A stretch of DNA of 64,000 nt from assembly GCA_021234155.1 (NCBI GenBank), contig JAJEKV010000049.1:3563487-3627486 (forward strand), in the 5' to 3' direction. The first letter of the stretch is position 1; each line of letters opens with the position of its first letter. This document shows, one piece after another, positions 1 to 64,000 of this stretch. The notes beneath the pieces are model-generated. The model was not told where the DNA came from. It saw nothing but the letters and a program-made list of their open reading frames with translations, and ran no database searches. The DNA is from Isoetes taiwanensis. Lineage: Eukaryota; Streptophyta; Lycopodiopsida; Isoetales; Isoetaceae. The position numbers and the translations under genes are program-made.

Positions 1-100
1 CAAGGACGCATGTCCTTGAAGGATGCCAAATGCAACATCCTAGCATTTGCCTAGCAAGATTCACATTTGTTGGGTGTACAACACATATGCCTTAAACTCT

Positions 101-137
101 ACAAGAAATTTATCGCGGCGGCCAAGGCCGCCGCGAA
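101..137 (+). repeat. CACTA-like end motif with perfect hairpin (copy A)
   Basis: A TACAAGAAATTTAT stretch runs into a perfect inverted repeat (arms 113-123 and 126-136, two-base spacer) made of CGCGGCGGCC and its complement. TACAAGAAA next to a GC-rich subterminal palindrome is what the ends of many plant CACTA (En/Spm) elements look like. The first bases read CTC rather than CAC, and no opposite-orientation end is visible, so this is only a candidate terminus. Confidence 0.4.
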
Positions 138-317
138 CATTTCTTTCGTTCCTAACCTGTTCAATTGGATCCACTATAATGTCTAACGGTCATAAATTTC
201 TAGCTGGGCAAGCAATGTTTGGACCACATTCAAGTAATGTTTGGACCACATTTTGATCCTATGCTAGAAGGCTAAGAGCTATATTGAAATACATTGGAAA
301 TAACTTGGTTCCTTGGC

Positions 318-419
318 CGCAAACTTTTCTCTTGATTCCTTGGTTGCGAACATTTCTCTTTTCCAATCCGCAAACTTTTCTCTTGATTCCTTGGTTGCGA
401 ACATTTCTCTTTTCCAATC
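318..419. repeat. 51-bp tandem duplication (two copies)
   Basis: Unit 318-368 is repeated at 369-419 with essentially no change; it starts CGCAAACTTTTCTCTTGATT. No gene is associated with it. Confidence 0.85.
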
Positions 420-3400
420 CTCGTGTCCTTACTCAAATAAAGGGTGAAGATTGTGTTTGGATCATGTGTCAGTTTGAACGTGGGGGATTTGAACCCACAC
501 TATTGGCTTGCGTTCTTGAGCCCATATGATACATGGATGTTGTGGTTCGCGACAACAATAAAGCTTCAAACTGAACTAACCTCAAGTGAGAAAAGTTCGA
601 GCATTCTAGGATCTACATGGCAGTACAAAACTGTAAGACTATGGGGTCCTATGCATGAAATGTACACTAGAGAAAACTCACTATATAAAAAACAATGTTT
701 ACCAAAAAGACAGCAAAAATATAGACAGCAGATGCACATACAGTTCTTTGATCTGCAAAAAACAATTCTCTTGTATAGAAGCCAGGTTAGCTCGTGAAGA
801 ACAAAACCATAAATACAATAGAGAAAATTTGTCCCTATCCCTTTGAAGCAAGCTCGTAGCCATCCAAAGTCATTGTCAATGTAATAGATGTCCACATTTC
901 TCTATAGCAACGATGTATTGAACTCTAATTTTCCACAAATAATAAAAGTTTGGATGCCAATAGCATTCTCAACTCTCTTCTCTAGACAAATGCAGCTCCA
1001 AATATGTGTTGTTGATCTGCCAAAATGCATTTCATTAAGACGAACCCTAGCTGCAATATAATCAGGATTATCCCACATAAAAGTAGCTTCATTCAATCTG
1101 AGAAAATTAAAGACCGAGTACCTAAGGGCAGAAAATGTATATTTGTGTTCACATTCAAGATATGTACCTGCTTTGCTTCAAGATCAGACTCATGTTTTGT
1201 GCTTATCAATTCAATTTGTAACTTTTGGCATTCGACCTACACTTAAGACCAGATTTATAATTAGACAGAATTTTCTGTGGCACCTCAAAACATAAGTAGA
1301 AATGTCATTCACCTCTAGCATTGCCATTTTTGTTTTTGCTTCACGCTGAGATGAACTTGCACGTTCTACTTTCTCTCTCTATGCCTATGATTCAAAAACA
1401 TAATTAACATCTTCCTTCAAGCAATTTTCTAGAATGATCTCCAACTTGGACACTTTACATACGTGTTCAGATCATCGTTGTAGTTGCATCATGAACACTT
1501 GCTCTAATTATGTTTCTCTTGACCGCCAATTATATTCAACAAAAGTTTAAACATTAACTACTTCAGAACCAATCTAATTTCCAAAGGCTGATGGGTTAGG
1601 GAAATACCATCCATGTGGAATTATGAGCAGCATGCTCTTCCTCGGCCCCTTCTTTTCAGCTGCACGTTCCTCGTGTAAGGTCTAAGAACATTTAGATAAT
1701 GTGAAGCTACAAAGCACAAACCGGGTTGCTAAATCTCTTGCAAGTGCTCTCTCATAAATGAATTCTTTGTCAACTAATGTTACACGGTTGAATAAAAAGA
1801 AGAAGCTAAAATAGACTAAGGAATGATCATGGCCCACGAGAGATATATCCAAGCCGGAGGAATGTAGACTCTGCAACACATTCAAGTGCACATATTAGTT
1901 CATGCTCATTCTTTATAGCCATGATCTTAGATGCGTTTGCCTAATGTGCAACATTTCTTGCACTGCATGCATGATTGTCATAATAAAGCAGAGACCCACT
2001 TTGTCATGCAAAGGCACTTGCAAATGAACATGCCAACATTCTCGTGACAACACGCAGACATGTTTCTATGGAAGATGCAACATGTTTCGCATCTTCCGAC
2101 CGGCTACATCTTTGTTTGTGCGGTGTCGTTATCTGCATCTTAATCTCCAATGCAACCACGCCAAGAAAACCATCTCACATCCGAAGCTAGGTTACTTTTG
2201 TTCTAAAACATCTTCATGCTTTAAATTATTACACGCAATCCAACAGCATCCACAACATTGCTTGCAAGCTTGTTAATCTTCAATACCCATCTTTGTATTC
2301 ACAAGCTTGAACCTAAGACGTCTGCCTAGTACTATCATTCTTTCTAGTCCTTTACGTGTGACACAAATACATGGGTTAGATGCCCTGAGAACTCTTGGCC
2401 TGCAAAAGTTCTGAGTGACGACCGCCACATACCCCCAAGCTTGAATCATTAAAGATGCTCATAATATTTTGAGAATCAGACGTCAGGCAGGAAAATATCA
2501 TCATTGTCATGTAATCAAGCAAATAAAAGTCGATCGAGGAAAACAAAATGACATCGTAGATGATGCAGAATTTGAGATCAAGCTGGGCATTATACCTTGC
2601 CATGTTCTTTTTTTAGTATTCTATCAAAGACAGCATAAGATTTCGTCTAGCTCCTTCAAATACTCTTGGCAAATATTTGGATAGTGCAGAACAAACTCAA
2701 CTAGAAAATTGGCACTCCCTACATCGAATTTGTTATTTGCTACAAACACATAATAATCCATACCTTTTGAGATGATGATGTTAGAATATCAAGAGGGTAA
2801 ACGCTTCTTAATTCAATCCAGAACTAGGTGCGCAAAGATGGGAAATAATAAGACTTTTGAATCTTGCTCCTGCCTAGTTTATCCAAAGCATGGAGCGACT
2901 CAACCGAAAGACAAAAGCAAAGTAATCGGGAATGCTTTGTTAGAGAGTGTTTCAAGACAAACCTTGCCATCTTCTCGCGCAGCAGACTTTGTGCTAAGCA
3001 GAGAATAACCAACTTCCGCCACAGATGCGCTGCTCATACTTCTGCAGAAAAAAGGAATTGAGACCCAGGAAGAACCAACTAGACCAAGGCCGGAGGACAG
3101 ATCCGGCAGCAAAGGAAACAAACTCGGTAGAAGGAAAGGGTCCGAGGGCGGCTCTGTTTCCCTGCTGGCATTTTCTGCTAGCTCCACCATAGCTCGGCAG
3201 AGTAGACGCAGAAGGAAGGAGGAAGAAAGACACAGGTGAGGGGAGTCACGTGGCTGTGGCTCCTCCTCAATAAATGCAATGCAAAATTGCAAAAATGTTC
3301 CCCGAAAATTTTTTTTGACATTTGGCACGCATGCAATGGAGCATCAAGGAATCTTGAAGAATAGAATCAAAGTGAATGCTTTACATATGTTTTGATATGG

Positions 3401-3434
3401 GGTTTTCTTGACATTTTCGTAATTATGCTTACCA
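420..3434. other. Intergenic, no gene recognised
   Basis: AT-rich sequence with only short frames. One minus-strand frame at 902-1096 is preceded by a pyrimidine-rich stretch ending in CAG, so it could be an exon relic, but its peptide (containing DNPDYIAARVRLNEMHFGRS) is not one I recognise. A longer minus-strand frame at 2900-3328 has low-complexity Ser/Leu/Pro composition and no recognisable domain. Confidence 0.5.
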
Positions 3435-3466
3435 TTACAAGAAATTTATTGCGGCGGCCAAGGCCC
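3435..3466 (+). repeat. CACTA-like end motif (copy B)
   Basis: Second copy of the motif at 101, same orientation: TTACAAGAAATTTATTGCGG followed by CGGCCAAGGC, with the second palindrome arm decayed. The two copies share about 28 positions with one mismatch. Same-orientation copies 3.3 kb apart are not the two ends of one element; they are more likely two independent or truncated copies. Confidence 0.4.
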
Positions 3467-4478
3467 CCACAAGTAATTCTCTTTACTGACTCAATTATTA
3501 GTTTTGTAAATGTGTCTCAGTTTGGAACAGTGTCTGGTTTTACCTACTTGTACTTGAATTCCCTTGAGATTTCCTTAAGATATCTAAAGATTATCCTACG
3601 ATGTAAAAGAAGATGGTTTTTGCATTGCTACTGCAGACTTCAATCTTGCATGGACTTTGTTGTGTAGACTTTGAGTGACTTCGAAATCTAAAATTTGGAG
3701 CTCTTTTCGAAGACTACAAGCTCCTATTGTATTCTCCAAACCAATGTATTATGATATAAAGTGTAATATTGCATTGACCTTATGAAGCTTGAGGATTGTT
3801 GTCAGATCATGCACTATGCCTACTTTTTCAAAGCCAACTATGAGATGGCTATGCGACACTCTGTTTGCATCTTATCCATTAAATAATCTTAAGCTCTCGA
3901 AAAGCCACAGAGCAGTTAATGGTTTTCCCACCATACTATAATCTATTATCGTTGATGGGCGCTCTAGTAAATTCCCAGCCATTAGATAGGGGAATATTCT
4001 GAGGGATATGCCCTCTAGTGCGATCCCATCCCTACACCTCATCGGGAGATGGGGTGAAACGCTGATGTGGCTCTATTCCTAAGGGGCCGTTGACATCCAT
4101 TGGCAGGGATTTTGATGTGAATTGACTTCAAAGTAGCAACTGCCACTATTCCAGGCACTAAAGCAGCAGCGGCTCATGCAACTAAATTAGCAGGCAGCGA
4201 GGTCTCTCCCACAAGCTTCCCTGATACAGTGGCGAAGCAGCCCAACAGTTTGGCAGCCGTCAAATCCGAGGCTTCTTGAGCACCTGCAAAGAAGATGGAC
4301 AAACAAACCGGGGGATTTGAACCCCCTGCCACCGCAATTTCCCATCCTTTTTTTAACTCTCATGTCTGATCATGCACACAATGAGCAGCCAAAAGGAAGA
4401 GGAATTACCTAAGTTTCATTGGCTTTGCATACGAAATTGCTAATCCACAAAGTGCATGAGTTCAGATAACATACCCTT
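3467..4478. other. Intergenic, no gene recognised
   Basis: No sustained reading frame and no recognisable repeat. A B-box-like GGGGGTTCAAATCCCCC sits on the minus strand near 4308-4326 without the rest of a tRNA. Confidence 0.5.
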
Positions 4479-4619
4479 TACCTACCAATGAGAGCAACAA
4501 GAAGGCAGGCCATGTAAATGCGCCACTGTATAGCAGTGAATAGAAATTTACCTACCAATGAAGAGCAACAAGAAGGCAGACCATGTAAATCCGCCACTGT
4601 ATAGCAGCGAATAGAAAAT
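4479..4619 (-). repeat. 70-bp tandem duplication containing an exon-like module
   Basis: Two copies (4479-4548 and 4549-4619) differ at a few positions. On the minus strand each copy reads a pyrimidine-rich tract ending CTATACAG, then about 45 bases coding WRIYMxCLLVAL, then GTAGGTAAA. This is the layout of a 3' splice site, a mini-exon and a 5' splice site. The peptide is hydrophobic and would suit a membrane segment. The parent gene is not recognised. Confidence 0.5.
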
Positions 4620-5030
4620 GAATAAAAATAAAGCGAGCACAGCCATACCATTGCAGCAGCCCGGAATCGCCCTGAGAGGCCACCGTAGCCCAGGCTACAC
4701 ACCGGAATGGATCATGAAATGGAACTCTCTGCCCAGAACGCATCCAGAGCTGGCGGATTCGCCATGTAATGCAGTATCAGCTTCCTATAAACAGAAATCT
4801 CTACCTTCTAAACTTGGCGCCTGCACCAAACCATGGACCGAAGCTCCTCGACCCCAGCCACGCCACTCCAAGAATACAGGAAAGAAGAAGATTCGTTTTT
4901 GCCCTAAATCCATACTCAAAAACATACAATACAACCCTAAAACCATTGAAACCATACGTTATAAACATACCCTTTCATGAACTAGCAAACTATATAGCCT
5001 AAGCAAGCTATAAAAAGCTGGAACGACGAC
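4620..5030. other. No gene recognised
   Basis: A plus-strand frame (4618-4980) and minus-strand frames overlap here, none with a recognisable domain. A minus-strand ATG near 4760 opens MANPPALDAFWAE and could be a first exon of the locus with the duplicated mini-exon; this is speculative. Confidence 0.3.
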
Positions 5031-5246
5031 TTAGAGACCTTTCAATTCCATTTCGTGAAAGAAATTGCAACCTTGCTTTACATCCACTTTAATAAGATTA
5101 TTCATAACACTGGTGCATAAAGTAACATTAGGGGTGCATCTAGCCTCGACCATTTCTATAAAAAGCTTGTATTCTTCAACTTTAGACATTTTACCATAAG
5201 TATTCATGAAAATTATATAAGAAATAGTAGGAGGTTTTTTAACCAT
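5031..5246 (-). pseudogene. PPR (pentatricopeptide repeat) protein fragment
   Basis: A 71-residue minus-strand frame carries about two 35-residue PPR motifs: SYIIFMNTYGKMSKVEEYKLF, an EM turn, then TPNVTLCTSVMNNLIKVDVK and a final FFHEMELKGL. The spacing and the Y-x-x-x-M/I-x-x-Y-G-K, F-x-E-M-x and P-N-V-T signatures fit plant PPR proteins, which bind organellar RNA. Normal PPR proteins have 10 or more repeats; here a TGA lies just upstream of the first methionine and a stop follows the second motif, so it is a broken fragment or an isolated exon. No targeting peptide is present. Confidence 0.6.
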
Positions 5247-6680
5247 TTTCTTTCATTCTTTGGAGTATCCCCTGCTATTGCAGTTTCCTTAGCAAATCCT
5301 ATAATTCATCTGCATTGCTGTGAAGAGTAGCAAAAGTCTGTTCATCAGAACACTCAAAAAGCAACATATCATGTATGATTTCATGCCTTAGCATAATACA
5401 AAACATACAAATAAGTTGTTCAGTGGTTTTCCTTATCAAATCTTGTATCTTTCAAGAACGAAGATTGCCAGATTGAATTTCAAGGCAGGAATGCAACAAG
5501 CCATATCTGGCAACAGTTTCTGGAGAGTCATCCAAGCAAATGCTCAGCAAAAGTGCCATGTTTGTGAGATCATTCTCCAGCTCTGGTTTGATTTAGAACT
5601 ACGAGCAAAAAAAGCAATTTTGGATAAACGAGCTCGTATTCATAGCGAAGAAATTTTCGTGAGAGATCAAAGGCCCTGGTATAAATGGACGAATCCGCCA
5701 TAGCTAGAACTCTAGAAGTAAGACTAGAACCACGGGATAAGTCTGAGATTCTTACTCCAATAAACTTGCAAGCGGCAAGAAAGGACAACAGAAGCTTATT
5801 TGATTCTTTGAAAGCATCCACCTGGAGGAGGAGCAACTAATTGATGTATTAAGCTCAAGAAATCTTATAATCTGCACAAATTTCTCAAATCTATGCGATG
5901 AGACAAATATAGCAAATGCATGCTGGTGGCATTCAAGCATAGAAACTCACATAATTTATTAAAAGCACAAATGTGTACACGATTTATCCTAAAATTGTCA
6001 TATATTAATCAAAAAGGTCAATTCCAATAGAGGCAATCTATCCATCTGAATGCTCAAAGCTTTTAATGCCAAGAGCAAATTACAAATAGTTCTTTCTGAG
6101 TTATTTGCAACAAATGGAGCTTGCGCTATAGCAGACGACCCTATATAGCTCTGTCTGAATTTTTTATGGCAGATCAGAGCATTTTCTATGGCTGCATCCC
6201 TCTGCCACAACACAAAACAGATGTATCTTTCTTGACTTTGAAATGAACAGGATTTGATATTGTTTCTCTACTTCAGAGATCGCCATGCCAACTATCTTCA
6301 GAAGGAAAACACAAATTCCACTTTCCCAATCCGACGATAGTGCTTCATGCAATTTGTCTCCAGAACGAAAACATGCGCTCACATGTGATGCGCTCTGCCG
6401 CACTTAGATTGCGGCAGAGAGCAAAAAAGTTAAAACAAAAATGATAGAATGATTTATATATATGTTTAGATAAATGGTTTTGGTGTGTTAGGGAGATATT
6501 CTTTTTGGCTTGAAAAAAAATAAAAATTCAAAAAATATTGGCAAGATCATAAAGAAGAAATAACTATTAAATATAGCACAAATTTCATAACACACCAAAA
6601 CAATTTTTTTTTTCTTTTCCGATATAAAAAACAACTGGCAACTGGCAACAATCCAGTTCCACTTCTTTGCAAAAAAAATA
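5247..6680. other. No gene recognised
   Basis: AT-rich with several short minus-strand frames (5570-5836, 5752-5940, 5998-6213, 6164-6403), some next to splice-like CAG or GT sites. They may be exons of a decayed host gene, but none shows a domain I can name. Confidence 0.4.
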
Positions 6681-6713
6681 TGGAATAGAATAGAATAGAA
6701 TAGAATAGAATAG
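6681..6713 (-). repeat. (TTCTA)n tail of LINE-1
   Basis: About six units of TAGAA on the plus strand (TTCTA on the minus strand) directly follow the end of the LINE coding region on the minus strand. Non-LTR elements often end in a short tandem repeat instead of poly(A); this marks the 3' end of the LINE. Confidence 0.8.
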
Positions 6714-7333
6714 TTTTTTAGCGTCCACGGAGACCAATTGGCCTATGGGACCCAAACAAAAAGAGAGCAGCAAGCGTATTACTGACAGGATTAAAAAAAC
6801 CCCCGCCCCGAAGGGTTTTCGAGAGAAAAACCTTAGCAGTAATAAGCATGCTGGCACACTGTACAATTGCATAGGACAGTTCAATACCGTCCGTAGGACG
6901 CAAACGAGTCCGTGCATCCATAACCTCCTGGAGGTATGACCCCAACAATCCCACTGACACCGTAGTCAATAACTGATGTAACGGCTGGCCAGGCACTAGT
7001 AATCGAACATATCGCTCTCGGATATGGGCAAATCCTGGGCAGATCTGGAGGGCATGACATTCATCCTCAATCGCGCCCTGGTGGCAACACTGGCAAAGCC
7101 TTTGCTCTCGTGGTTCCCGAGCCCAACGCCCCGTTTCAATGCGGAGGCGATGTGCACCCGTGCGAATGGAAGCTATAAGTCTGCGCTTCTTCATGGGCAG
7201 CTGGGTGTACAAGTACTGGTGTGGGCCTCTTGTGAGCCTAGGATTGACTTGTTGCTGATAGTGTGCCAGCTTAACGTGCGTCAGAGCCTCTGCATCCCAG
7301 AGCTTGCGAAGGAAAGTAGCATCCAGGTACAGT
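6714..7333 (-). pseudogene. LINE-1 ORF2, C-terminal module (3' part of split LINE)
   Basis: Minus-strand frame that stays open up to the LTR boundary at 7333. It carries the RLIASIRTGAHRLRIETGRW block and a zinc-binding signature C-x2-C (CQCC), then EDECHALQICP, the compact Cys/His module found after the reverse transcriptase in one group of LINEs. The downstream part ends near 6720 just before the TTCTA tail. The coding phase at 7333 matches the phase of the LINE sequence that resumes at 17544, so this is the missing end of that LINE, cut off by insertion of E1. Confidence 0.85.
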
Positions 7334-9231
7334 TGTTGCCCCTTGAAGTGGCAACATGAAGAAGAGATGAAGATATGAAGAAAATTCTAAGTATTGGAGG
7401 AGCTATTAAGGAAAAGTATCAGGCTGGAAGAGAATCTAGGCCAGGTGAGTACCCCTGCCAAATCCTCTAGCCAAAACTAGCCATCCTTGATTTTTCCCAA
7501 ATTTTTTGAGCCTATCTCCTATTTTTTTCTTGAATTTCCCTATCGCTAGCCAAATATGCTTCTAAAGATGCCTAAAAATCCAAAAATGCCAAAAAATCTA
7601 TACCTTTGCCAAGTGGCATCCTAGTCATCATCCTAAAGTGCCAAAGATGTCAAAAAGTCAAGTGAAAGTCAAAATGGAAAGCCAAAAGGCACACTTTCTA
7701 AAAAATACCCTTGCCACGTCATCAAGAGTCAAAATGCCACCTAGGATGGCCACCTTGTTCAAAAAATGCTTTGTCATCCAACTTGGGTTATATCTTTGCC
7801 ACTTGGGCCAAAATCATGCCACCTCATCAAAAATATCAAGGGGCATTTAAAATCTCGAAAATTCACTTAGGCAAAAAGCCATGTTTGACTTTGCCACATC
7901 ATCCTTCACTATGCCAAGTCATCATTTCATCATGTCACCATCCATTGCCCAGTCACCATTGATTCACCTTTTAGCCAAAAATCAAAGTGCCATTTTTCAA
8001 AATTTGACCACATCATCTTGTAGCCCCAATGAAAATATGCCACGGCACAAAAAACTTCCAAAAAGACCCTATATAGACCTTTAAATTCCACTTCTTGGGA
8101 ATCGTGCCCTTTGAAAAAATATAAAAAATTGTCCTATTCTACCCCCGACCTAGATTCCTTTTCCAATCAATCCCCTCCACGTGGCTCACCCGGGCGTGTG
8201 GGGGCGTGGAGGTACCGAATCCCACGTGGGCAAGACACGCCAATTTAAAAGTTTGCGTGGATTGGGCTATATATCCCCCGGCTGACTTTTCGATTTTGGC
8301 CTGTGGGATATATCCATTGAAGAAAATTTCGCCAAGATCCATTAGGGTTCTATGATTCTCGACCCCGCCGCAATTTGAGTGATGCGAAAGCAGTCACCGA
8401 TCATAATCGACTTCCGAACCAATCGAATCATGAAGAAGATGCTGAATTAATAGAGATCATGCCAAGAACAGAGTATTGCCTATTTTGGGAAAAAAAGAGT
8501 TCGTGAGCCATATGCGCACAAATTGGAGCTCTAACTACCCCCGACATGTGTCTATAAAGACGATCCGAGCCGTATTCTATGGCAGGAGAGGAGATTTTTG
8601 ATTAGAAACCCGCCCTTGTTCTTGAAAGCCAAGATTTCGAAGTTTCGATACAAATTCTATTTCAGAGTGATCGAATGGATTACCCCGACAGGTGTATTAT
8701 GTTCCTAAGATAATCGAGAAAAGTTTTCTTGAGCAATTCATGGTGTTTCCCCTTTCTTCAATCGATTTTGAAAGTGTTTTTTCAAAAAATTAGGGTTTTC
8801 CATTTTTACGTGTCACCCATTTCTCGCTTAACTTTGCCAATTAATTCCCCATCAATCTTTATCAACAAATGAGTTGAAATCAATTCAAGTTATCCGATAT
8901 TATCTAGATTTAGCTAAATTGATAGCTATTCGCCGTAATTTGTTCAAAAATTCATCCGCATTCAAAGGAAGTTTGTCTCAGATCCCCAAGTTTTTCTTCA
9001 ATCATTTTCACTACTTTGTTGCGAGAAAAAATCCTACCATACACCCGCATTCACATATCACCTCATTTCCTCACGTTTGCACCTCTTTTTCTCATCTTTT
9101 CACATCCCCTCACCACATCTTTGGCTCTCGCACCCTAAACACGTAATTTGGCAAGTATCTTTTAGGAAATCCCACAATTTAGAGATTTGTGCATCACAGC
9201 TTTTTGCAAGGATTCTCGTGGAAAGACAACA
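7334..9231 (+). repeat. E1 5' LTR
   Basis: Begins TGTTGCCCCTTGAAGTGGCA and ends GGAAAGACAACA, matching 15643-17543 throughout with scattered single-base differences. It opens with a 7-bp hairpin (TGTTGCC/GGCAACA). TATATAG at 8070-8076 and CTATATATCC near 8263 are candidate TATA boxes. CCACGTGG at 8177-8184 and CCCACGTGGG at 8221-8230 are G-box-type sites. Confidence 0.92.
8177..8230. promoter_or_regulatory. Pair of G-box (CACGTG) sites in the E1 LTR
   Basis: CCACGTGG (8177-8184) and CCCACGTGGG (8221-8230), both repeated in the 3' LTR at 16492-16499 and 16533-16542. CACGTG cores are bound by plant bZIP and bHLH factors. They lie about 100-150 bp after the TATATAG at 8070. Regulatory use is inference. 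Confidence 0.45.
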
Positions 9232-9236
9232 TCTTT

Positions 9237-9253
9237 TGGAGGTCCTACGGATT
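9237..9253 (+). other. E1 primer-binding site, tRNA-Gln type
   Basis: TGGAGGTCCTACGGATT begins 5 bases after the LTR. Apart from missing bases in the CCGGG run it is the same as the E2 site (31370-31388), which is complementary to the 3' acceptor and T-arm of plant tRNA-Gln (acceptor TAGGACCT plus CCA). Confidence 0.75.
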
Positions 9254-9289
9254 CTCTAAAAAACTCTTGCAAAAAACTTGAGAGCCCTC

Positions 9290-10430
9290 ATGGTGAGGCA
9301 CCCAAGGAAGACTGGTACAGATATGGATGGTGATGGAGAGCCTAGCCACGCTGAAGATATGCCTTTGGAGCATGGGTTGGCAAAGCATTGTTAGAAGAAG
9401 CCAAAGAATAAAGACCTCTAGGCAACTATGTCGACCCTATCTTCAAGGTTGGAGACGCCTCCTTCACAGCCCCCTTTATGACGTAAAGAAACCCCTTGAG
9501 GTATTTCTAAACTCATTTGATGATTATTTTAGGAATCATGCTCCTAGAGGTATGACTAAGTTGGAATTGTTCAAGCTTTCTTTATCTGATGACCTTGCTA
9601 CTAAATGGTTTAACACTCAAAGAAAGATTTATGGTGTTCACACATTTGAAGAGATGAGGAGCAGATTCATTGATAGGTTTGGCGAACTGCGGACTCTAAA
9701 CTTTGCTTCAAAGAATTGCATTCTCTTTCTATTAGAAGTGATGAAAGCATAGAAGCTTATGTTGATAGATTTGGAGAGCATGTGATAAAGTGTGAGTCAA
9801 AGGGTGTTGATAATCCTCCTTTGCATTTGATCACTGCTTTCTTGCATGGTTTGAAGTTCAGACCTCCCGCTTACAAGAAGTTAATGAAGATACATCAACA
9901 ACAACGTTTTGAGACATTACCAAGGGTATTTTCCAAAGCAATTGAGATCAGCAGGCTAAGGGCTGCATTTTCTACTTTTGAGCACGTTGATCTTGATTAT
10001 TTCAATGATTTAGAGACTAACTATGAACCTGTGTGTACAGTGAAGAAGAAAAATTCTTTTGAAGAAGATATGAGAGAAGAGATTTCTAAGTTGCAAGCTA
10101 CTAACCTCAAAATTGCAACCGAACATGCCAGACCGGCAGAGACACTTATGGAGGTTACCAAGCAACTCTCTCGAGCTCAAGAAGGCTCCAAAGACCCCAG
10201 AGATGAGGCATCCGACTTCAAGTCTTTGATTCTACACAAAGTAGAAAGCATTGTACCCATGAAGAAGCCGTGCCATTCGAAAGTAATTGCTGGTCCAAGC
10301 CTTGCCCTAGATGTGATAAAAAGGGCCACACTTGGTAAGGAGTGCCCCGTTTGTTCATATTGTAAAGAAACAGCCATTATGAAGACAGGTGCAAGATCAA
10401 AGAGTATATGTTGAAAGATAAAGGTAAGAT
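9290..10430 (+). pseudogene. gag: E1 gag (frameshifted) with two zinc knuckles
   Basis: Begins at the ATG at 9290 (MVRHPRKTG), a start shared in kind with E2 (MAPRK). The capsid region contains FLNSFDDYFRNHAPRG, LSDDLATKWFNTQ and FIDRFGE, continuing after a one-base shift near 9715 as SIEAYVDRFGEHVIKC and LITAFLHGLKFRP. This is the retrotransposon gag capsid fold that packages the RNA. A charged helix follows. At 10302-10420 two CCHC knuckles are visible across frameshifts: CPRCDKKGHTW..KEC and CSYCKET..HYEDRC. Not functional as it stands. Confidence 0.85.
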
Positions 10431-10799
10431 GTAGATGCATCCTTTTCTCATGTCAAGTTTCGACGACATGAGAAGGAGGTGATGAACTTCGAAGAGAAGA
10501 AGAGGTCTTGGTCACCGGTACTCCCTATAGCCTAAGACCTGCACCTCGCAAGCCAACATGCCTAGAAATAGCATAGCTCCTCCGCCCTCGCGGGTTACAG
10601 AGCCGTTTCACCTCAAAATGACAGCCCTTGTGTTAGGTGAAGTTGACCAGGTGTTGAAGTCTACTAGAGTCACCCTAGATGTTTTGACCTTGTTAAGAAT
10701 AGCACCTTCCTATAGAGAGCGTGTCAAAACACTTATAGAGGAGAATTCGTGAACCCACTGGCCCACAACATCTCTAGAGTTGGGAAAGACCCCCCGTAT

Positions 10800-11210
10800 A
10801 TTCTCATGTGAAGCTCAAGTCGGAAGGTAAAACACTCTCTAAAGTCATCTTGGATGGAGGCTCAGGTATAAATATCATGCCTTTACATATTATGGACTCT
10901 TTAGAGTTAAAAATCACTTCGCAAAGACCAATTATTATGGAAATCTTTTGCTAATGAGAGTGTACAACCAAAAGGAGTCGTTAATGATGTCTTGACAGAT
11001 GTAGGGGGCATCAAGATGACCCCGGACTTTGTTGTAGTACGTTTCCTTCTCGTCGATTGGCAGCTATGACCTTCTTTTTGGGCGTAAAGTGGCTCAAGTG
11101 GTTTCTCAAAGCCGATTGGGGAGGAGGTAAATGCACAATATGATGGTAAGCAAGAAGTCACACTCTACAAACCGTGAAGGTAAACTCCAAGAAGAATTTG
11201 CCTTTTAATT
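10800..11210 (+). pseudogene. E1 aspartic protease remnant
   Basis: VILDGGSGINIMPLHIMDSL at about 10841-10905 is the active-site region of a retroviral-type aspartic protease of the D-G-G-S type used in non-chromovirus gypsy elements, followed by LKITSQRP. The rest, up to FLLGVKWL-like sequence near 11070-11100, is scattered over frames. It would process the Gag-Pol polyprotein. Confidence 0.6.
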
Positions 11211-11329
11211 GATGATGCACTAATCTATAAAGATGTAGGTGTGTACAACATCTATGTAGATCCCCTTTGGAAGAAGAAGAGCAAAAACTTGATGAGCATA
11301 CTCATACATTGTTCTTTTGATGGCGCTTG

Positions 11330-11760
11330 TAGCAGTGAAAGTTGAGCCTAGCCTCGTGGCCGCTGCCATCATTAAAAGCCCAGAGGCTTTGACAAAGGCC
11401 AAAACAGCAAGAATTACAAAAATATAACCTCTAATGAGGCAGAGTATCAAGCTTTGATTGCAGGTTCCGTGAAGCTTACATGATGGGAATCAAGAAGTCG
11501 AATATAAAGGGAGACTCTCACTGTGGTGCAATCAAGTCCAAGAGGTATACCAAACCAAGCATTCAAGGTTAGTACAACTTAAAGAAGAGGTTTTGGGACT
11601 ATTAGACAAATTTGAGGCCCGGACTATAGAGCATATCCCTAGGCATTTGAATAGTGAAGTAGACAAGCTAGCTAAAGGTACCATAATGGATTTTTTAGTC
11701 AAGGAGCCTTTCAGAAGAAGAGCTGAACCTCTCAGACTTGTCCAATTCTAACTATAGGGA
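11330..11760 (+). pseudogene. E1 extra RNase H-like domain, upstream of RT
   Basis: Across frameshifts the sequence reads NEAEYQALIAG near 11430, EAYMMGIKKSNIKGDS near 11472-11516, then QTKHSRLVQLKEEVLGLLDKF-like sequence near 11560-11615 and EHIPRHLNSEVDKLAKGT near 11630-11680. A-E-Y-x-A-L, the G-D-S strand and N-x-x-x-D-x-L-A-K are the E, D and D motifs of RNase H type 1 in the plant/archaeal-like branch. It is additional to the normal RNase H after RT and lies before RT. E2 has the same arrangement. Confidence 0.65.
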
Positions 11761-11989
11761 TAGAGGAGGCAAGCAGAGAGCAAGTCATTTGTATCCAAAA
11801 GAATGGCCAAACTAGAACCCCGAAAGTTGGTCCAAAAGCTCCCCCGAGCCTTGCTTTAACTCATTTCCTATGTCAGGTCAAGAATTCTCGATGATGTCTT
11901 TGCTTGGGATTACTCTGAACTAAAAGGAATTCCCCCTCTAAAGCAAAATTTGAAATAAAAGTAAAAGATGGCTCGATCCTGCTCAATGT

Positions 11990-12880
11990 AAATTAAGGAG
12001 GATAAATTCGTCTTGTCGCCACTTATCTATGAAGAATTAAAAACTATGGAGAGTTCTAAGCTGATATGTGAGACATTGAACCTCGAGTGGTTGTCTTGCA
12101 TTGTGCCACCAAGAAGAGAAGTGGCCAACTTAGAATTTGTATTGATTATAGAGATATCAATAAGGTTACAATCAAAGACCGCTATCCCCTACCATTTCTA
12201 GAAGAAGTTTTGCATACCATGAGTGGAAAAGAAGTCTATTCTCTTATGGATGGCTTCTCTGGTTTCAACCAAATAGAAGTTGATCCTTTATCACAGCCAA
12301 AAACTGCCTTCATTACACCTTGGGGAACTTATATGATGCTAAGAATGCCATTTGCTTTGAAAAATGCCCCCCGCAACCTTTCGTGAGGGCAATGAACAAT
12401 ATTTTTGAGTCATTATCTCCCCAAGATTTCGTGGCTTTTCTCGATGATTTGACTCTGGCCACCTCTTTGGAAGATCATCTCAAAACAATCTCTAATATGT
12501 TTTCTTTGTGCAGATCCAGTGGTGTGAACTTAAATCCAAAGAAGTGTTTGTTTTTGACTGACAAAGGTGTGCTGTTAGGCCATCAGATATCAGAGGAAGG
12601 AGTTCAGATTGTCGCAGCAAGCCGACAAAGAGTTCTCGACCTCCCAGTACCTAAAACATTGAAGCAGATCAAAGGTTTTGTTGGTACACTTCAAGGCTTG
12701 AGGATCTACATCCCAAACTTCTCTCACATTTTGAGACCTATCACCAAGCTCACCAAAGTAGGGTATGTATCTAAAAATACAAGTCAAAAAGTTCCAGTTG
12801 AGTGGAATGAAGATTGCCAAAGGGCATTTGAATTGATCAAAGAAGAGCTCAAAGAAGAAGGTAACACTTCTGGCCCCTAA
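11990..12880 (+). pseudogene. E1 reverse transcriptase
   Basis: RT fingers and palm across several frames: SGQLRICIDYRDINKVTIKD (12110-12170), PLPFLEEVL, SLMDGFSGFNQIEVD, TAFITPWGTYMMLRMPFALK, then FVAFLDDLTLAT at about 12430 with the catalytic D-D pair, and NLNPKKCLFLTDKGVLLGHQ. The thumb or connection region GFVGTLQGLRIYIPNFSHIL follows. It copies the element RNA to cDNA. At least three frameshifts break it. Confidence 0.9.
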
Positions 12881-13320
12881 ACCAAATGAAGATTTCCAAG
12901 TTTATATAACAGTTACATCATTTGCTGTAGGATTAGCCTTATTTCAGAACAAAAGGGTACTAAATTATGCAGGAAAGCAGTGGTCAGACACAGAGGTGAA
13001 TTACCCAGTCCTAGAGAAGTCTGCTGCTGCCCTAATATTTTTGACCACTAAATTTCCCCATCTTCTGATGCAAGCTCCAAAGATTCAAGTCTATATGAAG
13101 GTCAATCCTCTTCCAATGTTGTATGGTAAACAAGCCCTGAAGACCAAGTTCTATAAGTGGGCTGCCATGCTTCAAGACTTTGCCATTGAAGTCCATCTTG
13201 TCAAAGCAGAAAAGGATCCGAGTAGTTTCATACCCTATGCCTTCTACAAATATGATTTGACCTCTGAAGAGGATCAAACAGAAGAAGAGGTATGTCATTT
13301 AGTTGGAGAAACCAGGTCTT
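12881..13320 (+). pseudogene. E1 RNase H (gypsy type), degenerate
   Basis: FQVYITVTSFAVGLALFQNK, NYAGKQWSDTEVNYPVLEKS and the tail DFAIEVHLVKAEKDPSSFIP follow RT directly, the place of the standard gypsy RNase H that degrades the RNA strand. The first catalytic Asp of the usual T-D-A-S is replaced (TVTSFA), as it is in E2 (TVTKKA). This suggests that the domain after RT has lost catalysis as a family trait while the extra RNase H upstream carries the catalytic motifs. That reading is inference. Confidence 0.7.
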
Positions 13321-14573
13321 GGATGCAACCCATTGTCAATTATCTAAGACATCAAGAGATCCCTGCCACATTTTCACCATCTGAGAAAGTTAAGTTTAGA
13401 AGAAGATGTCTAACATATGTGCTGGTTGAGAACATTTTATGTAGGAAGATGCCTTCACAGATTTTGTTGAGGTGCTTGGCTGAAGAAGAACAGGTACAAG
13501 CTCTAAGACATGCTCATGACCTCTGCTATGGTGGACATTATTCTATGGATGCCACAGCCAAGAAAATTCTAAGTTCTGGATACTATTGGCCTACACTTCA
13601 TCATGATGTCAAAAGGTATGTGCAGAGTTGTTCTGGCTGTCAAAAGCATGCCAAAGAACGCCTCAAGGTACCTCCCTTTCACCTATTGTGGCCCCCGCCC
13701 ATTTCTGGTTTGGGGATTAGATTTTGTTGGTCCTATACATCCATCTTCCTCTGCCAAACATGAATACATCCTAGTTGCTACAGACTTCTTCACTAAATGG
13801 GCTGAAGCAACTCCATTGACAAGTGCAAATGCAGATACCACAGCAAGTTTCCTACTCTCTAATATATGTGCTAGGTTTGGAGTACCATTGAAGATTGTTT
13901 CTGACAGAGGAACGCCTTTTGTGAATGAAGTAATAGACAAGCTTACCCAATTGCTTGAGATAAGACATACAAAAGTTCTCGCTTACTACCCTCGTGGAAA
14001 TGGCCAAAGCGTAATCCACCAATAAGACTCGATATCCATTATGAAGAAGACAAGAGATAGGTTTCCAAGAAGCTGGCATACAAAGTTGATCTATGCCCTC
14101 GGTCCTACAGAACCACTTATAAAGTGGCTATAAAAACACTCCCCCTCTATTGTATATGGTACTAGCGCCATTCTACCCTTTGAGTTGCGTGTACTTTCGC
14201 CAAGGATGATGCAAATACAAGTCAAAAGTGAAGAGGATGCTATCTCGGTGCAAAGCAGCAGCAGATGCTAGCCCTTGAGGAACTCGTGAGATAAGACTCC
14301 TGTGTGATAACAGATCACAAGATGAAAATCAAGAAGAAATTTGACAAACAAGCAAGAGAAGTCAACTATCGGGTTGGTGATTTGGTGCTTAAGTTAGCTA
14401 AAAAAACAGAGATCCCACTCTAGGTAAGTTTTCTCGCAAATTGGGAAGGTCCATTTGTCATTTCTTCACATGCCGGAGTAAACTCATATTACTTACAAGA
14501 GTTAGAGTCCGAGAGGATTTTGCCAAATCCTCTCAATGCACAAAGACTTGAAAGCTTATTGGATCTAAACTAG
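13321..14573 (+). pseudogene. E1 integrase
   Basis: The N-terminal zinc domain shows H-x3-H in RHAHDLCYGGHYS and C-x2-C in QSCSGCQKH. The catalytic core shows GLDFVGP (first D), FFTKWAEA, FGVPLKIVSDRGTPFVNEV (second D) and YYPRGNGQ, after which the expected Glu is lost (SVIHQ). The C-terminal part reads KKKFDKQAREVNYRVGDLVL and the GPF motif NWEGPFVISSHAG, ending LLDLN near 14573. No chromodomain. Two frameshifts near 13690 and 14020 and an in-frame stop are present. Confidence 0.85.
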
Positions 14574-15642
14574 CTAATGCTAGTTAGTATAGTTGTAGGT
14601 AGTCTAAAAAAAGGTTGAAGTAGTTGAAATCGTTCTAGATATGATTTGCTAACACTATGGGGAGAAAACAATAAAAAGAAGAAAAGTGAAAAAGAAAAAG
14701 TATGTGTTTTGATCTTTAACATTGTCATTTGCGGTGTTCATTAGTTGTTTCCGCTTAAAGCCAGCCGTAAAAAACCATTGCCTCCTAAAGTTGTGCTCAC
14801 ATGCAGGAACTCAAAATCATCATGAACAGTTTTGTTGAACATCTCGTGATGAATACCGTGGATTGAAGTACTAATCTAAGTCATCATGTCATTTTGCAGG
14901 ACCATCCTAGTCTTCCATACCATTCATTTTTCATTTATTGGCTTCCCATTCATATAAGCCTTGCTCATACTTTTATTCATCACCTACAGTGCCGCTATTC
15001 ATCCCCGTGCATCATAAAAAGCGCCTCCTAACTCTCTATTTCATGTTATTTGCGGGATCATCCTTTACCCACTAGCCGCCTTTTATACCACCGCCATTTT
15101 TCTTTTTGGGCAAATTTGCAGGACCATTACATCTTCTAGAATGTGTCTGCACCCTTCCATAACATTCTAGCTTCATCCAAGACTCCTACAAGAATGGGTA
15201 GCTGAAATCCTAAAAGTATCAAGTTTTATTCACAAGATCACTGAAGCAGATTTTGGACGCTCCCCAAGTTTCAACACTTATGGGAAGTCAAAAGAACATG
15301 GTAGCAGACCCTACAAGTTACAAAGGTTCAAAAGTTGTCTTTGTGGTTCAAAGTTGCGTAATTCATCACCAAAAAATGTGAAGTACACATAGTTCTATCC
15401 AGTTTCCTATTTCGCACCATTTTCCATTCATGAAGACCTCAAGAAAACCTTATATTATCTCTCGTGAATGTGATATGCATTGATTTGGCATTCACTCTCA
15501 TATATTTGCACTTTTCGTGATGCTTTTATGTCGTGATTCTAAGAAGCTCGATATTTGAAAGGATAATTCAGATCCGATGATGTCGAGAAGTTTTTTAACA
15601 GTTTCAAGGCCGGGGACCAGCCATTTTTTCTTTTTATAAAGA
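14574..15642 (+). other. E1 3' non-coding region and motif before the LTR
   Basis: No frame on either strand comparable to the antisense frame of E2. AAGGCCGGGGACCAGCC at about 15606-15622 is shared with the equivalent place in E2 (GGGGACCAGCC); the few bases before the LTR read TTTATAAAGA. The shared motif may be part of an extended polypurine or packaging signal. Confidence 0.5.
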
Positions 15643-17543
15643 TGTTGCCCCTTGAAGTGGCAACATGAAGAAGAGATGAAGATATGAAGAAAATTCTAAG
15701 TATTGAGGAGCTATTAAGGAAAAGTATCAGGCTGGAAGAGAATCTAGGCCAGGTGAGTACCCCCGCCAAATCCTCTAGCCAAAACTAGCCATCCTTGATT
15801 TTTCCCAAATTTTTGAGCCTATCTCCTATTTTTTTCTTTGAATTTCCCTATCGCTAGCCAAATATGCTTCTAAAGATGCCTAAAAATCCAAAAATGCCAA
15901 AAATCTATACCTTTGCCAAGTGGCATCCTAGTCATCATCCTAAAGTGCCAAAGATGTCAAAAAGTCAAGTGAAAGTCAAAATGGAAAGCCAAAAGGCACA
16001 CTTTCTAAAAAATACCCTTGCCACGCCATCAAGAGTCAAAATGCCACCTAGGATGGCCACCTTGTTCAAAAAAAATGCTTTGTCATCCAACTTGGGTTAT
16101 ATCTTTGCCACTTGGGCCAAAAATCATGCCACCTCATCAAAAAAATATCAAGGGGCATTTAAAATCTAAAATTCACTTAGGCAAAAAGCCATGTTTGACT
16201 TTGCCACATCATCCTTCACTATGCCAAGTCATCATTTCATCATGTCACCATCCATTGCCCACCACCATTGATTCACCTTTTTAGCCAAAAAATCAAAGTG
16301 CCATTTTTCAAAATTTGACCACATCATCTTGTAGCCCCAATGAAAATATGCCACCCGCACAAAAACTTCCAAAAAGACCCTATATAGACCTTTAAATTCC
16401 ACTTCTTGGGAATCGTGCCTTTGAAAAAAATATAAAAAATTGTCCTATTCTACCCCCGAGACCTAGATTCCTTTCCACCAATCACCCCCATCCACGTGGC
16501 TCACCCACGCGTGGGGGCTGGAGGTACCGAATCCCACGTGGGCAAGACACGCCAATTTAAAAGTTTGCGTGGATTGGGCTATATATCCCGGGCTGACTTT
16601 TTTTCGATTTTGGCCTGTGGGATATATCCATTGAAGAAAATTCTCGCCAAGATCCATTAGGGTTCTATGATTCTCGGCCTCCCCGCAATTTGAGTGATGC
16701 AGAGCAATTCACTCGATCATAATCGACTTCGGAACCAATCGAATCATGAAGAAGATGTGAATTAATAGAGATCATGCCAAGAACAGTAGTATTGCCTATT
16801 TTTGGGAAAAAGAGTTCAGAGCCATATACGCACAAATTGGAGCTCTAACTACCCCGACATGTGTCTATAAAGACGATCCGAGCCAGATTCTATAGCAGGA
16901 GAGGAGATTTTTGATTAGAAACCCGCCCTTGTTCTTGAAAGCCAATATTCGAAGTTCTCGATACAAATTCTATTTCAGAGTGATCGAATGGATTACCCGA
17001 CAAAGTGTATTATGTTCCTAAGATAATCCGAGAAAAGTTTTCTTGAGCAATTCATGGTGTTTCCCCTTTCTTCAATCGATTGAAAGTGTTTTTTCAAAAA
17101 ATTAGGGTTTTCCCATTTTTACGTGTCACCCATTTCTCGCTTAACTTTGCCACTTAATTCCCCATCAATCTTTATCAACAAATGAGTTGAAATCAATTCA
17201 AGTTATCCGATATTATCTAGATTTAGCTAAATTGATAGCTATTCCGCCGTAATTTGTTCAAAAAATTCATCCCAGATTCAAAGGAAGTTTGTCTCAGATC
17301 CCCAAGTTTTTCTTCAATCATTTTCACTACTTTGTTGCGTAAAAAATCCCACCATACACCCGCATTCACATATCACCTCATTTCCTCATGTTTGCACCTC
17401 TTTTCTCATCTTTTCACATCCCTCACCACATCTTTGGCTCTCTCGCACCCTAAACACGTAATTTGGCAAGTATCTTTTAGGAAATCCCACAATTTAGAGA
17501 TTTGTGCATCACGCTTTTGCAAAGGATTCGTGGAAAGACAACA
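15643..17543 (+). repeat. E1 3' LTR
   Basis: Near-identical to 7334-9231, with the same terminal hairpin and end GGAAAGACAACA. Differences are mostly single-base indels and substitutions. The LINE sequence resumes at 17544. Confidence 0.92.
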
Positions 17544-20396
17544 AATGCTTTAAGTGCCTCGCGATCTTTCTTTGTCCCGACTGACGACTGCTTTTCGCAC
17601 ACCCCGGCGTGGAGAACCACCGAGCTTGCTTGTCTTTCCAAAGCAGGATTTCGTTGGGGACCCATTGCCGCGGGCTAAAGCAAGGTGGGGCAAGCGTGTA
17701 TCAGCCATAGCGACCACCTTTTGGAAGTAAACGATATGGCGTTCCAATGCAGCCCTCGTTGAAGGGGTAGAAAGCCTGCCTCCTCGGAGTAGGATCCGTA
17801 TGGAATCGTGGACTTCACCCCGTGGCCCGCGCCAAGAAGGCCTTCGTGACCGCCGAGGTCATTCCAAGTGTTGAGGGATATCACCGGACCCCACACTACG
17901 CCCCATACAAAAGGACCGGCTCAACCAAGGCCCAAACAAATGTGGACTGGTGGCCTCGTGCATACAACTCGTCGTGTGTGGTCATTGTTGTTCCGCATGG
18001 CATATAGTGCTTTCCAACCATTTGGACCCGCGAACCGAGATAGCCGCAGATCCCAATGGGTGGTAGTTGAGAACTCAATCCCCAAGTACTTGTAGGTCGG
18101 AGCCCTCTCTACCTCCCGCCCCGGTAAGTGAATGTGGGAAGCCTTGGTTGACGGATGATGCAACTAGCAAACACCCTAGTTTTGGCCAAGTTAACTTCGC
18201 ATGCCGTTGAATTGGCAAAAAGTGTCAAGAGCATCCAGTGACGTTGCATGTCCTCGGGGTATAGGCCATGAGGTTGACATCATCGCATATATGAGTTGCC
18301 GGATTGTGTGATGCATGAGATGTCGCCGCGACCTCCATGTTCGAGAGAGCCAATCTTCCAACCGATCAATGTATAGGCCAAAGAGTGTGGGGAGGGGGCA
18401 ACCCCGACGCGACTCAATGCTACCGATCACCGGGCTGTGCCGCCGATGTGATACGGCCCGAGCATGCCTCGTGCAGCCTATATATACCGCATTTTGCAAG
18501 TCCGGGGGTGTCCCCAAACCGCCGCTAATCGGCCCCATAGCTTGTTGCGGGTAATCGCGGTCGAACGCTTTTGCAAAATCCACTTAAACAACAAGATGTG
18601 TTCTGGCCGGCGATTCTCGCTATCTTCAATCAATGTGCGCAGAGTGAAAATATGATCAATAGTGGAATGTTTGGGCTAAAACCCGCCTGTGTAAGAGCTC
18701 AGACCTCCGCTTCTCCTCGCCCATATTGTCACCGCCGCTCAAGGATGCCAGCCAACAGTTTTGCAAAGAGAGAGCTGACCATAATAGTACGGTAGTTGGC
18801 CGGGCATTGAGGGTCCCCTGCTTTGTATATGGGCACTACCCTACTAGTGGTCCATTGCGTAGGGAAGCCTTCTCGCAATGCGCTATTGAACAATGCCGAG
18901 GAGGAGGCAGTAATGGAGGCCCAAAGCCCATTCGAAGTTACGCACCGCATGCCATCTAAATCTGCTACCTTCCCATTAGCTAGACGCCAGAGGCCCATGA
19001 TGACATCCCCTCGCGGATAAAACCGAGCCATGCCTATCTGTGGAGGGATGGTGCCGCCCCCGAAGCGGGTCGTGCATGTATTGCAAGTACTTGTACTCCA
19101 TTGCTCCGAGGTGATGTTCCCCGTGGGTCAATGCGGGCTTGCTCAAGACCCCGCTCCGAATGTCCGGGTGCCGGTCCAGAGACCAAACATCTCAAGGTCG
19201 ATGCTCGCGAGGTATCCGCCTTCTTGTTCTTGAGAAAGGAGCTGTATTGACCGATGGCATGTGGGGGGAGATGGGATCGGTGACTTGCCGAGTGTGCGCC
19301 CCAGCCCCGGACACTCATCATCAAACCACCGCTATGGGGAAGGTGGTAGTGCCTGAGGTTCGCCGTGAGCGGCCTCTCCCAAAGCATCTTTCTGCAGCCG
19401 TCAGAAGCAGATGAGTCAGCTGAGCAGATTGCTCTTGAAGTGTGGGGAGTTGCAGCAGTCCCGCCAGATCATGCTCAAGCAACTGGGCATAGGTCCCTGC
19501 ACGGTCGTAGTCCAGGCACAGCTGGGGCACACGGTGTGTTGAGGTAGTAGATGCACGGGGAGCCTCCCAATGGAGATGCATGAACAGGGGCCGGTGGTCC
19601 GAGTCTACTCGCCCCGAGTGTAAGTGTCTGTCCCGATGGAAAAATGAGTAACCAGGTGCAGATCCCGTTCCTCAACCAGCAGATAATCCACCACACTGGA
19701 GCCGCCCCCTTGGTTCTCCTGTCTACAAGTGCAGCAGCTGGAAGACGGCCATTGTGCCAACCCATTACAAATAACCAGGTCAAAGATACTACCCAGCAAC
19801 AACAACTGCCTGCCATAGCGCGAAATATGGCTGTCGTCTGATATCCTTGACCAAGCCACCTCTGCGGGGTTCAACTGCAAGACGTCCTCTGCCAGGGACT
19901 CAAATTTTAGAACCTCGCCGGCCCCGCGGTGCATTAAAGTCGCCAAGCAACATAACCCCCGCCTAACCGCTTTGCCTGGCCAGATGTCATCATATAGATT
20001 GACATAGGGCTCCAATCGATCCACTTCCGAATGAGTGTTATAAAAGTTGCTCTCGGCATGTGGAAAGTAGCATGTTGCTATGAGAAGAGTGTCGCCACTG
20101 TCATGCTGCACTCGCACCCACAAGTAGCGATTGTACCTATCTGTTTTGTGCAACGAGACTGAGTGCCTCAAGGTTGCATGGTAGTAGCAGGCAACCCCGC
20201 CATGCCCTCGCTTGCCTGTGCACTCATTGAACACCGAGAAATGCAAATAGCCTGGGAGGTCCGGTAGTCTGTGCCCTGCATGCTCCCATATTTCCATGAG
20301 GAAAATGAGATCCATATCTGGTGCAATAGCGTTGAGACTCTCGCCTTTCTGCCAGGGGAAGCCCCGACAGTTCCAAGACACCATCCGGAGGAACAA
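17544..20396 (-). pseudogene. LINE-1 ORF2, endonuclease and reverse transcriptase (5' part)
   Basis: GC-rich minus-strand LINE. The apurinic-type endonuclease starts at MFLRMVSWNCRGF (20396) with the WN pair and an LMEIWEH block holding the metal-binding Glu; YLWVRVQHDSGDTLLIATCY and a DYLLVEERDL strand follow to about 19605. The RT begins around 19030 with LWRLANGKVADLDG, RVVPIYKAGDPQCPANYRTI and LFAKLLAGILERR. Then come MDFAKAFDR, SRRGCPLPTLFGLYIDRLED and YKYLGIEFS. The YADD box near 18285 is frameshifted (LIYAMM). The C-terminal end is at 6714-7333 beyond E1. It would have nicked target DNA and copied its own RNA; several shifts make it dead. Confidence 0.88.
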
Positions 20397-20720
20397 TTCC
20401 TATTTGTTGGCATTCGATGTGGATGCTCGATGATCTGCCCCGCCAGTGGGGAGCAGTGTGTGTCCGAAGCAAAGCAGCGGAGCGGGCGAGAGAGAGACGC
20501 AAAGAGGGGTATCAAAAGAAGAAGAAGAAGAAGCAGCAGCAGCAGCAAAGCAGCAGAAGTGGCGGCAGCGACGACGATTGCCTCGGCGACCTCAGTGCCG
20601 GCCTGAAAATGCTAAGCTTGCCCCGGGACAAGGCCTCGCAGCCCCTCACGATGGGCGCCCCCGACCGGGCGATTCTTTGTCACGGCGGGACTCCTGTTGC
20701 ATCGGGGTGAGCTTCCCATA
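20397..20720 (-). other. Probable 5' region of LINE-1 with GAA/CAG microsatellite
   Basis: GC-rich sequence continuous in composition with the LINE, upstream of its endonuclease start. It contains a (GAA)n run followed by a (CAG)n run at 20516-20560. No ORF1 is recognised. The composition drops to AT-rich after about 20720, which I take as the approximate end of the LINE. Confidence 0.4.
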
Positions 20721-21738
20721 GCTCTTATATTTGCGATTCTCTAGTACCATCTCTATCTCTTACTTCGTGTACAGTTGTACTTGATTAACGAGCTGCTGGT
20801 TTTGGATAATGCCTCCATAATTTTATGTGCTTGCCTTCTGCATTGTTGCACATTTCCTAAATGATATTGGCAGTTTGGCTACTATTGCAAGTATGCTGCT
20901 CAACTGCATTCGTGTTAGTGGGGTTTGTGGAAATCACAAAGCTTTTTGTGTTCCGCATCTTATGCCATCTGCTCTGCTCTTTAGGTCAGTAAATTCCAAC
21001 ATTAAAATTGGTTCATCTCCTATCCCCCGAGTGCAATATTTATGACCTAGAACAAATTGTCAGGGATAAGCTTTCCATGTTCCCGTTTTTGGGAGATGAG
21101 AAGCAGGGCGTGGGCGGACTTTCAATTTGGCTGGATCAAAGCATCGTCGCTAGGGATCACCACCTGGTTCTTCGCCCCACCTCACCTATAAGCCTGCCTA
21201 GTTCGTTGCCCCTGTTGTTGCTCCACTGCATGCCCCATCCACCATTCCATCTCCTCCGCCACCCATCTGCCTTCATAAGGTAACATCTATTTTTATGTAT
21301 GTGTGTTAACCTTATGTCTAAGTGATACTTCTTTGGATTTTTGAATGTTTGACCATTGGATTGATAAATATAAATAATGAATACATCTACATGTATAAAC
21401 ACATGTAGAGCTTGAAACCTACACGAAGTATAATCAATCAGAGCTTCAATCTGATGAGCTCTGTCTTATAAATCAGGGCTTCAATCTGATGAACTGCAAT
21501 TCTTCTTCTACTTTGCAGCTCCGAAACTAGCAGAGGAAAAGTCAAAATGGTTTTCTTTCGTAAAGATTTTCTAATACAAAATGCGGCGCTTATCAAATCC
21601 CAACTCATCAGATCCCACGGGGCTCATCAAATTGAAACCAACGCAGGCCAAAAAGAAATGTAAAAGCCCAAATTTGTTGCATGGAAACTATGGATAGTTA
21701 TTGCTACTATAGGAGATCTCCTAGTTGTGAAGAAGACC
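20721..21738. other. Intergenic, no gene recognised
   Basis: AT-rich, short frames only. A small direct repeat of GCTTCAATCTGATGA occurs at about 21443 and 21479. The last five bases, AGACC (21734-21738), are the left target duplication of E2. Confidence 0.5.
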
Positions 21739-24214
21739 TGTTAGCCTAAAACCTGGAATTTTAGTCTAACCTCAAAGGAAGTGCAAACAAACTGGTCAGG
21801 ACCTCCAGATCACTTAGGGTGATCAATCCTCGATCATATAAAGCAAAAGAACTCAATTTGAAATGCTAGATTTCTCAAAATCACTACAGTCCCTGAAGCA
21901 AAAAAAACTGTCAGAACAAAAATCAGTTTAGCAGTCACACCCTTTAAGATTTTTGAGTTTTGATTTTTGGTATGGTTTATAGACAAGTGGAGGAAGCTAC
22001 TGGTGAAAGTCTGACTCGATTTGGATAGAGGAAGGCCAAGAAAATCTATGTCAAAGTTCAGTAAAAAATTGGTCAATGCCAAAACAGAGAGCCAAAATTT
22101 GCAAATATAGTTTGGTGATGAATCTTGAGTTGGAATTTGTATAAACAGCTTCAAAATAAACTCTAGATCATGTGCATAAGGTTTTCTTGACAAGCAAACA
22201 CTATGATATTTACTGAGATGGGCCAAAGTCTCGATTTCTGTCACAGTTTATGACAGTTATGGAAAAAACTATTTTTTCTTTGTTTTCTTTACATATAAGC
22301 AATACTCAAAACCTTTTAAAGAATGGGACACGACTATTTAATTTGGATTCTACTTTAAATATCTGGTTTCTATTAGTTTAGACAAAAGAGTAACAACTTG
22401 AAACAAAAGAAGATGGAAACACTATTTGTCCGTGCAATGAATATGCATTCAAATCATAAGATATCACAGAGTTTAGAATTCTCAAAGCAAGTAATACCTG
22501 TGATAATGCTTGAGAACAGATCCCAAGGCATTGTCAACTTTCAAAACCCAAAAATTATCGTAAAGAGAAAATAATAAGATAATTTGAGTAGCAGAGGGAG
22601 TTTTGATGTCAAATAAGTCACAAATGTAATCGGTCTTCAATCAAAATACATCAATCTTCAATCTCGAAAGCGGGATTAGCAGAATTTGAGGTAGAAACAG
22701 ATCAAGAGAATATCAGAATATAGAAATCGCCCGCATCACAGAGGTATATCTCCGAGGGGGTGATGATTTGATCTGTGATGTCGGCTTAAGAACCGTTCTT
22801 CCCCAAAACTAGCTCTACCGAAAGTGATTTTAGGCCTAATTTGAGCAATTTCTATCAAACCAAGTGCCACAGAGGATCACAGAGGTCTCTAAAAGGTTCA
22901 GGAGCTGATTTCGGGAGAAAATTGGCATGGATTCAATCAAGTTATGGCACGAATTGGCCGATTTAGGTGTTCCCCTATTTCTTAGGGTTCATCGAAAAAT
23001 TTTTGAAGGCCATATATCCCACAAAGCTAAAATGATTCTCGAGGCTCATGTATATAAGGCTTAATGTCGACCCAAATTTAATAATCGGCGTACACGCAGA
23101 GGGGACACCCAGCCCGTGTCTGGCCCCCACGCCCTGCTGCCACGTGGAAATGAGAATGGAAATGGGGGGGGTGACGTGGAATGATGTAGAAATAGATAGG
23201 GTAAATAGGCTAGAATAGGTTTTTTTTTTTTATTTTTATGGCACGATCCCAAGAAATAATATTTGAGGAATTTTCCAAAGTCTTTTTTGAATTTTGGAAA
23301 GGCCAACATAGCTATTTTTGCCAAGCTCCAAATCTAGAGTGTTTTCAAGTCAAATTGAGATACTTGAAATTTTGCCCATTTTGACCATGGTCAATTAGTT
23401 TTCAACCTTGGGAATGGTGAAAAAATCATAGGAAGAGGGTGAAAAGATAAAAAAAAAAAAAAAAGGCTATGGCAGGATTTAGGGAAATAAGATGAAAGTA
23501 AAATTCAAGCCTCCTTGCTCTTGAAGTTTTTCATGATCTCTTGAGAGCAATTCACAAGTGGAGGTGAGGCCAATAAAAATATAGGTAGTGAAGTAATGAA
23601 AGAAGGCATGACAAGGTGGAAATGGGGTATAAAAAGATGAAAGGAAAGTGGATATGGAATGGATGAAATGGATAAAGGATGGAAACCCCCTGTAGCACAT
23701 GATCTTATCTCCAAAGCTCAAATCATACCTCATAACTTTGCTCAAGGCCCTAGGGTCTTCCAAACTTCTAAAAAGGTCTTCCAATCTTCAAGGCCTAAAC
23801 AAGAGCAAAATTCACCTTTAAAGTGACATCTTCATAGGTGTGACTTCCAAACCATTGGTGCAACTCCATTTAGCTCCATATGAGTAAATATGAGCAACAT
23901 GCTTATAACTCCTTGTATAGCTTGCTATATCCTTTGCCTGGTCTTCAAGAAATAAGAATGTAACTAGAAAATTTCCTCAAAGGAAAGAATTAGGCTATAC
24001 AACCAAGATCCCAAGGGTCTTCCAAACTTGAGCCAATTTCTTCCAAACTCTAGCAGGATCAAAATAACACTAACTCTTACCATATGAGTAATAGGAAAGT
24101 AACTTAAGATGAAACCTCAAAAGAAACCACAAGTCTTCCAAACTCTGACAAGTATCTTCCAATCTTGAAACTCTAGGTATCATGATGGTCCATGTTGCCC
24201 AAAAAGGGGCAACA
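21739..24214 (-). repeat. E2 3' LTR (left copy)
   Basis: On the minus strand begins TGTTGCCCCTTTTTGGGCAA, a perfect 8-bp hairpin with the terminal TG...CA, and ends TTTTAGGCTAACA. G-box CCACGTGG at 23140-23147. A 101-codon sense frame lies at 23479-23784. Plus-strand TATA-like sequences (GTATATAAGG near 23050, TATAAAAAG at 23628) point towards the antisense ORF. Confidence 0.94.
23479..23784 (-). other. 101-codon frame inside the E2 LTR
   Basis: MEDLFRSLEDPRALSKVMRY..., sense orientation, open in both LTR copies (33126-33431 in the other) with three residues differing. The composition is aromatic and Ser-rich. No domain is recognised. Conservation between LTRs only reflects recent insertion, so it may be chance. 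Confidence 0.25.
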
Positions 24215-24808
24215 TCTCCTCAAAGGAAAGAATGAGGCTGGTCCCCAAAGCCTCAAAGGAAAGAAATGCTAACTGAAGGTCTTCAAAATATCAACAAGTG
24301 GTGGAGGGAATAGAATTACTCTGCAGTGGTGGGAAATATGAGGCAGAGTATAAGGTAATGGAGAGAGTGATAAGAAAATAAGATCAAATGGAGGGTAGGA
24401 CAACTCAAGACAGTGAATATGGAGAAGAAGTGGATGAACCCAAGATATGACAATGATAATCAAATTAGCATGAGTGCCAAATAAAGGGATGAGTAACAAT
24501 GTAGGATTAGCACTCTTAAAATTTCATATGGAAGCAAGGGCTAGATGGAAAGAGGCCAACTTAAGACAAATAAGAGTAATGAGCAAATGGACCTGAAATG
24601 ACAACACTCAAAATTGTTAAAGCATAGCAAATCTCTACCCTATTTAACTAAACTTCTACTATTCAAGAAATTTGGCTCATACAACCATTGAATGTATTTC
24701 AAACTAAAAATTCAAACCTTCAAACCAAAAAATTCAAACCATCGAGCTCGAACCCTAATTTGCTCCTCCTCTGCTCGTGCTCAGAAAACTCGACCTCCCT
24801 TGCCGATC
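24215..24808 (-). other. E2 3' end of internal region
   Basis: On the minus strand GGCTTTGGGGACCAGCC lies about 30 bases before the LTR, shared with E1, followed by a CTTTCCTTTGAGGAGA tract directly at the LTR, the likely plus-strand priming region. The rest is AT-rich with no frame. Confidence 0.5.
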
Positions 24809-25553
24809 ATGGCTCCTTTTTCTTACCATACACCTATCTGGGACAATGTAACAGCTGATCCGAGCAATTTAGGAGTGCTTCCTGAGCTTGATCCAGCTAC
24901 AGGAGTACCTATTCCTTATGGTGTAATCAGACCTGTGCAAGAAATGCATACAGATGCAGAATGGGACAATGTTTTAATTAATGAAGAACCTCTTCCTCGT
25001 GGAAATTTACTCAGTGCACATGCATTTCTGAGGCAGTGTATATGGGAAAGCACAAATGTTGACCAAAACTACCCTGACTCCGAAAAGGAACTCTACAAAA
25101 AAGACATGAACCATGATCACCTTGCCATGGAGTGTTTCCTTGGGCAAAAGACTTATCAAGAGAAACTAGCAAAGACCGCACGGTGTATCGAACACAAAGG
25201 CTCTGTGGGCCAGAATTTTTACAAGGGAATGTATTCAGATGCTACATATGCACTACTTTTTGTGTAAGCATCATCATGAGCTGACAGATGCTCAATTTGA
25301 CAGGTATAGGCAGTTATACTACTCCCACAGGATGCTAGCAGATAGCTATGGTTCCTTGATGCTTCTCATGATAAAAGAGATACATTTCAAACTCCTGAAA
25401 GAGAATCTCTGGAGTGAAGATCAGTATGTTTTTGGTACCATGAACAATTTTTTTACCAGATATAATGGTCTCTTGGATGCTGCAGATGGCTCTCCTTCAG
25501 ACAAGATTCCTACTATCCCTTCAGGGAATACTGATAGCATTGGCTTCCTATGA
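24809..25553 (+). pseudogene. Antisense ORF of E2 (unknown protein, about 248 residues)
   Basis: Coding-like frame on the strand opposite gag-pol, between integrase and 3' LTR. It starts MAPFSYHTPIWDNV at 24809 (the frame is open from 24692), runs to ATYALLFV near 25260, shifts by one base and continues KHHHELTDAQFDRYRQLYYS to NTDSIGFL, stop at 25551-25553. Balanced composition, several Trp/Tyr/His, no signal peptide or clear membrane segment, a helix-rich second half. No family recognised. Tat-lineage elements such as Grande and RIRE2 are known to carry antisense frames at this place, so it fits as an accessory gene of the element. Confidence 0.65.
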
Positions 25554-25880
25554 GAGGATCTGATCATCTGTAAATTTGTGTACCCCCCTTTTTTTTTTTG
25601 ACGAATAGAAATTCTCTTGCTCTTTTTGAAATTGTCTGGTCTTGAAAAAAAATATTTCTGCTTCAAACAGAACACACAATTAGCTCACCTCAAAGGAAAA
25701 ATGGTCTTGATGGTACAAGTATTAAGAACCTTGAATACAACTAACCAAAAACAACTTAGCAAATCCAATCAACAAGAATCTACAGCTTAAGCCTAAAGGG
25801 AAATGAACAGAACCAATCAAAAGAGTTTTAAATCTTCAATTTTCAACAACAATTAACCTACTCTAAGTTAAAATAAGTAT

Positions 25881-27010
25881 TCATATAGGAGCAAAAAGGC
25901 CTAAACATGCATGTTGAGGCCAATATCTTTTCAAATGCTGAATATTTGTAGGATTGGGTAATTCCAAACCTGTTTTGAGATCCTTAAGCCAATAAGATGA
26001 ACAGCCAGCTTCTCTTACAATCTGGTAAGGGCCTTCCCAAGGATTTTCAAATTTAGACAACTTACCTTCATTTGCAGCATCCCATTTGAGCACGAGTTCC
26101 AATGGAGCAAATTTATCCTCGAGCTTGTGAGTCGCTTTTAAAAAAAGCTTTGCACTCCTAGCCTTCTTAAGTAGATTGAAGTTTTTCAGACCAAATCTAT
26201 CCTCATCCAACTTTAGTAAAACCTCATACCTGTGTTGTAATGCCTCAAGAGTAAACTCCAAATCCAACTTGAGTGCCATCCTCAAAGAGGGAATCTCCAA
26301 CTCAACAGAATAATCGCTTCAACACCATAAACCAAACTCAAGGGAGAAGCATTAGTGGCAGTTTTAGCAGTGATTCTATGAGCCCAAAGAGCATCATATA
26401 ATTTCAAATGCCAATCTTTTGGTTTTGGCAAACTGCTTTTTCAGTAAAATACCCTTAAGCACTTTGTTAGTGGACTCAAATTTTGACCATTTCCTTGAGG
26501 GTAATAGGCTGAGCTTTTCACATGTCCGATCTTGAGGCTTGAGACAAGAATTTGAATAACCTCATTAATAAAAGTAGAGCCTCTATCAGTCAAAATTTTG
26601 AAAGGGATCCCAAATCTAGAACAAATGTTTTCATGCAAAAACCTAGCAAATAGTATATGCATTTGCTTTTCTCAAGGGTGTCGCTTCGACCATTTGGTAA
26701 ATAAATCAGAGCCACAACAATGTATTCATGCCGAAAGCGTAAGATGAGGGATTTATAGGGCCAACATAATCTAGCCCCAAACTTGAAATGGGCCTGGGGA
26801 CACAATTCCAAGAAGAGGGGCGGGATGCAAAATTTTCTTACCAAAAATCCGCATTGGTGGCAAGTTTTTATGACATCATAGCAATCTCTAAATAAATGAG
26901 GCCAGAAATAACTGGACCTTAATATTTTTTTTGGCGGTTGTATCTGCAAAATGGCCACCACAAACACCTTTATGATTCTCAAAGCAAGCACTAAGGCAGC
27001 CTCCTCCTCA
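25881..27010 (-). pseudogene. E2 integrase
   Basis: Reading the minus strand: KILRSSYFWPHLFRDCYDVI and TCHQCG (second half of the zinc domain, 26991-26860), RHEYIVVALIYLPNGRSD (the first catalytic Asp position is altered, since the usual ATDYFTKW is replaced), FGIPFKILTDRGSTFINEV (second D, near 26600), YYPQGNGQ, after which the Glu position is lost. The C-terminal part has LEALQHRYEVLLKLDEDRFG and WEGPYQIVREAG, the GPY motif. No chromodomain. Inserts cDNA into the genome in intact relatives. Confidence 0.85.
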
Positions 27011-27379
27011 TCAACACATCTTAAAAGAACTCCATCCCCTGTTTACCTTGCACAAAATATCTCCAATCAAGGTGTAAGTTAAACATTTTAGCCTAAACTT
27101 GTAAGCTTGACCTTTAGAAAGTTCGAAGGTATCTCTTGATATTGGAGGAATTTTCTAATAGGTTGCCGCCAACCATGAACCTGTTTACACGAAAAGATCT
27201 TGCTCATTTGCCACAAGATTAGCCATCATCCCCTTCTTCTTGTACAACTTCTTCATGCTCAAAATAGGGCAAGTGTAAATACAAGCTCCCAAGTTATTCA
27301 CCACATGGATAACCTTAACCTTTAAATCATATGACTGGAGCCTACAAGCCCACCTATGAAGCTTGGGTTTTTCCTTAAC

Positions 27380-27830
27380 TTCTTACCATACAAAAAGGCA
27401 TGGGATTCTGCATATAAACAGAGTTTGGGATTTTTGTAGAAGATGTCCTTGCCTTTCTATTAAAAAAAAATAAGAGCAAAGAAGACTTCTCTCTATCTTA
27501 GGATATCTCTCCTCGCTTTGAGACCATTGTTTACTTGCAAAAGCAATGGGGTGTTTTTCCCGCAAAATAGCAATCCCAACAGCTTTTTTAGTAACAGTAA
27601 TATAGATTGTGAATGGCAATGAGAGATCTGGAGCTTTCAACCGAGTGGCATGGCAAATAGCTTCTATAATCTGCACAAAGGCCTTCTCACATTCATCAGT
27701 CCAAACAATAGTTTTGTATTTACTTTCTTTCTTACTAACATGGCCTACTCTGGTTAGTTTGGAGATAGGACTAACATGGTGAGAGAAATTAGGCACATAA
27801 ATTCTCAAAAAGAAGTCATCCCCATAAATT
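27380..27830 (-). pseudogene. E2 RT connection and RNase H (gypsy type)
   Basis: RIYVPNFSHHVSPISKLTRV is the RT thumb and connection; PDLSLPFTIYITVTKKAVGI and HPIAFASKQWSQSEERYPKI belong to the RNase H. As in E1 the first catalytic Asp is missing (TVTKKA in place of TDAS). The frame breaks near 27400. Confidence 0.75.
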
Positions 27831-28480
27831 CTTTGACATCTCCGAAAGTGTCTTAGGGTCCAAGCTTCTTCAAGGCAATAACTTTCTCTTCAGCCACTTG
27901 AAGACCCTGGGCAGAGACCTCATGGCCTAACAATTGACCTTTGGATGACAAAAAGATGCACTTTTTGGGATTTAGATTAACTCCAGCTCGTCTGCATAAT
28001 ATAAATATCCTTGTTAGTTCTGAAATATGGTCACTTACTTCAGTACCTAAGCATAAATCATCCAAAAAAACTCTAAATTGTTCTGGAGTCATGCTTGCAA
28101 AAACAATGTCCATAACCCTCTGAAATGTAGCAGGGGCATTCATCAAACCAAAAGGCATCCTTTTCATTGCAAATGTTCCCCATGGAGTGATGAAAGATGT
28201 TTTGGGCTGATCTTCCTGTTTGATGCTTATCCGATTAAATCCAGAGAAACCGGCCCAAAAATGAGTACATGGATTTACCAACCATCGTGATAAATGATTT
28301 CTTCTAAAAAGGCAAGGGATAACAATCTCTAATAGTAGCCTTATTAAGATCTCTATAATCTACACAAATTCTCAAAGAACCATTTTTTTTTAATATCGAA
28401 CAATGCATGAAACCCGTGAAGGATTCACAATAGGCACTACCAAACCTCGATTCCTCGCATTTTAAATGGCTGTTTGTTTG
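27831..28480 (-). pseudogene. E2 reverse transcriptase
   Basis: FWAGFSGFNRISIKQEDQPK, SFITPWGTFAMKRMPFGLMN, ATFQRVMDIVFASM, then FRVFLDDLCLGTEV (catalytic D-D, near 28050) and NLNPKKCIFLSSKGQLLGHE. Upstream, NPSRVSCIV and an IIEILIR stretch in other frames are the fingers. F-L-D-D replaces the common Y/F-x-D-D with Leu at x, as in E1. Confidence 0.88.
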
Positions 28481-28660
28481 ATAAGATCCAAAAGTGAAGA
28501 ATTAATTCTTCTCAACTTCTCGCATAACAGGTTTGGCATCTTCTAACCTTAATTTCAAACTCACAAATTTTTTATCAACCCCTTTCAGCCGGAATACTCC
28601 CAAGCAAAAACATCCACCCAATCCTCAAATAACTCAACCATTTTACCTTGATCACCTTCA

Positions 28661-29230
28661 TTATATAAGTCTCCCATTTGCAGTGGTCCTAGATATACCT
28701 CCTTTATGCACTTCAAGCTCTTTAAGTGATTCCTCTTGTGCTAGGTTGATAGTTAAGATGGGATGGAATTGGGAAAGCTCCTCTTCATCTAAGACATCCT
28801 CTTGAATAGCTCCTTCGCACAAATACTCCATAAGGGTTTTTTCAAGACAATGAGTCACTTCAAAATTTTTAGATCTAGGAATATGTAAAATCTCCCAATG
28901 ATCAAAAAAGTTAATAATTCTCCGGGCTTGAGCACTCAGATCCTCCATGTCTTGATGTTTAGTTCGATATTCTCCCAAGATTTGTCTACAAACAAGTTGT
29001 GAGTCTCCATAAATAACAATATGAGAAATACTCATACACCTTGCTTCTTGTAAACTGCAATGAGGGCTTTGTATTCTGGCTGCATTAGAAGAAATATTAG
29101 GGTGAATTCTCCCTATCTTAGTCATCAACTTAAAAATGCATCCTTCAAAATAGCAGCAGAAGAAGCAATCCCCGCTTTTTTTGACATACCTCCATCAAAC
29201 CGTAGATAGGCTTTTTTGCCTTGGATCAGA
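28661..29230 (-). pseudogene. E2 extra RNase H-like domain, upstream of RT
   Basis: Minus-strand frames read KKAYLRFDGGMSKKAGIASS near 29215-29155 (first D in F-D-G-G), then SNAARIQSPHCSLQEA (E motif region), ISHIVIYGDSQLVCRQILGE near 29025 (second D), and LHIPRSKNFEVTHCLEK near 28880 (last D motif degraded from N-x-x-A-D). This is the plant/archaeal-like RNase H1 fold. It lies between protease and RT, as in E1. In the Tat elements I know of, the extra RNase H follows the normal one. Confidence 0.75.
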
Positions 29231-29333
29231 GATTCAACATGCATGTAAGCAAAGTTGACAACCTCTTCATGTATACTAGCATCCAGGCCTAAATTGTAAA
29301 CACCCAAATCTTCTTCCTGTAGTATGTCCACAT

Positions 29334-29745
29334 CTATGAACCTAATGTTAGCAGATGGATCAGTTTTGTTTGCCGGTTTTGATGAAGTTGCTCCATTGAA
29401 ATGGTGCAAGTGCCTTCGCACCATGGCTGTGTCCCGGCATCCACTGTTTTCATCCATCTCCTTCCTAATAATAGATCATAGATATTAGCTTGATTAACAT
29501 TTTCAAAATCAACAACCACAAATGTGGCCAAAGACAATGATTCCCCCCAGATTCACAGATACATTTCTTACTATTCCCTTAGGCACAACTTTAGCATTTG
29601 AAAAAGATTTTAGAACAATGGAAGTATTATCTTCTACCTTGAGATCCAAAGGCCTTCATAACATGATAAGGCATAACATTAAGAGAAGAACCTCCATCCA
29701 AAGAAAACTTTGTCTAGATGGGAAGTTCCTATAGTAGCACTACAA
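29334..29745 (-). pseudogene. E2 aspartic protease
   Basis: FSLDGGSSLNVMPYHVMKAF at about 29710-29650 is the active-site strand of the D-G-G-S type. FVVVDFENVNQANIYDLLLG and RRWM near 29520-29450 is the second conserved block (usually Y-D-x-L-L-G-R-x-W). A frameshift separates them. Confidence 0.75.
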
Positions 29746-30184
29746 GTAAAAGCACTCGGATCTTCGGTTTGCTCAGCAAAGCCACGTAAATATTGTTGCG
29801 TGTTTTTCAGCAGCAACCTCTTCAATATCCGGAGTGCTTTTGATCAACTTTTCCCCCGTATGATGGTGCAATTCTCACAGAAAGTTAATAAATCCACAAA
29901 GAATTTTAGAATTTTTCATAAGTAATTCAAATTCATCCAACTCTTAATCTTTTCGTTTTATACCTTTGAGCAGGAGGAGGAGCTATATTCGAGGATCTGA
30001 TTGAAATGTTACCTTATGAGGTGGAATGTAACCTGTAGATGCATTTGGATGAGCTCGCACGGTCTCGCACAACCATAACATCTTGCTCTTCCCTGTTCTC
30101 CCCGCACAAGTCTCAATAAAACTTATATTTGACATTTGTTTACCTTTATCTTGTTTTTCAAAATAAGCCTTAACACTCGCAATA

Positions 30185-31348
30185 CTTCTCCTCATGACCT
30201 ATTTCCTTGCAAAAGAGCAAAAACAGACATTCTCTACCAAAGTGACCTCTTCTATGACACTTAGGACATTGCCTTGCAAAACACGCCAAACTCTATGGTA
30301 AGGTTTACCACGGTTTGTGCATCGAGGAGGTGGGGCATCTTCTTGTTTTTTTAATTCAGTAAGTTGTTTGGTAACTTCCAAAAGTGCCTCAGACACTTTA
30401 CTGATCTCAGATTTCATCTCTGAAACATGAGGATCCAATTCTTCAGCCTTGGACTTCTTCTTCTCTTTTTGTACTGCATAAACAGGAGCAGCATTAGCAA
30501 AATGTAAATCATGTTCGGCCCATGATGAGGAGGATAAAATGGATCTCTGATCTCTTCATCAGGAAGATAGCTTAATAGTTCTGCCAGATCTACAGCCTTT
30601 ACAAATGTTTTATGGATAGAATCCAACTCACCAAATTTTTGTAATTTTAATAACTTCCTATAGATCCTAGGTCTAGACATCAAACCTCTGATAAAGGAAG
30701 CAACTAGGTGCAATGTTGGATGAGTAACCTGATTCCTGTTACACACTAGCAAATAAGAATTAAATCTCTCCACATACTGCTTTACACTCTCACCAGGTCT
30801 AATGGAAAATGAGTTGAGTTCAAAGACAAGATCCTGGGGTGAAGTAGCCTTACCAAACCTTGATAGAAACTTGTGTTCCAATTCATCCCCTTTGGTACCT
30901 ATAGACAGCTCAAAATCGAGCCAAGATCTGGCCTCATCACCCTTCATGCATTTGATGAATTCTGCAAACCTGGAACCCTTCTTTCTCCCATGTTCTTCAT
31001 AATAGTCTTCAAAGTTTTTTAGAAAATGGTTGGCATTCATGGAAGAATCATAGCAAGGGGGGGAAACAGGTATAGTCAACTCAAAATGATAAGGTGCTGA
31101 TGGAGGAACAGACTGAGCAGGTTGATCTGGTTCAAAAAGTTTATGAATTTGTGAAGAAGAGGGCACAGAGGAAATATTTGTAATATTTGTAGACTGATAG
31201 AGAGGAGCTGGTGGAGGAATAGGCAAGTTGGGAGTATTTGTAGCATTAGTGGTAGATCTGGTAGCCACTCTCATGCTTACTCCTACCAAATCTGGTTGAT
31301 TTGTCTCCCTCGTGTGGTTCAGCAGACTCAAATCTTCCTTGGTGCCAT
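30185..31348 (-). pseudogene. gag: E2 gag
   Basis: Starts at the ATG at 31348 (MAPRK, one frameshift soon after), giving a Pro/Ser/Thr-rich N-terminal region, then the capsid: FLKNFEDYYEEHG, FIKCMKGDEARSWLDFELSI, LEHKFLSRFGK, SVKQYVERFNSYLLVCNRN, LVASFIRGLMSRPRIYRKLL. A helical charged segment and a decayed zinc knuckle (CTNRGKPYHR...) lie at 30440-30200. Most of it is one open frame of 305 codons (30414-31331), the best kept frame of the element. Confidence 0.88.
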
Positions 31349-31369
31349 TGAGTTCAATTTCCAGGTAAA

Positions 31370-31388
31370 AATCCCGGTAGGACCTCCA
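31370..31388 (-). other. E2 primer-binding site, tRNA-Gln
   Basis: On the minus strand TGGAGGTCCTACCGGGATT, four bases after the 5' LTR. Its complement, AATCCCGGTAGGACCTCCA, is the T-arm/acceptor 3' end of plant tRNA-Gln including CCA; TAGGACC pairs with the GGTTCTA 5' acceptor strand of that tRNA. Confidence 0.8.
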
Positions 31389-31392
31389 AAAA

Positions 31393-33861
31393 TGTTAGCC
31401 TAAAACCTGGAATTTTAGTCTAACCTCAAAGGAAGTGCAAACAAACTGGTCAGGACCTCCAGATCACTTAGGGTGATCAATCCTCGATCATATAAAGCAA
31501 AAAAGAACTCAATTTGAAATGCTAGATTTCTCAAAATCACTACAAATCCCTCAAGCAAAAAAAATGCCGTAACAAAAAATCAGTTTAGCAGTCACACCCT
31601 TTAAGATTTTTGAGTTTTGATTTTTGGTATGGTTTATAGACAAGTGGAGGAAGCTATTGGTGAAAGTCCGACTCGATTTGGATAGAGGAAGGCCAAGAAA
31701 ATCTATGTCAAAGTTCAAGAAAAATTGGTCAATGCCAAAACAGAGCCAAAATTTGCAAATATAGTTTGGTGATGAATCTTGAGTTGGAATTTGTATAAAC
31801 AGCTTCAAAATAAACTCTAGATCATGTGCATAAGGTTTTCTTGACAAGCAAACACTATGATATTTACCGAGATGGGCCAAAGTCTTCGATTTTCATCACG
31901 CTTTATGACAGCTTATGGAAAAACTATTTTTCTTTTGTTTTCTTTACATATAAGCAATACTCAAACCTTTTTTAAAGAATGGGACACGACTATTTAATTT
32001 GGATTCTACTTTAAATATCCTGGTTTCTATTAGTTTAGACAAAGTAACAACTTGAAACAAAAGAAGATGGAAACACTATTTGTCCGTGCAATGAATATGC
32101 ATTCAAATCATAAGATATCACAGAGTTTAGAATTCTCGACAAGTAATACCTGTGATAATGCTTGAGAACAGATCCCAAGGCATTGTCAACTTCGAAAACC
32201 CAAAATTATCAGAAAGAGAAAATAATAAGATAATTTGAGTAGCAAAGAGGGAGTTTTGATGTCAAATAAGTCACAAAGAATCTGGTCTTCAATCAAAAAC
32301 AATCAATCTTCAATCTCGAAAGGATTAGCGTAATTTGAGGTAGAACAGATCAAGAGAATATCAGAATATAGAAATCGCCTGCATCACGAGAGGTATATCT
32401 CCCGAGGGGGGTGATGATTTGATCCGTGATGTCGGGCTTAAGAACTGTTCTTCCCCAAAACTAGCTCTACCGAAAGTGATTTTAGGCCTAATTTGAGCAA
32501 TTTCTATCAAACCAAGTGCCACAGAGGATCACAGAGGTCTCGAAAAGGTTCGTGAGCTGATTTCGGGAGAAAATTGGCGGGATTCAATCAAGTTATGGCA
32601 ACTAATTGGCCGATTGAAGGTGTTCCCCTATTTCTTAGGGTTCATCGAAAAATTCTTGAAGGCCATATATCCCACAAAGCTAAAATGATTCTCGAGGCTC
32701 ATGTATATAAGGCTTAATGTCTGACCCTAATTAATAATCGGTGGTGTACACGCAGGGGGGGACACCCACCAGTGTCCGGCCCCCCCCACGCCGCCACGTG
32801 GAAATGAGAATGGAAATGGGGGTGACGTGGAATGATGTAGAAATAGATAGGGTAAATAGGCTAGAATAGGTTTTTTTTTTTTTATTTTATGGCACGATCC
32901 CAAGAAATAATATTTGAGGAATTTTCCAAAGTCTTTTTTTGAATTTTGGAAAGGCCAACATAGCTATTTTTTGCCAAGCTCCAAATCTAGAGTGTTTTCA
33001 AGTCAAATTGAGATACTTGAAATTTTGCCCATTTTGACCATGGTCAATGAGTTTTCAACCTTGGGAATGGTGAAAAATCATAGGAAGAGGGTGAAAAGAT
33101 AGAAAAAAAAAGGCTATGGCAGGATTTAGGGAAATAAGATGAAAGTAAAATTCAAGCCTCCTTGCTTTTGAAGTTTTTCATGATCTCTTGAGAGCAATTC
33201 ACAAGTGGAGGTGAGGCCAATAAAAATATAGGTAGTGAAGTAATGAAAGAAGGCATGACAAGGTGGAAATGGGGTATAAAAAGATGAAAGGAAAGTGGAT
33301 ATGGAATGGATGAAATGGATAAAGGATGGAAACCCCTCAGAGCACATGATCTTATCTCCAAAGCTCAAATCATACCTCATAACTTTGCTCAAGGCCCTAG
33401 GGTCTTCCAAACTTCTAAAAAGGTCTTCCAATCTTCAAGGCCTAAACAAGAGCAAAATTCACCTTTAAAGTGACATCTTCATAGGTGTGACTTCCAAACC
33501 ATTGGTGCAACTCCATTTAGCTCCATATGAGTAAATATGAGCAACATGCTTATAACTCCTTGTATAGCTTGCTATATCCTTTGCCTGGTCTTCAAGAAAT
33601 AAGAATGTAACTAGAAAATTTCCTCAAAGGAAAGAATTAGGCTATACAACCAAGATCCCAAGGGTCTTCCAAACTTGAGCCAATTTCTTCCAAACTCTAG
33701 CAGGATCAAAATAACACTAACTCTTACCATATGAGTAATAGGAAAGTAACTTAAGATGAAACCTCAAAAGAAACCACAAGTCTTCCAAACTCTGACAAGT
33801 ATCTTCCAATCTTGAAACTCTAGGTATCATGATGGTCCATGTTGCCCAAAAAGGGGCAACA
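31393..33861 (-). repeat. E2 5' LTR (right copy)
   Basis: Matches 21739-24214 with scattered single-base differences and short indels. G-box CCACGTGG at 32794-32801. Followed by the right target duplication AGACC (33862-33866). Confidence 0.94.
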
Positions 33862-33866
33862 AGACC

Positions 33867-34508
33867 TAGGAAAAAACGCTTCCTTCCCAGATTCGATACT
33901 CTTCCCGTACTACTCTACCTCTTGTGCAAAATGTGTGATAGCCATTTTCCTCCAAAACCTAGCTCCTGAGTTGTCGTTCCATATATAGACCAAATTCACA
34001 CAGAAATCCAAACAGAATTTGGCCTCCAACTATAATCGGGAGTATCATTTTTGGGTGCACGAACCTGCAATCATGACCCTGAAGCTTCTGTAGAAATACT
34101 AAAATCTAAACCTAACGAATAGTATGGCACTTACCATGCAAAATCTAAAGGATACCCTGGCATCCCTTGCATCCATCTTGCCTCCAAGCAACTAGGATAG
34201 CCTGATCCAGCGGGCAGTCCATCGGCCCTATCCCTCTGACCAAAGTAAAGCTAAATTGGGACCTTCATCCAAAAAATAATGTTTATATCTCTAATGTCTA
34301 ATTTGATGAAATTTTGACAACTGGACTTACTATTACATTAACATGTTGCACGTGAACGAAATGATAAGCCTTGCTTCCCAATGGGGGTAGCACTAGAAGA
34401 TGGTCAAGTCGCTAAGTTTGGAAATGGGTCTAGAAAGCAAGTTAACACCAAAGGTATCCACACTTCTATAGCAAAATTTTCAGGGAGCAATTACGGTCAA
34501 TGTATTAG
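33867..34508. other. No gene recognised
   Basis: Continuation of the pre-insertion locus; no frame or repeat of note. Confidence 0.5.
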
Positions 34509-34830
34509 GTGAGCAAGTTCAACCGTGATGTCTCACCAAGTTGTCCAATGTACGGGCAGGAAGTAGAGACAATTGAACACTGTTCCATGCATTGTTGGGA
34601 ACTTCATCCAGTGTGGGACAAATTGAAGGAAGTGTTTGGAATTTCTCTTTCAGAAAAGGAGCTTTTGTTAGGCATGTATCCATCATCTTAGCAAGTTGGA
34701 AAGAGAGTTGCTTTGAACTTATGCAAAGAATGGCTTTTTTTGCTTGTACGGAAGAGGCGGAGAAAATTAGCGTTCTCCTAGGAGTATAACCTCCCTAATA
34801 GCTTATGGTCATCTTTGAAACAAAAGGTCT
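34509..34830 (+). pseudogene. L1-type LINE C-terminal zinc-domain fragment
   Basis: MSKFNRDVSPSCPMYGQEVE then TIEHCSMHCWELHPVWDKLK: the C-P-x-C...E-T-x-x-H-x-x-x-x-C...W signature of the zf-RVT domain at the end of plant L1 LINEs, with the second Cys changed to Tyr. Following codons in another frame (ALNLCKEWLFLLVRKRRRKL) resemble the family's final helix. Different type from LINE-1 and LINE-2. Truncated fragment. Confidence 0.5.
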
Positions 34831-35330
34831 GACAATATCTTGTAGCATTTGAGGAGGAGGAGGAGTGGGCATCCCAAGCTTGCAACTCATATAAGTTCAA
34901 GTTCATAGTTGAGTGGCTATCTCTATATAAACGAATATGTTATGTAGGTATATGATATCACTTGGCATATGTATGTAATTGATGACATCCATTTAATAAA
35001 TATCCGATTCTTCAAAAAGAAAAAAACATTTTGTGTTGACTAGTGGCTTGATAATACTATGACCAGTATTTGGGCTAATTATTCATTTGCGCATGCATGG
35101 CACAAGTTCTTCGAATGGTCATATTTTTATCATCTTCATCTCCTTATTATGCAATCCCAAATATTTTGTAATTCTAAAGTACAATTGTGTAGCTTCATAT
35201 ATCACACCCAAGTCATATTTGAGCACCAAATTATAGGGGCCAAATTGCAAAAGAGAGTAAGGATGGCCTTAAGTAGATTCATGTTTTTTCTTTTAGAGCT
35301 ACCACTTACTTTTATTTTCTTAATACTACC
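34831..35330. other. No gene recognised
   Basis: AT-rich; only short overlapping frames. Confidence 0.4.
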
Positions 35331-35599
35331 AAGTGCGAGAGCGAGGGAAGGACTTAGAAAACAAAATGGAGCAAGTGAATCAGGAAGAGTGGGCGATAGT
35401 GCAGCACAAAAGTGGTGACAGACTCAAAAATCAAATACGAAAGAGGCTGCCCAATTCATGGGGCTCCACAAAAATTCTCAAAGGTTATAATTGTTTCAAT
35501 AATAAAGCAACAATAGAGAATCACGATAAGGAAGCGCTTACTGATTATATGGCAATAGAATGTCAAGTTGTTAATGGGGAGTTCCCAGTGCACAATAAT

Positions 35600-35815
35600 A
35601 TATGGGCTGATAACAGATTAGCGAGAGACAAGCAGGAGGAGTACGTAGAAGGTTAAATGACAACATACAAAAGCTTCTCATAGCAATCAACCCTCACACT
35701 GTCTCGAAAGCAGACGAGAAAGCCATCAGCTTGCAAGGGGCAGAATTCCAAGAGCAGATGCAGAAGCAAGAACGCTTTGATAAGGGTAAAAACTTGCATG
35801 ACCTTGCAACTTCTC
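35600..35815 (+). pseudogene. Chromovirus gag fragment related to E4
   Basis: DKQEEYVEG, a one-base shift, then NDNIQKLLIAINPHTVSKAD and EKAISLQGAE. This aligns with E4 gag (SERQAVDGYIEGLNSNIKRL, VRAINPKTVAEAEDKAISLE at about 50375-50495). It is an old isolated piece of a related element; the upstream plus-strand frame 35333-35656 may be its continuation but does not align clearly. Confidence 0.6.
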
Positions 35816-36206
35816 CTAGGCTCAACCACCTCCCTATGAGTTGTGTATCTCCCAGCTTCTGTGACTGGCGAACATACCCTCTGGTAAAATTAGGATCCGC
35901 TTGAAGGACATCTTGAATGGAGGGATGGACAGAGCTTAGGACACAATGCACCATCAAATAGTATAAAGCTTCAATAAAAACGTAGCTCTTAGTTGAGGCA
36001 ATTACAGGAATAGGAGGAAATTTTTTAATGTAACGATCCTCTTCCAGGGGATCATGATCATCCACATTTGCACCATCTTTCTCGTGTTGATCCTCAAAAC
36101 TTGTAGCATCCTCAACATTTCTAAAAGCAAAATCACTTACAGTTTCGTCCTTTTTCATATAGAGATGATTTTGTAGAAACATCCTCCTCACATCGCTCAA
36201 ACGCAT
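35816..36206 (-). other. Unrecognised minus-strand coding-like frame
   Basis: About 130 codons from MRLSDVRRMF to LGEVARSCKF, including an acidic DDHDPLEEDRYIKKFPPIPV stretch and a helix-like YVFIEALYYLMVHCVLSSVH. Its composition is protein-like, but no family is recognised. The nominal C-terminal part beyond 35816 is antisense to the gag fragment and is probably not real. Confidence 0.3.
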
Positions 36207-36321
36207 CTACATCCCGATCCATTGGGATATTTACAAGCGTGGAGTGAAAGCCCAAGAGAAGAGAAATCATCCAAAGAAGTGTAGAGCAAATCATAATACC
36301 TCATGAAATTTCTAACGGCAT

Positions 36322-36682
36322 ATGGAAACCCTTCCTATTTTCCCTCTTGCGTGGAAAATAGGAAGGGTTTCCATGCTATTGGAAAATAGGAAGGGTTTTC
36401 TATTCAAAATTTAAAATCTAGGGTAACGTGCTGCCTCCATAAGCGTGATCCATAAAGACTCCAGCGTGCAAATATTCTAAAAATAAAATAATGTGTGGAA
36501 ACCCTTCCCATCTTCCCTGGAAACCCTACTCATTTTCCAAAGAGGAAGTGAAATTAGGAAGGGTTTCCACGGAAAATGGGAAGGGAAACCCTTCTATTGA
36601 AAGCCGGAAGGTTTCCCTGAAAATTGGAAAAGGTTTCCTTGGAAAATGGGAAGGGTTTCCAGGGAAAATCGGAAGGTGTTTT
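36322..36682. repeat. Cluster of about 12 copies of a 20-bp motif in both orientations
   Basis: Core GGAAAATRGGAAGGGTTTCC and its complement recur at 36324, 36353, 36381, 36497, 36519, 36549, 36571, 36585, 36606, 36619, 36641 and 36663 (approximate starts, several partial). The first two form a perfect 22-bp inverted repeat (36322-36343 and 36353-36374) with a 9-base loop. Not a simple tandem array: orientation alternates and spacing varies. Confidence 0.85.
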
Positions 36683-36939
36683 TACTGGAGGGCAACACCA
36701 ATCGGGCGTACCTTTTGTGTCTATTTGTGTTTGTGTTATAAGTCTTAAATTTCATATAACACTTCAAGCGATTCATTTCTTGTTTTTAGCATTAAAAGAC
36801 CTTCTTAAAGGCCGTATTCCCAAACACACAATCCACTGTCACCAAATATGTGGGTCTTCAAGACCATTTTTGCTTTGATTAGGGACATATTGGAAAGTGA
36901 TTAAGCTAATGAAATAGTGAAAGTGTTGAAATCACGTAT

Positions 36940-37055
36940 GGTGGCATGGCCCTTGGGACCACATTTCGGTGTGGACCAGTGGGGCCTTGCGACCGGCAGT
37001 AACCAGGAGCGGGTCACCGGCCACACCGGAATGTGAAACCAAGGGCCATGCCACC
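36940..37055. repeat. 35-bp inverted repeat (long hairpin)
   Basis: Arms 36940-36974 and 37021-37055 match at 31 of 35 positions around a 46-base loop; the arms begin GGTGGCATGGCCCTTGG. No reading frame. It could be a fold-back element remnant or a small-RNA hairpin. Confidence 0.8.
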
Positions 37056-38043
37056 ACAACATGAAATGGGAAGCAAATTTGTGCCCCATTTTTTTCAGCG
37101 GAGGTTCGACGATGGCGGTGGGTGGCTATGGTGTTGGGTAGTGATGGCGCTGGGAAAAGCTTAGGATGGCGGCTATGGTGTTCACGGTGATGGCGTTTTG
37201 TAGCCCTTTACCCCCAATTTTTTTTCTCCGCTATTTTTTTTTTGTGAACCTGTTGAACCCCTGTTTTCCCCTAAGTTTTTGCATCTGATCCCTATTTTCT
37301 CGAAGGTTTTGCATATTGATCCCTGTTTTTCCCTAAGTTTTTCCTTGTTGATTCTGTTTTTTCTATCAATGGCAACCATGCATTCCTGCTGGAGGACCAA
37401 CCTGGGTGAAGCTGGGTGCAGCAAATTCATGGGCACCATTGGTTTTTTTTTTATTTCGTTTCTTTTTTATTTTTGCTTCAACCATCGATTCGTTCTACAC
37501 CATTGACATTGGCAGGCATTTTTTCTCTCAAAATTCTAATGGTCATTGATCTGGCACAATACCGAGAATATCTGCCAGATCAATGGTAGGTTATGAAACA
37601 TGAACGTGATGCCATAAATATCAGAAATAATTTGCGACCCATTTTCCATGTTGTACTAAGAGTGTTGTAGGAGATACTATACTTCAGAGAGTATCACAAT
37701 TTCAATCCTTCCAATCCTTCCACTGCTAATATTTCTAAGCTCTACATAATCTTACGCGGAGATTGGAGATGGAGCTAACCCAAACCTCCAAATTCCTTAC
37801 TAAAAGAGGAAAACAAAGACCAAGCCAACTACCTAGGGATTCTGAAGAAATACTACTTTTATGCAAATTCTTGAGAAAGGTGAAAAAACAGCTGGGCAAT
37901 GAGATGAAGAGTCATGGGGCAGTTGTTAATGTTGCCTACCCCAATATTCCACATAACCATGCTTTTCCATCCCAGCTGTGTGCAGCCTGTATCTTTTAGG
38001 GCAAGCGTTTCTTCTCCGATGGAGGGCCGCAGTGACGATCCTG
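37056..38043. other. Upstream region of the EXORDIUM-like gene
   Basis: Poly(T)-rich sequence with GATGGCG repeats around 37110-37200 and short frames only. Contains whatever distal promoter elements the downstream gene has; none is identified with confidence. Confidence 0.4.
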
Positions 38044-38050
38044 CTATAAA
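38044..38050 (+). promoter_or_regulatory. TATA box of the EXORDIUM-like gene
   Basis: CTATAAA at 38044, followed by ATGG; about 90 bases before the start codon at 38135, which would leave a 5' leader of roughly 60 bases. Confidence 0.6.
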
Positions 38051-38134
38051 ATGGAGCTCCATTTCTATCAAGGTAACTCGCTATACATACTTGTCTCATC
38101 CTGCGTTCACTTTTCTTAAGCTTTTGGTTGCAAA

Positions 38135-39091
38135 ATGGCCTTCCGAATCCTGTTTTTCATAGCTCTAATCTATGCCTCTGTGTTTGCCTCCGACGCCAGA
38201 CTCTCTTATCACCGCCATCTTTCTGAACTTGTTCAGCAACCTTCTGTAGTTCTTAACTACCACAAAGGTCCTCTTTTGGCTGGAAAAGGGCCTCTTAATG
38301 TTTATCTCATCTGGTATGGATCCTTCACCCCTGCACAAAGAGCCATAGTCAAGGATTTCCTTTCTTCTTTCAACTCAGCCGATGAGAAAACGCCTTCTGT
38401 TAGCTCATGGTGGAAAAAGACTGCTGGTTACAAGAACACTGCTGGAGAATCTGTTTTAGAATCTGTGAAATTGGGAGCAGAGTCATCTGATTCATATTCG
38501 CTTGGTAAGAATCTGAAGAAGGTGGATATGCAGAATCTGGTAAAGAAGGCATCCAGTTCTAAGCCCTTTGCTGGATCATCAAATGTTCTCTATCTACTTC
38601 TTACGTCTGATGATGTCAATGTGGAGGGTTTTTGTGTGCAAACATGTGCTTCACATGCTTCAGTAAAAAGGGGCAAGAAACAAACAATTCCATATGCTTG
38701 GGTTGGAAACTCTGCTACCCAGTGCCCTGGCAAATGTGCCTGGCCATTTGCTAGTGCCAAGAATTATTTTGGGCCTGATACAAAGCCATTAATTGCACCA
38801 AATGGAGATGCGGGTATTGACGGAATGATCATAAACATTGCTACCATAGTTGCTGGGACTGCCACAAATCCTTTCACCAATGGATATTATCAAGGAGATG
38901 CTAAAGCCCCATTAGAAGCTGCTACAGCTTGCACAGGCATATTTGGAAAGGGAGCTTACTCTGGTTACACAGGAGACTTGTTCGTGGATAAAAAAAGTGG
39001 AGCAAGCTTCAATGCTTATGGTACAGGAGGCAGAGCATTTCTTTTGCCCGCCTTATGGGATCCATTGACTAGCACATGTTCTTACCCATAG
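38135..39091 (+). CDS. EXORDIUM / phosphate-induced protein 1 (PHI-1) family protein
   Basis: Intact 318-codon, intronless frame, the only clearly functional host gene here. An N-terminal signal peptide (MAFRILFFIALIYASVFASD) predicts export to the cell wall. The PHI-1/EXORDIUM domain covers residues about 40-318: LNYHKGPLLAGKGPLNVYLI with WYGSFTPAQRAIVKDFLSSF, SWWKKTAGY, VNVEGFCVQTC, QCPGKCAWPFA, the glycine-rich GDAGIDGMIINIATIVAG, NPFTNGYYQGDAKAPLEAAT and final LLPALWDPLTSTCSYP. Conserved cysteines are present in these blocks. Length matches the family (about 310-320). In flowering plants the family is brassinosteroid- and sugar-responsive and promotes growth at the apoplast; the exact role here is inference. 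TATA box about 90 bases upstream. Confidence 0.96.
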   Translation: MAFRILFFIALIYASVFASDARLSYHRHLSELVQQPSVVLNYHKGPLLAGKGPLNVYLIWYGSFTPAQRAIVKDFLSSFNSADEKTPSVSSWWKKTAGYKNTAGESVLESVKLGAESSDSYSLGKNLKKVDMQNLVKKASSSKPFAGSSNVLYLLLTSDDVNVEGFCVQTCASHASVKRGKKQTIPYAWVGNSATQCPGKCAWPFASAKNYFGPDTKPLIAPNGDAGIDGMIINIATIVAGTATNPFTNGYYQGDAKAPLEAATACTGIFGKGAYSGYTGDLFVDKKSGASFNAYGTGGRAFLLPALWDPLTSTCSYP

Positions 39092-39407
39092 CCATAGCTG
39101 CCTCTTTCAGCAATGTTCTATAGTGGATGTATATGAAGTGGATCTATGATGTAGATAGAGGAGAGACCTTTTTTTTTCCCTGTTGCAACGCAGCAGGTGT
39201 GGTTCTCTCCACTCAACAGAAACAAAGAACAGTTAAATGAGACATTTACTCCTTTTCTTTTCTCCTTCATTTTTTTGATTGGTTGCTCTGCACGGGATTT
39301 TTTCTTTTCATGCTTTAAGAGCATATCGAACAGATGGATATTGCATCATTTTAGTATAGATCCTTAATACATCTCAAAAGAAAAAGAAGAAAATCACATT
39401 GAGAGAG
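39092..39407 (+). other. 3' flank of the EXORDIUM-like gene
   Basis: T-rich sequence, no gene. No canonical AATAAA close to the stop; the transcript end is not placed. Confidence 0.4.
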
Positions 39408-39600
39408 TCCACAGGTTTGCATAAAGAAATAAGAGAAACCTGCATTGCAACACTATGAAGATTTTATGAAACTCAAAATAATTAGAAGAAATCACATTCA
39501 GATTATGAAACTCAAAATAATTAGAAGAAATCACATTCAGAAAAAGTCCGCAGGTTTGCATAAAGAAAAAAGAGAAACCCACATTTCAACACACTGAAGT
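39408..39600. repeat. Nested direct repeats
   Basis: A 39-bp unit (39464-39502, TTATGAAACTCAAAATAATT...) is repeated perfectly at 39503-39541, and both are flanked by two copies of a longer unit beginning GTCCRCAGGTTTGCATAAAG (39408 and 39547). A similar short duplication (CAATGGTGTAAAGRGCAAA) lies around 39685-39740. Confidence 0.8.
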
Positions 39601-40133
39601 TTTTTACGAAAATAACATATCTTTGTATCTGCTCATTTTGAAAAGCTTAACTTACCGATTAAGCACATAAAAGACCAAAGAAGTCCAATGGTGTAAAGGG
39701 CAAATATACCAGGGAAGTCAAATGGTGTAAAGAGCAAAATTTCCACATTCCAATGCACTGCATTGTGACGTAAAATCATACACACGAAAAGAGCAAGAAT
39801 CCGAACTTGCCTTTCCCAATCTAGTTAGCAGGCTTGCATAACCGCTCATATACTCGCTCATTTTGGGCCCTTGATGAAGGAAATATGACATGCCATATCC
39901 TCTCTCAAAGAACCATAGCCCATGAACAAAAATGAAGATGGTGTCAAACTTTTCCAGCTCAGCATATGGTTTTCAAAACCCAAGCAAAAGTCAATATATG
40001 GAACTACAGGGATCTACTATAGTTCTATGTAGACGAAACTGGAAGAACAGATAAACTGAAAAACCGAAAATTTGAAATAATAAAGAACAACATCAAGCGA
40101 GAGACCTTCCTTATTCGTGCCCCATTCTGAGTT

Positions 40134-40690
40134 CTACCCTCTCCAGCAATCACTGTAAATAATACTTCTAGGTGCTACATAGTTGAAAATGATTGAAACT
40201 AATGTATCAGCTGTCCGATCTTCAACTGGCAACATAAACATCTTGTTAGATCCTCGTGCCTCCAAAGACCCACTGACCTTCAACTCTTCTACCCCTAGTA
40301 TATTTTCGCTTATCAAACTTGCTCTCACCTATTTCTACAATCTTTCCAGGGCCACTAATCACCTCACTGCTTCTCTGAATAGAAATTGTACAAATATCAC
40401 GATAATAGTTATACCAGTTAACCATTGCCTGATAAGTACGGATAACCACACTCGTTCGTTGCTACATCTTGTAGCATTTTCTAGTAGTACATCAGCCTCA
40501 ATATCCGTGGGAATGTCAATTTGCTTCCAAAGAACTAAGTACCTCTACGAATACAACATGTGAAACTACAACGCTTACCTCGATATTTCCACTTGATTCC
40601 ATCTCTTGAACCCTTAAGATTTCCCCGCAATTTCATGGTCTTGTTGCATCTCTCATGCTCTCTCCTATCTGGCAACAAACCTACTTTTAC
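40134..40690 (-). pseudogene. Merlin (IS1016/ISXO2-like) DNA transposase relic
   Basis: Minus-strand pieces in two or three frames give the family blocks in order. Near 40640-40560: MKLRGNLKGSRDGIKWKYRG, KRCSFTCCIRRGT and KLTFPRILRLMYY (N-terminal zinc-ribbon region). Near 40370-40290: GPGKIVEIGESKFDKRKYTR and GRRVEGQWVFGG (first catalytic block; the usual IVEIDESKF has Asp changed to Gly). Near 40240-40137: MFMLPVEDRTADTLVSIIFN and IIYSDCWRG (second Asp block). The last block with the third acidic residue is missing. It is the DDE transposase of Merlin elements, here dead and truncated. Confidence 0.8.
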
Positions 40691-40893
40691 ACAGAGAGCA
40701 ATTGTAGCTTAGGAAGTGCTGATCTTTTCTACTAATTTGGAAAGACTATTCACATTCTTGGAAGAATTCTGGAACTCCATTGAAGAGAGACTGCTAAAAC
40801 TAGTGCAAATCACGAAAAACAAAATAAGCGAATCATTTTGGAGCCTTTATAAAGGGTTTTTAGTAGTTACTGGACGAATTATGGAGTGTGGAG

Positions 40894-41693
40894 TGTTATG
40901 GACCAAGCCTTGGGACCCGGAGTCTGCCATGGGAATGCCACGATATGGCCTGGGAACGTCCCCAGCAGTAGCACCGCCTAGGGGCGGCATGGGGTTATAA
41001 TTTTAAATGGCTAAACTTTCGTAAGCTAAAGTGGCCTTTTAATTAAAAGATAAAAAGAAAAGCTACTTAACCTTTGATTTGGGAGCGTGACATGGCTTGA
41101 CTTTATTGGCTGAAGGTTTTAAAAGGCAAAACCGATCTGTAACTTCGCGATTACAGCAGGTCAGTTGGATCAGCTAAAAACAGTTCGAATCTGAGCTATA
41201 CTTGCTCGATTCTTGCTCTGGAAAAGGCCCATGTGCCTTTTTCCAGCTAATCTTGGCCTTAGTGGCCCTATAAAAAGATTTGATGGGGTTTTTGGAAATC
41301 ACGGTTTTTTTTTGGAGCCAAGCAATTGGAGCAATCTGCCTTACCTGGTAGCTTGATCTCTTGTTGCTGGAGGTTTTGATCCATTGCAAACTGATTGAGC
41401 ATTAATTCGACCTGTTCTAAGCCACTTCACTATTTGGTGTTACCTTGAGGTGGCGCTCCATTCTTGGAGTGTTTCTGACTGCTCTTTGAGCAATACTGCT
41501 ACTGCAGTATCAAGTTCTTGTGTTGGAACTTCTGAAGCTGGGCTTCAGGCTGATCGTTGGTCTGTAGCAGTCGTGCAGTTGATCGTTGGGATCTGTAGCA
41601 GTCGTGGGTGGGGAGCTCTGGGAGCTCACGGTTGAGGGGAACTCTGGGAGTTCTAGGTAGCGCGATCGGACCTACTTTCCGTAGGCTGTGACA
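40894..41693 (+). repeat. E3 5' LTR
   Basis: TGTTATGGACC...GGCTGTGACA; partner at 62008-62793. Contains GGGAGCTCACGGTTGAGGGG near 41615 and a duplicated CTGATCGTTGG motif around 41550-41590 that the other LTR lacks. Confidence 0.93.
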
Positions 41694-41696
41694 ATT

Positions 41697-41708
41697 TGGT
41701 ATCAGAGC
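41697..41708 (+). other. E3 primer-binding site (initiator Met-tRNA)
   Basis: TGGTATCAGAGC, the standard complement to the plant initiator Met-tRNA 3' end, three bases after the LTR. Confidence 0.93.
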
Positions 41709-41721
41709 AAGGTTTAAAGCC

Positions 41722-43005
41722 ATGACTGATCCGACACAGGGTATGGCGCAGCCAATCGTTGGGTTGCTAACTGTTGCTTTAACATATGGCATAGTACCTG
41801 CGCTCCACGATATTCATTTGGAAGACCTGCCAGTATTCGATTTTGAAGCGATGCTGCAGGCACAACCTAGTGTGGGGTTGCCATCTCCCTTTGTTATTGA
41901 GCAACCTCTTAGTGGTACCCAACACCCTGGGGGTGACCCAGTTCCACGGGCAGGCTTGGCAGCTAGCGGGGCGAGTACCGTGGTCAGTGGAGTAGGCTCT
42001 CCAGCAGCACCATTGTTGGTGACTGCAACAACAGTTACCACGGCGCGAGGGGGTCCTCAAGAAGAGCAATCTTCGATTGCTAGAACTCTGGATAATATGC
42101 AGAGACAAATGAATCGATGGATGCTGGAATGCGTTGCCCAGGAGCAACGCCTTAGTGAATCTATAGATCGGCTTATGCAGAACTCTAGAAGTACTACAAA
42201 TAACTCTACAACCCAAACCGTACGAGGTATCGCAAGGGGACGGGCAGTTGTGAGTGCACCACTTGGAGTTGGTCGCTCTATACCGGACACAGCTAACCCA
42301 GCTGTGAGTGATCCTCCCGAGGAGACCTTGAACGGGCTCCCGGAAGAGGAAGTCAAAGCTCTGGAAAAGATGAAAATGCCGGATTTTGATGGAAGAGGAA
42401 CTCCAAAGGATGCGATGCTCTGGTTGGGTCGCATGAAATTATATTATGTGGCTACTGAGAAAGGCGATACAACAAAGGTACTGCACGCCTCTTTTAAGTC
42501 GAAAGGTATTGTCGCTTCGTGGTGGGCTATCCATACCGATAGCAGAAAAGCTTTTCAGTCTTGGACGGACTTCTGTAAGCGATTCAAAGATGAGTATGAG
42601 CATCATTTTGATAGTCGCCATGTACTAATATCACTCCGAGAGGCGGTGCAAATCGGAACTTTACAAGAGTATATGAGCAAACTCCGAGGGTTGTTTGCAA
42701 GACTTCTCGACCTTACCCCTCAGACGAGGGTACCACTTTGTCAACGGTCTGAAAGAAGTCAGTATTAAGACACACCTGTTGCAAGCAGAACCCAAGGGCT
42801 TCGAGGAAGCAGTGGAGCTTGCAAGAAAATTGGTTGGTCGGGAGGAACCTCAGAAGACCAAGAAGAGTTTTGATTGGAAATCAAAAAGAGCTGAAAACAC
42901 TGCGGATGGAGCGTCATCAGCTAAAAAGAGGAAGCAGAATCAGTCGAATAAAAAGGCTGCGGGGCAGTCTAAAGATTTCAATCAAAAGAAGGCAGCTATA
43001 AAGTG
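41722..43005 (+). pseudogene. gag: E3 gag (one frameshift)
   Basis: Starts MTDPTQGMAQ at 41722. Long Ser/Thr/Pro-rich N-terminal part, a helix LDNMQRQMNRWMLECVAQEQ, then the capsid domain: MKMPDFDGRGTPKDAMLWLG, SWTDFCKRFKDEYEHHF, LQEYMSKLRGLFARLLDLTP. A one-base shift near 42715 moves it to YHFVNGLKEVSIKTHLLQAE and the basic tail to 43002. The capsid type (FDG...W) is that of chromoviruses. Confidence 0.88.
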
Positions 43006-43735
43006 ATAATTGCCAGGGCATGGGTCATATTACGAGACAATGTCCTAAGCCGCAAAAGCCAAAGAAGGCGGTAGCCGCGACGGCCAAAACACCATCGGAT
43101 GGTGAAGCTGTGAAGACACTATCGGCCATCGCGAGAGAAGAAAGCATGGTAAATGATTCTTCTAAAGTTTTCTTTGGTAAAGTCATACGGGTTCTAGGTA
43201 GAATCAAGGGAAAGAACGTGGTTGTTCTTATTGATTCTGCGAGCACTGACAATTTCTTGTCTGCAGACTTAGCAACGGAGCTAGGCCTGGAGCTGAGGAA
43301 GGTGACTCCGTATGTAGTTGAAGGAGAGGCGGGGCCTCAGATTCAACATGGAGATCAACAAGCGCAGGGCGTAGACTTGACACTTCAAGATAGAAGTTCA
43401 CCTAGGGCAGCACAATTTAGAATTGATGTTGATTTGATCAATTTGAAACGTTATGGTATCATTTTGGGGATAAAGTGGCTTCAAACTGCACGTCCGCTTA
43501 TTCATTGGCCATCCAATGTGTTAACTTTTGAGTTAGAAGACACTAAGTCTGTCAATATACAAGGATCGCCATATGTGGGATCTGGAAAATTGTTGTCGGC
43601 CACTCGGGCCAAACTGCTTTTAGAGTGAATAATAATCAAGTTTTTGGAATTTATGTATATGATGATGATATATGTGTCAAAACTTGTAATTCACTTGTAG
43701 AGCAACCGGATGAAAACTCTCAGCCTCATCCTCAG
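43006..43735 (+). pseudogene. E3 zinc knuckle and aspartic protease
   Basis: CQGMGHITRQCP at 43013 is the second half of a CCHC knuckle whose first Cys is lost to a one-base deletion. The protease follows: NVVVLIDSASTDNFLSADLA at about 43217 (active site D-S-A where D-S-G is normal, so probably inactive) and YGIILGIKWLQTARPLIHWP. Cut off at 43735 by E4 in the linker before RT. Confidence 0.85.
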
Positions 43736-45370
43736 TGTGACGTTCCAGGGAAATATACGCCATTAATACGTATATTCCTGGATCCGTCACCATACAAGTC
43801 TACACATGTAGCCTTTTATACCTTAGAAGTGGCAAGGGGCACATATCTAAGTTAATTGTTTAACTTAGATAACCTTAGGATAAGGCCCATTTCCACATGG
43901 CCTTATCCTATTGGGCAACTGCCACACGGCCCCATCCTATTGGTGCCACGTGGCATCCCATGTGGACCTTCACCTATATTGGCTCAAACCCTAACCCTAG
44001 ACCCCTTTCCTGACTCTAGCACCTGAACACTCATCTACACACTCGAAACCCCGTTTCGAGCATCGTTCGCCGTAGCATAGCCTAGTGCAGCAGCCCCCGA
44101 AGTGTGTGATGATCGTGGAGGGAGCACGACTTCGACCACGTCAAGGAGCAATGGAGACACCAAGGAAGTGCGTCTGGAGCAGGTAGGTGGAGTAGAGTTC
44201 ATAGTGGTTCATCTAGAAGTTAGTACTCCAGATGGGTCTATATGTTGTATCTAGAGTAGAGCCATCCTAGAACCTTTGTTGAACATCTTGAACCCTAATC
44301 AAGGAACCCTAACTGTAAGTTAGATATGTATGATTAGGTTAAGATGTTCTTATGATGTTACCATGGTATGATGTGAGGTGATGATGGTTGATCATGTTTG
44401 CTCCTCTTGTATTGGGAAGGGGGGTAGAGACCTAGGGCCATATCTAGTATGCTCCTAGTGTAGATCCCTTAGTTCCTATTATTATGCGGCCTGTGCATAG
44501 GAACCCACCGGGCTATGGAGGCTATGATGTGACTCAGCACTACACAACGGGGCTAGCGGCAATGCGGAGGGAGGATCCCTGCCGAGTGGGGGCTACGGGG
44601 GATCCCATAGTGGGCTAGGCTTATGGTCGGTCACTTCATGTGGGCCGAGCATGTGTCCGACACCTCCTGGGGCAATGGTGTTGCCCTGCCTCTCAAGAGT
44701 TGCAAGTGTCAGCTTGGCTCTTGTTTTGGGGGGTTCAGTCGGGTATGAATCGTGTGTCGCCACGATTCTCTAGCCGCCCGAGGAGTCTCTAGACCCCGGG
44801 ATGGGGAGATGCAACCCGTCCTGCCTCGACGGTCCAGGGAGATGCAATCTGGAATAGTCCCGATGGGTGATGCCATGGGATTGCGTATCCAGAAGGCTAG
44901 AGTCATGTCAGAGCCTGATCTGACCCATCTGCAAAGTATGCACAGGAGGGGCGGATGGAGTGGTCAACCCTAGCCATTGTCTATAGCCAGCCCCGCCATT
45001 GTTATGACTCAGTCTGCTCTACCTTGAGGCCTATCCAGTCAGTTTACCTCCTTATGTGGCGGAGCCACGGGTAGGAGCTCTCATGTTTTATGGCATATGA
45101 TTATGTTCCTTGCACCTATGGATATGTGGATGAGCTGCCCATCGAGGTAGTATGATGTATTATTCTTGTTAGTTCTGACGATGTTTATGCTTCCGCTGTG
45201 ATAGGAGCCCATAGGGGAAGGGCGCGCAAGACACCTTCGTGTCCCCTTCCCGCACTACGGTGATTCCAGAGTGCCGGACAGATGGAGGGCCCGTGCGGTC
45301 GGAGGACCGGATGGGGGATTTCCTACGGAGTGTACGGCTGGGAGCCGTATATTTAGTAGGGAGCGTCACA
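43736..45370 (+). repeat. E4 5' LTR
   Basis: TGTGACGTTCC...GGGAGCGTCACA, perfect 7-bp terminal inverted repeat. Its first 175 bp hold three hairpins. TGCCACGTGGCA at 43944-43955 is a palindromic G-box. The other LTR lacks about 20 bases near 43970. Confidence 0.95.
43745..43910. promoter_or_regulatory. Three successive hairpins at the start of the E4 LTR
   Basis: Hairpin 1: CCAGG(G)AAATATACG with CGTATATTCCTGG (43745-43781). Hairpin 2: perfect 12-bp TATCTAAGTTAA/TTAACTTAGATA (43844-43855, 43860-43871). Hairpin 3: perfect 12-bp TAGGATAAGGCC/GGCCTTATCCTA (43876-43887, 43899-43910). All are kept in the 3' LTR. Role unknown. Confidence 0.75.
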
Positions 45371-45371
45371 A

Positions 45372-45383
45372 TGGTATCAGAGC
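45372..45383 (+). other. E4 primer-binding site (initiator Met-tRNA)
   Basis: TGGTATCAGAGC one base after the LTR. Confidence 0.95.
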
Positions 45384-45992
45384 GATGTTCTTGGTTGACC
45401 AAGAACTAGCACTGACCAATATCCTTGAAAGTAGTCTAACAGGCCTGATAGGGTGCGAAATGAAAATTTCCACCATGGAACCTCGTAAATAGGGGAAAAA
45501 TTTTTCTCCTAGGTAGTGGGTCCGTAAGAATAGGCTAAGTCATTAGATGAGTAAAAGAATGAGTCAAATTAACATTCTAGTAAAATTGGAGTGGAAATTA
45601 TGAATCAGCATCAAATTTCACCTAATATGGGTCGAAGAATCATGACAATCCGAGATCTGGGTGAAAAATGGCGCAAATTCATAATTAACACTTCAAACCA
45701 TTAGGAAAAATTCGAAATTTTAATATAATATTGTATTAAGTAAATACTAATAATTAAGTATATTGGAGTAATTAATAGGGGAGGCTAATTATTACACCTA
45801 TTAATGGTAGGAGAATATTCCTTAGGGAACCTTTCTTTTTTGAATATCTTCTTGCCACCTCATTTCCCCCCAAACCCTACCTGCCACCTGCTCTCTCTTG
45901 ATCAGCCTTACGTCACCCATTTCTCAGACCGTAAGATATGGCCCGAACCAAGCAGACCTAACAGGAAAACTAGCCTAAGACGGACACCGTCA
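45384..45992 (+). other. E4 leader before the H3-like frame
   Basis: AT-rich to about 45800, then mixed. The frame of the H3-like protein is open from an upstream ATG at 45804, but the composition before 45993 looks like leader rather than protein. Confidence 0.5.
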
Positions 45993-46991
45993 ATGGCGGC
46001 AGCAGCAGCAGGTGGCCATGGCAAGCAAATCCCAGCGCACCTTCGGCCGAAGCCAGGAGACGAGGCATCGTCTTCTAGCGATGAGACCTTCCACATCTCG
46101 CAGGAGGAGGCCCCCAACAGCAGCAGCCCTTCATCGGCAAGCACTCAGCGAACCGACGAGAGTCGCCATTTTGGGCCCCTGTCGGGCGATGAGGTGGAGC
46201 ATCAAGAAGAAGAGCGCCGGGAGGAGAAGGCCGGGCACCAGCAGGCAACAGCTTCTTCTAGCAAGGAGAAGAAGGGGAAGGATAAAGTAGCGGAGTGGCC
46301 AGAAGAAACGGCGGCAAGGAAGAAGAGGGAGAGGGAGTTGCGGGACAAGGAGCGGAGGACCAAGAGGAGGAATGACAAACCTCGCAAGCCTCGCGGGACG
46401 GTCACAATAGAAGAACCTCGCCCATGCGAGGTAGATGAAGAGGACGAGGAGGAAAGAAGTGGCCCAAGCCACCCAAGGTAGTTAAGAAGCAGAAGGTGGG
46501 TGAGCGAGAGTTCACACTCAAGCAAGATCGCGAATTCAAGCGCAAAATGAAGGCGTACCAGGAGTACCTTCGTCGTTGGACGGGGTATAATGATTGGTAC
46601 TGTAAGCAGAATGTCGAGAGGTTTGTCAAGGGCGGGCGGCCGAAGAACCAGTCGAAGCCGCCTCCACCTAGGCCGGAGAAGCCCAAGAAGAAACATCATG
46701 GGCCCAACTCTCGACACGCGCGGGTGTTTCGGGAGATTAGACACTTTCAACAGTGTACTAATCTCCTGATAGGAAGGCGCCTTTCGAACGCCTCCTCCCC
46801 GAAGTCATGCAGGAGTTCCGACGGATTACAGGGTTACCCCTCTAACCACCCGGGCCCTGCAAGAAGCCTCAGAAGCAGAGCTGATCCAGCTCTTCGAGGA
46901 GGGCAACCTTTGCGCCATCCATGCCAAGCGGGTAACGGTTATGCCCAAAGACCCACACTTGGCGCAGAGGATCCGCAAAGAGAGGCCCTAG
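45993..46991 (+). pseudogene. Histone H3-like protein with long charged tail, carried by E4
   Basis: Start chosen at 45993 (MAAAAAGGHGKQIPAHLRPK). A tail of about 235 residues is rich in Ser, Glu, Lys and Arg (KKRERELRDKERRTKRRNDK, PPPPRPEKPKKKHH) with a middle block YQEYLRRWTGYNDWYCKQNV. From 46715 the frame aligns with histone H3: RVFREIRHFQQCTNLLI (alpha-N), [16 protein letters not shown] (alpha-1), [17 protein letters not shown] (alpha-2), [16 protein letters not shown] (one change from canonical H3) and [11 protein letters not shown], stop TAG 46989. Loop 1 is not lengthened as in CENH3. The canonical ARTKQTARKS tail is absent. Single-base shifts near 46455, 46772 and 46830 break the frame. 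Host H3 packages DNA in nucleosomes; the role for the element is unknown. Confidence 0.9.
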
Positions 46992-47749
46992 GACCTCAAA
47001 TTTTGTAATTTTGATTAAAATTAAAGCTTTCCAGTGTAAACTGGTTTTTCTTAATGCATATAAGTTCTCTTACTCTGTAAATTGGATTGCACTATGTTTC
47101 AAAAATGTAAGTAATTAAGCTAAATCGTAGTAGAATTTTTTGTAAATTGGTTAGAAACCCGAGGTTAGGACAACATTTCAGCAAAAATCATCGAAGATCG
47201 GCAAAAATCAGGCGACCTGGGTGAGATCGCGCTAATCGACCCTGCGTTCGCAACGCAGGCCCATTTCGCGCGGATTCACCCGGTTACATTGAAATTTGGC
47301 TTCTAGATGATAATTTTGCTTGAAATAAGTTGCTAGCTAGGTTAGAATTGATCCAATTAGGCATGTTAGTATCTTGTAGCTCCTAGAAATGTTGAGTTTT
47401 GACCCAAATCAGGCGAACCGGGTGAGACCGCGCCAATCTACCCTGCGTTCGCAACGCAGACGCATTTCTCGCGGATTCACCAGGGTCGCCCAATTTTGAC
47501 CTAGAATTAGCCAAATTTGACCCAACAAACGGCCATGTAGTGTTTCTTGCTTTGTTTTGCTTAGATTTGCACTTCATAGTAGTTCATTTGGAGACCTATA
47601 GCCTTAGAACAAAAGTCTCTCCCATCAAGAACCCTTGTGCACGAAACCCCAGGCAGACCATATTCTATAAAAAGGGCCTCATTTGCCATTTTCCCTTCAC
47701 CAGAACTGTTCCTAGCATCTTAGGCAATTTCCCAACCTTTCATTGATCC
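46992..47749 (+). other. AT-rich spacer with duplicated GC block
   Basis: Non-coding. Two about 90-bp copies (from about 47200 and 47400), each containing the hairpin CTGCGTTCGCAACGCAG and an AATCAGGCGAMCYGGGTGAG lead, sit in otherwise AT-rich sequence. It could be an intron or inter-cistron spacer. Confidence 0.55.
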
Positions 47750-48118
47750 TTGCAAGCCATTTTCTACACTCATTTCTGCTCAATGGTGCCTAGCAACTTT
47801 GTTAGATGGTATAATGCTGCCAGCCACATCCATGACTTTCCTGCTGATCAAGCCTTCCAGGTGTTTGACTATTTGTTTGATCTTCATGCAACCCTAACTA
47901 GGACACCCTTCTATACTGATATCATTTGCCAATACGATCAATATATCCTACCCTGGGAAGTTAGCTTACTCCCTAGGGGAGGGAATTCTAGCCAAGCCCT
48001 AGGAAGAGAGATGGGAGGATCCAAGGGCAAGAACCAGCTGTGGGATAGGACTAGAACCATGCCCGACTACATGACCTGCAGGTATAATAGGCATAGATAC
48101 CTCTCGTCACAGATCTGA
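47750..48118 (+). other. E4 accessory frame A (unknown)
   Basis: First convincing residues MVPSNFVRWYNAASHIHDFP (47783 on), then FQVFDYLFDLHATLTRTPFY and ILPWEVSLLPRGG. Aromatic-rich, globular-looking, 100-120 residues. No family recognised. A stop at 48116 and a CATGCAG acceptor-like site at 48136 lie between it and frame B; they may be exons or parts of one protein. Confidence 0.4.
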
Positions 48119-48135
48119 CAGCCCTTGCTCTATTC

Positions 48136-49297
48136 ATGCAGTATAAGTCAGTCAATAGGGTGGGAGAACCTTCCATTCAGCCTTTAGACCTAGCACCACT
48201 CAACACTCGAAGGGACCAAAGCCACATCATTGAGATAGACTCCTCCGAGTACGAGTACCATGGCACGACATCAGGGACACCAACACTGCAGATTGAGCAA
48301 GACTACGAGCAGCTAGGGGAAGAAAATCCAGATTGGGAAAGCAGGGAGGCAGCGAGGATGGAGAGGTACATGGCCAGGCACGATGACGACATCAGGCGAG
48401 CCTACGAGCCACCAATCGGCATCACAGCCCTATCACCTATAGTCATCGACGGAGAGGAGTACATCTTGGCAAACGACATCCTCAACCTACGTTACTGCCA
48501 AGAAAAAGGGCTTAGGATCGACGAGCTCTTAGGCTTGATGGCACAGGAGCAGAATATCGATTTCATTGACTACTCCTACCAGGAAATCCCAAGGGAGTTA
48601 GCAGAGCGACACTCCTATGCCGGGGAGACAATGTCAGATATAGCAGCCTATCAGCAGATAAGGGAGCTCTATCGACAACAAGAACCCATCATCCCAGAGG
48701 AGGAGTTCCAAGAAATACAAAGCAGGTTGTACAAACCAGGAAGAGGCCCAAGCTCTAGCCGGACAGTCCATTCCAGGAGTATGCGGGAAGCATCCAGCAG
48801 CATCAGAACACAACTACCATATGTGGAGGGATCATGAAGACCTCTTGGCAGTAGATGTCTACGGCGGGGCAACTCAAAGGAAGGGCACAGGATCACGAAG
48901 CACATGCAAGGGTACGGCGCTCCGCTACTACCTCCCAGTCCTCAGTCAAGGGCAGATGATAGCCTTCCACAAGGAGTTCAGCCCAAGAGAGGAAGAGTCT
49001 GTGGCGCTCCTCATAGCACTCTCTGGCTTCGGGCAGCACTCCAAGATATACGGCCATGCGGATCACATCGTTCTCTTCAAGAGATCTGTGGCACTCCACT
49101 GCCTCGACTTCGCCAGAGGCCACCTCAGGGACGCGACACTGTCAGTAGTAGCGGCAACCGCACCAGAACTCCCGGCACCGGAAATGGCCCGAGCACTCGA
49201 GGGAGGTTCAACCAGGAACATCTTGCGCAACCTCGGCAAAGGCCTTCGGCTTAGGGACGTCAAGAATTTCTTCAAGTTGACGAAGGGCCATCGATGA
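48136..49297 (+). pseudogene. E4 accessory frame B (unknown, about 390 residues, one frameshift)
   Basis: 48136-48837 codes an acidic, helix-rich protein (SHIIEIDSSEYEYHGTTSGT, WESREAARMERYMARHDDDI, EYILANDILNLRYCQEKGLR, YQQIRELYRQQEPIIPEEEF). After a shift near 48825 another frame continues to 49297 with a more basic, compact region (ALRYYLPVLSQGQMIAFHKE, FKRSVALHCLDFARGHLRDA, NLGKGLRLRDVKNFFKLTKG). GC-rich codon use resembles the H3-like frame, unlike gag-pol. No known domain seen; I looked for a histone H2A, H2B or H4 fold and could not support one. Confidence 0.5.
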
Positions 49298-49532
49298 TAA
49301 ATAATTTCTGTTTCTAATTATCTTCTAAGTTATATTGAATGTCTTCACTCCTATATATCATTATCATGTATCTTATATCAATGTGTAGCTTTTATATTAA
49401 TGACTATAAATTGTCTTTAACTTATAAGTGCAATTTTGGCATGATTTCTTTTATACTCAACAAGAATTCACTTGTAAATAAGGATGAATAATATATAACT
49501 AAAGTAACAGTATTGATGACTAATACTTGCAG
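49298..49532 (+). other. Intron-like AT-rich spacer before gag
   Basis: 235 bases of strongly AT-rich sequence ending in TAATACTTGCAG (49521-49532), a good 3' splice site. The gag frame is open right from this point (RNIGSSSQGQGRYHQWVPRN), 33 codons before its first ATG. This suggests gag is expressed from a spliced RNA. Confidence 0.5.
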
Positions 49533-50800
49533 CCAGGAACATCGGCTCAAGTTCTCAAGGCCAGGGCCGATATCACCAATGGGTACCTAGAAACTTATTT
49601 GGACGTGAACAAGACGACAACAACGAGGAAATGACGGTGGAATCAATCAACGCAAGGCTCACCCAGATGAGGAACCAGATGCACCAGCTGATTCATTGGG
49701 TCACCCCATTGATGAACGCTCAAGAATATGCACCTGCATCACCACCTCCTCCACCACTACCTCAGCAAGGCGTTGAGGAGGTTCCACAACCAGAAGGGGA
49801 AGGCAATCAGGGAAATGTCAGGGACAGAAAGAGAAAAAGAAGAAACCGAAGGACCCCAACACCATCCAGCTCCAGTTCATCAGATGCTTCTGGCAGCCAG
49901 GACAGTTCTAGCTCAGAGAGTGAGTCCGATACATCACAGGTAAGAGCCAGGGCAAGGAAGACAGATGACTACCAGAAGAAAGTTGACAGCGCTATGAGCA
50001 ATGTATGGAAGACTAGGAAGTTGGATCAGTTTTCAGGGAAAGACAGGTGAGGCATGGAGGCAGAAGCTTGGCTTGATGAGATGGAAGAGTTTGGCAATTC
50101 TTATGGCATGAAGGACAAAGATATAGGGAAGGTTGATACAGCAAACTTAATAGGAGCAGCCAGAATTTGGTGGAAGGGCTATGCGAAGTCCAATAAGCTG
50201 AAAAAAAACAGTTGCAGATTCAAGATCTTCAGCAAGGCCTTTCGCAAACATTATGTGCCAAGATCACATACTAGCAGGCAGATCCAGCAATTCTACAGGT
50301 TGAACCAAGGTACCTTGTCAGTAGCCAAGTACACAAAGGAATTCATGCGTCTCAAGCTCCATGTTCCCGGAATTTCTGAAAGGCAAGCGGTTGATGGATA
50401 CATTGAGGGATTGAACAGCAATATCAAAAGGCTAGTCCGAGCAATCAACCCAAAGACAGTAGCAGAAGCCGAGGATAAAGCTATAAGCTTGGAAGAAGCA
50501 CCACAAACTCCAGGGGAGAAACAGTTTCTAGACAGCCTGCCCAAGGAAAAGAGGCAGGAATGTATCGAGAAGAAGCTATGTTTTAGGTGCTTCCAGCCAG
50601 GGCACCGAACACACGATTGTCCATTCGTCATGCAGGCAGCTTTGGCAGAACTTGCAGATTGGGATTCACCAACCGAGGGAGACAACGAAGAGGACGACCA
50701 GCAGGAGGCGCAAGATTTCATTAGGGTGAGTGCCATATTTGTGCAGCTATTGAGTCAGATGATGTTGAAAATCAGTCCACAGTCATTGCGGCTGAGGGAA
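49533..50800 (+). pseudogene. gag: E4 gag with zinc knuckle
   Basis: First ATG at 49631 (MTVESINARLTQMRNQMHQL), Pro- and Ser-rich linker with basic KRKRRNRR, one TGA at 50048, then capsid: AEAWLDEMEEFGNSYGMKDK, LIGAARIWWKGYAKSNKL, FSKAFRKHYVPRSHTSRQIQ, GTLSVAKYTKEFMRLKLHVP, RAINPKTVAEAEDKAISLE. CCHC knuckle CFRCFQPGHRTHDC at 50579-50620 binds RNA. An acidic tail leads into protease through a one-base shift near 50740. Confidence 0.9.
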
Positions 50801-51370
50801 TCATAGATAGCAGTCCATATCTAGTCTTGATAGATACAGGTAGCTCTCACAACTTTGCCTCTCCTAGGCTGGCTGCCCTAATGAAGAATAAAGTTTTGAA
50901 GTCCAAGCCAAGACCAGTGAGTATGGCAAATGGTGCCATTCGTCACACTAAGGGGAGGAGGATCACATTTGACATAGACCTTAGTGGAAGCAAGTGGCCG
51001 ATGGGGGCAGAGGTCATGGATATTGGAAAGTATGACCTTATAGTGGGAATGGAGTTCCTAAAGCCGGCTAAAGCGATGATTGACTGCGATCGTAATGAGA
51101 TCTCCATGACTGCACCGGACGGCATCAGATTCATAGTGAAAGGTAAGAAGGTAGCTTCTCTCATGCAGTGTATTTCTTTGAAGCAGCTAAGGAAAAGTAT
51201 AGAAAGAAACAAGGTGGAGTATATCCTGAGGGTTAGAGGCAATTGAACCATCTAAAGAGAAAGGAAGTGACTTAAGTGAAAATCAGCTGCCCAAGCCGGT
51301 AGCAAGGCTTGTCAGAGAATTCAATGATGTATTTTCGGATCAAATCCGTCAGCTACCACCTTATAGGGGT
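50740..51370 (+). pseudogene. E4 aspartic protease
   Basis: VIAAEGIIDSSPYLVLIDTG then SSHNFASPRLAA holds the intact D-T-G active site (about 50826-50840); GKYDLIVGMEFLKPAKAMID is the second block. A one-base shift near 51235 connects to the RT leader ([20 protein letters not shown]). Confidence 0.88.
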
Positions 51371-52890
51371 GTGGAGTGTGAAATCACACTAGCTCCAGAT
51401 GCGAAGCCTACCAGTAAGGCACCTTATAGGATGAGCACCCCAGAGTTGATTGAGCTCAAGAAGCAGCTACAGGAATTGCTTGACCTTGGATTTATTAGGG
51501 CAAGTGTGTCTCCTTTTGGAGCACCCATACTCTTCGTGAAGAAGAAGGACGGGAGTTTAAGAATGTGCATAGATTATCGCCAGCTCAACAAGCAGACGAT
51601 AAAGAATAAGTATGCCTTGCCAAGGGCAGATGATTTGATGGACCAGCTCCAAGGAGCAAAAGTATTCTCGAAGATTGACTTAAGGTCAGGGTACCATCAA
51701 ATAAGGATAAAGGAAGAAGATATCTATAAGACTGCCTTTAGAACGCGGTATGGGCACTTTGAGTTTACGGTCATGCCCTTTGGATTATCGAATGCCCCGG
51801 CAACCTTTATGCGTCTCATGAACGACATCTTCAGGGAGTTCTTAGATGAGTTTGTCATCGTTTTCTTCGACGACATTCTAGTCTACAGCAAGTCCATTGA
51901 AGATCATTGTCAACATTTGAGAAGAGTGTTGGAAAAGTTGAGACGGCATCGCTTGTATGGGAAGCTCTCCAAATGCCACTTTGCTACTGAAAGAGTGGAG
52001 TACTTGGGCCACGTGATATCAGCGGAAGGGATCTCCACCGACCCCGCAAAGATAGAAGCAGTAGTTGATTGGCCAGCTCCAAAGAATGTGGCAGAAGTGA
52101 GGAGCTTTCTAGGTCTGGCAGGATATTATAGGAAGTTCGTAAAGGACTTCGCCAAGTGGGCGTCCCCTTTGACGGAACTCACTAAGAGTGTTAAGGTGAA
52201 AGATTGGAGAGCACATTGGCTAGAAAATGTTCAAGCTTCATTTGAAAAGCTTAAGGAAGCCTTAACAACAGCACCAGTGTTAGTTCTGCCGGATCCAGAT
52301 AAGAACAAGATAGTAGCAACGGATGCAAGTAAGATAGCAACAGGTGGAGTCCTTATGTAAGAAGGAAGAGTAGTAGCCTATGATTCCAAGAAGTTGAACG
52401 ACGCCGAGCAGCGTTGTCCAACCCATGATCAAGAACTTCTAGCTATTGTGAGAGCCCTTCGTATTTGGAGGCATTATTTGCTTGGAAGGAAATTTCAGTT
52501 AGATACTGATCACCAGAGCCTCCAATATATCTTTACCCAACCACTCCTCAATCTAAGGCAAAGGAGGTGGATGGAATTCCTAGAAGAGTATGATTTTGAG
52601 ATTGCTTATAAGCCGGGTAAGTTGAATGTGGTTGCTGATGCTCTCTCTAGAAGACCCCTTGAGACGAGAACACATTGTAATGCTATATCAACTCTTTCGA
52701 GTGGGTATGGCAAGAAAATTGAGGAGACATTACCATCTGATGGTGATTTCAAGGAGGTATGGGCAAGCCTCTCTAAGGAGGCTAGAACAGATAAGGAACG
52801 GGAAGCCTTCAAACATTATAGGAAGGAGGCAACCTGTTATACCATAAAGATAAGTTGTGTGTGCCCGAATCGTCAGGTGTAAGGAAGTTA
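51371..52890 (+). pseudogene. E4 reverse transcriptase and RNase H
   Basis: Open for 329 codons: [80 protein letters not shown], then [13 protein letters not shown] (catalytic F-F-D-D at 51861-51880) and [20 protein letters not shown]. Connection [20 protein letters not shown]. RNase [16 protein letters not shown], a TAA at 52358 where relatives have Gln, then HDQELLAIVRALRIWRHYLL, DTDHQSLQYIF and NVVADALSR, so all RNase H acidic residues remain. A shift near 52850 follows. The best preserved pol of the window. Confidence 0.95.
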
Positions 52891-54202
52891 ATTCTTCATG
52901 ACACACACAACAGCCCAATAGCAGGGCATGCGGGTTTTATGAAGATGTATTTCAAGATTCGGAGTAGCTATTTCTGGCCGGGGATGAAGAAACAGATAGC
53001 CAGATATATTCGGGAGTGCCAGTTGTGCCAGCAGACTAAGGCAGAGCAGCTTTGAATCCCAGGAGCCTTGGAACCTTTAGCAGTGCCGAATGCAAAATGG
53101 GAAGTGGTAAGCATGGATTTTATCACAGGACTTCCTAGAACTCTACGAGGCAAAGATGCATTAATGGTTGTCGTAGATAAATTATCTAAGATGGCACACT
53201 TTGCGCCTTGCAAAACTACGGACACAACCTTAGACACTGCCAAGCTATTTGTAAAGGAGATTTTTAGACTCCATGGCATGCCTCGAGAGATAATATCAGA
53301 CAGAGATTCCAAGTTCATGAGTGCATTTTGGCAAGATCTTTTTGCTACGATCCAAACCAAGCTCTCGATGAGCACGGCATACCATCCTCAGACGGATGGC
53401 CAGACGGAGCGGACGAATCGCATCATCGAAGATATGCTCAAAAGTTATGTGTGGAATAAGCAATCCAAGTGGGATGATTACATCCACTTGGTAGAATTCG
53501 CCTACAATAGTACGAAGCAGGAGTCATCTCAGATGTCTCCCTTCATGATCAATTACGGGTACCAGTGCCTAACACCGGATACTTGGCACAACCCTGTGTC
53601 AAAGGTTGAAGTATCCCAGCAGATGCTAGGAGATATGCAGCAGCTGGTGGAAGAAGTAAGGGGGTACTTGTTAGCAGCAAGAAGTCGGCAGAAGAGTGTA
53701 GCCGACATGCACAGGACCGTAAGGGAGTTCAAGGTAGGTGATAGCGTGTGGTTGAAGATCAAGGTAAAGCAAGCTAAGCTTCGCATAGGGAATTGCAAGA
53801 AGCTTGCCCCTAGGTGGGCTGGTCTATTTAAGATTTTGGAGAGAGTGGGCTCTCAAGCCTACAAGTTGGATCTTCCGGCCCATCTCAAAGTTCACAAGGT
53901 CTTCCACGTAAGTTTATTGAAAAGGCACAATCCTAACCCTAATGAGATCTTGGATACTCCAACCTTGTTGGAAATGATAGAAGAGCAAGTTGAAATTGTG
54001 CCTGAATTGCTTCTTGATAAGTCATTCAAGAAGACTAGGAGATCTCAGTTCCCACTATTTGGTCAAGTGGAAGCACTTGCCCGTGGAAGACGCAACATGG
54101 GTATTGAAGCAGGATTTGGAGAAGCAATACCCGGACTTCATGAAGGAGTTTGATGGGCGAGTCGTCTCCGACCTGGTCGACCCCGACTCATCAGGAGGTT
54201 AG
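52880..54202 (+). pseudogene. E4 integrase with C-terminal chromodomain
   Basis: Zinc domain LHDTHNSPIAGHAGFMKMYF and ECQLCQQTK (HHCC complete), TGA at 53053, then core: SMDFITGLPRTL (D), MPREIISDRDSKFMSAFWQD (D), YHPQTDGQTERTNRIIEDML (E), so D-D-E is intact. GPY-type region WLKIKVKQAKLRIGNCKKLA, PRWAGLFKILERVGSQAYKL, HKVFHVSLLKRH. After a shift near 54020 a chromodomain follows: HYLVKWKHLPVEDATWVLKQ, DLEKQYPDFMKEFDG, stop at 54200-54202. Chromodomains direct these elements to marked chromatin. Confidence 0.93.
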
Positions 54203-55031
54203 CTTAGTATGCTTCTTAGTTAGCCTTAGCTCTGGCAGATGTATTCTAGCTAATGGAATACATATGCCAGAATCTTGGAACGTGTAGGTGATAATGAGAT
54301 ACGCCTTTAAGGCATTCTCTAGGCCAACATGCACCAAGAGGTGCGCATGACCAATAGGGCCATGCGAGAGAGGAAGTGAAGCATGGTGGGCGATGATGGG
54401 ACATCGGTCGGATGCTCTCTATGCCGCGATGCGGGGCTCGCACACCTGGCCATAGGGGGGTCATGGTGAAGGTCAAAGTGATCATGCGCGATGATGGGAT
54501 CGTGAGACGTTCCCTAACTTAAAACCCTTGGGGCATGATGCACTAGGGGTACTCGGCATCGGGTAACCGAGTACAAGGTAGCACTTGATCATGGGCAATG
54601 ATGGGATCATCTTAAATGGTCCTTAGGCTCAAATCCGAAAGGGCCATGATCGAGTGCAAGGTATTAGGTAAGGGGGGTGGTCCCCTAAAACCACAAATTT
54701 ATTAATTAAACTAACGTAATGTGCTACTCGTGCAGGCAAGTGAGAAGCGAGCATCGAGGAGGGCACATTACGAGAAGATGGGGGAACCATGATTTAGATT
54801 TAAATTATGAACCCCAATAACTCTTATAATAATGTTTTGATTTATTATAGGGAGTAACCTTGTTAAGGCTATATAATTTTGTATATATACAAATATAGCC
54901 TAAAATTTTGACAATTAACTCTTAATAGGAAGTTGATCGTTTAAATTGAATTAAAGTTATATACTTATGTTGTTTTGTAGGGATAGTGTAGGTTCGTCAC
55001 CTTAGCGCAATGCTGAGGACAACATTGTCTT
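54203..55031 (+). other. E4 3' non-coding region
   Basis: Contains three GATGATGGGAYC-type repeats (about 54390, 54491, 54598) and an AT-rich end; no gene. Confidence 0.5.
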
Positions 55032-55044
55032 AAGGGGGGGAGAA
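55032..55044 (+). other. E4 polypurine tract
   Basis: AAGGGGGGGAGAA directly before the 3' LTR, the plus-strand primer site. Confidence 0.85.
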
Positions 55045-56657
55045 TGTGACGTTCCAGGGGAATATACGCCATTAATACGTATATTCCTGGACCCGTCACC
55101 ATACAAGTCTACACATGTAGCCTTGTATACCTTAGAAGTGGCAAGGGGCACATATCTAAGTTAATTGTTTAACTTAGATAACCTTAGGATAAGGCCCATT
55201 TCCACATGGCCTTATCCTATTAGGCAACCGCCACACGGCCCCATCCTATTGGTGCCACGTGGCATCCCATGTGGCTCAAACCCTAACCCTAGACCCTTTT
55301 CCTGTCTCTAGCACCTAAACACTCATCTACGCACTCGAAACCCCGTTTTGAGCATCGTTCGTCGTAGCATAGCCTGGTGCAGCAGCCCCCGAAGTGTGTG
55401 TATGATCGTGGAGGGAGCACGACTTCGACCACGTCAAGGAGCAATGGAGACACCAGGGATGGGAGGAAGTGCGTCTGGAGCAGGTAGGTGGAGTAGAGTT
55501 CATAGTGGTTCATCTGGAAGTTAGTACTCCAGATGTGTCTGTATATTGTATCTAGAGTAGAGCCATCCTAGAACCTTTGTTGAACATCTTGAACCCTAAT
55601 CAAGGAACCCTAACTGTAAGTTAGATATGTATGATTAGGTTAAGATATTCTTATGATGTTACCATGGTATGATGTGAGGTGATGATGGTTGATCATGTTT
55701 GCTCCTCTTGTATTGGAAGGGGGGTAGAGACCTAGGGCCATATGTAGTATGCTCCTAGTGTAGATCCCTTAGTTCCTATATGCGGCCTGTGCATAGGAAC
55801 CCACCGGGTTATGGAGGCTATGATGTGACTCAGCACTACACAACGGGGCTAGCGGCAATGCGGAGGGAGGATCCCTGCCGAGTGGCGGCTACGGGGGATC
55901 TCATAGTGGGCTAGGCTTATGGTCGGTCACTTCGTGTGGGCCGAGCATGGGTCCGACACCTCCTGGGGCAATGGTGTTGCTCTGCCTCTCAAGAGTTGCA
56001 AGTGTCAGCTTGGCTCTTGTTTTGGGGGGTTCAGTCGGGTATGAATCGTGTGTCGCCACGATTCTCTAGCCGCCCGAGGAGTCTCTAGACCCCGGGATGG
56101 GGAGATGCAACCCGTCCTGCCTCGACGGTCCAGGGAGATGCAACCTGGAGTAGTCCCGATGGGTGATGCCATGGGATTGCGTATCCGGAAGGCTAGAGTC
56201 ATGTCAGAGCCTGATCTGGCCCATCTGCAAAGTATGCACAGGAGGGGCGGATGGAGTGGTAAATCCTAGCCATTGTCTATAGCCAGCCCCGCCATTGTTA
56301 TGACTCGGTCTGCTCTTCTATCCAGTCAATTTACCTCCTTATGTGTCGGAGCCACGGGTAGGAGCTCTCATGTTTTATGGCATATGATTATGTTCCTTGC
56401 ACCTATGGATATGTGGATGAGCTACCCATCGTGGTAGTATAATGTATTGTTCTTGCTAGTTCTGACGATGTTTATGCTTCCGCTGTAATAGGAGCCCATA
56501 GGGGAAGGGCGCGCAAGACACCTTCATCTCCCCTTCCCGCACTACGGTGATTCCAGAGTGCGGGACAGACGGAGGGCCCGTGCGGTCGGAGGACCGGATG
56601 GGGGATTTCCTACGGAGTGTAAGGCTGGGAGCCGTATATTTAGTAGGGAGCGTCACA
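55045..56657 (+). repeat. E4 3' LTR
   Basis: Near-identical to 43736-45370, including the three hairpins and TGCCACGTGGCA (55253-55264). Followed by CTCAG, the duplicated target. Confidence 0.95.
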
Positions 56658-57175
56658 CTCAGTTACTTGATCTTTTGGAAAGATACAAGGATGTGTTTCC
56701 CGAGGAGTTGCATATAGGGCCACCTCCGTCGAGGAGAGTGGAGCATGAGATTGACCTTGAACCGGGAACTAAACCAATGGCAAGAGCCCCTTATCGCTTG
56801 AGTCCTCTTGAGTTAGAGGAAGTCAAAAAGCAAGTTAGGGAACTACTTGAAAAAGGGTTCATCCAGCCAAATAAATCTCCTTTTACAGCTCCAGTGCTGC
56901 TAGTTAAAAAAAAAAGATGAAATTATGCGCATATGCATAGATTATCGCGCACTTAACAAAGCAACCATTAAGGATAGATATTCTTTACCACGGATTCATG
57001 ATATATTAGATCGTCTAGGTAGTGCAACTTGGTTCACCAAGATTGATTTGAGAAGTGGATATCATCAAATCAAAATTCGTGAAGGTGATGAACCAAAAAC
57101 AACTTTTCGAACTCATCAAGGACATTATGAGTTCCTCATCAAGCAAAGAGTTGCTTATTTGGGTCACATCTTGTC
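56658..57175 (+). pseudogene. E3 reverse transcriptase, N-terminal half
   Basis: Resumes E3 after E4: LLDLLERYKDVFPEELHIGP, PYRLSPLELEEVKKQVRELL, a shift in a poly(A) run near 56915, [45 protein letters not shown] then jumps directly to [12 protein letters not shown], so about 70 residues including the catalytic D-D box are deleted. Interrupted at 57175 by LINE-2. Confidence 0.9.
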
Positions 57176-57241
57176 GGGGGAAATGAAATAAAATGAAATG
57201 TTTATTAATCACGCCTGCAGTCCACTAGGTCTATGAGATGT

Positions 57242-58140
57242 TCAACACATACAATCAACGTTATAGAAAATATCACCTGATGCATCTTCAGACAGTAATG
57301 CATTAGCCTCTCCTCCCAACTCCTCTTTTATAGAAGTATGACCAAGTTGTTCCCTCATACTCAGGACATCTCTTATGAATTTCCCTATGCATTTGCCTTC
57401 TAAGTCAAAAAACTCCAATAAGGTTGATGCTGAAATATTATACTTGTTTCGAATTTCCAGATACGCAGGGCACCTCAAGAGCACATGTTGTTCATCCTCC
57501 ACTTCCTGTAAATTACATGCTTTGCAATGCCTTATTTCATGCGGGATTCCACTCCATCTGCCAATTTCTACTCCAAGTCTGAGTCTCATTCTGCTAATTA
57601 AATGTCTAAGCTTCAGAGACATACTTTCTCGAAGGTAAGCCTCTTGGAGTTTTGGATTAATACATCGTATATAGAAATCCTTCTTAATCTCTGGTACTCT
57701 CCAGTTTTTCATAATGACCTGCTCTTTTACCCATGTTCGAATATCCTTGCGGTGCACATATAGGTTGTGGGTATTTAACCCCCATTTCCACATCCACTCT
57801 TCAACGTCGGCATACCAACCCTTCAGTTTTGTCTCCTCCATTGCCAAATACGGCAAGTTATCATCATCCCCTCCAAATCATATCACATTCAGCAAGCATC
57901 ATGTCATATGGTGTTTGTACCTTTGTGCCTAACTCCATTCTAAGAAATTTTTTTTGGACCTTCTCTACCCTTTTCCATGTATCCGCTGCCAAGCCTGGCC
58001 CCCAAACCTCACACCCGTATAACAGTACTGTCTGAACAAGTACTCTATATAACATCCATTTCATGTCAAAATTCCAAATTTCAGCTTTGGCTACATTGCA
58101 TGCTATACAAGGCTTTGAGACCCGCATTCACTCTATGCTC
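57242..58140 (-). pseudogene. LINE-2 ORF2, C-terminal part
   Basis: 204 open codons (57856-57242): YADVEEWMWKWGLNTHNLYV, HLISRMRLRLGVEIGRWSGI and the zinc module CKAC...EDEQHVLLRCPAYLEIR, the same C-terminal module as LINE-1. A second frame (58127-57864) upstream, MLYRVLVQTVLLYGCEVWGP, is the region following RT. Confidence 0.88.
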
Positions 58141-59229
58141 TACGGCCATACTCCCAAATATTTATACGAGTTTACCAGCTCAACTGGCTTGCCTTTGTAG
58201 AAGAATAACAGATGGTCTGTTTTATTTTCCCCAAAGACAGCCATTTTTGTTTCAGCAAGGTTTACTCGCATTCCCTTACTATCACAAAAATATGCCAGCG
58301 CATCCAAGTGTTTCTGCATCCCTGCCACTGAGCGTGATAGGATGACTATATCATCCGCATATAGCAAAAGCTTCGCTACATAACCATTTACCAGTGTACC
58401 ATCGCCCCCATGTTCAACCAACCAACTCTCCAGCTCGTCAATGAATAATCCAAACAATGTTGGAGATAAAGGACATCCTTGCTTGGCCCCAATATTACTG
58501 ACCACAACACTATCACACTCCTTTACATAGGATAGTGACAACTGAACTAAGACTTTTTCGTATAGTACCTTAACTGCTTGTCTTAGATCCACTGGGACTC
58601 CAATCCATTCTCTGCCAGAGATTATCTCTATTCACTGTGTCAAAGGCTTTAGCATAATCTACAAAAAGAGCATATAAAGGCTTTTTCTTGCCAGTAAATG
58701 AATCTATCATGGCACGTAAAGTGATCAAATGGTCTATGGTAGACCGTTTAGGTCTAAATCATGCTTGGCCCATGGCCCTGACTCCATTTTTTTCAGCCCA
58801 CATATTAATCTTAGTGTTCAACATGGTAGCAAACAATTTTGCAAAGAAGCTGCAAACCATAATCATCCTATAATTACCTGGGTCTTTATCGTCTCCCGCT
58901 TTGTATAATGGAATAACTCTGTTAACTTGCCATGTGCGAGGAAAACCATCTCTTACAGCCGCATTTAACAATTTTAATAGCATTGCATGAACGGAATCCC
59001 CAACCCATTTGAACAATTCTGCCACTAATCCATGTGCGTCTGCTGCCTTCCCATTTGCTAGTTTACTTAAACCTTCTTCAAGATCTTCCAGAGTGAACTT
59101 GCATTCATCAGCAATGGGATATGTGATCTCTTCCACATCAGGAATACCAGGCACATGATATAGCTTGCGTACTTGTCCTAACAATGCATCAATGTCCAAG
59201 ACAGCTTCTTGTTTTACATTAGGTTTCAA
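58140..59229 (-). pseudogene. LINE-2 reverse transcriptase
   Basis: N-terminal frame 59229-58759: DLEEGLSKLANGKAADAHGL, WQVNRVIPLYKAGDDKDPGN, YRMIMVCSFFAKLFATMLNT. C-terminal frame 58592-58140: IGAKQGCPLSPTLFGLFIDE, YVAKLLLYADDIVILSRSV with an intact YADD at 58350-58361, CDSKGMRVNLAETKMAVFG and VELVNSYKYLGVWP. A frameshift near 58600-58750 separates the halves (VDYAKAFDT block). Confidence 0.9.
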
Positions 59230-59269
59230 CCTGTTCCGGTCTAACCAATAACTCCTCTATCATATGTTG

Positions 59270-60420
59270 CTACTTTTTATAGATGTACTGTTTCTTTCTT
59301 GATTTGGTCAACTTCACATACTCTTTCTTTAATTTTTGCCTTTCTATACCCTTTGCTTTCCTAAACTCTGCTCTCTTTGCCTTGCAGTCCCTATCAAACC
59401 ATGCATTGCAAGGGATGCCTTTCAATTTTCTTTGTGATATAAAGCATTTAGCAGCAATTTCCAAGACCATTTGGACAAGGGCACCTGCATCTTCTGACCA
59501 TTCTATTTCCAATATCTTTTGTTCACACAATTTCCCATATTCCTCCGCTTTATTGTAATCCTATGTCCATATGGCACATGATCACTTACTTTTTGATGCA
59601 CATTTCTAACCCGCAGCTCAACTAATAAAGGTGCGTGATCCGTTATCTGAGGCATTGCTTCCCCTATATGAAAATCCAATATCTGCTTTGCAAGACATGT
59701 CCTAGCCAAAACCACGTCTACAACAGTAGCATCCCTGCATGTTAGTTTACCAGAGTGCAGAAATTTGCTTATACCATTATATATAAGCAAGTCCAAGCCA
59801 CTGCACATGTTAAGCACATGATTAATTTGTGGTGTGGGCCATCTTATTTTATCATGAGATTCACAATGCCACCCATATTCTTTTACCTCCAATTCATCTA
59901 GCATTTCCAACCACAACGGATCCCCTTCCGAGCTCACAATTGCTGCTTGTTTATTGGCAGCTCTCACATTAAAATCTCCTATCAGCATAACATCTCCTTC
60001 TTGCAAAAGTGCCATCGCATCTTGCTCTAGCTGGAAAAAGGATCGTCCCTGTCCAAACTCCCAGCATTATACACTGGTGAACCACGTGGGGAAAAGTAAC
60101 AACCTGCAATAAATATTTTTCCAAACTGCCCAAGAATTTCAATCCAAATCTGTTGCATAGAACCACGCTGTGGTACTAGCTTTACCATATGTCTGACATT
60201 TTTTCTAACATATATAACATGCAATTCCTCCATGCACGTTTAACATCCATGATTTTTTATACCATACATAATGAAGCAGAATAAAATCATTTATTTCCGG
60301 TAAACCTTTCTCTTCATGTTCACAAGTTTCTAGAAAAAAATAACATCAGCATTCTCAAGCATAAAGCTAATTACATCTACTTTAAACTGACTAATAGAGT
60401 CAATATTCCAGCACATGACC
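59270..60420 (-). pseudogene. LINE-2 endonuclease
   Basis: Starts RVMCWNIDSISQFKVDVISF near 60420, with the W-N pair of the AP-type endonuclease, then IFIAGCYFSPRGSPVYNAGS, GDVMLIGDFNVRAANKQAAI (the G-D-F-N metal/catalytic block, near 59990), LDLLIYNGISKFLHS, DVVLARTCLAKQILDFHIGE and ITDHAPLLVELRVRN (final D-H). Linker to RT at 59530-59270. Stops near 60310 and shifts break it. Confidence 0.88.
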
Positions 60421-60446
60421 CTGATCCTGGTGGTCTCGACTACCTA

Positions 60447-60790
60447 TGTCTCAACGGGAGGGAGTATCTCCGGACCCTAGCAAGGTATGTGCGGTACATG
60501 AATGGACTCAACCTGAGAATATGCATGAGTTGAGAAGCTTTCTCGGGTTGGCTACTTATTATAGAAAATTTGTGCTCAAGTTTTCTAAGATAGTGGCCCC
60601 GCTCACCGATCTTTTGAGAAAAGATCAAGAGTATGTGTGAGTTCAAGCTCAACAAGCGGCCTTTGAAAGGAAGGAAGGACGGAAGGAAGTATATTTTAAC
60701 GTCCGTGAAGGATTAAAAGCCTTTTAGTGAGTAGTCCAGTACTAAAGGTACCTGACCTCAATGAGTCATTTGAGGTATACACGGAGGTGT
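60447..60790 (+). pseudogene. E3 RT C-terminus and RNase H remnant
   Basis: QREGVSPDPSKVCAVHEWTQ and LRSFLGLATYYRKFVLKFSK resume RT; VLKVPDLNESFEVYTE near 60733-60780 is the start of RNase H, which then jumps to integrase codons. RNase H and the integrase HH region are deleted. Confidence 0.85.
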
Positions 60791-61989
60791 TGCTGTCAGA
60801 TATGAAGAAACAAGTCCGGGACTTGGTTTCACATTGTCTGACGTGTCAAGCTGTTAAAGCTGACCATGGTCGTACCCCGGGACTATTGCAACCTATACCT
60901 ATACCCTTGCAAAGATGGGAGTGTATATGGACTTCATAGTCTCTTTGCCTAGAACTGTAAGGCAGAACACTCAGGTATGGGTGATTGTTGATTGCCTAAC
61001 TAAGTACGCCAAATTTGTGGCCTTGAAGGAGGATGCTACTGGTCCAGATGTAGCAATTGCATATATGAGATATGTTTTTCATCTTTTTGGTTTGCCTTTG
61101 TGTATCATAAGTGATCGGGACGCCAAGTTTACAGGTTATTTTTGGAAGGACCTTATGAAAGTTCTTAAGGTATGATTGAGAATGAGTAGTGGTAACCACC
61201 CACAAACAGATGGCCAAACTAAGAGAATCAACATGATCCTCGAGGATATGTTGAGAAGTTTTGTCCATGAATGCCAAACTCGTTGAAAGGAGTATTTGCC
61301 TTACCTAGAGTTTGCGTATAACAACAGCCATCATACGGGAATTAAAATGACTCCCTTTGTTGCTATGATGGGGCAAAATCCCAGAACTTATGCTGGTATG
61401 CACAATACCTAAAGACGGATGCCGTCGTAAATATGTTGGATGACATGAATGCAATTTTACTTCAGTGTCAGCAAAACTTGCGAAGAGCGCAAGATCGCAC
61501 TCACGTGTATGCGAATAAGCGTAGACGTGATGTTACCTATGAGGAAGGTGACTGTGTTTTTAAGGATTATGTATCCTTCGTCATTACGAATCAACACCCT
61601 TAAACCGTTGGTTAAAGGGCGTGTGCCTAAGTTAACCCCGAGATATGTTGGACCTTTTAAGATTGTCAAAAGGTTAGGACCCACGACATATGAGTTGGCG
61701 TTACCGCAGGATATTGGGATCCATCCTGTACTTTATGTAAGTCGTCTTAAGTGAGCTATACTAGATACGGACAATGTTGTTAGTCCTGAGAGTATACCGC
61801 TAGTGCTAAGGTCCGCCGTAACACCCGAACGGATTCTAGATACTCCTGTTCGACAGTTGCGCAATAGAGATATTCGTGAATATCTGGTCTTGTGGCGAGG
61901 CCAGTCTCTCGCAAATGCCACTTGGGAGACGGATGAGTTTGTGCAACGTTTTCCTCATTTGAGACTCTAGACCTTGAGGACAATGTCAT
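60790..61989 (+). pseudogene. E3 integrase with chromodomain
   Basis: KQVRDLVSHCLTCQAVKADH is the end of the zinc domain. Core: MDFIVSLPRTVRQNTQVWVI (D), LPLCIISDRDAKFTGYFWKD (D), HPQTDGQTKRINMILEDMLR, where the catalytic Glu of G-Q-T-E-R is Lys. LTPRYVGPFKIVKRLGPTTY and HPVLYVSRLK follow, then a chromodomain: IREYLVLWRGQSLANATWET with FVQRFPHLRL, stop near 61968. Stops and shifts at 61171, 61282 and 61752. Confidence 0.88.
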
Positions 61990-62006
61990 AAGGGGAGGGG
62001 AAGAAA
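61990..62006 (+). other. E3 polypurine tract
   Basis: AAGGGGAGGGGAAGAAA immediately before the 3' LTR. Confidence 0.85.
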
Positions 62007-62007
62007 T

Positions 62008-62793
62008 TGTTACGGACCAAGGGCAAGTCGCGCTTCCGGGCCTTGGGACTGGTAGTCTGCCATGGGAATGCTACGGGTGGCCTCGGAATGTCCCGAGCAG
62101 TAGCACCACCTAGGGACGGTATGGGGTTCTAATTTTAAATGGCTAAACTTTCGTAGGCTAAAGTGGTCGTTTAATTAAATTATAAAGTCCTTAAAGAAAA
62201 GCCACTTAACCTTTGATTTGGAGGCGTGACGTGGCTTGGTTTTATTGGCTGAAGGTTTTAAAAGGCAAAACCGACTTGTAACTTCGCGATTAAAGTAGGT
62301 CGACCGGATCAGCAACAAACAATTCGAATCTAAGCTATACTTGCTTGATTCTTGCTCTGGAAAAGGCCCATATGCCTTTCTCCAGCTAATCTTGGTCCTA
62401 GTCGCCCTATAAAAGGATTTGATGGCGTTTTTGGAAATCATGTTTTTCCTTTGGAGCCAAGCAATTGGAGCAATCCGCCTTACCATCTTCTGTTGCTGGA
62501 GGTTTTGATCCATTGCGAATTGATTGAGCATCAATTCGACCTATTCTAAGCTACTTCACTATTTGGTGTTAGCTTGAGGAGGCGCTCCGTTGTTGGAGTG
62601 TTTCTGATTGCTCTTTGAGCAATACTGCTACTGCAGTATCAAATTCTTGTGTTAGAACTTCTGAAGCTGGGCTTCAGGCTGATCCTGGGGATCAGTAGCG
62701 ATCGTGCGTGGGGAGCTCTGGGAGCTCACGGTTGAGGGGAACTCTGGGAGTTCTAGGCAGCGCGATCGGACCTGCTTTCTGTAGGCTGTGATA
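62008..62793 (+). repeat. E3 3' LTR
   Basis: TGTTACGGACC...GGCTGTGATA; matches 40894-41693 with more differences than the E4 pair, including a TG..CA end mutated to ATA. Followed by TGGAG (62794-62798). Confidence 0.92.
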
Positions 62794-62798
62794 TGGAG

Positions 62799-64000
62799 CA
62801 GTTCAACAATTATAGGGACAGGTAATCGGATCATTCTTCGGTTGATTTGGTTTACTGGAACAAATCCATTGTTCATTAATTAAATGCTTTTTTAGACATC
62901 CGTGAAATTTAGTCGTTCGTGAAATTCCAGTGGAGGAAAGTTGCCGCGCAAGTATTTGGCCGCTGACATGTATCAGTTTATGTATATGTGAACTAGGGAG
63001 GGGAAGAGGGGATAAGGAAGGCTACCCTATCAAGCAATCATTTGACTGCAATGCCAATTGCAGGAGTGCCCATGAAGCTGCCTTTCGTGCTAATGTAAAA
63101 TGGGAAATTAAATTAGATTGGAAGTAAATGTAGGTATGTTGACATTCACGGATGGCGAAAAACATAACAAGAGCAAGTTGAATTGACAGTTTAAGAACAA
63201 ATAAAATAAATCCTGGTTAAAAATGCTGCTCAGAGATTTAGATCCCCTACCAAATTGGCAGCATCAGCAAGTACCTTCAAGCTGAAGAGAAGCAGCACTC
63301 TCAGCCATCTCAAGATATACATATATACCGCCAAAGCATGGAGATGGCAAAAAATACTGGCTCAAACACGAGTCTGTAAAAAACATGCTTCCGAGAGATA
63401 CATAGATCTAGATACGACAAATCCACACGATACATCGCTATGGAGCAATCTGCTGCCAGAACCTGTGCAAGACAAAAGTGGCCTCTCAGAACCTATTATA
63501 TTTTACCCCATGCTCCGAAGCCACCGCCACTGCCACCACTTCTTAACCTAAAATACAAACTCTTTATAATTGCAAAGAACAAAACATAACTATTAAAAAA
63601 CCAAACCCACTATGCTGACATCATTAATGTACATTTTTGGCATACAAGTACCCTCCTAAACCATCCAAACCCATATGTAATATCCACAATTAAAGTATGG
63701 ACTTGCAGCATTTTCCACGTCTCTCTAAATCCGCACCACTGTCTACTTCTCCTCAAGTAGAATCCACATCTTTTCTCCTCCGTCTACTTCTATTGCGGCT
63801 TTACTTACTTCTATATTGCCTCTACCTGCACCTCCTACATCCTGGAGTTCTTCTTATGCAGTGGCCAGGGTGTGATTGGATCAAGCGTGATATGGCATCT
63901 AATATGCAACCTTCTCCTGTTTCTGCATTATTATATCACAGAATACTAAGAAAAAGTTGAGCTCATATCTAAATGAGTTGCAAGTACTCAATGATCATAT
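62799..64000. other. No convincing gene
   Basis: AT-rich. On the minus strand a TTGTATTTTAG acceptor-like site precedes a short open stretch reading SGGSGGGFGAWGKI and a stop at 63496-63498; this could be the last exon of a gene entering from the right, but the evidence is thin. Plus-strand frames at 63255 and 63697 have no recognisable domain. Confidence 0.35.

Follow-up and report, generated by a model that had tools for sequence, protein, structure and literature searches.

A decayed histone H3-derived gene within a Ty3/gypsy chromovirus of Isoetes taiwanensis

Structure of the chromovirus

The window, i.e., the whole stretch of 64 kb that was analysed, harbors an LTR retrotransposon (referred to as E4) in which a histone H3-derived gene and a second open reading frame (ORF2) lie upstream of gag and pol. 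E4 is a Ty3/gypsy chromovirus: the LTRs, the target site duplication, the primer-binding site (PBS), the polypurine tract (PPT), gag, the order protease, reverse transcriptase (RT), RNase H, integrase, and a chromodomain are all present. The named lineages of plant chromoviruses are Tekay, CRM, Galadriel, and Reina. Apart from the H3-derived gene, the element contains the following features.

43731..43735, unstranded: left target site duplication CTCAG, matched at 56658-56662
43736..45370, + strand: 5' LTR (TGTGACGT...GCGTCACA), delimited by LTR-LTR comparison
45372..45383, + strand: primer-binding site TGGTATCAGAGC, directly after the 5' LTR
47783..49297, + strand: ORF2, about 500 aa, between the H3-derived gene and gag, with frame changes near 48100 and at 48740-48840
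49631..50803, + strand: gag, in which Pfam finds a capsid domain and, weakly, zinc knuckles; in-frame stop at 50048-50050
50725..51243, + strand: protease (RVP_2, 3.7e-11)
51230..52879, + strand: reverse transcriptase and RNase H (Pfam); in-frame stop at 52358-52360
52822..54150, + strand: integrase (H2C2, rve, SH3-like; Pfam); in-frame stop at 53053-53055
53981..54199, + strand: chromodomain at the integrase C-terminus (Chromo PF00385, 2.5e-10)
55032..55044, + strand: polypurine tract AAGGGGGGGAGAA, before the 3' LTR
55045..56657, + strand: 3' LTR, with the same ends TGTGACGT...GCGTCACA
56658..56662, unstranded: right target site duplication CTCAG

The bounds that the first-pass annotation had drawn from the LTRs and the CTCAG duplication are confirmed, and a PBS, which we take to be of the initiator tRNA-Met type, and a PPT are also found at the expected ends. 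The two LTRs differ by 45 substitutions over 1604 aligned columns (33 transitions and 12 transversions) and by 6 indel events, corresponding to a K2P distance of 0.029 (about 2.9% difference). The gag-pol region carries seven disruptions in 4.57 kb: in-frame stops account for three of them and frame changes for four, and one of the frame changes could be a natural frameshift site. The chromodomain retains one of the three aromatic cage sites, as judged by eye, and is thus assigned to type II. In the available text of PMC6317226, type II chromodomains are defined by their cage residues and their partners are not identified; group II chromodomains fused to fluorescent proteins localise to heterochromatin, according to the portion of PMC12786077 consulted.

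ORF2 contains at least two frame changes, and its third-position G+C ranges from 0.50 to 0.64. Three pieces of it gave no match in Pfam, one piece had no PDB match at E up to 1, and the AlphaFold2 model of one piece, obtained without alignment, reached a pLDDT of 39.

Direct repeats at 40907-41691 and 62040-62791 (86% identical) flank E4 on both sides; they may represent the LTRs of an older retrotransposon in which E4 is nested; pol-like similarity is found to the right of E4, at 56723-57182 and 60458-61751. Elsewhere in the window, the long direct repeat pairs 7328-9231/15637-17543 and 21739-24214/31393-33861 (95-96% identical) are probably the LTRs of two other elements.

The H3-derived gene

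The H3-derived gene extends on the + strand from 45938 to 46991 and is the first long ORF downstream of the PBS. It does lie between the PBS and gag, as first described, with the qualification that ORF2 separates it from gag; its start, previously set at 45993, is at 45938, where an ATG opens the reading MARTKQT. The gene can be divided into five parts.

45938..45958, + strand: start, ATG and tail tip ARTKQT (codon search)
45959..46450, + strand: shifted frame, RKTS... followed by part 1 of an insert rich in Ala, Ser, Glu, and Lys (open)
46451..46768, + strand: basic part 2 of the insert, then REIRHFQQCTNLL (alphaN to alpha1; frame-tolerant alignment)
46769..46818, + strand: third frame, 16-residue stretch from L1 to the start of alpha2 (frame-tolerant alignment)
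46819..46991, + strand: alpha2-L2-alpha3, C-terminus TDYR...RIRKERP and stop TAG (PDB, Pfam, alignment)

The H3 fold that had been proposed for this chromovirus is real. A 72-aa piece read in a single frame (46773-46988) matches solved H3s in the PDB with an E-value of 3.4e-17 and the Pfam Histone family PF00125 with 1.9e-14 (54.4 bits, against a cut-off of 26.4), and the frame-tolerant alignment of 45900-47010 to plant H3 scores 243, while shuffled sequences (n=12) do not exceed 46. This alignment, which the first-pass annotation had suggested as a check, has no gap between residues 49 (the start of REIR) and 134 and passes through two frame changes (46769 and 46819), so that the complete histone fold is spread over three frames. 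At the 84 of its 86 positions that are comparable, the fold is identical to an Arabidopsis-type H3.1 at 53 and to another plant H3 at 54, and the best value among 163 H3 windows from the proteins compared, some of them out of register, is 56/84. Identity to canonical H3s is therefore 63-67%, with 28-31 differences out of 84 depending on the reference; the single-residue difference initially noticed holds for the 16-residue stretch (I119V) and not for the fold as a whole.

As to the type of H3, the 60 PDB matches listed of 173 for the 72-aa piece are canonical-type H3s and variants, none of which is named CENP-A. Of the features of CENH3, the long tail is present in E4, but the tip is canonical. 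Residues 86-90, the chaperone-choice region, are all replaced. The 120 protein-database candidates listed of 1348 for the same piece (up to 126 aa) all contain the Pfam core-histone domain. With a length-shifted query aimed at long H3s, 3723 proteins were obtained, of which the 120 listed have near-equal scores. The two of these that were inspected (P0123 and P0148) are models with canonical H3 in tandem and are thus scored double, so that a single-domain relative could sit among the matches beyond the 120.

The tail was first described as unlike that of any H3. This does not apply to the tip: the codons for ARTKQT occur only once in the 64-kb window, with both strands considered, at an ATG that precedes the fold by about 0.77 kb and has the same orientation. 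When the 1.23-kb region was simulated 40000 times with a Markov model, such codons arose, in any frame, in 2 of the runs. After ARTKQT the frame changes and the sequence continues as RKTSLRRTPS..., whose RK was aligned by eye with R8 and K9 of H3; the order is RKTS in E4 vs. RKST in the canonical ARTKQTARKS tail. A wholly alien tail is thus ruled out by the ARTKQT...RK start. The distance from RK to REIR is about 250 residues in E4 vs. 39 in H3, and the span of the gene amounts to about 351 codons vs. about 136 aa for an intact H3 ORF. The ancestral protein was probably an H3 in which the two natural ends were set apart by a long intervening stretch, rather than a fold carried on an alien tail.

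The insert is rich in Lys, Arg, Glu, and Ser. A piece of 189 aa retrieved 216 candidates from the protein database, none at E ≤ 0.001, and its best PDB match (E 0.086) is not credible; AlphaFold2, run without alignment, predicted helices only (pLDDT 56). Codon-position G+C is 0.61/0.53/0.63 in 45959..46450, 0.54/0.39/0.66 in 46451..46768, and 0.62/0.43/0.71 in 46819..46991. In these three segments, which leave aside the 50-nt segment in the third frame and two of which are mostly insert, the composition is coding-like, with the second position lowest. An ACGTCA motif near the start, noticed by eye as histone-promoter-like, was dropped as too short to be meaningful.

Decay, timing, and origin of the gene

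This copy of the H3-derived gene is a pseudogene, because its frame changes four times (at about 45959, at about 46440-46480, at 46769, and at 46819, the last two inside the fold). These changes rule out an intact gene. At the rate observed in gag-pol, 1.6 breaks would be expected in the H3-derived gene (P 0.08 for four or more), so that the gene is about as worn as the rest of E4, perhaps slightly more.

The suggestion that a host gene was captured stands as the best reading of an H3-derived gene inside a complete chromovirus. In our opinion, it is somewhat probable that an ancestor of E4 captured a canonical-type host H3 gene, which took the place of the first long ORF in the element and has since decayed. 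The divergence of the fold (about one third of the residues) greatly exceeds the K2P distance of 0.029 between the LTRs, and most of the change must therefore be older than this insertion; by a neutral route, about 0.23 substitutions per site would be needed to reach 53/84 identities.

A tangible, if lesser, possibility is that the gene has always been a passenger, i.e., that a host H3 transcript entered by template switching and was copied along without ever being of use to the element. The broken state of the copy agrees with this, and so do the H3-like copies in hAT transposons of Pseudocercospora fijiensis and its relatives, which were inactivated by RIP according to the available text of PMC6710886. 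The same may be said of the H3-like gene (H3L) of Pyrenophora tritici-repentis, which in the opinion of its authors may have drifted, even though intact copies make up most of the 26 (PMC3538342, in the portion consulted). However, both ends of H3 are preserved in E4, and the composition stays coding-like through a long insert that is not expected from an H3 transcript.

The outcome of the tests for past selection on the fold is marginal, which is compatible with a passenger; at the same time, neutral drift predicts more stops and indels than are seen. Drift to the observed identity would lead to a mean of 1.7 stops, whereas none is present (P 0.18 when taken alone), and to a mean of 7.9 indels, a figure derived from the indel-to-substitution ratio of the LTRs, whereas two frame changes are present; the joint probability of stops and frame changes is 0.004, or 0.047 at half the indel ratio. 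The substitution score gave P 0.076, and conservative positions gave P 0.22 (P 0.051 in combination with stops). The Pfam score of E4 (54.7 bits) ranks second of ten, the other nine being neutral stop-free simulations with 36.5 to 54.8 bits. Identities are not significantly clustered in the fold (P 0.16 and 0.15). Of 37 residues taken as contact residues, 29 are preserved (P 0.015), with no enrichment in either the DNA-contact subset alone (11/16, P 0.46) or the H3-H3' interface subset alone (10/12, P 0.12). Taken from the sequence of this copy, these values, none of which is decisive by itself, together with the codon-position G+C make us lean towards a protein that was once functional; any such selection could have acted either in the element or in a host H3 variant before its capture.

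It is improbable, on the other hand, that an already diverged host H3 variant or retrocopy landed in this copy of E4 after its insertion. The third-position G+C of the H3-derived gene (0.63-0.71) is indeed higher than that of gag (0.52) and RT (0.49), as a late arrival might suggest, but two of the three ORF2 pieces also reach 0.60-0.64, and in this respect the gene is not singular. Moreover, no poly(A) run was found in 46985-47400, and no direct repeat above chance flanks the gene (45700-45940 vs. 46985-47250; best 9 nt, 0.38 expected). Since neither mark is present, the evidence favours an H3 gene that was carried by the element family before this insertion over a later landing of a diverged H3. 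Lastly, an origin of the histone-like stretch by chance or convergence and not from H3, in favor of which there is only the need for three frames to read the fold, is ruled out by the PDB (3.4e-17), Pfam (1.9e-14), and alignment (243 vs. at most 46 in shuffles) scores and by the separate ARTKQT tip.

The H3-bearing E4 is known from one copy, which weighs against the proposed capture. The rest of the 64-kb window, three other LTR-like repeat pairs included, shows pol similarity to E4 and no credible similarity to the H3-derived gene (best 24 residues, 24.9 bits). Scans of IMG/VR with the RT, the integrase, the H3 piece, and an ORF2 piece, of GTDB contigs with the RT, and of plasmids with the H3 piece revealed no relative.

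Known parallels and possible role

The capture of H3 is already known for fungal hAT DNA transposons. In P. tritici-repentis, the available text of PMC3538342 reports H3L in 26 copies of a hAT transposon, with insertions in the tail, and in the long form of this transposon H3L lies beside an ORF of unknown function. E4 shares with it an H3-like gene in a mobile element, the insertions in the N-terminal tail, and the neighbouring ORF of unknown function; H3L fully matches neither H3 nor CenH3. The two cases differ in that the fungal one concerns a class II transposon with 26 very similar H3L copies and ESTs, and E4 is an LTR retrotransposon with one broken copy. In the elements of P. fijiensis and its relatives, too, a transposon took up a host H3, which was then amplified; unlike E4, they are fungal DNA transposons whose captured copies were inactivated by RIP, and a long tail insert is not mentioned in the consulted text of PMC6710886.

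Among plant LTR retrotransposons, a Ty3/gypsy lineage of orchids has acquired an AlkB-type m6A demethylase that is active in vitro (PMC9289625, in the portion available). As in E4, an extra host-derived gene related to the epigenetic or epitranscriptomic layer is embedded in a plant Ty3/gypsy element, and this lineage represents a precedent for reading E4 as a capture; the orchid elements differ in the gene acquired and in the number of consensus sequences that contain it, which is 38 in one species and 23 in another. Genomes of 121 angiosperms and 25,565 consensus sequences were covered by the screen described in the same source, and 15 extra domains passed its filter; the nine of them that we count in the results include no histone, and the word histone appears twice in the main text, on neither occasion for a histone carried by an element. 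In maize Bs1 (PMC7264820) and in the genes captured by LTR retrotransposons of rice and sorghum (PMC3726574), host sequence lies between LTRs, usually in the gag-pol sense, as in E4; the word histone is absent from the main texts of these two sources, in the portions consulted. No histone gene in an LTR retrotransposon was found among the open-licence literature matches listed, although such a case may exist elsewhere in print.

Few eukaryotic genes are as constrained as those for histones, and histone tails bear the marks involved in the silencing of transposable elements. If the gene was captured as proposed, the following history may be envisaged. An ancestor of E4 would have taken up a host H3 with its tip (ARTKQTxRK), full fold, and C-terminus, and the placement downstream of the PBS would have included it in the transcript of the element itself. 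The stretch between tip and fold would then have grown to about 250 residues, either within the element or within a donor that had diverged, and the fold would have drifted to about two-thirds identity with H3. The ancestral product would probably have been a chromatin protein similar to H3 variants, whose fold could pair with host H4, whose long charged linker could bind nucleic acid or partners, and whose H3-like tip would be accessible to the enzymes with which the host reads or modifies H3 tails. Its likeliest use would have concerned the cDNA or the new insertions of the element. The H3 of this copy would have decayed later, alongside its gag and pol.

As far as sequence features allow a judgement, an action of the ancestral H3 on the cDNA or new insertions of the element is a possibility that we regard as doubtful, and a functionless passenger is about as likely. 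The roles suggested at first, namely that the protein packages cDNA, marks integration sites, or shields the element from silencing, are hypothetical. The more specific idea, namely that the E4 family encodes an H3 variant of its own (H3 tip, linker of about 250 residues, and nucleosome-competent fold) that would coat cDNA, mark insertions, or act as a partner of the chromodomain, appears unlikely. If true, an H3 encoded by the element itself would offer an LTR retrotransposon a direct route for acting on host chromatin, and an action of this H3 on chromatin would parallel the possible action of the orchid element on RNA marks. The independent capture of H3 by fungal hAT elements hints at a recurrent advantage.

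Some minor features of the leader and of the regions between the genes concern the expression of E4. The leader contains 11 ATGs upstream of the H3 start, which disfavours translation of H3 from the full-length transcript by simple scanning. The region 49298-49535 is A+T-rich and ends in ...TACTTGCAG just before gag; since this end resembles, by eye, that of an intron, the transcript from which gag is expressed may be a product of splicing. Between the H3-derived gene and ORF2, two copies of a hairpin-forming repeat were detected.

47205..47283, + strand: 79-nt hairpin-forming repeat, copy 1 (z -4.3)
47406..47484, + strand: 79-nt hairpin-forming repeat, copy 2 (z -2.5)

A search of 43700-56700 against Rfam, hairpin repeats included, and a tRNA scan of the window gave nothing. 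The two copies are 89% identical and form long hairpins around CTGCGTTCGCAACGCAG, folding that only 1 and 3 of 200 shuffles, respectively, equal; they are possibly an RNA signal of E4.
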